DNA of 64,000 nt. Origin: Parapontixanthobacter aurantiacus. Its GTDB lineage: Bacteria; Pseudomonadota; Alphaproteobacteria; Sphingomonadales; Sphingomonadaceae. The notes below the pieces were generated by a model, which saw only the letters and a list, made by a program, of their open reading frames with translations, did not search any database and was not told the origin of the DNA. This document shows positions 1 through 64,000 of the stretch, one piece after another (the stretch's first letter is position 1; the number at the start of each line of letters is the position of its first letter). The position numbers and the translations under genes are program-made. The stretch spans positions 1,196,001-1,260,000 of the forward strand of contig NZ_WTYW01000001.1 of NCBI RefSeq assembly GCF_009827635.1, in the 5' to 3' direction.

Positions 1-1
1 T

Positions 2-49
2 GCGCAGTTCCACGGCGAGCGGTTCGGGCTGACCGGACCGCTTAGCTAG
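2..49 (+). other. possible 3' tail of a truncated upstream gene
   Basis: One forward frame is open from the left edge and ends at a TAG, with the last residues reading roughly AQFHGERFGLTGPLS. It may be the end of a gene lying outside the window. Two other frames also close soon after, so support is weak and the product cannot be named. Confidence 0.2.
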
Positions 50-82
50 CTGACGCGTTGGTAGGGTCGAAAGGAGACACAA

Positions 83-268
83 ATGTCCGATAACAACGAT
101 CCGACGAAACCGACCTCCAATGACGAGAAGTTCAAGCCTCAAAACGTGAAAGGCCCGCTGAAGGACGGCAACAACGCCACGCAGCATCGAGAGCAGCCGG
201 GCGATACCGGAGGAAACGACGTGCCGCGGGGAAGCAGCGGTCAGACGAAGGAAACGCCAGGGGCGTAA
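83..268 (+). CDS. small hydrophilic hypothetical protein (61 aa)
   Basis: A strong AAAGGAG ribosome binding site lies about six bases before the ATG, which supports translation. The product is very rich in Asp, Asn, Pro, Gly, Lys and Thr, has no hydrophobic segment and no cysteine, and is predicted to be disordered. No family is recognised. It ends 23 bases before the convergent alaS stop. Small hydrophilic proteins of this kind are often stress-related in alphaproteobacteria, but nothing here proves that. Confidence 0.6.
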   Translation: MSDNNDPTKPTSNDEKFKPQNVKGPLKDGNNATQHREQPGDTGGNDVPRGSSGQTKETPGA

Positions 269-291
269 AGCGCCGATCCGGAAGGCATCGT

Positions 292-2958
292 TTAGGCGTC
301 TTCCTTCTGCAAGGCCTGACGGACGGCGTCGAGCGCAGCATCTGCCTTGTCGCCGTCCGGTCCGCCGCCCTGCGCCATGTCGGGCCGTCCGCCGCCGCCC
401 TTGCCGCCAAGAATTTCGACGGCGCTGCGCAACAGCGCGACCGCGTCGAACCGCGAAACGAGATCGTCGGTCACCCCCACGGCGATTGCGGCGCGGCCTT
501 CATTCACTGCGATGACCGCAGCGACACCCGACCCGATCCGTGCCTTCTCCTGATCGATCAATCCGCGAAGTTCCTTTGCTGGCAGATCGTTCAGAACGCG
601 TCCGACAAAGTTCAGATCGCCGATCTTTTCATCGGAGCTTGCCGTTTGCGCCCCCGAACCATCGCCCGATAGTGCCAGCTTCCGCTTCGCCTCGGCCAGT
701 TCCTTTTCGAGAGCGCGGCGTTCTTCGGCTAGACTGCGCACACGCTCATTAACTTCGTCGGGAGAGCTTTTGACGATCGCTGCGACAGACCGCAAAATCT
801 CTTCGCGTTCGACGAGCCACAAACGCGCTGCTTCGCCGGTAAGGGCCTCGATGCGCCGCACGCCCGAGGATACGGCACTCTCTGAGATGATCCGGAAGAT
901 GCCGATATCGCCGGTAGCCTCGACATGGGTACCACCGCACAGTTCGACGGAATAATGGCGTTCCGCATCTTTCTTACGCCCCATGGACAGGACGCGCACT
1001 TCATCGCTGTATTTCTCGCCGAACAAGGCGAGTGCCCCGGCCGCGATCGCATCGTCGGGCGTCATCAGGCCCGTCCCGACGGTTTCATTCGCGCGGATCT
1101 CGGAGTTTATCTCGGCTTCGACATCGGCAATCTCTTCGGCGCTGAGCGGATCAGGATGCGAAAAATCGAAGCGTAGCTTGTCCTCGGAAACGAGAGAGCC
1201 TTTTTGGGTAACGTGTTCGCCCAGACGGTGGCGCAATGCTGCATGAAGCAGATGCGTCGCCGAATGGTTGGCGCGAACCCGGTCGCGTCGCTCGGCGTCG
1301 ATTTGGAGATGAACGACATCCCCCGTCGCCACCGAACCGCGCTTAATCTCTACTTGGTGCGCATGCAACTTGCCGAGCGGCTTCGTCGTGTCCGTCACTT
1401 TTCCGTTCATGCCGGAAGCCGTCGAAATGCTTCCGCTGTCGCCGGCCTGACCGCCACTTTCCCCATAGAAAGGCGTCTGGTTCGTGACGATCAACACGCT
1501 TTCGCCGTCCGACGCCTCGGCCACTTCCTCTCCGTCGCGAAGGATTGCCACGATTTGCGCTTCACCTTTCGTCGACGAATAGCCGGTGAATTCGGTCGAT
1601 CCGCACCGTTCGAAGATATCGAACCAGACATCCTCGGATGCTGCCTCGCCCGAACCCTTCCACGCCGCCCGCGCGGCGGCCTTCTGTTCGGCCATTGCAG
1701 CATCGAAGCCGGCAAGATCGACTGACAGATCGCGCATACGCAACGCATCTTCAGTAAGGTCGATCGGAAAACCGTAAGTATCGTACAACTTGAAAGCTGC
1801 CGTACCGGAAAGCTTTTCGCCAGGTGCCAGACCAGCAACCTCGTCTTCGAGCAGGCGTAAGCCTTTCTCGAGCGTTCGGCGGAACTGGACTTCCTCACGC
1901 TTCAGCACATCTTCAACTAAAGCCTGACCGCGTACCAGTTCCGGATAGGCCTGACCCATTTCAGTGACCAGCGCGGGAACGAGCCGATGAAGCAAGGGCT
2001 CTTCCGCTCCAAGCAGGTGCGCATGGCGCATGGCTCGTCGCATGATCCGGCGCAGAACGTAGCCACGCCCCTCATTGGAAGGAAGGACGCCGTCCGCCAG
2101 CAGGAAACTGACGGAACGCAGATGGTCCGCAACGACGCGCTGGCTCGCAAGTTCGGTTTCGCCCTTGCTCTTTCCGGTGAATGTTTCGGCAGCGGAAATC
2201 AGCGCTTTGAAGGTATCCGTGTCGTAATTGTTGTGAACCCCCTGCATGACGGCGGCAATGCGCTCGAGCCCCATGCCCGTATCGATTGACGGTTTGGGAA
2301 GCGCCACGCGGTTTCCGTCTTCGCGCTGTTCGTATTGCATGAAGACGAGGTTCCAGATCTCGACGAACCGGTCGCCGTCCTCGTCCGGACTACCCGGAGG
2401 ACCACCGGCAATGTGGTCGCCATGGTCGTAGAATATTTCGCTGCATGGCCCACACGGGCCGGTATCGCCCATCGACCAGAAGTTATCGTTCGACGCGATG
2501 CGGATTATGCGCTCTTCGGGAAGGCCAGAAATTTTGCGCCACAGATCGAACGCTTCGTCATCGTCGTGATAGACCGTTACCGTCAGCCGCTCGGTTGGCA
2601 ACTCCCATTCCTTCGTCAGCAACGTCCAGGCATGTTCGATTGCCTGAGACTTGAAGTAGTCGCCGAAGGAGAAATTGCCGAGCATTTCGAAGAATGTATG
2701 ATGGCGCGCGGTATAGCCGACATTATCGAGATCGTTGTGCTTGCCGCCTGCGCGAACGCATTTCTGACTGCTCGTCGCACGCGGCGAAGGCGGTGATTCT
2801 AGGCCCGTGAAGGCGTTTTTGAACGGAACCATTCCGGCGTTCACGAACATGAGCGTCGGATCGTTGAAAGGCACGAGTGGTGCCGAGGGGATCGGTTGAT
2901 GGTCGGCGGCGGCAAAAAAATCCAGAAAGGATCGCCGTATATCGTTCGTCGAAGTCAT
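292..2958 (-). CDS. alaS: alanine--tRNA ligase
   Basis: Charges tRNA-Ala with alanine in the cytoplasm and hydrolyses mischarged Ser/Gly-tRNA-Ala. The product of about 888 aa has the class II catalytic core at the N-terminus (including [17 protein letters not shown]), the editing-domain motif HSATHLL near residue 565, the zinc-site motif CGGTHV near residue 674, and a Gly-rich C-terminal domain ([16 protein letters not shown]). The length matches the family. An upstream in-frame ATG would add six residues; the start [15 protein letters not shown] is preferred because AlaS proteins begin just before this conserved helix. It is the last gene of the leftward recA-gst-alaS stretch. Confidence 0.97.
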
Positions 2959-3042
2959 GCGGTGCGAATTACGCACTCGTCAATGTATCGACAAGAGGCG
3001 ATGAACGCTCTTGCCGCAATGAGGCGTCCTTTTACGTCTCGA

Positions 3043-3669
3043 TCACCAGACGAAATACGCGCCGCCCTTTTTTCTCGCTCTCTGCCACGCTGGGCGCGAA
3101 TGAACTTTCTCGACGAAGCGCGAAATCTTCGGATGCCCCTCCCCATAGCCCTGTAATAGCGCAATTTCGGCGGGGAAGCTCATCAGCACATCGGCGGCAG
3201 TCCAACCGTCGCCGACAAAATGAAGATTGTCGCCAATCCCCGATTCCATGAAGTCGATATGCGCGCTCAGTTGCTCGTCGATGCGCGGCTGAACGGGTGC
3301 TGCCGCTTCGCCCAATCTAGCGAGGAAAAGTTTCAGCATGACGGGTACGAAGAAAGAACTTTCCCCGAATTGCATCCATTCGAGATGCGAGACATATTCG
3401 TCGGTTCCCGCGCGGGGCAACCAGTCCGATCCGCCATGACGTTCGCAGAGATATTGAATAATGGCTCCGCTTTCGGAAATCACGCGTCCGTCATCCTCAA
3501 TGACCGGCGACTTGCCGAGCGGATGAGCATTCTTCAGTTCAGGCGGCGCCAGATTGGTATCGCTATCCCGCTGATAATGGATCACTTCGTAGGGTTGTTC
3601 GAGTTCCTCGAGCAACCAGAGTACGCGCTGCGAACGACTACTGTTCAGGTGATGGACTACGATTGCCAT
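3043..3669 (-). CDS. glutathione S-transferase family protein
   Basis: Cytosolic GST-type enzyme of 208 aa that would conjugate or reduce substrates with glutathione. An N-terminal thioredoxin-like domain (residues 1-80) carries the early SSRSQRVLWLLEEL segment and the GSH gamma-glutamyl binding motif SESGAI. The all-helical C-terminal domain includes the typical FxGDxxTxADV-like stretch (FVGDGWTAADVLM). The substrate cannot be deduced. It lies between recA and alaS on the same strand, with a strong terminator separating it from recA. Confidence 0.9.
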   Translation of the reverse strand: MAIVVHHLNSSRSQRVLWLLEELEQPYEVIHYQRDSDTNLAPPELKNAHPLGKSPVIEDDGRVISESGAIIQYLCERHGGSDWLPRAGTDEYVSHLEWMQFGESSFFVPVMLKLFLARLGEAAAPVQPRIDEQLSAHIDFMESGIGDNLHFVGDGWTAADVLMSFPAEIALLQGYGEGHPKISRFVEKVHSRPAWQRARKKGGAYFVW

Positions 3670-3764
3670 AAGAATTTTCCGCTATTTCAAACCGGTTCGG
3701 TAGCAACCCGCGGCTGAGATGGTCGACCTCGGTTGCCATAAGGCAGAAACTCCTAGCACAAATG

Positions 3765-3802
3765 AAAATCGGGCAAAGCCTAGGTTGGCTTCGCCCGATT
3801 TT
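3765..3802 (-). terminator. bidirectional Rho-independent terminator after recA
   Basis: A near-perfect inverted repeat pairs AAAATCGGGC with GCCCGATTTT and, after one mismatch, AAGCC with GGCTT around a six-base loop. Flanking A and T runs give a U-tract on either strand. It lies 45 bases past the recA stop on the minus strand and before the gst gene. Confidence 0.85.
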
Positions 3803-3846
3803 CGCTTTCCTTATGTGGAGCGCGACGAATAACTCGCGCCGCTCAC

Positions 3847-4911
3847 TTATTCTTCGGCGTCAGGTCCAGTCATCATCTCTTCTGCCACTTCGTCCGTCTT
3901 CCCGCGAATGGCCGCCTCGAGCTTGTCGCAAACCTCGGGGTTTTCCTTGAGATAGTTCTTCGCGTTCTCCCGGCCCTGTCCGATGCGAATGCTGTCATAG
4001 CTGAACCAAGAGCCCGACTTTTCGACCAAGCCGGCCTTCACGCCCAAATCCAGGATTTCACCGATCTTCGAAATGCCCTCGCCATACATGATGTCGAATT
4101 CGACCTGCTTGAAAGGCGGCGCAACCTTGTTCTTGACGACCTTAACGCGGGTCGAGTTGCCGACGACTTCGTCGCGATCCTTGATCTGTCCGGTACGCCG
4201 AATATCGAGCCGCACGGACGCGTAGAACTTCAGCGCGTTCCCGCCAGTGGTCGTCTCCGGGTTACCGTACATGACGCCAATCTTCATACGCAATTGGTTG
4301 ATGAAGATGACCATGCATTTCGAACGATTGATCGAACCGGTCAGCTTCCTGAGCGACTGCGACATGAGCCGTGCCTGCAGGCCAACATGGCTGTCACCCA
4401 TCTCGCCCTCGATTTCCGCCCGCGGAACAAGTGCGGCAACGGAGTCCACGACGAGCACGTCGATCGCATTAGAACGTACGAGGGTGTCCGTAATCTCAAG
4501 CGCCTGCTCGCCGGTGTCGGGCTGAGAGACGATCAGTTCGTCGATATCGACGCCCAGTTTGCGTGCGTAAACGGGATCAAGGGCGTGCTCTGCATCCACG
4601 AACGCCGCCGTTCCGCCCGCTTTTTGCGCTTCTGCAATGACGTGCAGCGCAAGCGTGGTCTTGCCCGAACTTTCCGGTCCATAGACTTCGATGACGCGCC
4701 CCTTCGGCAAGCCGCCAATACCAAGCGCGATGTCCAGGCCAAGCGAACCCGTCGATATCGACTCGACATTCATCGCTTCCCGACTGCCCAGCTTCATTGC
4801 CGAGCCTTTTCCGAATGCACGATCGATCTGCGCGAGTGCTGCGTCCAATGCCTTCTGACGATCCACGTTCACTTCCTTATCCTCGACCAGTTTCAATTTC
4901 GCCGAAGCCAT
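3847..4911 (-). CDS. recA: recombinase RecA
   Basis: RecA forms ATP-dependent filaments on single-stranded DNA, drives strand exchange and triggers LexA self-cleavage. The 354-residue product has the Walker A motif GPESSGKT at residues 78-85, the Walker B segment [10 protein letters not shown], the L2 region around [22 protein letters not shown], and an acidic C-terminal tail. The length is normal. A LexA box lies about 80-90 bases upstream of the start, so SOS induction is expected. A strong hairpin terminator follows the stop. Confidence 0.98.
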
Positions 4912-4988
4912 AACACGCCTCCATCTTTAGGACTGATCCAGACTTCGATCGCCCTGTTGGATAACTGTGTATGCCTTTTGTTCTCACA

Positions 4989-5003
4989 GAACAAGAGTAG
5001 AAC
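4989..5003 (-). promoter_or_regulatory. LexA (SOS) box upstream of recA
   Basis: The plus strand reads GAAC-AAGAGTA-GAAC, which on the recA strand is the alphaproteobacterial LexA consensus GTTC-N7-GTTC. A further GTTC at 4980-4983 makes an additional GTTC-N5-GAAC dyad on the plus strand. The site overlaps the likely -35 region of recA, consistent with repression until DNA damage. Confidence 0.88.
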
Positions 5004-5084
5004 AAAATTTATTCCGCTCTCTTTGGGACGCTGCTCGCACGATCGGCAGCTTGGTGCCACCTTCGATGGTAAACAACTCCCAAA

Positions 5085-7544
5085 TTATTTTCCTTTCTGC
5101 CCGAGGACTTCGGAAACCTTCGCGCCGATCTGCTGCACAGAAAACGGTTTGGCGATAAAATACATGTTCTCGATATTGATGTCGCGCCGCAGCTGTTCCT
5201 CGGCATAGCCCGACATGAAGAGGATCGGTAGGTCGGGATGCACCTTGCGTATGGCCTTCGCCATGGTCGGACCGTCCATGCCGGGCATGACCACATCGGA
5301 CACGACCAAGTCAAAACCCCCGCCATTCGCGATCTGCGCGAGGCCTTCCTCGCCGTCGGAGGCGGTCGTCACCTGATAGCCGGCTCTGCTCAAGGCACGT
5401 TCCGCCACGGCGCGTACCATGTCTTCATCCTCCACGAGAAGCAGGTTGCCGCCAGTCGACCAGTCGCTGGCATCGGCATCAGGCTCTTCCGACAAGGGAG
5501 GCCCGGACGGCGCCGGCAAAGCATCGCCCTTGTATACCGGCAGATAGACGGTGAACCTTGCACCTGCCTGCCGACCAGAACTTGCCGGAATATTGTCCGC
5601 GAAGATGTAACCGTTCGACTGCTTCACAATCCCGTAGACTGTCGAAAGGCCGAGGCCCGTGCCCTTCCCTTGCTCCTTGGTGGTGAAGAATGGCTCGAAG
5701 ATCTTGGGCAAGATATGCGCCGGGATACCGCCCCCCGTGTCCTGAATGATGAGGGCGGTGTAGTCGTCAACCGGCATGACTTCGATGTCCATGCGCTCGA
5801 CATCCTCGCGCGACACGCGGCGGGTCGCCATCGTCAGACGACCGTTCGTCGTTCCGCTGGCGAGAATGGCATCTCGTGCATTGACGGCGAGATTGACGAT
5901 CACTTGCTCGAGTTGCTGCGGGTCGGCGCGGACGGGGCCCAGTTCGCGATCGTGCCGCACCGTAAACTCGATGCCGTCGCTCATGAGGCGCTTCAGCAGC
6001 TGGCTCACTTCGCTGACCACGTCGGGCAATTGCAGCACGACCGGTTGCAGTGTCTGCTGCCGCGAAAATGCGAGCAATTGCCGCGTAAGAGAAGCAGCGC
6101 GGTTCGAGTTCGCCCTGATCTGCTGGATATCGTCGTAATCGCTGTCGCCCGGCGAGTGCCGCAGCAGCATGAGGTCGCAATAGCCGATGATCGCGGTCAG
6201 AACATTGTTGAAGTCATGCGCAACGCCGCCGGCCAGTTGCCCCACCGCCTGCATCTTCGTCGCTTGCGCGACCTGACGGCGGAGGCGCTTTTCCTCCGAG
6301 GAGTCGCTCATCGACAAGAGGACCGCCGCATCGCCCAAACCGCGGACACCTGCAAAACCAATCGAAATGGGTTCTTCGGGATCGCTCGACAGACGCACGG
6401 GCATGTTGCCGCTGGCGATCGGGCCCTTGGCGAAGCGTCTGACGGAATCGGCAAAGGCTCCCTTGTCCTCACGCACGACAAGATCGGACGGATATTGCGG
6501 CAGACCCTTGTCGCGCCTGTCGACCGCTCGCATGAACGCCTTGTTGGCGAATAGGAAGCGCCCGTCGCGATCGGTCAGCGCCAGGCCGAGTGGCAGCGCC
6601 GACAAGAGAGCTTCCAGTTGCGGCACGGCATTGCGCCCGGCGCTTTCGCTCCCGCCGCCAAGCACCACCGTGCTATCGATGAGCAGCATGAGCGAAGATG
6701 CCTGGTCCGCATTGCTGGTCGAAGTCGTGCCCGGCGGATCGAGCGCGATATTCACGAGGGTTTGCGGACTGCCCTGCATTCCCTCATGCGCGTAGAAAAT
6801 CCGATTGCGCTCATCCGTTCGCAGCATCTGGACGAATTCGGCATGCACGATGTTCATGCGCGCATTGCCGCTCGCGCGTTCGCCAAGTCCAGGAGTGGCC
6901 GATTCGATGCGTCCATCGGCGCGAACCAGCGCTGCCTCCAGCCCCGCGCGAGACAGGACAACACCAAACAGGCCCGTCAGGTTCTCGCTGATCAGATCCT
7001 CGATCCGCGTATTCACGATCTCGGAGAAATGCCAGACGAGATAATCATCGGCGCGTCCGGCCCGTTGCAGGCGAGCGCTCCAGCGCTTGTCCTCGTTCGG
7101 GGACAGCAGCAGTCCAACTTCGGCTTCTCCCTCTCGCCATGCCTTGCGGGCAGCTTCGACGAGGCCTTCGCGCGATTGTTGATCGACGGGCAGTTCCGGC
7201 GGGATGGCGCTCTGGCCGAACCATTTGAGGAAGCGTTCATTCGCACAGACCATGCGGTTCGCCCGGTCGATAATAACGACGCCGTCGCCGCCTTTCTCGA
7301 TCGCCGCGAGGGTAACCGACCAGTCCGGCAATGCGTGGGCGACTTCCTCGACCTCCGGCTTTACCCGCGCGTAGATCATCGCCGCGAGCGACAGGACGAG
7401 GAGTGAGCCGCCGAACGCTGCGGCCGTGATCGAGGATTCGGCGAGCAGCCATACCAAGCCGACGCTGAGCGCAAGGGCCAGCAAAAGGCCGAGAATCAGC
7501 GGTACGGGGGGCAGCGCCCCCTCGCGCTCGAAACTTCCCATCAT
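5085..7544 (-). CDS. cckA: CckA-type hybrid histidine kinase
   Basis: Membrane sensor kinase that in alphaproteobacteria phosphorylates ChpT and through it the cell-cycle regulator CtrA. The 819-residue product has two membrane helices (about 16-35 and 39-59), PAS-like sensor regions, a HisKA motif with the phosphorylated His near 443 (GGVAHDFNN), an ATPase domain ([25 protein letters not shown]) and a C-terminal receiver domain with Asp near 750 ([12 protein letters not shown]). The [15 protein letters not shown] context is characteristic of CckA. The start at 7544 overlaps the stop of the upstream DUF2062 gene as ATGA, giving translational coupling; the longer open frame upstream only overlaps that gene. 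Confidence 0.92.
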
Positions 7545-8131
7545 TGCTTGTTGGCTTCCAGCTTCCGATCGAGATCGGCTTCCATGCGAGCAAGCCTGCG
7601 AGAGCGGCGGCGGGCCACGATGTAACGCCAGCTCCATGACGAAACGACGTGCCCGATCGAAGCGGTCACGACGGCAAGCACGAGAAAACCGAAAGCGGTG
7701 ACGCCCGCCGTCTGGAAAAACTCCGCCAGCAAGCGGCCCCGCTCACCTTGAAGTTCCTCGCCGGCAAGCCCACCCGCCGCGGCGTCGATCTTGAGGATGA
7801 AGGAACCGACGCGATTGGCGACGACGATCCAGAACGGGAAGGTAAACGGGTTCGTTATGAAGGTCGCAATTGCGGAAAGGGGTACGTTGGCCCGCGCCGG
7901 AAGGGCCATGAATGCGGCAAGGAAGATTTGGCCAACGGGAATGATGAACGCGCAGAATAGTCCGAGTGCGACGCCCCTCGGGACGCTCCGCCGGGTGAAG
8001 CGCCAGAGTTCGGGCGACAGGAACCGATGTGCGATTGGTTCGAGCCACTTATTGCTGGCCATTTCGTCGCGCGTCGGCATGCGGGGCTTGGCCCAGCCTG
8101 GCAGCATTCTGGTGAGTTTTTTAAGATTCAT
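7541..8131 (-). CDS. DUF2062 membrane protein
   Basis: A predicted inner-membrane protein of about 196 aa from the DUF2062 family, function unknown. It shows RRSVPRGVALGLFCAFIIPVGQ, a conserved NPFTFPFWIVVANRVGS segment, and a final membrane helix (VTAFGFLVLAVVTASIGHVV) followed by an Arg-rich cytoplasmic tail. The start MNLKKLTRMLPGW is preferred over a 16-residue upstream extension. Its stop overlaps the cckA start by four bases, so the two proteins are probably made together; this neighbour pair is common in sphingomonads. Confidence 0.85.
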   Translation of the reverse strand: MNLKKLTRMLPGWAKPRMPTRDEMASNKWLEPIAHRFLSPELWRFTRRSVPRGVALGLFCAFIIPVGQIFLAAFMALPARANVPLSAIATFITNPFTFPFWIVVANRVGSFILKIDAAAGGLAGEELQGERGRLLAEFFQTAGVTAFGFLVLAVVTASIGHVVSSWSWRYIVARRRSRRLARMEADLDRKLEANKQ

Positions 8132-8250
8132 TGGATCGCTTCGCGCTTTGCTACGACCGTCGACCAAGCGCAATAGCAATGCCCGGTAAACCGATCAAAC
8201 GACGTGTGGCGTCGTCATAATACGCGATTGCTAGCGCAGAGCTTAACGGA

Positions 8251-8733
8251 TCAGCCGTTTTCTCTCAGCAGGCGAGCCTTGTCACGCTTCCAGTCGCGGT
8301 CCTTGATATATTCGCGCTTGTCCTGTGCCTTGCGACCTTTCGCCAGCGCAAGTTCCACCTTCGCCCTGCCCTGCCGGTTGAAATAGATCGACATCGGGAC
8401 GAGCGTCATTCCCTTGCGCTCGACGGCACCCATCATCTTGTTGATCTCGCGCTCGTTCAGAAGGAGCTTGCGACGTCGCTTGGGTTCATGGTTGAACCGG
8501 TTGCCGTGACTGAACTCCGGAATATTGGCGTTGATCAGCCAGCATTCGCCTTCGGTCACCTCGGCATAGGACTCCCCGATGCTGGCCTCGCCAGCCCGTA
8601 ACGACTTCACCTCCGTCCCCTGCAAGACGAGCCCTGCCTCGAACTTGTCTTCGATCGCATAGTCGAAGCGAGCGCGCCGGTTCTCAGCGACGGTTTTCTG
8701 CTTGTCGAAGGTTTCGGGTTTGGGTCTGGCCAT
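8251..8733 (-). CDS. smpB: SsrA-binding protein SmpB
   Basis: Binds tmRNA and delivers it to stalled ribosomes in trans-translation. The 160-residue product has the oligonucleotide-binding fold motifs of the family, including [34 protein letters not shown] and [11 protein letters not shown], and the basic C-terminal tail [20 protein letters not shown] that inserts into the decoding centre. Length and motifs are complete. It lies 37 bases downstream of dapA on the same strand. Confidence 0.97.
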
Positions 8734-8770
8734 GCGGCTTTATTAAGAGGCGGGAGAGCGAATTGTAAGG

Positions 8771-9652
8771 CTACAGGAGGCCAGCGTGGTCGAGTGCCGC
8801 GTCGACCGCGCGCCGTGCGTGGTCGCTCGCCGAACATAGCGGAAGCCTTACCTCGTCGCTGAAGCCCTCACGAACGCGTGACAGCGCGTATTTCACGGGC
8901 GCTGGCGAGGAATCTTCGAACATTGCATAATGAAGGGGATACAGCCGGTCGTTCAACTGGCGCGCCTTGAGCAGATCATTATCGGCACAGGCATGCTGGA
9001 ATTCTGCGCATAGCTGAGGCGCTACGTTGGCGGTGACCGAGATGCAGCCCTTACCGCCCGCGGCATTGAACGGCAGGGCCAGCTCGTCGTTGCCCGAAAG
9101 CTGGCAAAACTCCTTCGAGATGCCCATGCGATGGTCGGCGACGCGTGACAGATCCTCGCTCGCATCCTTGATGCCGATAATCTGGTCAGGATACCGGTTC
9201 GCCAGCTCGCAAACGGTTTCAGGAGCGATATCGGTCACGGTTCGACCCGGCACGTTATAGAGGACGATCGGCAGGTCGCAGTGATCCGCCAGATAGCTGA
9301 AATGCGCGATAAGTCCCGCTTGGCTCGGCTTGTTGTAATAGGGTGCGACACATAAGGCAGCGCTCGCCCCAGCCTTCTTCGAGAAGTTCATATGCAAAAG
9401 AGCATTCTTCGTATCGTTGCTGCCGCAGCCCACGATGACGGGAACACGCCCGGCGGTTTGCTCGATACACACCTCTATGACCCGGTGGTGTTCGGCGTTC
9501 GACAGGGTCGATGCTTCGCCGGTCGTTCCGCAGGGTACGAGCGCGCTGCTGCCGCTTTCGATCTGCCAGTCCACAAGGTTGCGAAACGCCATCTCGTCGA
9601 ACGAGCCGTTCCGGAATGGCGTCACGAGAGCGGGAATTGAGCCGGCGAACAT
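8771..9652 (-). CDS. dapA: 4-hydroxy-tetrahydrodipicolinate synthase
   Basis: Condenses pyruvate with aspartate semialdehyde, the first step of the diaminopimelate/lysine branch. The 293-residue TIM-barrel protein carries the substrate loop CGTTGE, the tyrosine in VLYNVPGRT, and the Schiff-base lysine in IGIKDAS. The late motif GGKGCISVTANVAP is also typical. It is divergent from the lytic transglycosylase gene and leads the dapA-smpB-DUF2062-cckA run. Diaminopimelate supply for peptidoglycan fits its neighbour on the other side. Confidence 0.97.
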   Translation of the reverse strand: MFAGSIPALVTPFRNGSFDEMAFRNLVDWQIESGSSALVPCGTTGEASTLSNAEHHRVIEVCIEQTAGRVPVIVGCGSNDTKNALLHMNFSKKAGASAALCVAPYYNKPSQAGLIAHFSYLADHCDLPIVLYNVPGRTVTDIAPETVCELANRYPDQIIGIKDASEDLSRVADHRMGISKEFCQLSGNDELALPFNAAGGKGCISVTANVAPQLCAEFQHACADNDLLKARQLNDRLYPLHYAMFEDSSPAPVKYALSRVREGFSDEVRLPLCSASDHARRAVDAALDHAGLL

Positions 9653-9745
9653 AGCGGAACCCTTGAGGCTAGCGGTCGGGAATCGTAAGCTGAAAACGAT
9701 CGACCGTCGATTTATTCAGCGACTGATAAGGAGCGACTGCCTACT

Positions 9746-11698
9746 ATGTCCAGTATGGACCGTTTACCTTTTATAGCATTAGCTCTTGCCGTCATGCCTG
9801 CAATGACGGCGTCCGCCCCCGTGACCGCGCAGGACGCAGAAAGCTGGGACCGCGCTCGGCAGAACATGATCGCCCGTGCTCCGAGCCGGATCGCACCGGC
9901 AATTTCCCAGTGGGAGCGCCTGACCGCGAGCCGCGATCTGCGCTTCGACGATTATGCGGGCTTCGTCCTCGCCTATCCGGATTTCCCCCGTGAGGAGACC
10001 CTTCGGATAAGGGCCGAGAACGCGCTCGATCGCGAACCTGTCGGCGCCGAAAGACTGGTGGCATTCTTCGATCGCAATCCGCCCCTGACGAATAGCGGGC
10101 GAGCCAGATACGCACTTGCCCTTGCTTCACTCGAACGACCCGAAGCCTTCGAATGGGCGCGCGAGGCTTGGCGCAATGGACGACTGGACGGAACGGCGGA
10201 AGCCTATCTTTCTGCCCGGTATGCCGCGCGCTTCCAGCAAGCCGATCACGATCAGCGGCTCGATGCACTGCTCTGGCAAGGCGAGACCGAAGCCGCCCGT
10301 CGAACGCTGACAATGGCGTCGCCTCAGGCGCGCACGGTCGCCGAAGCGCGACTTGACCTTCTCGAAAACGCGCCGAACGCTGCAGCAAACCTCGGAGCGT
10401 TCGGCAGCGATCCCGGCTACGTTTACAATCTGTCGCAGCAGCAACGGCGCATGGGACGAATGGACCTGGCTGTCTCGACACTGTCGAACGCGACGTCGTT
10501 CTCGAAACCGGCCTATGACGCAGAGGCGATGATTGCCGAAATGCTCCAGGTAGCGCGCTCTGCGCCGCCTGCGGCGGCATCTCGCATCGCGGCCAATGCC
10601 GATGCAATCTTTGCCGACGGTACCGACATCAGCGATCTCTCCTATCGTCTGCGGGACGATTACACCTCGCTCATGTGGCATGGTGGCACAGAAGCCTTGT
10701 GGTCCAACGGAAACCCCGCTTCGGCCGCGCCGCTGTTCTATCACTACGGCACGGCGGCCAAGACCCCGCAAACCCGCTCAAAAGGATTTTACTGGGCAGG
10801 TCTGGCAAGCGAAAGAGCCGGAAATACCGCAGGGGCCAACCGATATTTCGAAATGGCGAGCGAGTATGCAGACCGTTTTTACGGGCAGTTGGCTCTGGAA
10901 AAACTAGGGCGCCCGCTTCCCTCGCTGAAGGGTCAGGGACAGACTGCTCTCTCGCCCGAGGCATACCGCCAGTTCAGCAGCGAGCCGCTGGTCGAAGCGA
11001 CGCGTGAGGTCTCTAGAGGAGCCCCCTGGAGTACCGGGATTCAGTTCTACCGCGCTCTTGCACAGCGTGCCGATACGCCGGCGGAACACCGGTTGGTCGC
11101 CGACTTCGCGCGGGAAATCGGTCGCCGCGACCTTGCCGTGAACGTCGCCGAAGCGGCGGGTGCGGACGGACACTCCGCCTTCGTCGAACAGGGCTTTCCT
11201 GTGCTCGACACGCCGCCGGGCGCCAACTGGATCATGGTCCACGCGATCGCGCGGCAGGAAAGCCAATTCGCCGACAATGCGATCAGCCATGCCGGCGCGC
11301 GCGGTTTGATGCAGCTGATGCCCGCGACCGCGCAGGAGCAGTCGGGCAAGCTCGGCATGACCTATATGACGGCTGACCTGATCGGCAAGCCCGACTACAA
11401 CATTCGGCTCGGCGATGCCTATTTCGCGCGAATGCTCGATTATTTTGACGGCGCCTATCCGCTCGCCATCGCCGCTTACAATGCCGGTCCGGGCAATGTG
11501 AATAAATGGCTGCGCGCAAATGGCGATCCGCGAACCGGGAGCATCGACTACGTGACCTGGATCGAGCGGATTCCGATCTTCGAAACCAAGAATTACGTCC
11601 AGCGCGTCATCGAGAACGCGAGCGTCTATGCCGCGCTTCATCCCGAGCGGGTTCGGAGCGGTCATCCGCAGCGTGCGGGCGAATTCCTGCGCAAATAG
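9746..11698 (+). CDS. soluble lytic murein transglycosylase (Slt70-like)
   Basis: Periplasmic enzyme that cleaves peptidoglycan glycan strands with 1,6-anhydromuramic acid formation. The 650-residue product starts with a signal peptide (LPFIALALAVMPAMTASAPVTA) and a long alpha-helical superhelix domain rich in tetratricopeptide-like helices. The C-terminal lysozyme-like SLT domain carries the catalytic Glu near residue 505 (AIARQESQF), GARGLMQLMPATA and AAYNAGPGNV. An internal ATG three codons in is an alternative start. The next gene follows after only seven bases. Confidence 0.93.
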   Translation: MSSMDRLPFIALALAVMPAMTASAPVTAQDAESWDRARQNMIARAPSRIAPAISQWERLTASRDLRFDDYAGFVLAYPDFPREETLRIRAENALDREPVGAERLVAFFDRNPPLTNSGRARYALALASLERPEAFEWAREAWRNGRLDGTAEAYLSARYAARFQQADHDQRLDALLWQGETEAARRTLTMASPQARTVAEARLDLLENAPNAAANLGAFGSDPGYVYNLSQQQRRMGRMDLAVSTLSNATSFSKPAYDAEAMIAEMLQVARSAPPAAASRIAANADAIFADGTDISDLSYRLRDDYTSLMWHGGTEALWSNGNPASAAPLFYHYGTAAKTPQTRSKGFYWAGLASERAGNTAGANRYFEMASEYADRFYGQLALEKLGRPLPSLKGQGQTALSPEAYRQFSSEPLVEATREVSRGAPWSTGIQFYRALAQRADTPAEHRLVADFAREIGRRDLAVNVAEAAGADGHSAFVEQGFPVLDTPPGANWIMVHAIARQESQFADNAISHAGARGLMQLMPATAQEQSGKLGMTYMTADLIGKPDYNIRLGDAYFARMLDYFDGAYPLAIAAYNAGPGNVNKWLRANGDPRTGSIDYVTWIERIPIFETKNYVQRVIENASVYAALHPERVRSGHPQRAGEFLRK

Positions 11699-11705
11699 CC
11701 AGGAG

Positions 11706-12209
11706 ATGGCGCGGGGCTCGATAAACTTGGCCGTTCTGGCAGCGGTGGCGGCAGCGGCGATCCCTGCCGGCGCTCTCGCGCGCGAAAGCCTTGGACTGTT
11801 TGATGGTTGGGCAGCCTTCCGCGACCGGGACGTCCCGCGTTGCTACGCAATCGCCAAGGCGGCGCCGAGCAGTCTCAGGCGGGATTACGAGCCCTATGCA
11901 ACCGTAGGACACTGGCCGGACGAGGGTATCCGTGCCCAAGTACATTTTCGCCTGTCGCGCGAGATGGCCCGCTCTTCGACGATATCCCTCGATATAGGTG
12001 ACCGCGAGTTCCTGTTGACCGGCGGTGGCGGCGATGCTTGGGCGCGGGACAAGACCATGAACGCCGCAATCCTTGCTGCCATGCGATCCGCAGCTTCGAT
12101 GAAGATTGCCGCGCGCGACGACCGGGGACAGTCGTTCTCGAACAGTTATGATTTGCGCGGAGCGTCTAGCGCTGTCGATGCGGCTTCGCGCGCTTGTGCT
12201 AAGCTGTAG
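11706..12209 (+). CDS. invasion-associated locus B (IalB)-like secreted protein
   Basis: A 167-residue exported protein. The chosen ATG has an AGGAG site just before it and opens a clear signal peptide (INLAVLAAVAAAAIPAGALA); the open frame extends further upstream but only inside the transglycosylase gene. The mature part has FDGWAAFRDRDVPRCYAIAKA near the N-terminus and a C-terminal cysteine, the two-cysteine layout of the IalB family, whose function outside host-associated bacteria is unknown. It is probably cotranscribed with the lytic transglycosylase. Confidence 0.7.
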   Translation: MARGSINLAVLAAVAAAAIPAGALARESLGLFDGWAAFRDRDVPRCYAIAKAAPSSLRRDYEPYATVGHWPDEGIRAQVHFRLSREMARSSTISLDIGDREFLLTGGGGDAWARDKTMNAAILAAMRSAASMKIAARDDRGQSFSNSYDLRGASSAVDAASRACAKL

Positions 12210-12214
12210 ATCAA

Positions 12215-12253
12215 GAAAAAGGCCGGAAGCGCGAAGCTCCCGGCCCTTTTTTG
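12215..12253 (+). terminator. bidirectional Rho-independent terminator
   Basis: AAAAAGGCCGG pairs with CCGGCCCTTTTTT around a GC-containing loop, between two convergent genes. A- and T-runs on both sides allow termination from either strand: the IalB-like gene on plus and the outer-membrane barrel gene on minus. Confidence 0.85.
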
Positions 12254-12268
12254 TGATTGCAGAGGCGA

Positions 12269-12937
12269 TCAGAAGCGGTAACCGACGCCTACCGCAACCT
12301 GATGACGGTCGGTATCGATGTCGAAACGATCGCTGTCCGGTACGTCATTGGGGAAATCGAGTTCGGCGCGGCTATAGTTCGAATAGCGATATTCGAGCTT
12401 CGCAAATGTCCGCTCACTCAGCGCATATTCGACGCCCGCACCGAGACGGTAACCGTCGGTGTCGATGTCCTGCGTGAACTCGGTCGTCCCGTCGCTTGCG
12501 CGAATGTCGTATTTAGCGTTCGTGTAACCACCCTTCGCGTAAACTAGAAGGTTCGGGCTCGCGAGAACGCCGGCACGAACGCCGAGATAGAGGTCGCGGC
12601 CGGTTTCGACATCGCCGAAGCCAAATCCCTCGAAATCACCTTCGTCCACTTCCGTGTCAGCGGTCGATCCGGTCAGTTCCGCCTCGGCACCGACGAGGAA
12701 GCTGCCCAGCGCAACGTCATAACCGATCGCGCCGCCATACAGGACGCCTTCGATCGATTGGTCATTGTCTTCGTTGAGTTCGTCATCGATGTCGCTGCCG
12801 GCCTTCGTGCTGTCGAAGCCTGTCAGGATTTCGACGCGCGGACCGGTAAAGGTTCCGTCGACCGCATCTTGTGCCAGTGCGGGTGATGAAATTGCGCCAA
12901 CGGCGACAACTGCGAGCAATGTTCTGGTGTACTTCAT
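12269..12937 (-). CDS. outer-membrane beta-barrel protein (OmpA-like/porin family)
   Basis: A 222-residue outer-membrane protein with signal peptide MKYTRTLLAVVAVGAISSPALAQ. The rest alternates polar and hydrophobic residues in eight or so predicted strands, for example YGGAIGYDVALGSFLVGAEAEL, DLYLGVRAGVL, KLEYRYSNYS and a last strand HQVAVGVGYRF that ends in the C-terminal phenylalanine recognised by the BAM complex. The acidic stretch DIDDELNEDNDQS is probably an extracellular loop. The cargo or function is unknown. It resembles small opacity-type barrels common in alphaproteobacteria. Confidence 0.85.
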   Translation of the reverse strand: MKYTRTLLAVVAVGAISSPALAQDAVDGTFTGPRVEILTGFDSTKAGSDIDDELNEDNDQSIEGVLYGGAIGYDVALGSFLVGAEAELTGSTADTEVDEGDFEGFGFGDVETGRDLYLGVRAGVLASPNLLVYAKGGYTNAKYDIRASDGTTEFTQDIDTDGYRLGAGVEYALSERTFAKLEYRYSNYSRAELDFPNDVPDSDRFDIDTDRHQVAVGVGYRF

Positions 12938-13146
12938 TTCAACTCCATTTGGTTAGGCGTTTGTGCCCCACGTGGCCTCAGACGCCCGACCCCGCGGTGG
13001 AGTTTCATGAACATAATATAACAAGATTTTGTGGCAAAATTACTACGTCCCGTTCGATGAATAGCATTTGTGATCGTCGAAACGCGGGAACCCTCAGCCG
13101 CATAGAGCGTGCGAGGCTGCTTTAATCCTGCGACCGTCGTCGCTAT

Positions 13147-14388
13147 ATGCGGACATTCATGGCAAACACCGCACTCATGTCCATCCCGGGTCGAATCGAT
13201 CCGGTCCCCGCACCGCGTGAAGTAACCCCTCGTGCCGATGGCAGGGTCGATCTGCTCGGGCTCTCTCGTCAGCGGATCGGAAGGCTTTTCATCGAAACAG
13301 GCCTCGACGAACGACAAGCGAAGCTGAGATCCAAGCAGGTCTTTCATTGGATGTATCATCGCGGCGAGACAGAATTTGAAGCGATGACGGATATCTCGAA
13401 GTCGCTTCGCATCTGGCTCGAGGAACGCTTCGTCGTCGGTCGCCCCAATGTCGTTGAAGCGCAGCATTCGAATGACGGCACGCGCAAGTGGCTCTTGCGG
13501 ACGGAAGACGGACATGATTTCGAAATGGTCTTCATCCCAGATGAAACGCGCGGAACCCTTTGCGTGTCGAGCCAGGTCGGATGCACCCTGAATTGCACCT
13601 TTTGTCATACGGGCACGATGCGCCTCGTGCGTAACCTCACGGCGGGGGAGATCGTCGGTCAGGTCATGTTGGCGCGCGACGCGCTGGGCGAGTGGCCGAA
13701 GGGCAAGATGGATTTCGGCGACGAGGAGAGCGCCGGAGAATACCGCGCCGACGGGCGGCTGCTTACCAACATAGTCATGATGGGCATGGGGGAGCCACTC
13801 TACAATTTCGACAATGTGCGCGACGCGCTGAACGTCGTGATGGATGGCGAAGGCCTGTCATTGTCGCGGCGCCGGATCACCCTTTCGACGAGCGGCGTCG
13901 TGCCGATGATGGAGCGCTGCGGCGAAGAGATCGGCGTCAATCTCGCCGTATCTCTCCATGCGGTGACGAAGGACGTGCGCGACGAGATCGTGCCTTTGAA
14001 CCGGAAGTACGGCATCGAAGAGCTTCTGGCTGCCTGCAAGGCCTATCCCGCCTCATCGAACGCCCGAAGGATTACCTTCGAATACGTCATGCTGAAGGAC
14101 AAGAACGACAGCGACGAGGATGCGCGAGAACTGGTGAGACTCATCAAGGCGTTCGATCTTCCGGCGAAGGTCAATCTCATTCCCTTCAATCCGTGGCCCG
14201 GTTCGGCCTATGAATGCTCAACGCCGGAACGGATAAAGCGCTTTTCCGCGATCGTTTTCGACAGTGGCATCAGTGCTCCGGTCCGGACTCCCCGCGGGCG
14301 GGACATCGATGCGGCTTGCGGGCAGTTGAAGACGGCAGCGGAGAAGAAAAGCCGGGCCGAGCGCGACCGAGAGGCGTCGAACGCCTGA
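13147..14388 (+). CDS. rlmN: dual-specificity 23S rRNA/tRNA adenine-C2 methyltransferase RlmN
   Basis: Radical SAM enzyme that methylates C2 of A2503 in 23S rRNA and A37 of some tRNAs. The 413-residue product carries the CxxxCxxC iron-sulfur motif as CTLNCTFC, the family motifs [37 protein letters not shown] and NLAVSLHA, and the segment [17 protein letters not shown] containing the substrate-forming cysteine. An internal ATG (MANTAL) four codons in is an alternative start. It is monocistronic here, with about 200 bases of leader region upstream. Confidence 0.96.
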
Positions 14389-14550
14389 ACCCGTTACGCT
14401 GCCGAACCCCGTTCCAAACTTCATTTCGACTTAGCGAGAGCTTCAATTCGTCGCATTGAAACACGTTAACCGCCATCGTTCATCCGGTGTTGTGCATCCC
14501 CGCGCGAGACCGTCAGACATGTCAGGTTTTCATCGAAGGGGAATGAAGCC

Positions 14551-14922
14551 ATGAAGAAGATTATGATGATTGCAGCAGCCGCTGCCATGACCGTGCCAGC
14601 CGCTCCGGTTCTGGCCGATCCGCCCCCACATGCGAAAGCCTATGGCAAGCGTGCCAAGGATCGCATCTACGACGATCGCGGGCGCTATTACGAGCCGCGC
14701 CGCCTTTCCCGTGCTGATCGCGTATGGCGCGGCGATGACGGTCGCTATTACTGCAAGCGCGACAACGGCACCACCGGCCTCGTTATCGGCGCTGCGGTCG
14801 GTGCGCTCGCCGGTCATGAAATCGCAGGACGCGGAGACAAGACGCTCGGCGCCATCATCGGTGCGGTCGGCGGCGGTCTGCTCGGTCGCGAAATCGACAA
14901 GGGCGATCTGAAATGCCGCTGA
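14551..14922 (+). CDS. glycine-zipper (17 kDa surface antigen-like) exported protein
   Basis: A 123-residue envelope protein with signal peptide MKKIMMIAAAAAMTVPAAPVLA and an AGGGGAA-type ribosome site upstream. The middle is basic and tyrosine-rich (DDRGRYYEPRRLSRADRVW, DDGRYYCKRDNG). The C-terminus has a glycine zipper of two membrane-like helices, GLVIGAAVGALAGHEIAG and LGAIIGAVGGGLLGREI, as in the Rickettsia 17 kDa antigen family. Two cysteines could form a disulfide. The role is unknown. A terminator follows. Confidence 0.85.
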   Translation: MKKIMMIAAAAAMTVPAAPVLADPPPHAKAYGKRAKDRIYDDRGRYYEPRRLSRADRVWRGDDGRYYCKRDNGTTGLVIGAAVGALAGHEIAGRGDKTLGAIIGAVGGGLLGREIDKGDLKCR

Positions 14923-14953
14923 ACTGACGGCAAGGATGTGAGCGAATTCGAAA

Positions 14954-14983
14954 GCGTCGGCGAAACCCGCCGGCGCTTTTTTT
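14954..14983 (+). terminator. Rho-independent terminator
   Basis: A short GC-rich hairpin (GCGTCGGCG with CGCCGGCGC, one bulged position) is followed by seven T residues, about 30 bases after the glycine-zipper gene stop. Confidence 0.85.
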
Positions 14984-15040
14984 CGTCTGCTGGACCATCG
15001 AAGCATCGCATTTGAGCGAATTCCTTTATAGGTTACCGCA

Positions 15041-15802
15041 ATGCCTCGCCCCGCCATACTCATCACCGGAGCTGCCCGGCGCATCGGCGCGGTTCTGGCC
15101 GAAGCATTCGCTGCGGAAGGCTGGCATATCGTCATACATTACAACCGTTCGGAAACCGCGGCGCTCGAACTGGCCGATCGATTGCCCTCCGCCCGCTGTG
15201 TTCAATGCGACCTCGAAGACGGCGACGAAGCTGCCGCCATGATCGAACGGCTTGGGCAAGAGCTCGACGATTGGCGAATGTTGATCAACAACGCCTCCAT
15301 CTTCGCCCCGGATACGGCTAGCGCACTTGATCCGAACCTGTTTCGCCGCATGATGCGCATCAATTGCGAGACCCCGACACGCATGGCGCAGGCCTATCTC
15401 GCCCTTGCTCGCAGCACCGGTCTGCGATGCGTCGTCGACATTACCGATCAGAAGCTCGCGAACACCAACCCCGACTTCTTTTCCTATACCGCAAGCAAAC
15501 ACGCCCTTGCCGGAACGATCCCCATGCTCGCCATCGCCAATACGAACCCGCTGGACCGAATTTATGGGCTGGCGCCCGGCGCCATCCTTCCGAGCCATGA
15601 CCAGTCGGTCGAGGAGATCGAGATTTCGCACCGGATGAACCTTTTGAACCGCAGGACCGCCCCGCAGGACATCGCCGCAGCGGCTCTGTTTCTCAGCGAA
15701 GGACATCTGGCGTCGGGCGAGACGATATTCGTCGATGCCGGGCAGCATTTGCTCCGGCAGGATCGCGACGTTATCTACCTCGCAAGGGAAGCGCGGGGTT
15801 AA
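15041..15802 (+). CDS. SDR-family oxidoreductase, pteridine reductase (FolM)-like
   Basis: A 253-residue NAD(P)H-dependent short-chain dehydrogenase. The nucleotide-binding motif is TGAARRIG near residues 9-16 rather than the classical TGxxxGIG, a form typical of pteridine/dihydromonapterin reductases. NNAS and the catalytic YxxxK (Tyr149, Lys153 in YTASKHAL) are intact. Reduction of a pterin is therefore the best guess, though the substrate is unproven. It ends three bases before the cytochrome b gene, so the two are probably in one operon with the molybdopterin oxidoreductase. Confidence 0.8.
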   Translation: MPRPAILITGAARRIGAVLAEAFAAEGWHIVIHYNRSETAALELADRLPSARCVQCDLEDGDEAAAMIERLGQELDDWRMLINNASIFAPDTASALDPNLFRRMMRINCETPTRMAQAYLALARSTGLRCVVDITDQKLANTNPDFFSYTASKHALAGTIPMLAIANTNPLDRIYGLAPGAILPSHDQSVEEIEISHRMNLLNRRTAPQDIAAAALFLSEGHLASGETIFVDAGQHLLRQDRDVIYLAREARG

Positions 15803-15805
15803 AGT

Positions 15806-16504
15806 ATGACAGGCCGGAAACGACATGCCTTCTCCACGCGCCTGTGGCACTGGATCAACCTCGTCTGCGTCGTCATCCTCTTCATGTCGGGCCTCAATAT
15901 CAGCAATGCCCACCCCTATCTTTATTGGGGCGATTACGGCTTCCGCCCCGCCGAAGCCTGGCTCAGCGTTCCTCGCTTTCCGGGATGGGCCACGATCCCC
16001 GACTTCTATAGCCTTGCGCAAGCGCGGGACTGGCACGTACTGTTCGCCTGGCCGATGGCGCTCATTCTCCTCTTCATCTGGGTCGCGATGCTCGCCAACG
16101 GACATTTCTGGCAAGATATCCGCACCCGGCGGCGCGAGTGGCAGGTGAGCGAGGTCGTCCGGGACATCAAGGCCCATCTGCGGCTCGATTTCCACCACGG
16201 AGCGGGCAAGTACAATTTCCTGCAAAAGCTCACCTATGGCCTTGTTTTCGGCATTATCCTGCCCGGCATGGTATTCACCGGCATGGCGATGAGCCCCGGC
16301 CTCGAGCCAAGCTTCACCTGGGCGATCGAACTCATGGGCGGCAGACAGTCAGCGCGCAGCCTGCACTTCATCCTCGCATGGACCTTGTTCGCTTTCTTCG
16401 TCGTCCATGTCCTGCTCGTCATATTGTCCGGCCCCGTATGGCAGCTTCGCGCAATGATCACCGGACGCAACCCGAAGGCCGCAACGCCCGCAGGAGAGGC
16501 ATAA
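15806..16504 (+). CDS. cytochrome b561-type membrane subunit
   Basis: A 232-residue inner-membrane di-haem cytochrome b of the bacterial b561 / Ni-Fe hydrogenase-type family. Membrane helices appear near 15-35, 75-95, 145-165 and 185-210, with candidate haem-ligand histidines in the first helix (RLWHWINLV), second (DWHVLFAW), and last (LHFILAWTLFAFFVVHV). Its TAA stop overlaps the ATG of the next gene (TAATG), so it probably passes quinol electrons to that molybdopterin protein. The family is also found with hydrogenases and thiosulfate reductases, none of which are nearby. Confidence 0.85.
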   Translation: MTGRKRHAFSTRLWHWINLVCVVILFMSGLNISNAHPYLYWGDYGFRPAEAWLSVPRFPGWATIPDFYSLAQARDWHVLFAWPMALILLFIWVAMLANGHFWQDIRTRRREWQVSEVVRDIKAHLRLDFHHGAGKYNFLQKLTYGLVFGIILPGMVFTGMAMSPGLEPSFTWAIELMGGRQSARSLHFILAWTLFAFFVVHVLLVILSGPVWQLRAMITGRNPKAATPAGEA

Positions 16505-17250
16505 TGGCCAACGTCAAACGTCGCGGTTTCCTCGCCGCTATGGGGGCATCCTTCCTCGCCGGGTGCACGAAGATCGGTCAAACCGAGGCCGGACAAGCCG
16601 CCTTCGACGCTTCGGAAAGCTGGCATCGGATCGTTCACCGGTTTCTCGGCAATGGGAGACTGGTGAAGGAATACGACGCGTCCGCCATCTCGCCGACTTT
16701 CAGAGGCAACGGAACGATCGATCCGGACAACGCCGCTTACCGCGCGGCCGCGGCGGCCGGGTTTGCCGACTGGCGCCTCGAAGTTGCTGGCCTCGTCGAA
16801 CGACCTTTGTCCCTTTCGATGGATGATATTCGCGCCCTTCCCCAACGCTCGCAAATTACGCGCCATGATTGCGTCGAGGGGTGGAGCGCCATCGGGCAAT
16901 GGACCGGTCCGCAACTGTCGCTCATTCTCGACGAAGCGCGACTGGCGCCCGAGGCGCGGTTCATCGTCTTTCGCTGTGCCGACAATCTCAATGGCGACGA
17001 CTATTACGAAAGCTGCGACCTCGACGATGCCTATCACCCGCAGACGATCGTGGCTCATCAGCTGAACGAGGAACCTCTGCCGATCAAGAATGGCGCGCCA
17101 CTTCGAATGCGGATTGAGCGGCAACTCGGTTACAAGCATGCGAAATACCTGACAGCCATAGAAGCGGTTGCCTCTCTGGACGACATCGGCAAGGGCAAAG
17201 GCGGCTATTGGGAAGACCGCTCGGGCTACCACTGGTATGCCGGGATCTGA
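16504..17250 (+). CDS. exported molybdopterin-dependent oxidoreductase (sulfite oxidase fold)
   Basis: A 248-residue protein with a twin-arginine signal (KRRGFLAAMGASFLAGC), so it should be exported folded by Tat; the LAGC end also resembles a lipobox with Cys21. The mature part has the sulfite-oxidase fold with the likely molybdenum-ligand Cys123 in HDCVEGWS, and SCDLDDAYHPQTIVAHQLNEEPL plus GAPLRMRIERQLGYKHAKY. It is shorter than eukaryotic sulfite oxidase and lacks a haem domain; the coupled cytochrome b561 fills that role. MsrP-like sulfoxide reduction is one possibility, but the partner is not an MsrQ-type protein. Confidence 0.85.
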   Translation: MANVKRRGFLAAMGASFLAGCTKIGQTEAGQAAFDASESWHRIVHRFLGNGRLVKEYDASAISPTFRGNGTIDPDNAAYRAAAAAGFADWRLEVAGLVERPLSLSMDDIRALPQRSQITRHDCVEGWSAIGQWTGPQLSLILDEARLAPEARFIVFRCADNLNGDDYYESCDLDDAYHPQTIVAHQLNEEPLPIKNGAPLRMRIERQLGYKHAKYLTAIEAVASLDDIGKGKGGYWEDRSGYHWYAGI

Positions 17251-17280
17251 ATTTGCAAAGACACTGAAAGCGAGACGAGA

Positions 17281-18525
17281 ATGTTCGACAGGTTGATCGA
17301 CAAGGCGATGAAGCACGTCGTTAAGGACGGCACGCTGGAAATCGTTCACCATGACGGGCGCGTCGCACGGTTCGGAACCTCTCACCCCCTGTTCGCCGAT
17401 GTCCGTATCCGGTTCACCGATGCGGGCGTCGCTCGGCAGATCGTCATGGATCAGTCCCTGGGTACCGGCGAAGCGTATATGGACGGTCGCCTCGTGATCG
17501 AGAAGGGCGAGATCATGGATCTCGTCGAGCTGATCAAGGGCAACATCCCGTGGGAAGCGAAGGGGCCTGCCCATCGCAGTCTGTTCGGCAAGGTGAAGCT
17601 GGCCCTGCACACCAAGACTGCCGAAGCGAACGAACAGCTTTCCTCGAAGTCGAACGTCTCGCACCACTACGACATAGGCAACGAACTCTACCGGATGTTC
17701 CTCGACAGCGAGCACATGCAATATAGCTGCGCTTACTGGCCCGAAGAAAGCATTACGCTGGGCGAAGCGCAGACAGCCAAGCTGGCGCATATCGCGGCGA
17801 AGCTTTCCATCGAACCGGGGCAAGAGGTTCTCGACATCGGATGTGGCTGGGGCGGGATGGCGATCTATCTCGCGAAGAACTACGACTGCCGGGTCCAGGG
17901 GATCACGCTTAGCAAGGAACAGCTGGAACTCGCCGTAGAGCGTGCCGCCGACGCCGGTGTTTCGGACAAGGTCACCTTCAAATTGGACGACTACCGCGAT
18001 CTCGCCGCGAGCGGGCGAAAGTACGACCGGATCGTTTCCGTCGGCATGTTCGAACATGTCGGACGACCTCAATTCGACACCTTCTTCGATTGCGTACGCA
18101 AGCTGCTCGATGCGGACGGCATCATGCTGCTGCATACGATCGGACGAATGGGCCCGGCGGGTCAGACGGATGCTTTCACGCGCAAATACATCTTCCCCGG
18201 CGGATATATCCCGGCGCTTTCTGAGATCATTCTCGCCAGCGAGAAATACCGCCTGATCCCGACCGACGTCGAAACGTTGCGACTGCACTACGCCAAGACA
18301 TTGCGTTCCTGGTACGCGAATTGCGCGGCGAGGAAGGACGACATTATCGACCTTTACGACGAGCGGTTCTATCGCATGTGGATGTTCTATCTTGCCGGCG
18401 CGACGGCGAGCTTCGAGAGTGGGGGCATGTGCAACTATCAGGTGCAGTACAGCCGCAACCGGCTGACTTTGCCGCTGGCGCGCGACTACATGCGCGAGGA
18501 AGAACGCCGCCTCCTCGCGAAGTGA
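17281..18525 (+). CDS. cfa: cyclopropane-fatty-acyl-phospholipid synthase family methyltransferase
   Basis: SAM-dependent enzyme that adds a methylene bridge across double bonds of membrane phospholipid acyl chains. The 414-residue product has the N-terminal lipid-binding region, the family motif HHYDIGNELYRMFLD followed by MQYSCAYW, the SAM-binding motif VLDIGCGWGG near residues 183-192, SVGMFEHVG, and the C-terminal segment FIFPGGYIP-like (YIFPGGYIPALSE). Length and motifs are complete. It starts 30 bases after the molybdopterin oxidoreductase, so readthrough is likely. Confidence 0.93.
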   Translation: MFDRLIDKAMKHVVKDGTLEIVHHDGRVARFGTSHPLFADVRIRFTDAGVARQIVMDQSLGTGEAYMDGRLVIEKGEIMDLVELIKGNIPWEAKGPAHRSLFGKVKLALHTKTAEANEQLSSKSNVSHHYDIGNELYRMFLDSEHMQYSCAYWPEESITLGEAQTAKLAHIAAKLSIEPGQEVLDIGCGWGGMAIYLAKNYDCRVQGITLSKEQLELAVERAADAGVSDKVTFKLDDYRDLAASGRKYDRIVSVGMFEHVGRPQFDTFFDCVRKLLDADGIMLLHTIGRMGPAGQTDAFTRKYIFPGGYIPALSEIILASEKYRLIPTDVETLRLHYAKTLRSWYANCAARKDDIIDLYDERFYRMWMFYLAGATASFESGGMCNYQVQYSRNRLTLPLARDYMREEERRLLAK

Positions 18526-18535
18526 GCCCATTGAT

Positions 18536-18564
18536 CGGCCCGCTCCCCGCTGATAGGCGGGCCG
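18536..18564 (+). terminator. GC-rich hairpin after cfa, possible terminator
   Basis: CGGCCCGC pairs perfectly with GCGGGCCG across a 13-base loop, ten bases past the cfa stop. No clear T-run follows, so termination is possible but not certain. Confidence 0.45.
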
Positions 18565-18597
18565 CCGTTCCCAATTCGATAGTGAAAGAATTCGCCA

Positions 18598-19812
<1,215 letters not shown>

Positions 19813-19976
19813 CCCCCGCCGAAGCCCGGTTCCGGCGTCATTTCACCGCTTGCCGACGTCACGAGTCGTTTCGTCGCAAATTAAACTCGACTTCCGCCGA
19901 GTCGAGCCGGAGATACGGCGAGCCCCCGCCGCGTTAGTTTTTTGTTCGGCCTGCCGCCTCTATCTCCGGTCGCGTT

Positions 19977-20495
19977 ATGGACGGGATCAAGACCACCATC
20001 GCCCAGCGCGGTCTGCGCCTCTTCGCGCTCGCCGCCTTCGCCGCAACTCCGGCCGCCGCCCAGGCGCCCGAGCCCGCTGCCGATCCGTTCGCGCAGCATT
20101 TCGGCGCCTTCGACGATCTGCCCGACGCGCCCGACCCGGCGAGCAACCTGTCGAGCAAGGCCGTCGATCTCGACAGCTTCGAGCCGCCGGTCGAGGAGGA
20201 CAGCATCTTCGACACCGGCCGCGCCAGCTTCTACGGCAAGCGCTTCGCCGGTCGCCCGACCGCGAGCGGCGAGCGGTTCGACCCCACCCAGCTGACCGCC
20301 GCGCACCGCACCCTGCCCTTCGGCACGAAGGTCCGCGTGACCAATGCCGATACGGGCAAGAGCGTCGTCGTGCGGATCAACGATCGCGGCCCCTTCGCCA
20401 AGAGCCGCGTGATCGACGTGAGCCGCGCCGCCGCCGAACAGCTCGGCATGGTCCGCTCCGGCCACGCAGCGGTCGAACTCGCTTTACTCGACTGA
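19977..20495 (+). CDS. RlpA-like septal/envelope lytic transglycosylase
   Basis: A 172-residue secreted protein with signal peptide ([17 protein letters not shown]), an acidic Pro/Asp-rich linker, and a double-psi beta-barrel domain from about residue 80. That domain shows [38 protein letters not shown], and [11 protein letters not shown], the last containing the conserved Asp of RlpA. RlpA enzymes cleave glycan strands lacking stem peptides. It has no SPOR domain, so septal targeting is not evident. Its last 12 bases overlap the convergent minus-strand gene. Confidence 0.85.
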
Positions 20496-21302
20496 GCCGG
20501 ACGACCGGGCCGCGTCCCCGCCTTCCGCGCCCTCCAGCCGCTGCTCTTTGTCCGGCTGCCCATCCAGCAGCCACCAGTTCGCCGCGCCCTCCTCGAATGC
20601 GAGAAGCTGCGCATATTCCGCCGCGCCCACATCCCTGAACGTCGCCAGTTTCGGCGCATCGGCGGGTCGCGCCGCCTCCATCCGGTCGAGCCGGTCCTCC
20701 AGCCATTCCGAGGCGTCCGCAATCCTACGCGATGGAACACATGGAACACGGTCCTGCGGTTTGTTTCCCGCCCCCTCAGCGCCCTCCGCCTCATGCCCGA
20801 TCGCAGCCCGTTCGCGAGCAGACGCATCGCAGGCAGCCGCGCGCGCTTCGAACGGTTCGCAAGTGTGGCTCAGGGTCTCGGCTAAGGCCTCACCCCGGCG
20901 CAGCGCGTCGATCTCGTCATCGAGGCTTGCCAGCGCCCCGGCCAGATCCTCCCGCTCCGCCAGCCGGTCCAAGCGCGCGAGGTGTGCCAGCAGCAGCCGG
21001 GAATCGTAGCGCCGCCGCCGCGCCACTTCCTCGCCATGGTAATAGATGGCTTCCTCCACCCCCTCGATCGCGCGTTCGGCCAGCACCTGCTCGGCATGGC
21101 TGCGCGCCGCGAGCAGCGCCGCGTCCCAGGCGCGGGCGAGCGCGGTGGAGCGCCGCCGGGCGCGATAGGCGGTCTGGGCGGAGACGCGCGCGGCCCGGCA
21201 GGCGAGCCGGACATTGCCGTAAAGCTGAAGGTTGGCGAGGAATTCGCCCTGCGCGCGGGGCGTGAAGATCGAGAAGCGATCCGCGGAGGCGATGGCATTC
21301 AT
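20484..21302 (-). CDS. conserved sphingomonad-type hypothetical protein with N-terminal HTH-like region
   Basis: A 272-residue protein of unknown function. The N-terminus reads [30 protein letters not shown], which looks like a helix-turn-helix, somewhat like small terminase or resolvase DNA-binding segments. A helical region with many Arg/Ala follows, including [25 protein letters not shown] and [16 protein letters not shown]. The C-terminal third is low-complexity and acidic. Its ATG overlaps the stop of the upstream gene at 21299-21302 (ATGA), so the two are coupled. No membrane or signal segments are seen. Confidence 0.65.
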
Positions 21303-21739
21303 CGGGCGGCTCCTTCGGCGGAGTGATTGTCTGGTGCGTTCGGGGTCGGTAGCGGGTCGCCATCCCCCTCGCCGTGCGGATTCGCAAAATCCCCCTCCCC
21401 ATTTGGAAGTAACGCAAATTCCCCCTCCCCTTGGGGGGAGGGGTTAGGGGTGGGGGAGTCGCGGTCAGGGGTGGGAAATTCACTGTCAGGGGTGGGGGCA
21501 CGCCGCAGCCCCGGAAAACGCGGCCTGGGCGGACCGAAGGGCTTGGCGAGCTTGTAGAGGGCATGGGTCGCGCTGCCGGAACGATAGCGGGCATCCGGGC
21601 CGAGCAGGATGGCTTCCTGCTGCGCGTCTCGTGCGAGGCGGCGAATGTCGGGCTTTGCCTGCGCCTCGGCGTGGCGCGCCCAGCGCTGCGCGGCCTCAAT
21701 CGTTTCGCGGGAAGCCCAGGGGGACTGGATCGGCAACAT
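21299..21739 (-). CDS. hypothetical protein with in-frame G-rich repeat insertion
   Basis: A 146-residue protein, unrecognised. Residues 1-75 are ordinary and charged (ETIEAAQRWARHAEAQAKPDIRR). From about residue 80 the sequence becomes low-complexity and Pro/Gly-rich, with PTPNPSPQGEGE and two near-copies of GEGxFA, because a G-rich intergenic-type repeat lies in the reading frame. It is translationally coupled to the next gene by an ATGA overlap. The C-terminal half may be an accident of repeat insertion rather than functional sequence. Confidence 0.5.
   Translation of the reverse strand: MLPIQSPWASRETIEAAQRWARHAEAQAKPDIRRLARDAQQEAILLGPDARYRSGSATHALYKLAKPFGPPRPRFPGLRRAPTPDSEFPTPDRDSPTPNPSPQGEGEFALLPNGEGDFANPHGEGDGDPLPTPNAPDNHSAEGAAR
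21383..21500. repeat. cluster of G/C-rich repeats inside a coding frame
   Basis: Two copies of CGCAAAxTCCCCCTCCCC begin 30 bases apart (21383 and 21413). They are followed by a palindrome CCCCTCCCC-TTGG-GGGGAGGGG and three near-copies of GTCAGGGGTGGG/GTTAGGGGTGGG. In sphingomonads similar palindromes are dispersed intergenic repeats; here they fall inside an open frame. Confidence 0.7.
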
Positions 21740-21868
21740 GGGAACGGTTCTCCTTTTCAGGGACGAAGGGGAACCGGACTATTTAGCGGGAATGTGGGAA
21801 GTAGGAAAATTAGGAGTAATTTCGAGATTCATTGGGCAATCCAGCCTTTCTCATGTTATAAAAAGAGA

Positions 21869-22057
21869 ATGGCTTATTCAATTTCTTACATAAAGGCGTC
21901 GCGCCCGGAAGCGGAAGAGCGATTTAATGGGAACTTCTCTGACGCTAAGATTATAGGGCGCAATGCCGTCGACTCTGGCGAATATGATCGGGTCGAAATT
22001 CGCGACAACCAAAATAAACTTGTCTGGCATTATCCACGGGCATTGCGCCCGGCATAA
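21869..22057 (+). CDS. small hypothetical protein (62 aa)
   Basis: The frame begins MAYSISYIKASRPEAEERF and ends with VEIRDNQNKLVWHYPRALRPA, a C-terminus of a type seen in small alphaproteobacterial proteins of unknown function (amphipathic, with a final VEIRD...HYPR-like strand). A purine-rich AAAGAGA directly before the ATG is a poor ribosome site. The gene sits at the left end of an AT-richer patch. A small hairpin (TAGCCGA/TCGGCTA, 22081-22104) follows. Confidence 0.45.
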   Translation: MAYSISYIKASRPEAEERFNGNFSDAKIIGRNAVDSGEYDRVEIRDNQNKLVWHYPRALRPA

Positions 22058-22258
22058 AGAACCACAAGGACAGACGCAGCTAGCCGACCCGAACCGTTCG
22101 GCTATCCTAGTTAGTAAGATTGCCGCATGTGGGTGACGACTATTAGTCCGATCCGCCTCAGGGACGCTGTGAAGGCGGGAAGAAGCGCGCCGCAAACCTT
22201 TCGGCTGGCTGGCGCAGTACGATTTTCGAGATAACTGCGAAGCTTCGTTGGGAGACCC

Positions 22259-23251
22259 CTAAAGGCCTTTCCAGTTGTCTCCTTCGAAATCGAACGAGAT
22301 TGTCTCACCGTAGCGAGGATGCCGCTTGTCAAGCTTGTTCATGAAGTCCTCGTAATCCTCACTGAAATCCATAATCGTACACACCGAGGCCAAGTGTTCG
22401 CGCAACTTTGGATGACCAAGGTCGGGTGTTAGCCGCTGTTGAAGCGTACCCTTCCGCTTGCCTGAGGGGGTCTTGGGTTCGGTCCCCTTCAACTCTGCCA
22501 GCACGCCGGGCGCGAGACGGCGATAGACGATATCATTAGTAAGATGTCCAAAATACTGAGGGCGCTTGACCGTATCATGCGGAAAATCCAAACCGCGAAG
22601 TCGGAAAAGCTGCTCATAGAATTCATCCGGAAATGTTTTTACCCATGGTTGAAGTTCCTTGGCGATGAATTGTTCAAGGATTTTAGCCAGCGCGTCGCTT
22701 GCACGATCGCGTTGATAGCCCGTCGCCTCGTCAACCAGCGCCAAAATCCCGACACGGGCGAATCCACGAATAAGAATCTCAGCTTGCGCAGCAACGCGCT
22801 CTTGCGATTCTGTCAGTACCCCGGCCTTTCGCGCGTCCAAGTATACGTCGCAAACCATTTGCAATAATTCAGCACGATACCCATTTGCCCGTTGCCCGTG
22901 CTTGTTCACGAAATCGATCGGGTCGAGGACGTCCCTTATCTCTTTGGATACGAAAGGCAGGAGATTCTTCGCGGCGATAAAATTTGGCAATTCGGTGCGC
23001 GCATAACTGCCCTTCCAAGGACGTCCCAAGGCCGTCATGAACGCCTTCGATATCATCAATCGAGTGCCGTCCGATGTCACAGCTACAGGCAGATTTAGGC
23101 CTGCGATCTCTAACTCCCCTTCGTGCGTAGCGTCAGGGAGGTGCGCGCTCCATCTAGCTACTGCTGCCTTCTTAGCAATTTCCCTCCGCTCTTGCTTTGA
23201 GAGTTTTTCCGCGCGGGCAGAACCGCCTTTAGATTGGGGAGTTTCATTCAT
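22259..23251 (-). CDS. P63C domain-containing protein
   Basis: A 330-residue protein whose C-terminal third matches the P63C domain (FPDEFYEQLFRLRGLDFPHD, RPQYFGHLTNDIVYRRLAPGVLAEL, HPKLREHLASVCTIM). The N-terminus is basic and helical (EKLSKQERREIAKKAAVARW). P63C proteins are common in phages and genomic islands and their function is not settled. The start MNETPQSKGG is preferred; the longer frame would run through the repeated GCAAGCAT operator. Lower GC than neighbouring core genes and neighbouring gene fragments suggest horizontal transfer. Confidence 0.8.
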   Translation of the reverse strand: MNETPQSKGGSARAEKLSKQERREIAKKAAVARWSAHLPDATHEGELEIAGLNLPVAVTSDGTRLMISKAFMTALGRPWKGSYARTELPNFIAAKNLLPFVSKEIRDVLDPIDFVNKHGQRANGYRAELLQMVCDVYLDARKAGVLTESQERVAAQAEILIRGFARVGILALVDEATGYQRDRASDALAKILEQFIAKELQPWVKTFPDEFYEQLFRLRGLDFPHDTVKRPQYFGHLTNDIVYRRLAPGVLAELKGTEPKTPSGKRKGTLQQRLTPDLGHPKLREHLASVCTIMDFSEDYEDFMNKLDKRHPRYGETISFDFEGDNWKGL

Positions 23252-23263
23252 TGAGATCAATCC

Positions 23264-23318
23264 ATGCTTGCTAACTTTCCTTGCAAGCATATGCTTGCCA
23301 AAAATTATTTGCAAGCAT
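23264..23318 (-). promoter_or_regulatory. four-copy GCAAGCAT operator upstream of the P63C gene
   Basis: The 8-mer GCAAGCAT or its complement occurs at 23264-23271, 23283-23290, 23291-23298 and 23311-23318. The middle two form a perfect 16-bp palindrome (GCAAGCATATGCTTGC). Same-orientation copies are 27-28 bases apart. The cluster lies 13-67 bases upstream of the chosen start, where a repressor would act. Confidence 0.65.
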
Positions 23319-23529
23319 TGGAATCCTATTATCAGTAACGAGTCACCTTAAATCGTCACACTGGTTCGTAATTTGGAGTTAGATGGTGTCGGGAAAGTTT
23401 GCATTTTGGTCGTCTGCTTGACCATTTTGATGCCCCGCAGATCCCTGCGAATTCATTTTCACATGCTTTTTAAAGTGATGCAATTAATGAACGAGATGAA
23501 CCTCTGGATCGCGATGCTGACCTTCTCCA

Positions 23530-23604
23530 CGTCCGCACCGCCCTTTCCCACCATCGGCTTCAGATACTTGCCCGTGAAGCTGCGCGGTTCCTCTGCCACG
23601 TCCC
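23530..23604 (-). pseudogene. UvrA C-terminal remnant, copy nearly identical to resident uvrA
   Basis: On the minus strand one frame reads [21 protein letters not shown], almost the same as the end of the intact UvrA ([21 protein letters not shown]). At the DNA level 52 bases (23552-23603) match 24140-24191 with two differences. There is no start codon or upstream ABC domain, so this is a fragment. The frame then runs into AT-rich unrelated sequence. Confidence 0.75.
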
Positions 23605-23607
23605 TCG

Positions 23608-23627
23608 GCCCCGGCCTACGCCGGGGC
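23608..23627. repeat. REP-like palindrome
   Basis: GCCCCGGC and GCCGGGGC form a perfect 8-bp stem around a four-base loop (CTAC on plus, GTAG on minus). The architecture is the same as the palindromes at 46803 and 47137 (ATCCCGGC-GCAG-GCCGGGAT), suggesting one dispersed family. Confidence 0.7.
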
Positions 23628-23629
23628 AA

Positions 23630-23752
23630 GCTCGTTCCAGGTCGCGCGTTCCAAAAGCGGCTTGAGGTACTGACCCGTATAACTGCGTTTCACCGTCGCG
23701 ACATATTCCGGAACGCCTTGCGCAACGATCTCCCCGCCGCGCGCGGCCACGA
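23630..23752 (-). pseudogene. second, divergent UvrA C-terminal remnant
   Basis: The minus strand encodes [20 protein letters not shown] followed by TGQYLKPLLERATW and a TAG, the typical last 35 residues of a UvrA. It differs from the resident protein ([21 protein letters not shown]), so it comes from another UvrA lineage. Upstream it degenerates into unrelated sequence. It lies in a different frame from the adjacent remnant and directly abuts a REP-like palindrome at its 3' end. Confidence 0.75.
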
Positions 23753-23803
23753 ATTGCAGCCGCGCTAGCGAACGGGCGAGATTTTCCTGAACGTAACTGT
23801 CGC

Positions 23804-23974
23804 TCAGATGTCGTCCGCGACGTCCTCAGCCGTGTCTTCGACTTCCTCGACGCAATCGGTGTCTTCGGGAAGGCAGGTTGCCGCGGCGGCACCGGCGCCG
23901 GCGGCGGCCAGGGTGGCGCAGCCCGAGGTGGCAAATGCTGCGAGGACGGTGGCGGCTAGACCGATCTTCTTCAT
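23804..23974 (-). CDS. small lipoprotein (56 aa)
   Basis: The frame has a good GGGAGA ribosome site nine or so bases before the ATG and encodes MKKIGLAATVLAAFATSGC, a lipoprotein signal with lipobox ATSGC (Cys19). The mature part is short: an Ala/Gly stretch, then two cysteines (TCLPEDTDC) and a strongly acidic tail EEVEDTAEDVADDI. The family is unknown. It is too short for standard ORF cut-offs. It sits between the uvrA gene and the UvrA remnants. Confidence 0.65.
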   Translation of the reverse strand: MKKIGLAATVLAAFATSGCATLAAAGAGAAAATCLPEDTDCVEEVEDTAEDVADDI

Positions 23975-24085
23975 GTCGTTTCTCCCTTGTTAAACAACAA
24001 ACCAATGGAGCGCCGATGCGGGCGTTCCGAGATTGTCATTGGTTAAGAAAGACGGGCGACCGCCCTGATACGCAGTGCAGGCGGG

Positions 24086-27000
24086 CTATTCCGCAGCCTC
24101 GGTTTCAGCTTCCGCCTGCCGCTCTGCGCTCTTGCCCAGCATCGGCTTCAGATACTTGCCGGTGAAGCTGCGCGGTTCCTCCGCCACGTCCTCCGGCGTG
24201 CCTTGCGCGACGATCTCCCCGCCGCGCACGCCGCCACCCGGCCCCAGATCGAGGATATGGTCGGCGGTCTTGATGACGTCGAGATTGTGCTCGATCACCA
24301 CGACCGAATTGCCCTGGTCGACCAACCGGTGCAGCACTTCCAGGAGCTTCCTCACATCCTCGAAATGCAGGCCCGTCGTCGGTTCGTCGAGGATATAGAG
24401 CGTCTGCCCGGTCGACCGCTTCGCCAGTTCCTTCGCCAGCTTCACCCGCTGCGCCTCTCCGCCCGACAGCGTCGTCGCCTGCTGACCGACCTTGACGTAG
24501 CCGAGGCCGACTTCGTTCAGCATCGCCATCTTGTCGCGGATCGGGGGGACGGCCTTGAAGAACTCCTCCGCATCCTCGATCGTCATGTCGAGGACGTCGG
24601 CGATGCTCATGCCTTTGAAGCGGACTTCCAGCGTCTCCCGGTTGTAGCGCTTGCCGCCGCATTCCTCGCAGGTGACGTAGACGTCGGGGAGGAAGTGCAT
24701 CTCGATCTTGATGAGGCCGTCGCCCTGGCACGCCTCGCACCGGCCGCCCTTCACGTTGAAGCTGAACCGGCCGGGCTTGTAGCCGCGCGCCTGGCTTTCC
24801 GGCAGGCCGGCGAACCAGTCGCGGATATTGGTGAAGGCGCCGGTATAGGTCGCCGGGTTGGAGCGCGGGGTGCGGCCGATGGGGGACTGGTCGATCTCGA
24901 TCACCTTGTCGCAATGCTCGAGGCCGGTGACCTTGTCATGCGCGCCCGCGATGATGCGCGCGCCATTGAGGGTGCGGGCGGCGGAGGCGTAGAGCGTGTC
25001 GATGGTGAAGCTCGACTTGCCGCTGCCCGATACGCCGGTGACGCAGGTGAAGGTGCCGAGCGGCAGGCTGGCGGTGACGCCCGCGAGGTTGTTCGCCCGC
25101 GCATTGTGGACCGTCAACTCGTGGCCGTTGCCCTTGCGGCGGGTGGTGGGGACCGCGATCTCGCGCCGTCCGGTTAGGTAGTCGGCGGTGAGCGAGCCCT
25201 TCGCCTTCATGATCTGCTTCAGCGTGCCCTGTGCGACGACCTCGCCGCCGCGCACCCCTGCGCCGGGGCCGAGATCGACGATATGGTCGGCGGTGCGGAT
25301 CGCGTCCTCGTCATGCTCGACCACGATCACCGTATTGCCGAGGTCGCGCAGGCGCTTCAGCGTTTCGAGGAGGCGGTCATTGTCGCGCTGGTGCAGGCCG
25401 ATCGACGGCTCGTCGAGGACGTAGAGCACGCCCGACAGGCCGCTGCCGATCTGGCTGGCGAGGCGGATCCGCTGGCTTTCCCCGCCCGACAGCGTGCCCG
25501 AGGTCCGGTCGAGATTGAGGTAGTCGAGTCCGACATCGTCGAGGAAGCCCAGCCGCTCGTTGATTTCCTTGAGGATGGCGCGGGCGATCTGGCGCTGCTG
25601 CTCGGTCAGGCGATCCTCGATGGCGAGGAACCACTTCTTCGCATCCGCCACGCTCATGCGGGTCGGTTGGCTGATGTCCGTCCCGGCGATCTTCACCGCC
25701 AGCGCCTTGTCGTTGAGCCGCGCCCCGCCGCACGCCTCGCAAGGTTGGGCGGTCTGGAACTTCGCGAGTTCCTCGCGCATCCACGCGCTTTCGGTCTGGC
25801 GCATCCGGCGGTTGAGATTGCCGATGACCCCCTCGAACGCCTTCTTGACGGTGTATTGCTTGCGCCCGTCCTTGAAGGTCAGCGGCACGGCCTTGCCCTT
25901 CGTTCCGAACAGGATGACGTCGCGCACCTCTGCATCGAGTTCGTTCCACGGCGTCGCGAGGTCGAAGTCGTAGGCCTTGGCGAGGCTGGAGAGCACCTGC
26001 ATGTAATAGGGCGACGGCGGGTTCGACTTCGCCCACGGCACGACCGCGCCCTTCTTCAGCGACAGTTCCTCGTTCGGGACGACGAGTTGCGGGTCGAACA
26101 GCTGCTTTTCCCCGATGCCGTCGCAGGTCGAACAGGCACCCTGCGGCGCGTTGAACGAGAACAGGCGCGGTTCGACTTCCTCGATGGTGAAGCCGCTGAC
26201 GGGGCAAGAGAAACGCTCGGAAAAGACGATCCGGTTCTCTGGCAGGCCCGCCCCCTTCATCGCCCCGCCCTTTTCGGACACGCCCGATTGCTCCGTGCCC
26301 TCGCCCTCGCCAGCCGGCCCGATGACCGCGGTGCGAACGTCCTGCCGATGCGACAGGGCCTCGGCGACGGTCGTATCGGCGAGATCGACATAGGCAAGAC
26401 CATCGGCCAGTTTCAGCGCGGTTTCGAAGCTGTCGGCAAGGCGCGTTTCGAGATCGGGCTTCACCGCCAGCCGGTCGACGACGACCTCGATATCGTGCTT
26501 GAACTTCTTGTCGAGCGCGGGCGCGTCCTCGATCGCGTAGAACTCGCCGTCGATGCGGACACGCGTGAAGCCCGCCTTCTGCCATTCGGCGAGCTCCCTG
26601 CGATATTCGCCCTTGCGTCCGCGCACCACCGGCGCGAGCAGATAGAGCCGCGTGCTTTCGGGCAAGGTCATCACCCGGTCGACCATGTTGGACACGGTCT
26701 GCGCCTCGATCGGCAGGCCGGTCGCAGGGCTGTAGGGAACGCCCACGCGCGCCCATAAAAGCCGCATGTAGTCGTAGATCTCGGTCACGGTCGCCACGGT
26801 GGAGCGAGGATTGCGCGACGTCGTCTTCTGCTCGATCGAGATGGCGGGCGAGAGCCCGTCAATATGCTCGACATCGGGCTTCTGCATCATTTCGAGGAAT
26901 TGGCGGGCATAGGCCGACAGGCTTTCGACGTAGCGCCGCTGTCCTTCGGCATAGATCGTGTCGAAGGCGAGGCTCGACTTGCCGCTGCCCGAGAGGCCGG

Positions 27001-27094
27001 TGATGACGATCAGGCTGTCGCGCGGCAGGTCGATGTCCACGCCCTTGAGATTGTGCTCGCGCGCGCCGCGCACCGAAATCTTGGTTAATGCCAT
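24086..27094 (-). CDS. uvrA: excinuclease ABC subunit UvrA
   Basis: DNA-damage recognition ATPase of nucleotide excision repair, loading UvrB. The 1002-residue product has two ABC modules: Walker A motifs GLSGSGKSS (N-terminal) and GVSGSGKSS (C-terminal), signatures [14 protein letters not shown] and [15 protein letters not shown], and zinc-finger cysteines including CSTCDG, CEACGG and [17 protein letters not shown]. It is slightly long because of an insert near residue 270 ([15 protein letters not shown]). A LexA box lies 12 bases upstream of the ATG, so it should be SOS-induced. Fragments of other UvrA C-termini lie downstream. Confidence 0.97.
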
Positions 27095-27105
27095 AAAGCG
27101 GATCT

Positions 27106-27120
27106 GTTCCTGAATTGTTC
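27106..27120 (-). promoter_or_regulatory. LexA (SOS) box upstream of uvrA
   Basis: GTTC-CTGAATT-GTTC matches the alphaproteobacterial GTTC-N7-GTTC consensus exactly and lies 12 bases before the uvrA start codon. The position overlaps the transcription or translation start region, consistent with LexA repression of uvrA. Confidence 0.85.
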
Positions 27121-27278
27121 GCCAGCGTCAAGACGAGATGGATGGCCGCGCGCTACATGGTGATTGTTAACCTAATTACGAGTGCGCTTACGGATTTGCC
27201 GGCATGCGGGTGGCTTTTCTGGCACTACAGCGACGAAATATCCGGCTGCGTTAAATCTGGCTTGCGCTTTTAGAGATA

Positions 27279-27334
27279 TCGTAGAAATACTACGAACTTA
27301 ATGGGGGATTTTCGGCTCGCTCTGGCGGGCCGAA
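27279..27334 (+). promoter_or_regulatory. palindrome and leader hairpin upstream of the propeller lipoprotein gene
   Basis: A dyad TCGTAG-N5-CTACGA (27279-27295) is followed at 27311-27334 by a ten-pair hairpin (TTCGGCTCGC/GCGGGCCGAA, one U-G pair, loop UCUG) ending just before the ribosome site GGGGG. The first may be an operator, the second a leader structure. No T-run follows, so it is not a simple terminator. Confidence 0.4.
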
Positions 27335-27347
27335 CTTGGGGGTCATA

Positions 27348-28898
27348 ATGAAAATTTACGCACTATTGGTGTCGGTTTCCGGCATGGTTCTACTCGCTGG
27401 TTGCGGCGGAGACGATGGATCATCCAGACCGCCAACCGGGGGCAGTACGCCGAATTTGAACGTCACCCTTTCGCAAACTTCGGCGAATGTCAGCGTGGAA
27501 GAAGGCGCAAGCGCCAAATTCGGGTTCACGGCAAACTACTCGGGAAGCACTTCCAGCCCGATCGTTGCCGATGTCGCAATCGGCGGTAGGCGATACGTGC
27601 TGGATGGCGCCCCGGTGCAGTCGGGTTCGAGCTACACCGTAAATCTATCGACCGTGCCACTTGCGGCCGGTGGCGCCACGACCAGCGAAGTGCAGTTTCG
27701 GCTCTGCACGACCGCCGCCTGTAGCACTGTTTATCCTGGTTCCACTAAGACCTTTACAGTGAACCTCGATGTCAAGTTGGGCGACTGGGGCATGTTCCAG
27801 CGCAATGCCGCGCACACGGGTTATGTCGCGGCTCGGTACGAACCCGCTGACTTCGAAGATTCTTGGAGCTGGGCACCAGCAGATGGCAATACGCTTGAAA
27901 TGTCGGCCACTCGCGGAAGCGTATTCGTAACCGAGCGGCAATATTTCGGGACGAGCGTGGTTCATGCCCTCAGGGCATCGGATGGTTCAATACGATGGAC
28001 GCGATCGCTGGGAGAGCAGGCCTACGTCAGCGGCCCGAGCTTCAGCGATAACCGGGTTTTTATCACATCCATGCAAAACTCATCGGATAATAACCCGCAA
28101 TGGGTTCTCGATGCATCGAGTGGAACGTTGCTTCAACAGATGCAGTTCGGTTCGCAATGGCATGACTTCGCTCAACCTACGGTTTTCGATGGTTCTGTAT
28201 ACGTAGCCGCCGGTTACTACGGAAACGAAGTATACAATTTCGATTATGTCGCTGGAACGCTGCTGTGGCAGGCTAGTGGTACTGGCGGTAACATTTGGGA
28301 TGGCCAGAGCGTCGCTGCCGATCAAGATTACGTGTACTATTACTCCGGAGCGTTCATGGACGTCTTCGACCGGTCTACTGGCGGGAAAATAACCTCAATG
28401 GCCGATCCGAATTTCGAGTGGCGAGGCTATGGCTGGGACGGCGCGCCCATAATCGGAACGGATGGACTTGTTTTCGGCTTTTCCTCTCCGCGAATGTACA
28501 ATTCCGAAACGAAACTGGCTGGGTATTCCCTCCCACAGAGACGGCAAATATGGATTTCCGAAAATTCTTACACGACTGCTCCTGCCTTTGCGAATGGACG
28601 CCTGTTCGCCGCCCGGCATGGTCTTCAACTGATTGATGCTATCAATCAGGCAACTGGATCCGTTGCATTTTCCGTAGCGTTTCCAGATAGCGAGACGGCA
28701 AACAGTAATATCGTGATTGCCAGCAACCTCTTGTTCGTAAGTTCAGCCAGCAAAACTTACGCGTTCGATTTGTCGCAAACCAATTATCCGATAGTCTGGC
28801 AACGTGATGGTGGCGCAAGGTGGCTCGCAATTTCGCCAGACAACCAACTGCTGATCGGAGATGACAAGCATATCGCGGCAGTTTCGCTATATAAGTAA
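27348..28898 (+). CDS. PQQ-like beta-propeller lipoprotein
   Basis: A 516-residue exported lipoprotein: signal peptide MKIYALLVSVSGMVLLAGC with lipobox LAGC, then a Gly/Asp/Ser linker and an Ig-like domain (about 30-140). From about 145 there are BamB/PQQ-type propeller blades, for example VVHALRASDGSIRWTRSL, WVLDASSGTLLQQ, NFDYVAGTLLWQA, and VFDRSTGGKI. No catalytic residues for a quinoprotein dehydrogenase are evident, so a scaffold or binding role is more likely. The chosen ATG follows a GGGGG site. GC content is lower than the core genes nearby, hinting at transfer. Confidence 0.8.
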   Translation: MKIYALLVSVSGMVLLAGCGGDDGSSRPPTGGSTPNLNVTLSQTSANVSVEEGASAKFGFTANYSGSTSSPIVADVAIGGRRYVLDGAPVQSGSSYTVNLSTVPLAAGGATTSEVQFRLCTTAACSTVYPGSTKTFTVNLDVKLGDWGMFQRNAAHTGYVAARYEPADFEDSWSWAPADGNTLEMSATRGSVFVTERQYFGTSVVHALRASDGSIRWTRSLGEQAYVSGPSFSDNRVFITSMQNSSDNNPQWVLDASSGTLLQQMQFGSQWHDFAQPTVFDGSVYVAAGYYGNEVYNFDYVAGTLLWQASGTGGNIWDGQSVAADQDYVYYYSGAFMDVFDRSTGGKITSMADPNFEWRGYGWDGAPIIGTDGLVFGFSSPRMYNSETKLAGYSLPQRRQIWISENSYTTAPAFANGRLFAARHGLQLIDAINQATGSVAFSVAFPDSETANSNIVIASNLLFVSSASKTYAFDLSQTNYPIVWQRDGGARWLAISPDNQLLIGDDKHIAAVSLYK

Positions 28899-29314
28899 CG
28901 TTAGTCTGAACCGATGAACGAGGCTTCTCTGACATAATATCGAGATTTCCCGCCCCCGTAAGATAGGGAGCGGGTGGATCAGGTCAGGCTGAGACGCGCG
29001 TGCGCTTTCGACGGAGAAATTTAATGATGACGGTCGCTGAGGAACGCAGCGCTTCGTCTTCATTTCATGAAGTGTGCAGGCTGACTCTCAAGAAGAGGCA
29101 ATCTCAACGCGCGTAGACGGCGGCGAAATCTAAAACTTCGCCTGATGTCATGGGTCGGCTGTGTTTCCGAATTGTTCGCTATGGTCCAAGGCGATGCGAC
29201 GCGCGGGGGAAGTCCCTGCGACGCCGCTTTCGGGTCATGTGGTAACGCTTGCATCAAAAATAATGTCCGCCCCGCGATATGCAGGACGGGCGGTGACGAA
29301 GTTGATGTGGCCGG
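28899..29314. other. 416-base non-coding gap
   Basis: No convincing gene was found. A hairpin-like CCCGCCCC/GGGAGCGGG pair near 28950-28975 could terminate the propeller gene. A 30-codon frame at 29024-29116 has a GGAG site but no recognisable product. The gap separates convergent genes. Confidence 0.5.
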
Positions 29315-31191
29315 TTAGTCGCGTTTGCCCACGAAGACGCCGGCGGCATCAAGCGTCTGATCAGACATTGCCGGGTCGGCGGTTGTAACGGAAAAACCGC
29401 CGCCGACTTCTTCCGGATTGCTCCCGAACAGATAACCGAAAATCGAGCCGACAGTCTCCGCGGTTCCGTTCAACAGATCGCTGGCCGACAGTTCATTGCC
29501 GGAAATTAGCCCATCGCTCGAACTATAGCTGCCCAAATCGCGTTCTGCTCCGGTTGCCCGATCGATACCGATTAGAGTGAGGAGGCTGCCCCACATTCCG
29601 TCGCTGAAGTTGACAGTAACCTGCGTCGTACCCCCCAGATCGTAATAACGATCGTCGGCTCCCTGGCTGGTTGCGGCGCCCAAGACGATGCCGGAATAGC
29701 TTGCCAACCCGGTTGAAGGGACTTGCGCGGCATCCGTCTTGAAACCGAACGCAACGTAGTGCCGCCAAGTCTCGAAGCCGTTGCTCATCTGCCAATATCC
29801 CATTTTGGTGTAGGTCAGGTCTACAAGCGGATTATCGGCTGTGTTGTTGAGAAGAACGAGACCATCTCCACCGGTCGTCGACACGATCGATGGATTCCCA
29901 TAATGGGTATAAGCTAACGTACTTTTATCCGGGTCAATTTCTGTAGCAAAAAACGGAAACGTGTTTGCAAGGTTCCATATCCCCGCCCTGGCATCATAAC
30001 GCACGTTGCCATCGCCGATCATGCCACCGCTACCTGGACGTACCACTTTTATGAAATGCTGAGCGATCGCACCGGTCCCCTGATCGAACCGGGTGATTTC
30101 TTCAACTACGATCGGATCCCACGAAGCGGCGTCCCCAAGATCCCTCAAGGAAGAAGCGAAACCGCGGAACTGGTTGTTACTGGAACCAACCAAAGTGCCG
30201 ACGCAATCGACCCTATCGGATGAGCCTGAAAAGTAGGCGCCCACTTCTTCGGCGCCACGCCCGAAGAACTGACCGTTCCAAGATCCCAAGGAACCGGCGA
30301 GATTGAACTCCCCGCTGAAGGTTTCGGAGGAGCCGATCGCTGCCGTGCCTTCGTAGTTGAAACCGATGTAGCCATTGGTGTCCGTGCCGCCCCCGTTTAT
30401 CAGATCGATGTACCTCGAAATTCCGATAACATAGACAGTTCCCGCACCGAAATCGGCGGTTAACATCCCGGGGAATCCGCCTATCAGCAGATAGGCCGTT
30501 TCGTTCTTAGCGGTAAGCATCCCAAGTAAATTTACCGAGTAGGTCGCGCTGCCAGTCGTAGGAACCGCGGATGCTACGGTCGGCACGCCGAAAACAAAAA
30601 CGTCGGACGAAACATTGTATTTCGATCCGTCGAAGCGCTGCTCCAGATACTGACCGTGTCCTACCCAGTTCAGGCGGGCGGTGGGCGTATTTGGCACTGA
30701 CGAACAGTTCTTCCGAGCCATTAGAGAGCGTCCGAAGGTAGCCATTGTAGGGAAGCCGCTCGTTGGTAGCATCGACGAGCTCTAGTTCAGCTTGAGTGAA
30801 AGCCTTTTCACCTTCTGACCGAAAAAGGGTGTAACGCATGGTTGCCGGGTCGTATCGGATCGAAAGCGAAGGGTCGGACACCGCCATGTCCTGAACCGAG
30901 CCTTCAGCGCTAATGGTCCCTTCGATCCGCCCGTCCGCTGCATCAAACGTATAAGCGGTCGAAAGATTGACCAGCGAGGTCGGTAGCGGCTTCGGAGCGG
31001 GAGTGGGACTGGGCGTGGGAGCCGGTGCCGGGGCTGGCGTCGGAGAAGGGCTCGGTGAGGGACTTGGCGAAGGCGCCGGGCCCCCGGTCCGCGGAGGGGG
31101 GCGTACTGCCGACCCCGCCCCCGCCACCACATGCCGACAGGGCGAAAGCCATCGCGCAAGCCTACGCCTGCAACCCAACGCGAATATTCAT
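29315..31191 (-). pseudogene. TbpB-like (Slam-dependent) surface lipoprotein, broken
   Basis: The region encodes a surface lipoprotein related to transferrin-binding-protein-B barrels. The pieces in order are MNIRVGLQA, an in-frame TAG (31162-31164), then AFALSACGGGGGVGSTPP (lipobox SAC), a frameshift near 31078-31100 in a G/C run into the Pro-rich linker SPSPTPAPAPAP, a TbpB-like domain, a second frameshift near 30660-30700, and a long intact part with motifs such as TADFGAGTVYVIG, SWNGQFFGRGAEEVG, and FGSNPEEVGGGFS. The three lesions make it a pseudogene unless they are sequencing errors. Its ancestral ATG lies 13 bases after the ancestral slam stop. Confidence 0.8.
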
Positions 31192-31282
31192 TTTGCGAAA
31201 ACCCCTAAAAAGCAGCCACAATCCCTATTTCGGCTGCGAAACGGTCATAATCATCTATTCCAATAGTTGAAAGATTCTTTTC

Positions 31283-32539
31283 TTAGCTCAGTTGAACTTG
31301 CGGGGCGAATGTACCGACACGAAAGCTTCGGAAGGTTCCTGCAATACTGGTCGTGAAACGATCGTCCTTGCGGCGCTCCGGATAAAGAAAAAGCCGCCGG
31401 TCGGCTTCGAGATGCGAATAGCCTGCCCGTACCAGCGCCGTCGTGCTGCCGAACTCGCGATAGGCATAGAAATCGATGTCGCCCGAGGCCGTCGCGTAGC
31501 CTTCGTCATTGGCAAAGTTGCGGCTGGCCGAAACGCTGCCGCCGATCCCCGTGCGCGCATCGAGAGAGCGGTCGAGGCCGACCGACGCCGTCGCGACTTC
31601 AGCATCGCGCAGATCGTTGAGCTGGTCGTCGCTGTAGATGAGCGCGGCATCGAGGTTGAGCTGCGTTCTCGGGTTCAGCGGATGGCGCATCCGTCCGGTC
31701 ACGCCATAGGATTTGGTGTATAAAATTCCGCCGAACCAGCGCCAGTTCGCTACGCCGGAGACCTCTATATAGTCGGTTCCCGAACGGATCTCGGAGCCGA
31801 TCTGCCCGCCGACGATGATGTCGTTGAAGGCGCTTTCGCGATAGAAGCGCCCGCTGCCGTTGAACCCGAGCGCGAGCGTGGCATGTTCGTCGGTCGGAAT
31901 GCGGGCAAAGGCTCGGAGGCGCGAAGACAAGCCGATGCCCGATTGCGCCCGTGCATCCTCGCTGAGGTCGAAATCGCCGATGATTGTCTCGAGCGTATCG
32001 GACTGCGTCGCGCGGTTGATGTTGGTGTCGGGCGCGAAAGCGAGCTGGAAGTTGACGCCGAACGGCTTCGCCTGGTTGAGACGGCCCGTGAAGAAGCGCA
32101 CCAGTCGCTCGACTTCCGGCGGCAGTCCGGCCGCCTGGGCGGCACGCAATTCGCGCTCGGCCGCGCGCACTTCGCCGAGATCGGCGAGAACGCGTCCCAG
32201 TTCGAGGCGGACGCGGGCCGTTTCGGGTTGCTCGTCGAGGATCTGGCGCAGCAGCACCTCGGCATCGCGTGGCCGCGACTGGCTGTAGGCCAGCATCATC
32301 GCGAGGCGGAAGCGTGCCTCGTTGCGAAGGGCGACGTCGGGATTGGTAGCGAGAGCGCGATAGGCTGTCTCCGCGAGCTCGTAATTGCCGGCATCGCGCG
32401 CTGCGTCGGCGAAGGCGAACAATTGCGCCGGCGTCAGTTCGCGCGTGGCGACCGGCTGACCGTTCGACTGCGCGAGAACTGGAAACGGCGCAACGGCAAC
32501 AAGGACGGCGGCAGCGAGCCGAACAACATTCGAAGACAT
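31283..32539 (-). CDS. surface lipoprotein assembly modifier (Slam, DUF560), C-terminally truncated
   Basis: Slam proteins move TbpB-like lipoproteins to the cell surface. This 418-residue product has a signal peptide (VLVAVAPFPVLAQ), N-terminal TPR-like helices (AETAYRALATNPDVALRNEARFRLA), and a 14-strand barrel domain (VNFQLAFAPDTNINRAT, SYGVTGRMRHPL, GTFAPQV). It stops at QLS, where relatives continue. The frame after the TAA continues for 26 residues (31205-31282) as EKNLSTIGIDDYDRFAAEIG and then IVAAF, ending in the C-terminal Phe of an outer-membrane barrel. An ochre stop therefore seems to have replaced a codon, removing the last strand or two. Confidence 0.85.
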   Translation of the reverse strand: MSSNVVRLAAAVLVAVAPFPVLAQSNGQPVATRELTPAQLFAFADAARDAGNYELAETAYRALATNPDVALRNEARFRLAMMLAYSQSRPRDAEVLLRQILDEQPETARVRLELGRVLADLGEVRAAERELRAAQAAGLPPEVERLVRFFTGRLNQAKPFGVNFQLAFAPDTNINRATQSDTLETIIGDFDLSEDARAQSGIGLSSRLRAFARIPTDEHATLALGFNGSGRFYRESAFNDIIVGGQIGSEIRSGTDYIEVSGVANWRWFGGILYTKSYGVTGRMRHPLNPRTQLNLDAALIYSDDQLNDLRDAEVATASVGLDRSLDARTGIGGSVSASRNFANDEGYATASGDIDFYAYREFGSTTALVRAGYSHLEADRRLFLYPERRKDDRFTTSIAGTFRSFRVGTFAPQVQLS

Positions 32540-32732
32540 GAAAACCTAGCGACCGTAACCATAAGGATCGCCGTGCGGTAGCATAGATCTATTATCAAAC
32601 CATCGCGGTTTTTCGGACGGTAGAGTGGATAAGACTATGGCAGCAAGTCTTTCTTGCGGCGGCAAAAAAGTCTTAACCCGTTCTTGGTAAAGCGGTCGCA
32701 GGGACACTTAAGCGGGCCGGATAGCAGCGAAT

Positions 32733-33896
32733 ATGGACAGGTTTTACGGCGTTTCGCTGCGCGACATCATCCACGCGGACGAGGAGATCCATCGCGAGAT
32801 GGTCCGTTCGCTGGCCGACCGCGAAGTCCAGACGTTCACATCCAACCTGTTCGGCGTTCTCGCCTGCGCGATCGTCGCGATGATCCTGCCGATGTCGGGA
32901 GCCCTGACCGTCGCCATAGGCCTGCGCCTCCTTGCTATTGCGGCAACCCGGCTCGCCAGCCTTCATCTCGCATACCGGATCAAGAAGAGAAAACCCTATC
33001 TGCGCGCGCTGCGGCTGCTCGGCATGAGCCTGTGCTTCAGCGGCGCGACCTGGGCCGTACTGTTATGGCCGATCTTCGGCAACACCACCGTCGAACCGCT
33101 CGCCTGGCTGCTCATCGGGCTGGCGACCGTGGGCGTCTCGCTCGTCGCGGCGGTCCTCGGCCCGCTACCCAAGATCCTGCTCGGCTTCGTCGCCTCGTTC
33201 TGCGGCACGCTGGCGATGGGGCTGTTCATTCATCCGACGCCCGTCGCGCTCGTCTACATCCTCGCCCTCGCCGCCATCGGAGGCGGCGTGATCGCATTCA
33301 GCCTCGGAATGGCGCGACAGGCTTATGCCGTATCCGCCGTCCTCGTCGCCAATCACCGGCTGGGCGAGGAACTCACCGAAGCACTGGAGCAGGCGAACTT
33401 TCTATCGCTGCACGATCCGCTGACCGGCTTGAAGAACCGCCGCGCCTTTTTCGAGATGGAAGGATGGATTGCAGCACAGCCGGTCGAGCGGCACGTGCTG
33501 GCGATCGACCTCGATCACTTCAAGTCGATCAACGACCGTTTCGGCCATGCCGCGGGCGACCGCGTTCTGGTCGAGGCGGCGCGCATCCTGCGCGATGTGG
33601 CGCGCGAGGTACCGGGCGGACCGCATTGCGCGGTGCGAACGGGCGGAGAAGAATTCATCGTCCTGCTCAGCGGCGTCGATTCGCTCGCCGCCAAGGGCGT
33701 GGCAGAAATCGTCCTCGCCCGGATGCGCTCGCTGGACCTGTCCTACATCGCCCCCGATCTTGAAATTTCAGTGTCCATCGGCCGGGCGGAATGCGCGCCG
33801 GATACGTCGCTCGAAGCGGCTCTCATGGCCGCCGACAAGGCCCTGTTCGCAGCGAAGCGCGGAGGACGCAACCGCATCGAGCGAGCCGCAGCCTGA
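32733..33896 (+). CDS. membrane-anchored GGDEF diguanylate cyclase
   Basis: A 387-residue predicted inner-membrane protein with about six N-terminal hydrophobic helices (residues 38-215) acting as a sensor module, and a C-terminal GGDEF domain from about residue 225. The active-site motif is GGEEF at 304-308, with LSLHDPLTGLKNRRAFF and IDLDHFKSINDRFGHAAGD upstream and SISVGR-like SVSIGRAE downstream, so c-di-GMP synthesis is expected. No RxxD inhibitory site is seen at the usual spacing before GGEEF. The signal sensed is unknown. Confidence 0.9.
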   Translation: MDRFYGVSLRDIIHADEEIHREMVRSLADREVQTFTSNLFGVLACAIVAMILPMSGALTVAIGLRLLAIAATRLASLHLAYRIKKRKPYLRALRLLGMSLCFSGATWAVLLWPIFGNTTVEPLAWLLIGLATVGVSLVAAVLGPLPKILLGFVASFCGTLAMGLFIHPTPVALVYILALAAIGGGVIAFSLGMARQAYAVSAVLVANHRLGEELTEALEQANFLSLHDPLTGLKNRRAFFEMEGWIAAQPVERHVLAIDLDHFKSINDRFGHAAGDRVLVEAARILRDVAREVPGGPHCAVRTGGEEFIVLLSGVDSLAAKGVAEIVLARMRSLDLSYIAPDLEISVSIGRAECAPDTSLEAALMAADKALFAAKRGGRNRIERAAA

Positions 33897-33913
33897 AGCA
33901 GAAGCAACAACGC

Positions 33914-34924
33914 TCAGAAAAGGTCGCTGGGGACCTCCATCGCGATACCCGACTGCTTTGCCACCATGCCGACCCACTGACCGACCTGTTCCATTTCCTC
34001 GCGGGTCACCGGGCTGCTGCTGCGCGCCCGGTCGTCCGCCTCCTTGGTCGCAAAGTCGCTCCCGCCCTTCGAATATTCGCCGAAGACCGGGCTTGCGCCG
34101 ACCGCGTCCGCGCGTTCGCGGGGCAGATCGATGCCCGCGAGCTTGAGCGCGGCGATAAGGGTGTCCGCCTTGTGCTCGTTGAACCGGTCGCCGTCTAGAC
34201 TGACCATCCGTTCGCCCGCCCGCCCGACCGCATTGCGGGCGTTGAGTTCGAACCATCGCCGGTTGAGCAGCCATGCCGCCCCCGCCGCCTGCAGGTCGGT
34301 CATGAGGTAGGTCTCGCGCCCGTCCATGCCGAGATCGAGCGTCGCGTAGGATTGCAATTCCAGATACAGCTGCCGACCCCAGCGGCGCCCCATCATGCCC
34401 TTGCGGATCACCGCCTCGAGGAAGGCGGGCAGCGCGTTGCTCATCAGGATCGCCCGCGCATCGGGTCGCGCCTCCATCAGCGCCGGGATCAACATGTTCG
34501 TATGATTGCTCGGCTTGACGAACACGGCCTGCCTGCCCGGATGCGGGCGCGAGAGCAGGTCGAGCACCGGCTTTAGGAGCGGTCCCGCCTGCTGCCCGGC
34601 CCCTGCGAGGCTGGCGAAGATTCCCGGCTCGCTCATTCCGATACTGAACCCAGGGATGTTGAGCGCGCGGACCAGCAAGGTCGAGCGGCAGAACGCTGTG
34701 TGAAAAATGAAATGCAGCGGCCCGGTTGGGAAGTCGAGCGCGATGACCTCGTCGAAGGACAGGCTGGCGCTGTCGCTGGCTTCGGTCGGTTGCTGATCCG
34801 CAAGGAAGGCGGTCTCTGCGAACCGTTCGGGCCGGAGGCGGACGAATGTCATCCGGCGCGTGGCAAAATCCGCCTTGTGCGGCAGCCACAGGGGATCGGC
34901 GGCGATTTCGGCAGAGGTCGGCAT
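33914..34924 (-). CDS. sulfotransferase-like hypothetical protein
   Basis: A 336-residue soluble protein. The stretch IFHTAFCRSTLLVRALNIPG resembles the 5'-phosphosulfate (P-loop-like) motif of sulfotransferases, and MSEPGIFASLAG and RQAVFVKPSNHTNMLIPAL fit the same fold. There is no signal peptide. The acceptor substrate is unknown and no PAPS or other sulfation genes are nearby, so the call is tentative. It is convergent with the GGDEF gene, 17 bases apart. Confidence 0.5.
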   Translation of the reverse strand: MPTSAEIAADPLWLPHKADFATRRMTFVRLRPERFAETAFLADQQPTEASDSASLSFDEVIALDFPTGPLHFIFHTAFCRSTLLVRALNIPGFSIGMSEPGIFASLAGAGQQAGPLLKPVLDLLSRPHPGRQAVFVKPSNHTNMLIPALMEARPDARAILMSNALPAFLEAVIRKGMMGRRWGRQLYLELQSYATLDLGMDGRETYLMTDLQAAGAAWLLNRRWFELNARNAVGRAGERMVSLDGDRFNEHKADTLIAALKLAGIDLPRERADAVGASPVFGEYSKGGSDFATKEADDRARSSSPVTREEMEQVGQWVGMVAKQSGIAMEVPSDLF

Positions 34925-35252
34925 GGCATGAGCCTTAGCGGGCCGCTCGCCCGCATCAAGTTCGCTCTCGCCGAAAAAGCCAAAGAAATCTTCCCGCTGT
35001 GATGTCCGTCACGGCCATGAAGGGCGAGCGCGCCTATTACCCACTGCGGAGCCGAGAGGTTCCATGCGACCCGAAGACTAGACCCGGATGAAGCCGCCTC
35101 CCTCGCAGGACAGCGCGCTTCGTCCGGGCTTTTTTGTTGCAATTGGGGAACGTTCCCTTTGGCACGGCCAGCTGAAGGCCAGTGGCGGCGAAGCGAGGAC
35201 CGTTCGCCAAGTCCGCCCGTTATTTAGATGAACGGGAAACAATCTGTCGCGC
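34925..35252. other. 328-base intergenic region with an orphan terminator
   Basis: No protein-coding gene was found. The region separates divergent genes and contains a strong plus-strand terminator hairpin at 35083-35135 that follows no annotated gene. The preceding 100-150 bases could be a small RNA; see the findings. Confidence 0.5.
35083..35135 (+). terminator. orphan Rho-independent terminator
   Basis: CCCGGATGAAGC pairs with GCTTCGTCCGGG (one mismatch) across a loop of about 20 bases, followed by TTTTTT. No gene ends upstream on this strand, which points to an unannotated transcript such as a small RNA. Confidence 0.75.
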
Positions 35253-36101
35253 TTGCGCGGCCCGATTGTGGAGAACGTAACAGGAGAACGCCCTATCCAG
35301 CATCGTCATGCCATTACATCACTCACTTACCGACCGTCCTATCGTTCGGTGGTGCGCGTCGGCGGACGTGCTGCCAATCGTTCGAGGCAGCGCATTACGC
35401 GGCTGAAGGGCCGATTGGTCGAACGGCGTCTCGAACGAAGGGCTAACGCGGGCGGCAAACGCCGCCGCAAACGCAAGATCGCGCTCGCCGCTTCTGCGGG
35501 AACCGTGGCGATCACTACCGGAGCCGTCGACATCATGGCCCCGTCCGCCGTCGAAGCACACCAGCTTTCCGTCCTCAATGCGAGCGAACACCGGGTCCCG
35601 GCGCATCTCCTGTCGGCGAGCGACGAAATGAAGCAGGCGATGATCGAGGAGGAAGGCGCGCGCAAGACCGTCTATCTCGATGTTGCAGGCAATCCGACCG
35701 TTGGCGTCGGCCATCTGGTGACGCCGGATGACGGGCTATCCGTCGGCGACCGGATCAGCGACGACCAAATTCTCGATTTGCTCGAAAAGGATCTGCGCAT
35801 CGCGGAGCGTGCCGCCGTCCGCCTGCTCGGCGATCTGCCCGTTCACCAGCACGAATTCGATGCTCTCGTTGATCTCATCTTCAATGTCGGCGAAGGCAAT
35901 GTTTCCGAGCGCGCAAGCCCGCGCCTTAACCAGGCGATTGCCAGCGGCGATTACCAGGGTATTGCGGATGAACTCTCCTATCACCATGCCGCAGGAAGCA
36001 AGGCGAAGGGCCTGATCTATCGCAGCGAGCGACGCGCCAACATCTTCATGGAAGCATCTTACGACGATCCCCGCGAGATCGGCAGCGGTCAGTTTACCTG
36101 A
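35253..36101 (+). CDS. T4-type (GH24) lysozyme domain protein
   Basis: A protein of up to 282 residues. The C-terminal lysozyme domain (about 120-275) has the T4-lysozyme triad: Glu134, Asp143 and Thr149 in EGARKTVYLDVAGNPT, followed by VGVGH, with the family spacing of 9 and 6. The N-terminus is strongly basic (RRRKRKIALAASAGTVAITTGA), with one hydrophobic segment that could anchor or export the protein. The start is uncertain: TTG at 35253, GTG at 35268, or a GTG near 35352. No holin or other phage genes lie nearby, so a domesticated muramidase is likely. Confidence 0.8.
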   Translation: MRGPIVENVTGERPIQHRHAITSLTYRPSYRSVVRVGGRAANRSRQRITRLKGRLVERRLERRANAGGKRRRKRKIALAASAGTVAITTGAVDIMAPSAVEAHQLSVLNASEHRVPAHLLSASDEMKQAMIEEEGARKTVYLDVAGNPTVGVGHLVTPDDGLSVGDRISDDQILDLLEKDLRIAERAAVRLLGDLPVHQHEFDALVDLIFNVGEGNVSERASPRLNQAIASGDYQGIADELSYHHAAGSKAKGLIYRSERRANIFMEASYDDPREIGSGQFT

Positions 36102-36286
36102 CGGGTCGCTCAGTTCATCCGCAGGCGATGCGCGGCCTGCTACCCACGATGTTAATCCACTATCCGCCGACGCATGCGGGGAACAGGTTGCAAAGGAAAG
36201 CACTTTGCTCTTGAAGCCCTCCATTGCCTCGCGGCGCGACTTCCTCGCGCCTGTGCGGAACAAAGAAACATCGGAGATTATGTCGC

Positions 36287-38545
36287 ATGATCAAGAAATT
36301 GCTGACCGCCAGCGCTACCGGCGCCCTGCTCTCGGCTTGTTCCACCATGGCTGAAGACAACGCTACGACGCGCACCGTGTCGCAGACGCAGGCCCCTGCC
36401 ATTCCGCAAGCGACCGGCTATTTCGCCTCCGACAGCGACCTGCCCTTCCATGCGCCCGATTTCACCGCAATTTCGGATGACGACTTCATGCCGGCCTTCG
36501 AGCAGGCGATGGCCATCCACAAGGCGGAAATTGAGGCTATCAAGGCAAATCCCGAAGCACCTACCTTCGAAAACACGATCGTCGCGCTCGAAACCTCGGG
36601 CCGGATGTTGAACCGTGTTTCGACGGTGTTCTATGCGCTGACGGGCGCGAATACGAACGACACGCTCGATGCGATCGACGCGGAGGTCGGCCCGGAACTC
36701 GCCGCGCATTATGACAGCTTCAGCCTCGATCCCGAACTCTTCGCCCGCGTGAAGGCGGTTTACGACAATCGCGCCGCGATGAGCATGACGCCCGAGGACG
36801 CCAAGCTGCTGGAAGAGACCTATGACGGCTTCGTCCAGTCCGGAGCCTTGCTGACGGCTGCGGAAAAGGAGCAGGTCAAGGCGATCAACACCCGGCTCAG
36901 TGAAACGACCACCGAGTTTTCCCAGCGCGTGCGCAACGCCACGAACGAGAACGCTCTGATCGTCGATGACGCCGCGGCCTTGGCCGGCCTGTCCGACGAC
37001 GAGATCGCGGCCGCCGCCAAGCTGGCGGAAGAGCGCGGACAGCCGGGCAAATATGCCATCGCACTCCAGAACACGACGCAACAGCCGCTGCTTCCCAATC
37101 TTGAAAACCGCGAGACGCGCGAACGCCTGTTCAAGCTGTCCTATAATCGCGCGGTGATGGGCGACGACAATGATACGCGCCTGCTGCTCGCCGAAATTGC
37201 AAAGCTTCGTGCCCAGAAGGCGGCGCTGTTCGACCAGCCCGACTGGGCGAGCTACGCGATGTACGACCGCATGGCGAAGAACCCGCAGACCGCGCTCGAC
37301 TTCATGGAGCAGATGGTCCCCGCCCTCGCCGCGACGCAGCGGCGCGAAGCGGCTCTCCTCAACGAGCAGATCGCAGCGGATGGCGGCGATTTCGAGGTCA
37401 AGCCGTGGGACTGGTATCGCTATGCCGAGCAGGTGCGCAAGGCGCGCTACGACCTCGACGAGAACGCGGTAAAGCCCTATTTCGAACTGACCAGCGTTCT
37501 CGAGGACGGTGTTTTCTACGCCGCGAACAAGCTGTACGGCCTGTCCTTCGAAAAGCGCACTGACCTGCCGGTCTATCATCCGACCGTCACGACCTACACC
37601 GTCTTCGACCGAGACGGCAGCGAACTCGGCATCTTCTACTTCGATCCGTTTCAGCGCCCTTCGAAGCGCGGCGGCGCGTGGATGGGCAATTTCGTCGACC
37701 AGAGCGACCTCTATGGAACGAAGCCCGTCATCTACAACGTGCTGAACATTCCGCAGGCCGCCGAAGGCCAGCCGCAACTCGTCAGCTTCGACAACGTCAA
37801 CACGATCTTCCACGAATTCGGCCATGCGCTGCACGGCCTCTTCGCGGATCAGCGCTTTGCCTCCCTGTCGGGAACGGCGACGGCGCGCGACTTCGTCGAA
37901 TATCCGAGCCAGGTGAACGAGTTGTGGGCGACCTATCCCGAGGTGCTGCGCAATTATGCCAAGCACTACGAGACGGGCGAAACGATTCCCGCCGAACTCA
38001 TCGAGAAGATCGAAGCCGCGGCGCAATTCAACCAGGGCTACGATTTCGGCGAAGTGGTCGAAGCGGCGCTGCTCGACATGAAATGGCATGCGCTGTCGCC
38101 TCAGGAAGCGGCGGCGATCACCACGCCGGCTCAGGTCGATGCGTTCGAGCGCGATGCGCTGGAAGATCTCGGGCTCGAGATCGACCTCGTGCCGCCGCGC
38201 TATCGCAGCAGCTATTTCAACCACATCTTCTCGAACCCGTCGGGCTATTCGGCCGGTTATTACAGCTATCTGTGGACCGAGATGCTCGACCGCGACAGCC
38301 GTAAGTGGTTCCTCGAAAATGGCGGCCTGACGCGCGCCAATGGCGACCATTACCGCGACACGGTTTTGAGCCGGGGCGGCACGATGGACTATTTCGAGAT
38401 GTTCGAGAACTTCGCCGGGCGCCAACCTGATGTTACCCCGATGCTCGAAGCACGCGGCCTCGTCGCGGGCGGCGAAGGCGAAGCGGAGGACATTTCCGAC
38501 GGCGAATTGCCGAGCGATACGGCGGGCATCGATCCCGTCGAGTAA
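36287..38545 (+). CDS. M3-family peptidyl-dipeptidase (Dcp-like), lipoprotein form
   Basis: A 752-residue zinc metallopeptidase of the M3 family that removes C-terminal dipeptides or cleaves short peptides. The catalytic motif FHEFGHALHG has His509, with the downstream glutamate in EYPSQVNELW. The N-terminus is MIKKLLTASATGALLSACST, a lipoprotein signal with lipobox LSAC, so this is an envelope Dcp rather than a cytosolic one. An acidic tail (GEAEDISDGELPSD) ends the protein. The chosen ATG removes an unneeded 21-residue extension. A GC hairpin overlaps the stop region. Confidence 0.9.
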   Translation: MIKKLLTASATGALLSACSTMAEDNATTRTVSQTQAPAIPQATGYFASDSDLPFHAPDFTAISDDDFMPAFEQAMAIHKAEIEAIKANPEAPTFENTIVALETSGRMLNRVSTVFYALTGANTNDTLDAIDAEVGPELAAHYDSFSLDPELFARVKAVYDNRAAMSMTPEDAKLLEETYDGFVQSGALLTAAEKEQVKAINTRLSETTTEFSQRVRNATNENALIVDDAAALAGLSDDEIAAAAKLAEERGQPGKYAIALQNTTQQPLLPNLENRETRERLFKLSYNRAVMGDDNDTRLLLAEIAKLRAQKAALFDQPDWASYAMYDRMAKNPQTALDFMEQMVPALAATQRREAALLNEQIAADGGDFEVKPWDWYRYAEQVRKARYDLDENAVKPYFELTSVLEDGVFYAANKLYGLSFEKRTDLPVYHPTVTTYTVFDRDGSELGIFYFDPFQRPSKRGGAWMGNFVDQSDLYGTKPVIYNVLNIPQAAEGQPQLVSFDNVNTIFHEFGHALHGLFADQRFASLSGTATARDFVEYPSQVNELWATYPEVLRNYAKHYETGETIPAELIEKIEAAAQFNQGYDFGEVVEAALLDMKWHALSPQEAAAITTPAQVDAFERDALEDLGLEIDLVPPRYRSSYFNHIFSNPSGYSAGYYSYLWTEMLDRDSRKWFLENGGLTRANGDHYRDTVLSRGGTMDYFEMFENFAGRQPDVTPMLEARGLVAGGEGEAEDISDGELPSDTAGIDPVE

Positions 38546-38551
38546 TAATGT

Positions 38552-38582
38552 GCGCGGGGGGCGGCGCTAACGCTGCCCCCGC
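38552..38582. terminator. GC-rich hairpin between convergent genes
   Basis: GCGGGGGGCGGCG and CGCTGCCCCCGC form a strong, nearly perfect stem with loop CTAA, just past the M3 peptidase stop and overlapping the 3' end of the convergent gene. No T-run is seen on either side, so the terminator call is moderate. Confidence 0.4.
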
Positions 38583-38932
38583 CATTCGAGCGACTTGCGG
38601 TTCAGATCGGCAAGGTCTTCCTTGCCCATAAGGGCAGCCTTGCCGAGCCTGATCGCCTCGCGAAGCAGGTCATCGCTCGCATTGCGATAGGCCGGACGCG
38701 CGATGTGATCGTACCATCGGCCGCCGACCGCGTTGTCGAGCAGGATGCGCTGAAAGCAGTGATCGAACCGCACGGACCAGCGTTTCCTGCGCGCGGCGGA
38801 GGGCATCGCCTCCCGCGTCAGTTGCAGCCATTCCTCGACGAGCAGTTGCCGTTCCATCGCCTCGATATAGGCGCTCGCATGGCCTAGCCAACCGGCTTGC
38901 AGGGCTGACTCGTCAACCCAGCGGATCGACAA
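38567..38932 (-). CDS. conserved hypothetical protein
   Basis: A 121-residue soluble protein, mostly helical, with FDHCFQRILLDNAVGGRWYDHIARPAYRNA as its most distinctive stretch. Similar small proteins occur in alphaproteobacteria, sometimes loosely annotated as acetyltransferase-related, but no catalytic motif is visible here. It appears to start at TTG and overlaps the last 20 bases of the upstream ATPase gene, so it belongs to the btu operon. A role in cobalamin metabolism is possible but not shown. Confidence 0.6.
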   Translation of the reverse strand: MSIRWVDESALQAGWLGHASAYIEAMERQLLVEEWLQLTREAMPSAARRKRWSVRFDHCFQRILLDNAVGGRWYDHIARPAYRNASDDLLREAIRLGKAALMGKEDLADLNRKSLEWRGQR

Positions 38933-39650
38933 GAAGAGCGCTTTGCCCCGGCTCCCCGATCCAGCGCGCCTTCACGCCCCAGACCTTTTCGATGAGTGCG
39001 CTCGACAAGGTTCCTTCCGGCTCGCCCATCGCCGCCATGCGCCCCTTTTCCAGCACCAGAACGCGGTCGGCATGATTTCTCGCCAGTGCCAGATCGTGCA
39101 TGACGACCACAACGCCGCGTCCCTTCGCCGCTTCAATTCGGAACTGCCGCAGCAATCGCTCGCGATGGGCAAGGTCGAGCGCAGCGAACGGCTCGTCGGC
39201 GAGGATCCAGCGCGGCTCTCCTGCAAGGACACGCGCCAGCAACATGCGCGCCGTCTCGCCGCCCGACAGGGTCAGTGCTCGCCGTTCCGCGAGGTCCGAC
39301 AAGTCGAGCGCGGCCATTGCCTCGGCGACCGGCTCGCTCGCCCCATCGCGATGCGGGATGCGTCCCAGTGCGACGATGTTGCGGACCGGCACGTCCCACG
39401 CGACTTCGGCGGATTGCGGCAGATAGCCGATTACCTTGGCCCGTTCGCGGGGATGAAGGTCGGACATCGCGCCACCGTCGAACTCGATGCGTCCCGCATC
39501 GGCAGCGAGCAGTCCGGCGAGCAATTTCAGCAATGTCGACTTGCCCGCTCCATTCGGCCCGCAAATAGCGGTAATCTTGCCGGGCACAAATTGCGCGGTG
39601 ACGTTGGTCAGCCTTCCTGCAAGGCCTGCGTTCTGCGCTTCGAGTGTCAT
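38913..39650 (-). CDS. btuD: cobalamin-type ABC transporter ATP-binding protein
   Basis: The 245-residue ATPase has Walker A GPNGAGKST, signature LSGGETARMLLARVL, Walker B WILADEP, and the switch His in VVVVMHDLALA. The shape matches the BtuD/HmuV/FecE class that powers vitamin B12, haem and siderophore importers. Start MTLEAQ overlaps the permease stop (ATGA), coupling the two. Because the operon begins with a cobalamin riboswitch and a BtuB-like receptor, cobalamin is the likely substrate. Confidence 0.88.
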   Translation of the reverse strand: MTLEAQNAGLAGRLTNVTAQFVPGKITAICGPNGAGKSTLLKLLAGLLAADAGRIEFDGGAMSDLHPRERAKVIGYLPQSAEVAWDVPVRNIVALGRIPHRDGASEPVAEAMAALDLSDLAERRALTLSGGETARMLLARVLAGEPRWILADEPFAALDLAHRERLLRQFRIEAAKGRGVVVVMHDLALARNHADRVLVLEKGRMAAMGEPEGTLSSALIEKVWGVKARWIGEPGQSALLVDPLG

Positions 39651-40615
39651 GCCCACCCCCTCCGCATCCGCACGAGCAGCCACAGGAAGAAGGGCGCACC
39701 GATCAGGCTCAGCGCGATGCCGAGGCGCAGTTCCGTGACCAGCGGCAGGATACGCACCACGCTATCGGCGACCAGCACCAGCAGGGCGCCTGCCAAAGCG
39801 CTCGGCACGATCAGGCGCGAGGGTCGCCGGTCGGTCAGCGGGCGGACGAGATGCGGCACGATCAGGCCGACGAACCCGATGATGCCCGCAACGGCGACTC
39901 CCGCCCCGACGGTCAGACCCACCCCGGCAATCAGCAACCACAGGAGCCTCCGCGCATCGATGCCGAGGGAGCGGGCCACTTCCTCGCCCAGTGTCATCGC
40001 ATCGAGCGCCGTTCCCGCTCTCCGTAACAGAAGGATGCCGACCAGTGTCAGCGGTGCGGCAATGGCGACGTCCTGCCAGCTGCGATCGGTCAGCGCGCCG
40101 TTCAGCCACAGCACGATGTTGCTAAGGGCGAAGGCGTTTGGCGCGAGGCTTATCATCAGCGCGGTCAACGCACCGGCAAGGCTCGCGACCATCAGCCCGG
40201 CGAGGGTGAACAGCGCAATGCCTCGCCCGAGCCCGGAGGCGCTGCGCCCGGCGATCAGCGCTAGCAGGGCCATCGCGGCCCCAGCCCCAACCAGCGCGAA
40301 AAGCGGCAGGACCAAAGGACTGGCGGCAAGGCCGAGCCAGATGGCGGTGACCGCGCCGAGCGCCGCGCCCGGCGCGATGCCGAACAGGCCGGGATCGGCG
40401 AGCGGGTTCCTGAGATAGCCCTGCATGGCCGCACCCGCTGCTCCCAGCCCTCCGCCGACGACCACGGCCAGGACGCTGCGAGGCAGGCGCAATTCAGCCA
40501 GGATGAGCGTCGCATTGGCGACGTCTCCGCCGCCGATCCACACCCGCCCGGCGACCAGCGACAGCGGTAAAGCGACGAGCAGCAACGCGCCGAAGATGAT
40601 CGTCGCGCGGCTCAT
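39647..40615 (-). CDS. btuC: cobalamin-type ABC transporter permease
   Basis: A 322-residue FecCD-type permease with about ten membrane helices. Family motifs include LRLPRSVLAVVVGGGLGAAGAAMQG, RNPLADPGLFGI, and GIIGFVGLIVPHLVR. The ATG at 40615 overlaps the substrate-binding protein stop as ATGA, and the gene's own stop overlaps the ATPase start in the same way. The substrate is inferred as cobalamin from the riboswitch and the receptor in the same operon. Confidence 0.9.
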   Translation of the reverse strand: MSRATIIFGALLLVALPLSLVAGRVWIGGGDVANATLILAELRLPRSVLAVVVGGGLGAAGAAMQGYLRNPLADPGLFGIAPGAALGAVTAIWLGLAASPLVLPLFALVGAGAAMALLALIAGRSASGLGRGIALFTLAGLMVASLAGALTALMISLAPNAFALSNIVLWLNGALTDRSWQDVAIAAPLTLVGILLLRRAGTALDAMTLGEEVARSLGIDARRLLWLLIAGVGLTVGAGVAVAGIIGFVGLIVPHLVRPLTDRRPSRLIVPSALAGALLVLVADSVVRILPLVTELRLGIALSLIGAPFFLWLLVRMRRGWA

Positions 40616-41442
40616 CGTCGCGCCCGCCATTCTTCGCGGATCGTCGTCAGTCGTTCCAGCGCCGCGATGATGGTCGGCCCACCGCAATAGATGAGCGAGG
40701 TGTCGAACGGCACGCGCTCCATCCCGTCGATACGACCGAGGACCGGATGCTGCTGCCCGGTTTCACTGCCCGCGACGAGCAGGATGTCGGGCGGGTCGGC
40801 GATGATGCTCTCGAGGTCGAGATAGTCGGCCTGCTCCATGCCCCTCGTCACCGAACTGCTCGTAAATCCGGCGATCCTTACAAGCTGTGAGACCAGCGCC
40901 GCTTCGCCCGGCACGATGCCGCCGGGCTGCCACAAGGCGATGCTCGGCCCCGGACCTTCGTCCGCGCGCGCTTTCGCAACGGCGCCCTCGATCCGCTCGG
41001 CGAGGCGCCGGGCGGCTTCCTGACGACCTGCGATGCGCCCGATTTCCTCGACCTGAGCGAGGCTGTCGGCGACGCTGCCCGCGATGCCGAAAGTCGCGAC
41101 GCGCATGTCCAGCCGCTCCATCGCGCTGCGGGTCGCCGGATCGGTGAAGGTCGAGGCGAGCACGATGTCCGGCTCCAGCGCAATCAGTTCCTCGACCGTG
41201 CCGCCGGTCGTCCGATAGCGGCGGGCGACGGCGGAAGGGATTGAACTGGCTGAAGGGTCGCGACTGTAATGCGAAAGCGCCGCTACCTGGCCCGGCCTTG
41301 CCACCTCGACGAGGATCGCGTCGAGACACGGGTTAAGGCTGGCAATACGCGGGTGCGCGGCCTCTGCAGACGGGTGGGGCGCGGCAGGCGCGCAGCTGCC
41401 CAGCCCCAGCGCCGCCAGAACTGGCAGCGCGGCGCGGATCAC
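40612..41442 (-). CDS. btuF: cobalamin-type ABC transporter substrate-binding protein
   Basis: A 276-residue periplasmic binding protein, likely a lipoprotein: it begins at GTG (41442) with IRAALPVLAALGLGSCAP, lipobox GSC. The class III fold is shown by RIASLNPCLDAILVEV, the loop EELIALEPDIVLAS and the C-terminal YCGGPTIIAALERL. The GTG overlaps the btuB stop (GTGA), and the downstream permease overlaps its stop. It captures the substrate delivered by the outer-membrane receptor. Confidence 0.88.
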   Translation of the reverse strand: MIRAALPVLAALGLGSCAPAAPHPSAEAAHPRIASLNPCLDAILVEVARPGQVAALSHYSRDPSASSIPSAVARRYRTTGGTVEELIALEPDIVLASTFTDPATRSAMERLDMRVATFGIAGSVADSLAQVEEIGRIAGRQEAARRLAERIEGAVAKARADEGPGPSIALWQPGGIVPGEAALVSQLVRIAGFTSSSVTRGMEQADYLDLESIIADPPDILLVAGSETGQQHPVLGRIDGMERVPFDTSLIYCGGPTIIAALERLTTIREEWRARR

Positions 41443-43379
41443 AGCGACGCCCTCACTCCGGCGAAGACGCCCCGCCCCGCTGAGGCGTAGCCCGCCGCCG
41501 TCGCGTAATCCTCGTCCCACACATTCTCAATCCGGCCGAAGGCAGTCAACTTGCCGCTCAGCGCGTATTCCACGCGCAGGTCGAGCACGCCGTAGCTGTC
41601 GAGGTGGACGATATTGCCGGGATCGTCATAACTGCCGCCGACGAACCGCAGATCGGCGCCAAGCGTAAGGCCGACGGCGCTCTGCCAGTCGGCGAACAGC
41701 GTGGCGGCATGGCGGGGCCGGCGGGCGAGCCGGTTACCCTCGTTCGGCGAACCGTCCGTGCGGTTCTCGCTATCGATGAAGCTGTACTGGCCGCCGATGC
41801 TGAAGCCGCGGGAAAGTTGCGCGCCGGCTTCCACCTCGATCCCCTGGGCTCGCGCCTCGCCGACATTGTCATAGGTACCGAAGGGGCGGTCGATGCAAAT
41901 GGGGATCGCGACCGAACAGCCAATGAAATCAATGAGGTTATCGCTATCCCTGCGAAACGCTGTCAAGGAGAGGTAATAGGGCGAGGCGCCGCGCGAACCC
42001 TTTTCCACGCCGATATCGAAGCTCGTGCTTTCCTCGGGTTGCAGGACCGGATTGCCGAAGTCGGAGAACAGCTGGAACAGGCTGGGCGGCTTGAACCCCT
42101 CCCCGAAGCTGGCCCGGATACGCCAGTCGCCCGGCAGGCCGTAGCTTACATCGCCGCCGAAGCTCGTCTGTCCGCCGAAATCCTCGTGCTTGTCGTAGCG
42201 CGCACCCAGATGTGCCGCGAGATCGCCCAAGACCCAGCCGGCCTGCGCATAGCCGCCGACGATGGACGTCTCGGCCGCATCGCTCGCAATGCCGCCAAAG
42301 CTTGTTGCAAGGCGCGTTTCCTCATATTCGCCGCCATAGGCGAGCGACAGCCCTCCGATCAGGCGATATTCCGCGCGCAAGGCCCATCGTTCCGAGCGTC
42401 CGTCGCTGGCAAAGCCTTCCGCGATGCGCGCGTCGCTCGCGAAATTGGTACGTTCGGTATCGGACAGCGAGTAGCTGCCGCGCAGGGTCAGGTCCTGTCC
42501 GTAATAGGTCGCGCCGAGCGCGCCGGAGAACTGATCGGTGTCCTGCACTTCCTCGGTATCACCGAGCGCGAGATAGTCCGGCGGCGCGAAGCCGTCGATC
42601 TCCAACCGTCCGGTGCCATAGCGGGCATTGGCGAACAGCTCGACATCATCTGTCAGGTCGTAGAACGCGCTTCCCGAAACTGCCGTCTGTCGAAATCCGT
42701 CATTCTCCTCGCCACTGGCGGCAGCGGAAAATCCATCGCTATCGTAATGGCTTGCGGTCAATCCCGCATAATATCTCTCGCCTGCATGACCGGCGGCGGC
42801 ATTGGCGAAGAGCGTATCGCGCGAGCCGTATTCGACGCTCGCCTCGGCGCCGGTTTCGGCGCGGGTCGAGACGGCCAGCACGCCCGCTATGGCATCGGCG
42901 CCCCACACCACGGAATTGGAACCGCGCAGCAGATCGAGCTTGCCGACATTGCCGGTCAAGAGATTGCCGCTGTCGAAGCCCCCGGCGGGCGAAGCGGGAT
43001 CGGCCACGCGGACGCCATCCACCACGACGAGCAACTGATCGGCGCTCGCTCCGCGCACCGATATGCCGGAAAAGCTGCCGACCGGACCGTTCCGCGTCAG
43101 GGTGACGCCGGGCGCGCGGCGCAGGACGCGCTGCAGATCGGCGCCCTGCACCGCTTCGATCTCTTCGCGCTCGATGAAGGTGACGGGTTGTCCGGTATTG
43201 GCGACGGCGGTGGAGAGACCGTTCGCCGTAACGGTGATGGTCGGCTCGACCGGCTCGAAGCCAGCATGACCGGGGGCATTCCAATCCGGATCGACGCGCT
43301 CCTCGACCTCATCGGTCTGCTGCGCCGATGCAGCGCAGGGTACGAGCGAACAAGTGAGCAATAACAGATATTTATACAT
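41439..43379 (-). CDS. btuB: TonB-dependent vitamin B12 receptor (BtuB-like)
   Basis: A 646-residue outer-membrane receptor. Signal peptide MYKYLLLLTCSLVPCAASAQ, a TonB-box-like segment (EPTITVTANG), a plug domain (QGADLQRVLRRAPGVTLTRNG, ISVRGASADQLLVVVDGVRV, LDLLRGSNSVVWGADAIAG) and a 22-strand barrel. The last strand ends GVFAGVRASL rather than in the usual aromatic. The upstream cobalamin riboswitch makes B12 the very likely ligand. A GGAGG site precedes the ATG and lies in a hairpin. Confidence 0.93.
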   Translation of the reverse strand: MYKYLLLLTCSLVPCAASAQQTDEVEERVDPDWNAPGHAGFEPVEPTITVTANGLSTAVANTGQPVTFIEREEIEAVQGADLQRVLRRAPGVTLTRNGPVGSFSGISVRGASADQLLVVVDGVRVADPASPAGGFDSGNLLTGNVGKLDLLRGSNSVVWGADAIAGVLAVSTRAETGAEASVEYGSRDTLFANAAAGHAGERYYAGLTASHYDSDGFSAAASGEENDGFRQTAVSGSAFYDLTDDVELFANARYGTGRLEIDGFAPPDYLALGDTEEVQDTDQFSGALGATYYGQDLTLRGSYSLSDTERTNFASDARIAEGFASDGRSERWALRAEYRLIGGLSLAYGGEYEETRLATSFGGIASDAAETSIVGGYAQAGWVLGDLAAHLGARYDKHEDFGGQTSFGGDVSYGLPGDWRIRASFGEGFKPPSLFQLFSDFGNPVLQPEESTSFDIGVEKGSRGASPYYLSLTAFRRDSDNLIDFIGCSVAIPICIDRPFGTYDNVGEARAQGIEVEAGAQLSRGFSIGGQYSFIDSENRTDGSPNEGNRLARRPRHAATLFADWQSAVGLTLGADLRFVGGSYDDPGNIVHLDSYGVLDLRVEYALSGKLTAFGRIENVWDEDYATAAGYASAGRGVFAGVRASL

Positions 43380-43383
43380 AGAA

Positions 43384-43421
43384 CCTCCTGTCATGTGGCA
43401 AAATCCGCCCATGACGGGAGG
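43384..43421 (-). promoter_or_regulatory. RBS-sequestering hairpin of the btuB leader
   Basis: In the minus-strand RNA CCTCCCGTCATG pairs with CATGACAGGAGG (one mismatch), locking the GGAGG ribosome site a few bases before the btuB ATG. It lies downstream of the cobalamin riboswitch and is the probable expression platform. Confidence 0.65.
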
Positions 43422-43484
43422 CGCGCGACAGACACGCCTTCCGCTCGACCGACGAGACACCCCGCTCGCGGCCTAACGACGGGT

Positions 43485-43660
43485 CTTGGGCAGGTCTCCT
43501 GGCTTCCGGCTCGAACGCTTCGCCCGGCCTTCCCGCGCATATGGCGCAGTGGCATCATCGGGCTGAACCTCGCCGGTCACAGTTGCGGGGGCAGCGCCGG
43601 ATTGTGACACCGGCTTCCCTCTTAGGCCCACCCTGCGGCAGGCAACCCATGACTCGGGCA
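43485..43660 (-). promoter_or_regulatory. cobalamin (AdoCbl) riboswitch
   Basis: On the minus strand the leader carries the classical elements: GAAGCCGGTG...AATCCGGCGCTGCCCCCGCAAC (near 43580-43620) and the B12 box AGCCAGGAGACCTGCC (near 43489-43505). It precedes btuB by about 110 bases. High cobalamin should reduce expression of the btuB-F-C-D operon. Confidence 0.93.
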
Positions 43661-43982
43661 CGCCCCTACGCCTTTGCGCTTTTGCGGACAAGCGCCTTGC
43701 ACGCGTGCACTCGGAGGCATCTTTGCGTGAACGGCGCCCGCCGAACTACACGAACGTGCAAAACTCTGTCCCGAATAGGAACGTTGCTGTCGGGCGGACT
43801 CGCCCGCAGCGCTTCGCGAGGGTATGTTCGAGCGCATGGACGGGACGCATATTCGCTATGCGAGGGACGAATATTACCGGAGATTGGGGATCGCTACGGC
43901 TATCGTAGGGAACCGCATCGCCCGGGGCGCTTTCTGGCGCCGTAGGAAACCGTTTCCGACCCGCTCTTTCGCGCGGGAACCA

Positions 43983-45101
43983 ATGCTGAAAGGCCTCTTT
44001 GAGTTCCATATGCTGCTAGCCGTGAGAATCCGGGCCATGCCCAAGTGGAAGGTCGCGACCCCGCTCGCGATGTTCGCCATGCTCGGCATCGGCACGATCG
44101 GGACGGTCAATTCGGTATCGGCAGTCTCTCCCATTGCCGGACAGGGGCCGATGGCCGAGGACGGCACGCTGCCCTCGGCAATGAAGCCCGGCCTCTACGC
44201 ACCCCCGCTGGGCGGAAACACGATTGAGCAGGCCGTGATCGATCCAAATAGCGCCTTCGCGAAGATTTCTGCCGCGCCGATCGCCGATGCCGGTCCGGCA
44301 GCGCGCTCCTTCGTGTTCAACGGAACGCGGGCCGACCGCGCCCGCGCCGCCGAATGCCTTGCAATGGCCGTCTATTACGAGGCGGCAAGCGAAGGTATCG
44401 AGGGACAGCGCGCCGTAGCGCAGGTCGTTCTCAACCGCGTCTCGCATCCTGCCTATCCCGCCAGCGTGTGCCAGGTCGTCTTCCAGGGCTCCGAACGCGC
44501 GACGGGGTGCCAGTTCACCTTCACCTGCGACGGGTCGCTGATGCGGCGTCCCAATCGGCAGATCTATGCCCGCGCTCTCGAAATTGCGAACGATGCCTTG
44601 TCAGGCGAAGTCGATCGCAAGGTTGGCTTGGCGACGCATTACCACACCCATGCGGTCAGCCCGATCTGGGCCCCGCGGCTGCACCCGCTCGGAGCGATCG
44701 GGAATCACCGCTTCTATCGCTGGAACGGGCGTGCCGGAACGCCGGGCGCATTCAACGTGCGTCATGCCGGGTTCGAGCGGGCCGCGGCGAGCTTCGATGC
44801 GCGCCGCTCACCCGGAACGCTCGACGAGACGCTGCTGACCATGCCCATCGACGAGATCGAGGGAACGGCTGCAGCCATCGAGCAGTCCCTAGGCGACAGC
44901 GCACCGATCACGGTCGATCCGCCGATCGAACCGACGCCGGCTCCGTCGAAATGGACGGAGGACAAGCGGCGCGGCGAATTGAAGGTCGGCTCGGCAACGC
45001 CGCGATTGAAGGCCGACGGGGCGGGCACGCTCAAGGTGGCCGGCGAAGGGTCGCGCCTCAAGGCAGGTGATGGCGGCTCCCTGCGCGAAGGCAGCGAGTA
45101 A
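43983..45101 (+). CDS. SleB-like cell-wall hydrolase
   Basis: A protein of about 372 residues with an N-terminal membrane or signal segment (VATPLAMFAMLGIGTIGTV), then a Hydrolase_2 domain with CLAMAVYYEAASEGIEGQRAVAQVVLNRV and SVCQVVFQGSE, whose Glu in YYEA is the presumed catalytic residue. The YHTHAVSP...WAPRLHPLGAIGNHRFYRW region completes the domain. The C-terminal tail is low-complexity, with repeats of the GSRLKAGDGG type. The start is uncertain: 43983, 44010 or 44037. It probably cleaves peptidoglycan. Confidence 0.85.
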   Translation: MLKGLFEFHMLLAVRIRAMPKWKVATPLAMFAMLGIGTIGTVNSVSAVSPIAGQGPMAEDGTLPSAMKPGLYAPPLGGNTIEQAVIDPNSAFAKISAAPIADAGPAARSFVFNGTRADRARAAECLAMAVYYEAASEGIEGQRAVAQVVLNRVSHPAYPASVCQVVFQGSERATGCQFTFTCDGSLMRRPNRQIYARALEIANDALSGEVDRKVGLATHYHTHAVSPIWAPRLHPLGAIGNHRFYRWNGRAGTPGAFNVRHAGFERAAASFDARRSPGTLDETLLTMPIDEIEGTAAAIEQSLGDSAPITVDPPIEPTPAPSKWTEDKRRGELKVGSATPRLKADGAGTLKVAGEGSRLKAGDGGSLREGSE

Positions 45102-45224
45102 ATCAGCGGGCCTGCGTAACCTCGAAATTACGGTAAACGCCGCCGTAACCCTGTCGCACAATGAAACCTTATCGGCTCGGCACTAGAGCGTCGGTCAAAC
45201 AAAACGTCGCCTTCGAGGGTTCGC

Positions 45225-45533
45225 ATGATTACCGATTCCAGCCCGGTGCCGCTTCGCGCATCACGCCGCCCCCTGTCCTTTTGCCGTCCGGTAATCACTC
45301 CTTCGAAAGCCGCGAACGACAATGGCAAAGGCGCGCGCGATCGGATCGACCTGCGCTCCGCGCTTGCCTGTTTCTCGCAACACGGCCTCGGAGCCGCCGC
45401 CGCAGCGCGCAGCAACGCAGAAGCTGCGCATTACGTGGGCGATGGTGCAGAACGCTCTCGCTGGCTTTCGATCTGCCGATCCTTCGATGCCGCCATGGCG
45501 CGCAATTGCGAGATAGCGCTGGGCCTCGACTGA
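45225..45533 (+). CDS. conserved hypothetical protein (102 aa)
   Basis: A small protein with a GAGGG ribosome site. The middle has KAANDNGKGARDRIDLRSALACFSQHGLG and ARSNAEAAHYVGDGAERSRWLSICRSFDAAMA, a pattern seen in small sphingomonad proteins of unknown function. There is no signal peptide or membrane helix. It is monocistronic between the hydrolase and mdh. Confidence 0.6.
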   Translation: MITDSSPVPLRASRRPLSFCRPVITPSKAANDNGKGARDRIDLRSALACFSQHGLGAAAAARSNAEAAHYVGDGAERSRWLSICRSFDAAMARNCEIALGLD

Positions 45534-46800
<1,267 letters not shown>

Positions 46801-46802
46801 CC

Positions 46803-46831
46803 CGTCATCCCGGCGCAGGCCGGGATCCAGT
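46803..46831 (+). repeat. left 29-bp terminal inverted repeat (REP-like)
   Basis: A 29-base sequence starting CGTCATCCCGGCGCAGG is identical to the reverse complement of 47137-47165. Internally it forms a stem ATCCCGGC/GCCGGGAT with loop GCAG. It starts two bases after the mdh stop. Confidence 0.9.
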
Positions 46832-46845
46832 CGAACAAAGAATAA

Positions 46846-47136
46846 ATGGAGAAACGCGGATACGTCTACATCATGGCCAGCAAGCGGAACGGTACGCTCT
46901 ATATTGGGGTGACCAGCAACTTGGCGGCTCGTGTTTGGCAGCACAAACAAGGCGATATTGAAGGATTTGCCACCAAGTACGGCTGCAAGATGCTCGTATG
47001 GTTCGAAGTCTTTGATCGGATTGACCAAGCGATCATCCGCGAAAAGCAAATGAAAGAATGGCGACGCGTGTGGAAATTGCGCGTCATCGAAGAACTAAAT
47101 CCAGACTGGGACGATCTGTTCGAGTCGATATGTTGA
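46846..47136 (+). CDS. stand-alone GIY-YIG nuclease family protein
   Basis: A 96-residue protein that is almost entirely one GIY-YIG domain. The core is [20 protein letters not shown] (the two tyrosine-containing strands), followed by LAARVWQHK and the helical [21 protein letters not shown] with the likely metal-ligand Glu. It ends [12 protein letters not shown]. The stop codon directly touches the right inverted repeat, so ORF and repeat are arranged as one unit. Proteins of this size are multi-copy in many alphaproteobacteria. The function, for example in REP mobility or repair, is unproven. Confidence 0.9.
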
Positions 47137-47165
47137 ACTGGATCCCGGCCTGCGCCGGGATGACG
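47137..47165 (-). repeat. right 29-bp terminal inverted repeat (REP-like)
   Basis: This is the exact reverse complement of 46803-46831. It begins right after the GIY-YIG stop codon and ends 20 bases before the sucD ATG. Confidence 0.9.
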
Positions 47166-47185
47166 ACGAAGGGATAGCGAGCAAA

Positions 47186-48076
<891 letters not shown>

Positions 48077-48136
48077 CCGCTTGCCGCTACGGCACGCCGG
48101 GCTCCGCAGCAGCGATCCCGCGCAAGGACTTGACCG

Positions 48137-50983
48137 ATGGGTAACGAAAATCACAGCTTCCTGCCTGAAATGGGCGATCAGGGCGAGGCGCAGGCCGGAC
48201 CGTCCTGGGCTAATCCGAAGTGGCCGCTGACGGGCAGCGACGACGAATGGACGCAGTCGCTCGACCCGACGGTGATGAAGCAGTCGGTCGAGAAGGCCTC
48301 TGCCAAGGCGGGCAAACCGACCGACCCGGCGGCGATCCAGCAGGCGGCCGACGATTCGATCCGCGCGATGCTGCTCATCCGGTTGTACCGTGTGCGCGGC
48401 CACCTCGCGGCCGACCTCGACCCGCTGGGCCTCTCGCATCGCGACGTCCCCGAGGACCTGACGCTCGAATGGCACGGCTTTACCGGACAAGAAGACCGCG
48501 AAGTCTATGTCGGCGGCGTCTTCGGCTTCGAATGGGTGACGATCCGCGAATTGTTCGCGGCCCTGCGCGCGACCTATTGCGGCAATGTCGGCCTTGAATA
48601 CATGCACATCTCGGACACCGAGGAACGCCGCTTCCTTCAGGACAAGTTCGAGACACCCGAAGAGACGATCCAGTTTACGCCCGAAGGCAAGCGCGCGATC
48701 CTGGCCGCCGTCATTCGCGGCGAGCAGTACGAGAACTTTCTCGGCAAGAAGTATGTCGGGACGAAGCGGTTTGGCCTCGATGGCGGCGAATCGATGATCC
48801 CGGCCTTGGAAGCCGTCATCAAGTATGGCGGCCAGCTGGGCGTGCGCGAGATCATCTACGGGATGGCACACCGGGGACGACTGAACGTCCTCGCCAACGT
48901 CATGGGCAAGCCTTACAGGGTCATCTTCCACGAATTTTCGGGCGGCAGCGCCAATCCCGACGACGTGGGCGGTTCGGGCGATGTGAAGTATCACCTCGGC
49001 ACCAGCACCGACCGCGAGTTCGACGGCATCAACGTCCATATGTCACTCGTCCCCAACCCCTCGCATCTCGAAACGGTCGACCCGGTCGTGCTCGGCAAGA
49101 CCCGCGCGCAGCAGGCATTCCGCGACGATCTGACGAAGCATGAGCAGGTACTTCCCGTACTCATTCACGGCGATGCGGCCTTTGCGGGCCAGGGCGTCGT
49201 GTGGGAATGTTTCGGCCTGTCGGGCGTGCGCGGCTACTCCACGGGCGGCTGCATCCACTTCGTCATCAACAACCAGATCGGCTTCACGACGAGCCCGCAA
49301 TTCGCGCGCTCCTCCCCCTACCCGTCGGACGTGGCGAAGGGGGTTCAGGCTCCCATCCTGCACGTCAATGGCGACGATCCTGAGGCCGTGACCTTCGCCT
49401 GCAAGCTGGCAATCGAATACCGGCAGAAGTTCCGCCGCGACATCGTGATCGACATGTGGTGTTATCGCCGGTTCGGCCACAACGAAGGCGACGAGCCGAG
49501 CTTCACGCAGCCGCTGATGTACGATCGCATCCGCAAGCATCCCAAGGTGTCGACGCTCTATGAAGGGCGCCTGTTGTCTCAGGGCGAGATCGAGGAAGGC
49601 TACGCGCAAGGGCTGATCGACGAGTTCACGGGCCTGCTGTCCGAAGAGTTCGAGGCCGCCAAGAGCTACAAGTCCAACAAGGCTGACTGGTTCGGCGGGC
49701 GCTGGACCGGTCTCAACAAGCCGGCCGATCCTGAAACTGCGCGGCGCAGCATCGACAGCGGCATCGAGGACAAGCTGTTCGACAGCCTTGGCCGGACGCT
49801 GACGACCGTTCCCGACGATCTCACCATCCACAAGACGCTCGGGCGGGTGATCGACGCCAAGCGGGCGATGTTCGAAACGGGCGAAGGGTTCGACTGGGCA
49901 ACGGCGGAAGCCCTCGCTTTCGGCAGTCTCGTCACCGAGGGTTACGGCGTGCGCCTGTCCGGGCAGGATTCGGGTCGCGGCACGTTCAGCCAGCGTCATG
50001 CGCTCTGGGTCGACCAGACCGACGAGCGGAAATACATCCCGCTCTCCACCCTGCCTCACGGCAAGTTCGAAGTGTATGACAGCACCTTGTCGGAATATGG
50101 CGTGCTGGGTTTCGAATACGGCTTCGCGCTCGCCGATCCCAAAACGCTTGTGATGTGGGAAGCGCAGTTCGGCGACTTCGCCAATGGTGCGCAGATCATG
50201 ATCGACCAGTATATCGCCGCGGGCGAAGTGAAGTGGCTTCGCGCGAACGGTCTCGTCATGCTTCTGCCCCATGGCTACGAAGGTCAGGGACCGGAACACA
50301 GTTCCGCGCGGCTGGAACGCTTCCTGCAACTCTGCGCGAACGACAATATCCAGGTCTGCAACATCACCGTTCCGGCAAACTACTTCCATGTGTTGCGCCG
50401 CCAGATGCTGCGTCCGTTCCGGAAGCCGCTCGTCATCATGACGCCCAAGTCGCTCCTGCGTCATCCGCTGGCGAAATCGGAGCGCTCCGAATTCATCGGC
50501 AACTCGCATTTCCGCCGCATCGTCGGGGATACGACCGAATTACCGGACGAGGATATTCGGCGTCTTGTCCTGTGTTCGGGCAAGGTCGCCTACGATCTGA
50601 TCGAGCGCCGCGACCGGGAGGAGATCAAGGACATCTCCATCGTCCGGATCGAGCAGCTTTATCCCTTCCCCGGAGAGGCGCTGACCAAGCGGCTGGAGCG
50701 GATGACCAATCTCGAGGAAATCGTGTGGTGTCAGGAAGAGCCGCAGAACAATGGAGCTTGGTTCTTCGTCGACCGGCTGATCGAGCAGGCCTCGCTCGCG
50801 GCAGGACATAATCTGCGTCCGATCTATGCGGGCCGCGAAGTGGCGGCTTCGCCCGCGACGGGTTACGCCTCTCGCCACCAGATGCAGCAGGATGCGCTGG
50901 TCAGCCTCGCACTCGACCTCGCCAATGTCGGCAAGACGGCGAAAGTCACGATCTCCCGCCGCAAGAATTACCAGAAAGCCTGA
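48137..50983 (+). CDS. sucA: 2-oxoglutarate dehydrogenase E1 component
   Basis: Thiamine-diphosphate enzyme that decarboxylates 2-oxoglutarate and transfers succinyl to the E2 lipoyl group. The 948-residue product shows [72 protein letters not shown], the [10 protein letters not shown] segment, and [23 protein letters not shown]. All are standard for SucA and the length fits. It lies 60 bases after sucD and 11 bases before sucB. Confidence 0.97.
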
Positions 50984-50994
50984 AGGAAACGTAC

Positions 50995-52278
50995 ATGGCT
51001 CACGAAGTCAAAGTCCCGACGCTCGGCGAATCGGTCGCGGAAGCCACGGTCGGCGAGTGGCTGAAACAGCCCGGCGACGCGGTTGCGGTGGACGAACCCA
51101 TAGCGAGCCTCGAAACCGACAAAGTTGCGGTCGAGGTACCCTCTCCCGTCGCCGGCGTCCTGCAGGAACACAGCGTCGCGGTCGGTGACACGGTCGAGGT
51201 CGGCGCATTGCTGGCCGTGATCGAGGAAGGCGCGACGGGCGGCGCTTCCGGCGAGGAAGCGGACCGCGCGAAAGAACAGCGCGAGGAAGGGCAGGAGAAG
51301 CGCGAGGACAGCGCAGCGTCTCCTGCCAAGCAGGAAACGAGCGAAGCGGCCTATGATGCCGCGCAGTCGCTATCACCGGCAGTGCGCCGGGCGGTCCTCG
51401 AACACGGGGTCGATCCCTCGACCATCAAGGGCACCGGCAAGGACGGTCGCCTGACGAAGGAAGACGTGGTGAAGGCCGCCGAAGCGAAGAAGGACGGCGG
51501 CGGCAGCGTGGCCGATGCGGCTCCGCAACAGGCGCGCCAGATCGACGCCGGTGCGCAGGGCGATGGCGGAACGTCGGGGCGCAACGAAGAGCGGGTGAAG
51601 ATGACCCGGATGCGCCAGACGATCGCCAAGCGGCTAAAAGGCGCGCAGGACAATGCCGCGCTGCTGACGACGTTCAACGATTGCGACATGTCGGCCGTCA
51701 TCGAGGCGCGCACGAAATACAAGGATCTGTTCGCCAAGAAGCACGACATCCGACTGGGTTTCATGGGCTTCTTCGCCAAGGCGGCCTGCCTTGCGCTGAA
51801 GGACGTTCCGGCGGCCAATGCCTATATCGAGGGCGACGACATCGTCTATCACGACTACGTCGACATCTCGGTCGCCGTCAGCGCGCCCAACGGTCTCGTC
51901 GTGCCGGTCATTCGCGATGCCGACAAGAAGGGCTTTGCCCGGATCGAGAAGGACATCGCCGATTTCGGCAGCCGCGCCAAGGAAGGCACGCTGACGATGG
52001 AAGACATGAAGGGCGGCACCTTCACGATCTCTAACGGCGGTGTGTTCGGATCGCTCATGTCCACCCCGATCATCAATCCGCCGCAAAGCGCCGTGCTCGG
52101 CCTTCACCGGATTGAGGATCGCCCGGTCGTGGTCGATGGCGAGATCGTCATTCGGCCGATGATGTATCTGGCCTTGAGCTACGATCACCGCCTGATCGAC
52201 GGACGCGAAGCGGTAACCGCACTGAAGATCATCAAGGAAGCGATCGAGGATCCCACCCGGATGCTGATCGATTTGTGA
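50995..52278 (+). CDS. sucB: dihydrolipoamide succinyltransferase (E2 of 2-oxoglutarate dehydrogenase)
   Basis: E2 core of the complex, 427 residues. The lipoyl domain carries the modified lysine at position 43 ([11 protein letters not shown]). A Glu/Ala/Lys-rich linker follows, then an E3-binding domain ([32 protein letters not shown]) and the catalytic domain with the final [12 protein letters not shown] active-site motif. It has one lipoyl domain, as usual for SucB. The stop overlaps the start of a small lipoprotein gene. Confidence 0.97.
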
Positions 52279-52595
52279 TGACAGAACTTATAAAGAAACC
52301 TGCGTTCTTGCTGCTTGTCCTTACCGCCCTTGCCGGATGCGAAGTCGCGTCTGACATGGCCGGCGATGCCATTCAGGGCGAGGTCCGTGCGCAATATCTC
52401 GCACGGTGCGAAGGCGTCGCCGAAGGGGCGGGCATCGCGGCGGAACGTATCGCTTCGGCATGCGAATGTTCGGCTGATAACTTCGCCTCCGACTTTGCAG
52501 CTGACGGCGATCTCGACATCAATCGCGCGCGGATCGAGGAAGTACTTCAAATCTGTGTCCAGAACGGTGCAGACACCGGTTCTGCGGAAGGATAA
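52278..52595 (+). CDS. small cysteine-containing lipoprotein in the OGDH operon
   Basis: A 105-residue lipoprotein with signal [21 protein letters not shown] (lipobox LAGC). The mature part has cysteines in RCEGVAEGAGIAAERIASACECSADNF and ILQICVQNG-like (VLQICVQNG), possibly disulfide-bonded. Its ATG overlaps the sucB stop (TGATG), and lpdA starts two bases after its stop, so it is translated from the TCA transcript. An in-frame GTG one codon upstream is also possible. No family is recognised. An envelope protein between E2 and E3 is unusual. Confidence 0.7.
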   Translation: MTELIKKPAFLLLVLTALAGCEVASDMAGDAIQGEVRAQYLARCEGVAEGAGIAAERIASACECSADNFASDFAADGDLDINRARIEEVLQICVQNGADTGSAEG

Positions 52596-52597
52596 TT

Positions 52598-54010
52598 ATG
52601 GCTGAATACGACTACGACGTCCTTGTCATCGGTGCTGGCCCCGGTGGCTATGTCGCCGCGATCCGCGCGGCGCAGCTGGGCCTCAAGACCGCCTGTGCGG
52701 AAAGCCGCGAGACGCTGGGCGGAACGTGCCTCAATGTCGGCTGCATTCCCTCCAAGGCGCTGCTCCACGGCTCCGAATTGTTCGAGGAAGCTGCGGACGG
52801 CCACTTCTCGACATGGGGCATCACCGCCGAGCCGAAGCTCGACCTTGGCCGGATGATGGCGGAAAAGACCAAGGCGGTCGGCGAACTGACCGGCGGCATC
52901 GAATTCCTCTTCAAGAAGAACAAGGTCGACTGGAAGAAGGGTCAGGCCACTTTCCAGGATGCCCATACCGTCAAGGTTGGCGAGGAAACGGTGACCGCCA
53001 AGGACATCGTGATCGCCACCGGTTCGTCGGTCACGCCGCTGCCCGGCGTCGAAGTCGACAACGACAAGGGGATGATCGTCGATTCAACCGGCGCGCTCGC
53101 GCTCGACCGAGTGCCGGAGCACCTCGTCGTGATCGGCGGCGGCGTCATCGGCCTCGAACTCGGCAGCGTGTGGCGCCGCCTCGGTGCCAAGGTGACCGTC
53201 GTCGAATATCTCGACCAGCTTCTGCCTGGCATGGATACCGACGTGCGCAAGGAAGCGGCCAAGATCTTCAAGAAGCAGGGCATGGAGCTGAAGCTCAAGA
53301 GCAAGGTCACCGGCGCGGAGGTCAAGGGCAAGAAGGTCTTGCTGTCCGTCGAGCCTGCCGATGGCGGCGATGCCGAAACGATCGAGGCGAGCCATGTCCT
53401 CGTCGCGATCGGGCGGCGGCCCAATGTAGACGGGCTCGGCCTTGATGCGATCGGGCTCGAACTCAACAAACGTGGCCAGATCGAGACCGACCACGAATTC
53501 CGCACGTCAGTCGCCACGGACGATGGCGGGGTATGGGCGATCGGCGACGTCATTCCGGGCCCGATGCTGGCGCACAAGGCGGAGGACGAAGGCATCGCCG
53601 TCGCGGAAAACATTGCGGGACAGACGGGCATCGTCAATCACGCCGTCATCCCCGGCGTCGTCTATACCATGCCCGAATTCGCCGATGTCGGCCTTACCGA
53701 ACAGGAAGCGAAGGACGCAGGCCACACGATCAAGGTCGGCAAGTTCCCGATGATGGCGAACAGCCGTGCCAAGACCAATCGCGACACTGACGGGTTCGTG
53801 AAGGTTATCGCAGATGCGGAAACGGACAAGGTGCTGGGTGTCCATATCGTCGCAAGCCTTGCCGGGACGATGATCGCGCAGGCCGCGCAAGCCATGGAAT
53901 TCGGCGCGACATCGGAGGACATCGCCTATACCTGTCACGCGCACCCGACCCACGCCGAAGCCTTGAAGGAAGCGGCCATGGCGGTACAAGGGAAGCCAAT
54001 CCACATCTGA
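52598..54010 (+). CDS. lpdA: dihydrolipoyl dehydrogenase
   Basis: Flavoprotein E3 that reoxidises the lipoyl groups of the dehydrogenase complexes. The 470-residue product has the FAD motif VIGAGPGGYVAAIRAAQLG, the redox disulfide in GGTCLNVGCIPSK, the NAD motif VIGGGVIGLELGSVW, GDVIPGPMLAHKAEDEG, and the C-terminal His-Glu in HAHPTHAEAL. It completes sucA-sucB-lpd. The start is two bases after the lipoprotein stop. Confidence 0.97.
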   Translation: MAEYDYDVLVIGAGPGGYVAAIRAAQLGLKTACAESRETLGGTCLNVGCIPSKALLHGSELFEEAADGHFSTWGITAEPKLDLGRMMAEKTKAVGELTGGIEFLFKKNKVDWKKGQATFQDAHTVKVGEETVTAKDIVIATGSSVTPLPGVEVDNDKGMIVDSTGALALDRVPEHLVVIGGGVIGLELGSVWRRLGAKVTVVEYLDQLLPGMDTDVRKEAAKIFKKQGMELKLKSKVTGAEVKGKKVLLSVEPADGGDAETIEASHVLVAIGRRPNVDGLGLDAIGLELNKRGQIETDHEFRTSVATDDGGVWAIGDVIPGPMLAHKAEDEGIAVAENIAGQTGIVNHAVIPGVVYTMPEFADVGLTEQEAKDAGHTIKVGKFPMMANSRAKTNRDTDGFVKVIADAETDKVLGVHIVASLAGTMIAQAAQAMEFGATSEDIAYTCHAHPTHAEALKEAAMAVQGKPIHI

Positions 54011-54066
54011 TCTCGTCCCCCGTTGCGGCGGCGAGATCGACGGGACGGTCGAAGGGGGTTGTCGTG

Positions 54067-54768
54067 ATGAAATCGAACGGGCCGGCAATGCAGGCGCTGG
54101 CAAAGGCGCATATCTGGCTCGGCTGGCTGATCGCCGTGCCGCTGCTCATGTGGACCCTGTCCGGGCTGTTGATGGTCGCGCGCCCGATTGAGGAAGTGCG
54201 CGGCAATCATTTGCAACTGCCTGTGGCCGACCGCGGCCTGCCCGGCGATGCGGGTATCGCGGTCGATCTTTCCAGGGTCGAGAAGCCCGTCAAATCCGTC
54301 AGCATCGCGATGGACGGCGGTCTCGCGATCACGCGCATCACCTACATGGACGACAGCGTCGAACGCTTTTCCGAAAGCGGGCGGCAGATCCCCGCGCTGA
54401 ACGAGATCGCGGCGCGCGCTCTCGTCGGACGGCGGATCGTCGGCGGTGACCGGGTCGAAAGCGCGACGCTCTTCCCGGCCAGCGATCCGGCGCCCGATTT
54501 CCGGCGTCCGATTGCCGCCTGGCAAGTCGCGCTGGAGGACGGAACGCACGTCTATGTCGGCGAGGAAACGGGCGACATCCTCGCCGTTCGCACGCGGTTC
54601 TGGCGGGCCTTCGACTTCGCCTGGGCGTTGCACATTATGGATTTCGAAACGCGCGAGGATACGTCGCATCCGGTGCTCATTATCTTCGCCATTCTCGCCG
54701 CGATCGGCGTCGCCATCGGCACCGTCCTGCTGTTTCGCCGGCGGCGGGCACGGCCGAGTGCCGCCTGA
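54067..54768 (+). CDS. PepSY domain-containing membrane protein
   Basis: A 233-residue inner-membrane protein with a helix at each end: AHIWLGWLIAVPLLMWTLSGLLMVA (about 14-40) and VLIIFAILAAIGVAIGTVLLF near the C-terminus. The periplasmic part has PepSY-like repeats (VKSVSIAMDGGLAITRITY and TGDILAVRTRFWRAFDFAWALH). Such proteins are found with iron uptake and peptidase control. The ATG is chosen over a GTG one codon earlier. A short gap follows lpdA. Confidence 0.75.
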   Translation: MKSNGPAMQALAKAHIWLGWLIAVPLLMWTLSGLLMVARPIEEVRGNHLQLPVADRGLPGDAGIAVDLSRVEKPVKSVSIAMDGGLAITRITYMDDSVERFSESGRQIPALNEIAARALVGRRIVGGDRVESATLFPASDPAPDFRRPIAAWQVALEDGTHVYVGEETGDILAVRTRFWRAFDFAWALHIMDFETREDTSHPVLIIFAILAAIGVAIGTVLLFRRRRARPSAA

Positions 54769-54799
54769 ATTCCGGTCACCGCAAGCAGCGTAAGTCCCG

Positions 54800-55426
54800 A
54801 TGCCCGAAGAAATACTCACGCCGCTCCTCGACTGGCTCGACCTGCTCGGCGTCGCTGTCTTCGCCTTTACCGGAGCCTTACTCGCCGCGCGGGAGAACCA
54901 GACCTTCGTGACGATGGCCTTCTTCGCGCTGGTCACCGGTGTCGGCGGCGGCACGGTGCGTGACCTGCTGATCGGCGCGCCGGTGTTCTGGATCGCGGAC
55001 GGTCGCGTCGCCGGCATCTGCCTTGCCGTGGCGCTGCTCGCCTGGTTCACGCCGGCAAAATGGTGGGAGGGTAAGCTGCTCGCGCTCGCCGATGGATTGG
55101 GATTGACGGCCTATGCCGTGCTCGGTTCGGCGAAGGCGCTGAGCTATGGCGTGCCGCCAGTCCCAGCAATTCTTATGGGCATCGTCACCGGCTGCGTCGG
55201 CGGGATCATTCGCGACGTGGTCGCGGGCCAGCCGTCGATCATCATGCGGCCCGAACTCTATGTCACGGCGGCGGCGTTATCGGCATCGCTCTGCGTCGCA
55301 GGAGCATCGCTAGAGCTACCGCGCTTCGTCGTGTGGATCGTCGCTGCGGGGGCCGGCTTCGCCCTTAGGGCCGCGGCCATTCAGTGGAATCTCGCCCTGC
55401 CCGCTTACGGACGCCGCGCTGGCTAG
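54800..55426 (+). CDS. TRIC-family (UPF0126/YicG-like) membrane protein
   Basis: A 208-residue membrane protein of seven predicted helices with two tandem halves. The glycine-rich hallmarks are ALVTGVGGGTVRDLLIG and GIVTGCVGGIIRDVVAG, as in bacterial trimeric intracellular cation channels. It is expected to conduct monovalent cations in the inner membrane. It ends close to the convergent minus-strand gene (16 bases). Confidence 0.88.
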   Translation: MPEEILTPLLDWLDLLGVAVFAFTGALLAARENQTFVTMAFFALVTGVGGGTVRDLLIGAPVFWIADGRVAGICLAVALLAWFTPAKWWEGKLLALADGLGLTAYAVLGSAKALSYGVPPVPAILMGIVTGCVGGIIRDVVAGQPSIIMRPELYVTAAALSASLCVAGASLELPRFVVWIVAAGAGFALRAAAIQWNLALPAYGRRAG

Positions 55427-55441
55427 ATCAGGCGCGCGTCC

Positions 55442-56254
55442 TCAGTCGGCAAGGACGAGGTCGCCATCGATAGGTTGCTCGTCCGCAACATCGTCCTCAT
55501 CGTCAAACGTCTCGCCGGGTAGCGGTCCGCCGGGATAGGCCGGATAAACCTCTTCTTCTTCATCGCGGACCGGGTCGGAGGACAACGCTTCGCTGCGGTG
55601 CGGCCCTTCGACGAGGGCATTGGCGCGCGCTTCGGCATAACGCTCATCGTCCCACTGGTTGCCGCGATCGACTGCGGCGAAACCGTCATCGTCATAGTCG
55701 GGCGCGCGCAGGTCGGTGCGGGAATAGTCAATGTTTTCGATGTCGCCATCAGCGTCGATCGAACACGTGAAGTCCGAGCCGTCGAACAGGGTGCCGCGAA
55801 CGATCCAGCCGGTCGCGTTGCGCTCGACGGCGTTGACGTCCGACACGCGGGCATCGCGCTCTATTTCGCGCACGCAGAGCTCGGCTGCGCCATCGAGACC
55901 GCGCGAGTCCTCGTAACCCGGCTCGCGCCAGTCGCGGTAACGCACGTCGCGCTCGCGATAGACGCGCTCGTTCCGGTCCTTGCGGACGGCGCTGGCGATG
56001 GCGGCGATCGTTCCGAGAATGGCAACGCCGGCGATAACGTCGCCCGCATCCACGCGGTTGCGGCGATGGTAATAGCGATCGCGATAACGGTGGCGATGGC
56101 CCTCGACCGTTTGCGCGTCGTCGGTCCAGGCGGCGGGCTCTACAAACTGAGCGCGACCCGTTGCGAGCGGAAGGGAGGCAGCGTAGGACGGTGCGCCGAG
56201 CGAGACGGCGGCGATCATCGCGGGAGCGGCGGCAAAACGAACGAAGCGGGACAT
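55442..56254 (-). CDS. secreted acidic protein with a DAGDVIAG-type helix
   Basis: A 270-residue exported protein. Signal peptide RFAAAPAMIAAVSLGAPSYA; then a His/Arg/Tyr-rich stretch RHRYRDRYYHRRN, a hydrophobic glycine-type helix DAGDVIAGVAILGTIAAIA, a charged region, and a conserved cysteine-containing part (CVREIERDARVSDVNAVER, FTCSIDADGDIENIDYSR). The C-terminal third is very acidic and Pro-rich. Its central and cysteine regions match the next gene upstream, so the two are paralogues. Function unknown. Confidence 0.75.
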   Translation of the reverse strand: MSRFVRFAAAPAMIAAVSLGAPSYAASLPLATGRAQFVEPAAWTDDAQTVEGHRHRYRDRYYHRRNRVDAGDVIAGVAILGTIAAIASAVRKDRNERVYRERDVRYRDWREPGYEDSRGLDGAAELCVREIERDARVSDVNAVERNATGWIVRGTLFDGSDFTCSIDADGDIENIDYSRTDLRAPDYDDDGFAAVDRGNQWDDERYAEARANALVEGPHRSEALSSDPVRDEEEEVYPAYPGGPLPGETFDDEDDVADEQPIDGDLVLAD

Positions 56255-56368
56255 GGCGTACCTCAACGTGAATGAAAACGATCCCGGATGAGGGATTGCA
56301 GGCGAACGGATAAGCGGTCCAGGCTGAAAACAGCCTGAACCGCTATCCACCGTTCCATCTTCGGCAGA

Positions 56369-56932
56369 TTACCTAAGTCCTCGGATCCCGCTGTAATCGA
56401 CGCGCGGTCGGCCACGACTATCGGCGTAACACGTAAAGTTTCCCTTATCGTAGTCGATGTCGCGATAGCGGCTGCGCCGGTCATAGCGATCATAACGGTC
56501 GTAGCGGTCATAACGGTCGCGCTCTTCCACGACCATACGGCCCTTCACGCGATAGCCGTAGCGTGTGCGGTCGACATCGCGAATTTCCGTCACGTCGGCA
56601 TAGCGAAAGCCATAGCGGCGGGCATTGAGTTCCGCGGTGCGAACGCACTGCTCGACGGCGGTGCGCGGGTCGTAATAGCGTTGATCGCGATAGCGGTAAT
56701 CGCGGTCGCGATAGCGATAATCGTCGTAACGATAGCGGTCGCGATCCTTGCCGAGCGCACCTGCCAGGATGGCGATCCCGCCGATTACGGCCGCGCCGGC
56801 GATCACGTCGCCTGCATCGATGCCACGGTCGCGATCACGGTAGCGGTCCTCGGCGGCGGCGGGCGCCGCTGCCGTTACGGCCATCGCGCCAGCTGCGACG
56901 GAGCCGAGAAAGGTCTTCGTCAATTGTCTCAT
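56369..56932 (-). CDS. secreted Arg/Tyr/Asp-repeat protein, paralogue of the neighbour
   Basis: A 187-residue exported protein with signal peptide (FLGSVAAGAMAVTAAAPAAA), the hydrophobic segment DAGDVIAGAAVIGGIAILAGALG, and two dense repeats: RYRYDDYRYRDRDYRYRD and YDRYDRYDRYDRRSRYRD. The C-terminal part has CVRTAELNARRYGFRYADVTEIRD and FTCYADSRGRPRVDY, matching the neighbouring gene. The repeats are also visible in the DNA as multiples of a 12-base unit. Function unknown; an envelope protein is likely. Confidence 0.75.
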   Translation of the reverse strand: MRQLTKTFLGSVAAGAMAVTAAAPAAAEDRYRDRDRGIDAGDVIAGAAVIGGIAILAGALGKDRDRYRYDDYRYRDRDYRYRDQRYYDPRTAVEQCVRTAELNARRYGFRYADVTEIRDVDRTRYGYRVKGRMVVEERDRYDRYDRYDRYDRRSRYRDIDYDKGNFTCYADSRGRPRVDYSGIRGLR

Positions 56933-57086
56933 GAGGCTTGTCCTCGCATCTGGCCGGAACGGGACTGCCCGGCTTCACTATGCGTTATAGACAAGCCCCT
57001 GTGAGATGAGCCTGAACTGGCAAGACAGATACCGTTCAGATAAGTTAACGCTTTTCTGAACAGTATCCGCCTGCTTATTCTCCGGG

Positions 57087-59228
57087 TTATTGGGCCTGAT
57101 CGAGCCCCGAATAATGGCCGAGGAATGCGAGGATATCCGCTGCTTCCTCGATCGCCTTGTCGGTCGGCTTGCCCGAACCGTGCCCGGCGCGGGTTTCGAT
57201 CCGGATAACCTGCGGCTTGTCGCCGAGATCGGCGGCTTGCAAGGCGGCGGTGTATTTGAAGCTGTGTCCCGGCACCACGCGATCGTCCGTATCGGCGGTC
57301 GTCACCAGGACCGCGGGGTAATCCACTCCGTCACGCACGTTGTGATAGGGCGAATAGGCGCGCAGGATAGCGAAATCCTCTTCCCGGTCGGGATAGCCGT
57401 AATCGTCCACCCAATAGCGTCCTGCGGTGAACCGGTCGAAGCGGAGCATGTCCATCACGCCTACCGCAGCGTTGCCCGCAGCGAACAGGTCGGGCCGCTG
57501 GTTGGTGACGGCGCCGACGAGGAGGCCGCCATTCGACCCACCCTGGATGGACAGCCCGTCTTCCGGGGTGATGCCTTGCTCGATGAGATATTCGCCAGCT
57601 GCGATGAAGTCGTCGAACACGTTCTGCTTGTTCGATCGGCGACCGGCATCGTGCCACGCCTTGCCGTATTCTCCTCCCCCGCGAATGTTGGCGACCGCAT
57701 AGGCCCCGCCCTGCTCCATCCAGGCGATGCGCGACGGAGAGAAGCCGGGCGTCAGCGAGATGTCGAACCCGCCATAACCGTAGAGCAGCGTCGGGACCGC
57801 CTCGCCGCTTTCGGCGACTTCGCGGCTGCGCACGAGGAACATCGGTACGCGCGTGCCGTCCTTCGAAGTGTAGAACTTCTGCTCGACCACAAAGTCGTCG
57901 GGGTTGAAGGCGACTTCGGGTGCGGCCCAGACATCGCTCTCTCCGCTGTCGAGATCATAGCGATAGATCGTCGTCGGGCGGTTGTAGCTCGAGAAATAGT
58001 AAAACGTCTCGCTGTCATCGACATCCCCGCCGAAGCCGCCTGCCGAACCGATACCCGGCAGTGCGACCTCGCGCAAAGGCTCGCCGTCCAGCGAATAGGT
58101 CCTGATCTGGCTCTTCGCATCCTTCAGATAGCTTGCGACGAGCTTTCCACCTACCAGCGACACGCCTTCCAGCGTTTCGGCCTGTTCCGGAATGATCTCG
58201 ACCGGCTGCGGATCGACCTGTGAGATGTCGAGGCTGACCACGCGATTGCGCGGCGCACCGTCATTCGTCGTGAAATAGAAGGTGTCGCCGACATTGCCGA
58301 AATAGGAATAGTCGTGCTCGAAGCCGGGGACGAGGACGCGCGGATCGACGTTAGGCTGCGACAAGTCGACGAGCGCGACTTCGTAGCGGGCCTCGGTTCC
58401 GCTCGAGGACGTCACCACGAGGTAACGCCCATCTTCGCTCACCTGCGCGATATTGTTGAGCTCCGGCATATCGGGACGCGCGAAAACCTGCACATCCTCG
58501 CTCTGATCGGTACCGAGGCGGTGGAAATAGACGGTGTGGTTGGTGTTGAGCGCCTGGAAGGTTTCGCCCTCGCCAGTCGCGGGGAACCGGCTGTAGAAAA
58601 ATCCGGAACCGTCCTTCGCCCAATCGATGGCGGAAAACTTCACCCATTCGACGGTGTCGGACATCGTTTCGCCCGTCGCCACGTCCAGCACTTTGACGGT
58701 GCGCCAGTCGCTGCCGCCATCCTGGATGGCATAAGCGAGCTTGCTGCCGTCTTCGGTAATGGCATAGCCGGCGAGCGCCGTTGCATCGTCCTCCGACCAC
58801 TCGTTCGGGTCGATGAGCAGGCGGGCTTCTCCGTTCAGCCCTTCCCTTACATAAAGCACGGACTGGTTCTGCAACCCGTCATTGCGGGTATAGAAATAGC
58901 GCCCGTTCTTCTCTTCGGGCAGGCCGAACCGCTCGTAATCCGTAAGTTCGGTGATCCGCTGCTTGAACGTGTCGCGCAAGGGCAAGGACGCGAGGATCGC
59001 GTCGGTCACCTCGTTCTGATCCTCAACCCACTGGGCGACGGCGGGATTGACGCGCACGTCGTCCTCCAGCCAGCGATAGGGATCGGCGATCGTCTGGCCG
59101 AAAATGGTCTCGCTCGTTCCGTCGTCGCGCGTTTCGGGATAGTCTGGCACGGTTATTTCCTGAGCTTGAATGGGGGCGATGGCGAGGGTCGCGGCACTGG
59201 CCGCGAGCAGAAGATGACGGATGCGCAT
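57087..59228 (-). CDS. exported prolyl oligopeptidase (S9A)
   Basis: A 713-residue periplasmic or secreted serine peptidase that cleaves short peptides after proline. Signal peptide RIRHLLLAASAATLAIAPIQA. The N-terminal DPYRWLEDD motif and seven-bladed propeller are followed by the alpha/beta hydrolase domain: nucleophile Ser565 in GGSNGG, Asp in TADTDDRVVPGH, and His in RAGHGSGKP. The triad is complete and the length is normal. It is separated from the next gene upstream by a 75-base gap. Confidence 0.95.
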   Translation of the reverse strand: MRIRHLLLAASAATLAIAPIQAQEITVPDYPETRDDGTSETIFGQTIADPYRWLEDDVRVNPAVAQWVEDQNEVTDAILASLPLRDTFKQRITELTDYERFGLPEEKNGRYFYTRNDGLQNQSVLYVREGLNGEARLLIDPNEWSEDDATALAGYAITEDGSKLAYAIQDGGSDWRTVKVLDVATGETMSDTVEWVKFSAIDWAKDGSGFFYSRFPATGEGETFQALNTNHTVYFHRLGTDQSEDVQVFARPDMPELNNIAQVSEDGRYLVVTSSSGTEARYEVALVDLSQPNVDPRVLVPGFEHDYSYFGNVGDTFYFTTNDGAPRNRVVSLDISQVDPQPVEIIPEQAETLEGVSLVGGKLVASYLKDAKSQIRTYSLDGEPLREVALPGIGSAGGFGGDVDDSETFYYFSSYNRPTTIYRYDLDSGESDVWAAPEVAFNPDDFVVEQKFYTSKDGTRVPMFLVRSREVAESGEAVPTLLYGYGGFDISLTPGFSPSRIAWMEQGGAYAVANIRGGGEYGKAWHDAGRRSNKQNVFDDFIAAGEYLIEQGITPEDGLSIQGGSNGGLLVGAVTNQRPDLFAAGNAAVGVMDMLRFDRFTAGRYWVDDYGYPDREEDFAILRAYSPYHNVRDGVDYPAVLVTTADTDDRVVPGHSFKYTAALQAADLGDKPQVIRIETRAGHGSGKPTDKAIEEAADILAFLGHYSGLDQAQ

Positions 59229-59303
59229 GAAGGTCTCCGATTGGAAAAGTGATCTGGTTACGGATGTAATGAGATTGCTTAGGATTGCAAAGGGCGATGC
59301 GGC

Positions 59304-60668
59304 TTAGTCGTCGAGCGCGGCCAGCACGTCGCGCGTGAATGCGCCGATGTCGAAGCGGCTGCCCACCGGGTCCTCGCCGCGCCGGACGATCACGACATCG
59401 CGGCTCGGTACGATGACGACATACTGCCCGCGATTGCCCATCGCCGCGAACGTGTCTGGCGGCACGCCCTCGCTGTCGTTGAAAAGCCAGAAGCCCGCGC
59501 CGTAGCCGAAGGGTCTGTCGGGCTGCGGCCCGGAAGGAGCGGAGACATAGTCCGCCCATCCTTCGGGAAGAATGCGCACGCCCGTGGGAAGCACGCCGTC
59601 GTCAAGGTAAAGCTGGCCGAGCAGCGAAAGATCGCGGGCCGTCGACCAGACCTGGCTCGAAAGGATGTAGTCGCCCTGCCAGTCGGTCTCGGCGACGGTG
59701 GACGTCATGCCGAGCCGATCGAAGAACTGCGCGGGCGGATGATCGTCGAATGTCGCGTCGATTGCCATCACCGCGGCCAGCGTATCGTTATTGGCGTAGC
59801 GATAGACGCTGCCCGGCGCCTCCAGCAACGGCCAGTGGAGCGCAGTTTCCTCGACGGTCGAGCCGCCGAAATAGAGCGGATCGGTGCGATTGCCGAGTGT
59901 GTCCGAGTAGCGGCCCGACGCCATGCGCAACAGGTGATCGATGGTTATGACGCGGCGCGGATCGCTGTCACTCTCGCCCAGCCCGGCCGACCGGGTCACG
60001 TCCGCTTCCCCGCGATGAACCGCTGCGCCGACGAGCGTGGCTGCAATGCTTTTGGCGACCGACCAGGTGCGCTGGGGAACGGTCGGCCCGAAGTCGTCTG
60101 CATAGGCCTCGGCGACAAATGCATCGTTCTGCCGGACGAGGACCGCCGTCGTGCGCGCGCCTTCGCCGTATCCATCACCGAAGGCCTGGTCGACGACATC
60201 AGCCATCACTCCTTCCGGCATGACGATCGGCGCCAAACGAGGCGGCTCGCCGATAGCTCGCCCTCCCGCCTGCGTCGGCTCCATCCCCGGCGGTAGAAGC
60301 GAACAGCCGCCCCCCTCCCGGTGATCGGCTATGCGCGGCGTCATATCGCGTGCCCACGTGACTGCGACATAATCAATCGCACCGTCTTCCAGACGCTCGA
60401 TGTCGTAGAGCAGATCGGGCGCAATTTCGGACAGCGGTTCTTGAATACCCGTCAGTTCCCATTCCATCACACTTTCGGGCGTGCGCGACGTGCCATTCGC
60501 TTCCGCATTGGCGATCGCGCTGCACAGGAAGAGCGCCTTGTATCCCGCGGCGAGTGCACGGTCGTAGCGTGCTTCGACCTCCTCCTGCGATACGGCCTGC
60601 GCATAAAGCGGCACGGGCGGGAGAGCGGCAAAGAGCAGCGCAGCGGCCGCGAATGGACGAAGGATCAT
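59304..60668 (-). CDS. serine hydrolase of the beta-lactamase (class C/esterase) family
   Basis: A 454-residue exported protein. Signal peptide MILRPFAAAALLFAALPPVPLYAQA, then about 130 residues of unfamiliar N-terminal sequence, then a class-C-like domain with the SxxK motif (SVAKS), the YxN motif (YAN in VYRYANNDT) and a late GNRGQYVVIVPSRDVVIV strand. The motifs are intact, so esterase or DD-peptidase-like activity is expected; the true substrate is unknown. A longer open frame adds ten residues, but the ATG before the signal is preferred. Confidence 0.88.
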   Translation of the reverse strand: MILRPFAAAALLFAALPPVPLYAQAVSQEEVEARYDRALAAGYKALFLCSAIANAEANGTSRTPESVMEWELTGIQEPLSEIAPDLLYDIERLEDGAIDYVAVTWARDMTPRIADHREGGGCSLLPPGMEPTQAGGRAIGEPPRLAPIVMPEGVMADVVDQAFGDGYGEGARTTAVLVRQNDAFVAEAYADDFGPTVPQRTWSVAKSIAATLVGAAVHRGEADVTRSAGLGESDSDPRRVITIDHLLRMASGRYSDTLGNRTDPLYFGGSTVEETALHWPLLEAPGSVYRYANNDTLAAVMAIDATFDDHPPAQFFDRLGMTSTVAETDWQGDYILSSQVWSTARDLSLLGQLYLDDGVLPTGVRILPEGWADYVSAPSGPQPDRPFGYGAGFWLFNDSEGVPPDTFAAMGNRGQYVVIVPSRDVVIVRRGEDPVGSRFDIGAFTRDVLAALDD

Positions 60669-60696
60669 GCTGCGCACTCTGACGCCCACCGTCGCC

Positions 60697-60732
60697 AAAG
60701 AAAAGGGGCCGCAGAATTTCTCCTGCGACCCC
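60697..60732 (-). terminator. Rho-independent terminator of the ribosomal operon
   Basis: In the minus-strand RNA GGGGTCGCAG pairs with CTGCGGCCCC (one U-G pair) around an eight-base loop and is followed by TTTTCTTT. It lies about 30 bases past the rplQ stop. Confidence 0.8.
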
Positions 60733-60762
60733 GCTCGGTGATCTCTTATAGAAAAGCGCCGA

Positions 60763-61185
60763 TCAGGCGTCTTCGTATTCTTCCTCGTCGCTCATGACCG
60801 GACCGCTGTCCTGCCCTTTGGCATCGACATCGCGATCAACGAGTTCGATGATCGCCATCGGTGCGCTGTCGCTCGCGCGATAGCCGGCCTTGATGATCCG
60901 CGTATAGCCGCCTTCGCGGTCCGAATAGCGGTCGGCCAGAACGTCGAACAGCTTCTTCAATTGCGTCTCGTCGAGCAGGCGGCTCTGCGCGAGGCGCCGG
61001 TTGGACAGGCCGCCGCGCTTTGCCAGCGTGATCAGCTTCTCGACATAGGGACGCAGTTCCTTCGCCTTGGGGGCGGTGGTGAGGATCTGCTCGTGCTTGA
61101 TGAGGGCAGCCGCCATATTGCGGAACAGGGCCTTGCGGTGACCCGACTTGCGGCTCAGCTTGCGCTGCGAAATTCCGTGACGCAT
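60763..61185 (-). CDS. rplQ: 50S ribosomal protein L17
   Basis: The 140-residue product starts [25 protein letters not shown], the standard L17 N-terminus, and contains [26 protein letters not shown] second ATG two codons earlier is too close (three bases) to the GGAG site, while the chosen ATG is nine bases away. An acidic tail [10 protein letters not shown] follows the conserved part. It is the last gene of the operon, followed by a terminator. Confidence 0.97.
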
Positions 61186-61284
61186 TTTCATTTACTCCGT
61201 TCGTAAGGGGCCCGTATGAGGTAGCCCGATGCCGGTGGCGCTTCGATCGGGGCGCGCCACCAAAAACCCGCAACTAAACTGGCT

Positions 61285-62340
61285 TCAGCCGAGCAACTCC
61301 TGCTCGAGCTTCTTCGCCATTTCCTCGATGTTTTCCGGCGGCCAGCCAGGAATGTCCATGCCAAGGCGAAGACCCATGCTGGACAGGACTTCCTTGATCT
61401 CGTTCAGCGACTTGCGACCGAAATTCGGCGTGCGCAGCATCTCGGCTTCGGTCTTCTGAACCAGATCGCCGATATAGATGATATTGTCGTTCTTGAGGCA
61501 GTTGGCCGAGCGAACGCTGAGTTCGAGTTCGTCAACCTTCTTCAGGAGATAGCGATTGAGCTGGTTCGCATCGCTTTCCTCCTGCGGAGCGGCCTGGCCG
61601 ATCATCGCACTCTGCGGCTGCGGAATACCTTCCTCGAAATGCACGAAGAGGGTCAGCTGGTCCTGCAGGATACGGGCGGCATAAGCGACCGAATCCTCGG
61701 GCGTAACCGTTCCGTCCGTCTCGACCGTCAGCGACAGCTTGTCGTAATCGAGCTCTTGCCCGACGCGGGCATTCTCGACCTTGTAGCTGACCTGCCGGAT
61801 CGGCGAGTAGAGCGCATCCACCGGAATGAGACCGATCGGCGCGTCGTTCGGACGGTTCTGGACCGCCGCGACATAGCCCTTGCCGACATCGGCGGTGAGT
61901 TCCATGTTGAGCGTCGCACCTTCGTCGAGGTGGCAGATGACGAGATCCTTGTTCATCACCTCGATGTCGCCGGTGACGGCAATATCGCCAGCCTTTACGG
62001 GGCCGGGGCCGGTCGCGGAAAGCTGCAGGCGCTTCACGCCCTCGCCTTCCATCTTCAGCGCGATCTGCTTCACGTTGAGAACGATGTCGGTCACGTCCTC
62101 GCGCACACCGGCGAGCGAGGAGAATTCGTGCAGCACGTTCTCGATCTTGATCGAGGTGATCGCGGCGCCCTGAAGGCTGGAGAGAAGGACACGGCGCAGC
62201 GCATTGCCGAGCGTCAGGCCGAAGCCGCGCTCGAGCGGTTCGGCGACGAAGGTCGCCTTGCGCTTGGCATCGCCGCTTTCCTTGATGTCGAGGGTATTGG
62301 GTTTCTTGAGTTCCTGCCAGTTCTTCGTATTGACGGACAT
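61285..62340 (-). CDS. rpoA: DNA-directed RNA polymerase subunit alpha
   Basis: The 351-residue alpha subunit assembles the core enzyme and binds UP elements and activators. The N-terminal domain has [32 protein letters not shown], and the C-terminal domain has [31 protein letters not shown] and [19 protein letters not shown]. Length and motifs match the family. It lies between rpsK and rplQ, as in other alphaproteobacteria. Confidence 0.98.
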
Positions 62341-62462
62341 GGATTTCCCCTAATTCGCTAGTGTAGCGGGTTCAGATGCGGACAAGGCCGGCGCGCTTTC
62401 GTCGTGAAAGCGTCCGACCTTTGAATTGCCCGGTGAGCAACAAGCCACCGGGCGGCAGTCGA

Positions 62463-62852
62463 TCAGACGCGGCGGCGCTTGGATGGGCGCACGCCGTTAT
62501 GCGGGATCGGCGTGACGTCTCTGATCGAGGTAATGTTGAATCCGACGGCTGCAAGTCCGCGCAATGCGCTTTCCCGGCCCGAGCCCGGACCCTTCACTTC
62601 GACTTCCAGCGTGCGCACACCGTGTTCGGCGGCCTTCTTGCCGGCATCGTCCGCGGCGACCTGCGCTGCGTAGGGAGTGGATTTGCGGCTGCCCTTGAAG
62701 CCCATCATGCCGGCGCTCGACCAGCTGATCGCATTGCCCTGGGCATCGGTGATGGTGACCATCGTGTTGTTGAAGCTGGCGTTGATATGAGCAACGCCGC
62801 TGGAAATGTTCTTGCGCTCGCGGCGTTTAACCCGGCCTGGTTCGCGTGCCAT
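62463..62852 (-). CDS. rpsK: 30S ribosomal protein S11
   Basis: The 129-residue product carries the S11 motifs [42 protein letters not shown], and the C-terminal [16 protein letters not shown]. It forms part of the platform of the small subunit. It is transcribed from rpsM toward rpoA. Confidence 0.98.
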
Positions 62853-62937
62853 GATATCGGTATCCTATTCGTTGGAAGAAGCGAAAAGCAAACTGATCGG
62901 CGGCCTGCTTCCGCGAGGGAAGCGACCGCAGACCGGC

Positions 62938-63306
62938 TTACTTCTTCTTGCCGGCAATCGGCTTTGCCTTGCCCTTGCGGGTGCGGGCGTTCGTATGCGT
63001 GCGCTGACCGCGAACGGGCAGGCCGTTACGGTGCCGCAGGCCGCGATAGGACCTAAGGTCCATCAGGCGCTTGATGTTCATCGCGGTATTGCGCCGCAGA
63101 TCGCCCTCGACCGAGTAATCGGCGTCAATGGTTTCGCGAATCTGAAGGATTTCCGCATCGGACAGGTCCTGCACGCGCGTTGCGTGATCGATGCCGAGCT
63201 TGTCGGCGATCCGGACTGCCGTCGTGCGGCCGATACCGTGAATGTAGGTGAGCGCGATGATCACGCGCTTGTTGGTGGGGATGTTGACCCCGGCAATACG
63301 AGCCAC
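62938..63306 (-). CDS. rpsM: 30S ribosomal protein S13
   Basis: The 122-residue product starts at GTG and reads [26 protein letters not shown], with the C-terminal [19 protein letters not shown] tail that contacts tRNA. All S13 features are present. It begins the rpsM-rpsK-rpoA-rplQ segment; a hairpin about 150 bases upstream separates it from adk. Confidence 0.98.
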
Positions 63307-63625
63307 TTAATACTTCTCCATGCTCCACAAGGGCTTGCTCGATCCGTCACCGGCAGGACGCCGGCAAAGGGGATCGCACCCCTATCTCATCGCTGTTTGC
63401 TTCGATCCGCCGGCATCGCCGTGAAAGCCAATTGGCTACAATAGCAAAAAGTCCGGATGGCGCGCATCGAAAGTTGCTAACACCTGCCGGACTTACCGAA
63501 CCTGTCGAATAGGGCTGCGCTTAGGGTGATTCGCCAGGCAGGTCAAGCCCTGCGTCGAACCTTACGGAAACGGGTCGAACAATGCCCGCCTCGGGTTCGC
63601 TACGCGGGTAATGCGCAAGGCGCTC
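63307..63625. other. 319-base gap between adk and rpsM
   Basis: No gene was found. The adk terminator lies at 63446-63494. The remaining bases toward rpsM probably hold a promoter and leader for rpsM-rpsK-rpoA-rplQ, but no clear -35/-10 was assigned. Confidence 0.5.
63446..63494 (-). terminator. Rho-independent terminator after adk
   Basis: On the minus strand AAGTCCGG pairs with CCGGACTT across a long loop, followed by a TTTTT run. It lies between the adk stop and the rpsM start, suggesting that rpsM-rplQ also has its own promoter. Confidence 0.7.
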
Positions 63626-64000
63626 CTACCCCTTCAGGATGTTCTCGATTGCGGTCGTCACCTCGTCGATCGAGGCCATGCCGTCGACCCGGCTCACTAT
63701 TCCGCGCTCCTCGTATCCCGGCAGGATCGGAGCGGTCTTGCCGCGATATTCCTGCATCCGGGTCCGCACCGTTTCCTCGTTGTCATCGGGACGCCGCTTG
63801 AACTCGGTGGAACCGCATTTGTCGCAAACGCCTTCGACCTCGGGGAGATTGTAGCGCTCGTGATAGCCCGCCCCGCACTCTGCGCAGGTAAAGCGACCGG
63901 TGATCCGGTCGACGAGAGCGTCTTCGTTCACTTCGAGTTCGATGACGTGATCGAGCTTGCGGTTGTGCTTCGCGAGGATCTCGTCCAGCGCCTCAGCCTG
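63626..64000 (-). CDS. adk: adenylate kinase (3' part, gene continues past the window)
   Basis: About 124 C-terminal residues of a long-type adenylate kinase that interconverts ATP + AMP and 2 ADP. The LID domain is visible: VNEDALVDRITGRF, then a four-cysteine zinc site (CAEC...CDKC) and RPDDNEETVRTRMQEY. The Cys4 zinc LID is common in alphaproteobacteria. The 5' end, with the P-loop, lies beyond position 64000. It fits the secY-adk-rpsM order of this operon. Confidence 0.93.
   Translation of the reverse strand, partial: QAEALDEILAKHNRKLDHVIELEVNEDALVDRITGRFTCAECGAGYHERYNLPEVEGVCDKCGSTEFKRRPDDNEETVRTRMQEYRGKTAPILPGYEERGIVSRVDGMASIDEVTTAIENILKG

Follow-up and report, generated by a model that had tools for sequence, protein, structure and literature searches.

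A 96-codon GIY-YIG nuclease gene lying between mdh and sucD in Parapontixanthobacter aurantiacus probably belongs to a family of units in which a short Ssn-type GIY-YIG protein recognises the hairpin of a cognate CGTC-type REP and its gene is carried between two REPs whose tags point outward. The gene stands in the window, by which we mean the whole 64,000-nucleotide stretch analysed here (contig NZ_WTYW01000001.1, positions 1,196,001 to 1,260,000), and coordinates below are those of the window. Relatives hold near-identical dispersed copies, unrelated wider flanks, and empty sites, as expected of a mobile unit at the level of the family. Together with these copies and sites, we observe directly the anatomy of the unit, the pairing of gene and REPs, the tracking of protein clade by REP type, deletions that share a junction, and purifying selection. 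A mobile GIY-YIG/REP unit, as proposed in the initial annotation, is thus well supported for the family by dispersed copies, deletion forms, and empty sites, but not for the window copy, which is best taken for a long-standing resident, retained by selection, from a mobile family. The evidence for a replicating unit and the link of this GIY-YIG family to CGTC REPs are new here, and no mobile GIY-YIG/REP unit is named in the titles or abstract openings listed by a literature search.

Anatomy of the unit and its nuclease

The left REP (46803–46831, forward strand) is of the CGTC type and consists of tag CGTC, stem ATCCCGGC, loop GCAG, stem GCCGGGAT, and tail CCAGT. The right REP (47137–47165, reverse strand) is its exact reverse complement across 29 bp, so that the earlier description of perfect 29-bp inverted repeats, each a palindrome with an 8-bp stem (ATCCCGGC/GCCGGGAT) and a 4-base loop, is exact to the base. 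With its CGTC tag, 8-bp stem, 4-base loop, and CCA tail, the window REP conforms to the definition of the CGTC super-family, which allows stems of 8–9 and loops of 4–5. The ORF (46846–47136, forward strand, 96 aa) begins 14 bp past the left repeat, and the first base of the right repeat follows its stop codon directly, in agreement with the coordinates first given; its assignment rests on the ORF call, Pfam, invariant residues, predicted fold, and dN/dS. Upstream, mdh (malate dehydrogenase, 45838–46800, forward strand) ends two bases before the left repeat, and downstream lies sucD (succinate-CoA ligase alpha, 47186–48076, forward strand). NCBIfam identifies the neighbours as malate dehydrogenase, succinate-CoA ligase alpha, and 2-oxoglutarate dehydrogenase E1 with its succinyltransferase. 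The G+C content of the GIY-YIG ORF is 49.8%, versus 62.4% for mdh and 63.6% for sucD.

The Pfam GIY-YIG match scores 58.9 bits against a cut-off of 22.6, and residues Y8, Y19, G21, R29, H33, E66, and N85 are invariant in all 26 aligned sequences; we take Y8, Y19/G21, R29, H33, E66, and N85 to be the expected catalytic positions of GIY-YIG nucleases. An AF2 model with pLDDT 94.3 has the UPF0213 structure 1zg2 as its best PDB match (E 8.8e-4) and Slx1 as the next (E 0.02), indicating that the window protein has a predicted GIY-YIG fold. A sequence search of solved structures with the window protein found none, and NCBIfam, PHROG, and PADLOC (defence) gave no family match at E 0.001. The gene is under purifying selection: dN/dS against the window sequence is 0.065, 0.075, 0.128, and 0.130 in the four of nine comparisons that are computable, dS being saturated in the other five, and ranges from 0.038 to 0.104 in four pairs among relatives. 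These low ratios indicate that the gene is kept for its protein. Phage cargo was rejected as an origin: a set of 50,697 phage records yielded nothing at E 1e-5, and no homologue was confirmed on viral contigs in a scan that finds only close relatives.

Pairing of GIY-YIG genes with CGTC REPs

GIY-YIG genes elsewhere also have flanking repeats. The sample comprised 78 distinct genes, the window's own included, from 79 loci after removal of a duplicate (L059). A CGTC-type REP with its tag outward stands on both sides of 28 of the 78 genes, on the upstream side of 40, and on the downstream side of 30. Random positions in the same loci (200 draws) have two-sided REPs 0.00 times on average, and control ORFs of at least 150 aa have them in 1 of 71 cases, which rules out chance pairing. 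In 23 of 30 cases no more than about 5 bp separate the stop codon from the downstream REP; the listed offsets (up to 8) run 3 above the true distance as judged by the window's own row. Opposite-facing REPs occur on both sides of 6 of the 78 genes, two of which (L032 and L046) have opposite-facing ones alone. Under a rule free of the tag, applied to 109 loci, hairpins are two-sided at 43 and one-sided at 27, a few of all these hairpins being due to chance, and they are absent at 39, some of which do have REPs by the CGTC-type rule.

Stem, loop, and tail of the REP vary between lineages and track the protein clade. REP and protein distances are correlated over 54 loci (Mantel rho 0.55, p 0.0005), these being the 70 with a hairpin minus seven judged not to be CGTC-type and minus 10 near-duplicates, with L030 in both lists. 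Three multi-copy genomes contribute 13 loci; at 11 of these, the REP bears more resemblance to the one paired with the nearest protein from a different genome than it does, on average, to those at the remaining loci of its own genome. REP counts, taken with a pattern of one sequence type only, correlate with counts of GIY-YIG matches in 298 genomes of the family (Spearman 0.53) and in 94 genomes, one per genus (0.49). Fewer than four REPs are present in 94 of 222 genomes with a GIY-YIG match, and at least four in 9 of 76 genomes without one, four of these nine holding at least 10.

Dispersed copies and deletion derivatives in relatives

In genome G070, nine copies are dispersed, alike over the unit and unlike over the wider flanks apart from short extra repeats beside some of them. 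Five are full-length (94.6–98.0% identical, one frameshifted), two share a small internal deletion (99.3% mutually identical), and two share another, larger one (95.0%). The expectation of multiple copies with constant spacing between ORF and repeat is borne out in some genomes, such as G070, but not in that of the window, which has one copy. Likeness among the G070 copies (L205–L218) reaches, by eye, some 20–50 bp past both REPs, and the true ends of the unit in this subfamily may lie outside the REPs. G293 also has five copies of this sort, and stops or frameshifts occur in some of them. At two of the G070 copy sites the flanks could be matched only in part in its congener G138, so these establish no empty site.

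Sinorhizobium sp. C101 has two full copies at different sites and nine dispersed N-terminal or inner fragments. Eight of nine fragments examined (eight from C101 and one from S. meliloti Ak57) share one deletion junction; the common deletion spans about codon 28 to the last seven codons, and some fragments carry a further deletion. Empty sites, which the initial annotation had suggested looking for, are seen as gaps in Ak57 opposite C101 copies and as mdh–sucD gaps without the gene in relatives' genomes. Between matching flanks, C101 has 838 bp and Ak57 36 bp at the site of the second full copy, 515 bp and 2 bp at the site of one derivative, and 564 bp and 170 bp at a third site. The unit was not seen at the second-full-copy site in the more distant Shinella. 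The 36 bp of Ak57 are a REP-like palindrome, which is compatible with insertion by homing at a REP as well as with a deletion that left a scar. No target-site duplications were evident by eye at the G070 copies or the Sinorhizobium sites.

The spread of full and internally deleted copies in relatives places the REPs at or near the ends of the unit. In the mechanism that we favour, the GIY-YIG protein would recognise the hairpin of its own CGTC-type REP and cut it as single-stranded DNA, and the cut would drive copying, in a homing-like manner, into or beside existing REPs. Units of relatives would thereby have spread within genomes in full and internally deleted form, gene-less REP pairs look like non-autonomous forms, and the window copy would descend from such an insertion and have long resided in the mdh–sucD gap since. 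Against this explanation stand the situation of the window copy, which is single in its genome and shares its gap with the first 19 of 49 relatives, the G070 unit that extends past its REPs, the 36-bp gap of Ak57 that could be a deletion scar, the 39 of 109 loci without a hairpin, the 4 of 76 genomes with at least 10 REPs and no GIY-YIG match, the opposite-facing REPs at 6 of 78 genes, and the lack of any target-site duplication evident by eye. The chances are close to even that one short GIY-YIG nuclease, working on REP hairpins in single-stranded form, suffices to copy a REP-bounded gene, which would be a new class of mobile element with CGTC REPs, the Neisseria dRS3, and rhizobial palindromic repeats as its miniature non-autonomous progeny. 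The family offers a testable candidate enzyme for the spread of CGTC REPs, having a known fold, a lineage-specific substrate, and natural full and deleted copies, and one enzyme family could account for repeats that were reported independently of each other from Neisseria, alphaproteobacteria, and rhizobia.

Dispersed palindromic repeats in Sinorhizobium (L238–L248) contain remnants of GIY-YIG genes, and some rhizobial palindromic repeats look like deletion derivatives of GIY-YIG/REP units.

The window copy and the mdh–sucD gap

The exact 24-base REP core occurs at two places in the host genome, both flanking the window ORF, and the GIY-YIG gene of the window type is present in one copy; the check on copy number thus speaks against mobility of the window copy. 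Four more places match the core with 3 mismatches and are degenerate REPs, two of them paired 14 bp apart with their tags facing outward; a further count, likewise allowing up to 3 mismatches, gives 7 matches. The host genome has one more Pfam GIY-YIG match, inside a 684-aa frame.

Of 115 genomes with sucD, 110 were surveyed; 17 of these 110 loci, lacking the mdh end in the stretch, were set aside, leaving 93 mdh–sucD neighbours. One of the 17 (G096) has a GIY-YIG gene ahead of sucD. A whole or partial GIY-YIG gene occupies the gap in 5 of the 93 (G000, G111, G029, G085, and G074), its frame being intact in G111, interrupted by one inner stop in G029, broken in G085, and reduced to a fragment in G074. 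The gap measures at most 150 bp in 38 of the 93 genomes, and it holds a gene-less REP pair in G106 (by the REP finder) and in G109 (by eye). The mdh–sucD gap is a variable spot.

Among 49 relatives, chosen like all loci in this comparison by likeness to the window protein, the first 19 by E-value (the two that follow tie with the 19th) all occupy the mdh–sucD gap, in other genera, namely Novosphingobium, Sphingomonas, Erythrobacter, Porphyrobacter, Citromicrobium, Sphingobium, and further Sphingomonadaceae; one of them (L025) has 1.4 kb extra before sucD. At the remaining 30 loci no mdh, sucD, sucA, or sucB was seen. A family search gave 29 further loci. Eight are in the mdh–sucD gap, including one whose sequence is that of a locus among the 49 and one with an additional 1.3 kb; four separate sucD from sucA, and nine follow closely on sucB. 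The earlier statement that the unit interrupted the mdh/suc operon after the mdh stop is right as to position, but the interruption is unproven, since the first 19 of 49 relatives share the gap. For the same reason, and because the genome holds a single copy, no recent jump of the window copy is demonstrated, and the claim of its mobility is not upheld.

At 10 of 20 loci examined (L090, L092, L093, L096, L104, L105, L108, L116, L123, and L125), the gap corresponding to the 46801–47185 region of the window holds an unrelated same-strand ORF of about 140–200 aa. GIY-YIG genes also stand elsewhere in this TCA operon, in the gap between sucD and sucA or past sucB (L064, L066–L071, L073, L074, L076, L077, L081, L085, and L200), and G167 has two units within one operon.

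Alternative explanations

A homologue of the window protein in the gonococcus is 55% identical to it and is presumably the GIY-YIG nuclease Ssn. The gonococcal gene is flanked on either side by repeats of the CGTCATTCCCGC type, and those closest to it have the reverse orientation relative to the window's. In a 2025 paper, Ssn is reportedly a site-specific single-strand nuclease that acts on the Neisseria repeat (NTS/dRS3), the work concerning cutting of single-stranded DNA and transformation. Judged by homology and by cognate repeats near the gene, the window protein appears to belong with the Ssn family, and an Ssn-like, site-specific cleavage of single-stranded repeat DNA is its predicted activity. 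The two systems are alike in their homologous proteins of similar size and in the cognate palindromic repeats around the gene. They differ in that Ssn is said to have been studied for single-strand cutting and transformation, whereas here gene and repeats appear to form a replicating unit with deletion derivatives.

The possibility has to be weighed that the protein is an Ssn-type nuclease serving its host, one that tunes DNA uptake or recombination by cutting repeat-bearing single strands, with the repeats as its substrate rather than as transposon ends. Purifying selection, retention of the gene in the same gap by several genera, the position of the Neisseria homologue among CGTC repeats, and the role in transformation that Ssn is said to have are all consistent with such a function. 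It does not account for near-identical full and deleted units that are dispersed in genomes, or for empty sites, and the gene is patchy at the mdh–sucD gap (5 of 93), with two broken genes and one fragment among the five. We regard a host-serving nuclease as a serious alternative, though one that falls well short of an even chance.

Alternatively, the protein may be a site-specific homing endonuclease that targets the mdh–sucD junction itself, consistent with the gap that the window copy shares with the first 19 of 49 relatives. Phylogeny also lends this some support: the window groups with Erythrobacteraceae and Citromicrobium in the mdh+sucD tree (100), versus Novosphingobium and S. palustris in the GIY tree (97/87), and the GIY distances follow those of mdh/sucD weakly (correlation 0.22, against 0.73 for mdh with sucD). 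However, a single clade of the window GIY with its Erythrobacteraceae/Citromicrobium host group is not rejected by the AU test (p 0.121), on which phylogenetic proof of transfer into the window fails, and relatives at many other sites retain the link to REPs. Homing to the junction is on balance unlikely. The window copy is best taken as an old resident of the gap, with a history of either patchy loss or same-gap transfer.

The REPs might instead be hairpins for stability or processing of the mdh–suc mRNA, with the nuclease gene as a passenger. In the predicted RNA fold (z −6.6) the two repeats do pair and enclose the ORF, as had been anticipated for the polycistronic message, and the gene-less REP pairs of G106 and G109 lie in the same gap; however, the same fold is expected of any perfect inverted repeat, the REPs go with the protein clade from one genome to the next, and at unrelated sites they again border these genes. 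A function confined to the operon's mRNA is accordingly a doubtful account, and distinctly unlikely to be the right one. It is highly improbable that a RAYT-type tyrosine transposase moved the REPs and that the nuclease gene was caught up by chance. RAYTs are hypothesised to mobilise GTAG REPs (Di Nocera et al. 2013, PMC3733652), but gene–REP pairing is far above chance, and RAYT-driven spread is disfavoured by the lack of Y1_Tnp, the only transposase type searched for, in all five genomes or records (C101 being covered by its 3.5-Mb record only); among 14 named control genomes, the same search found it in 5. The host genome has no match to Y1_Tnp, the tyrosine transposase of the RAYT REPtron.

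Relation to known repeat systems

The unit carried between outward-tagged REPs resembles the CGTC REPs of the 2013 survey (Di Nocera et al., PMC3733652), which are described there as having a CGTC tag, a stem of 8–9, a loop of 4–5, and a CCA tail and as forming inverted pairs; the window REP shares the tag, with an 8-bp stem, a 4-base loop, the CCA tail, and inverted pairing. The survey found no dedicated transposase for CGTC REPs and leaves the spreading enzyme open, whereas the present data link a gene family to these repeats. It puts many REP families at 20–100 units or even less; the copies in the host genome are few. With REPtrons and REPINs (a RAYT gene with REPs), the unit has in common an enzyme gene between inverted REPs, and gene-less REP pairs as possible miniature forms, but it has a GIY-YIG nuclease in place of the tyrosine (HUH) transposase. 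The dispersed, internally deleted copies of relatives share a junction, as MITEs derived from autonomous parents would, although the GIY-YIG/REP unit lacks a classical transposase and target duplication was not seen. We file the Ssn-type gene with its CGTC REPs as a REPtron-like replicating unit.

As a minor observation on the records used, four gonococcal and Sinorhizobium "plasmid" entries of 2.2–3.7 Mb (NZ_CP119142.1, NZ_CP119140.1, CP090106.1, and NZ_CP104135.1) look like mislabelled chromosomes.
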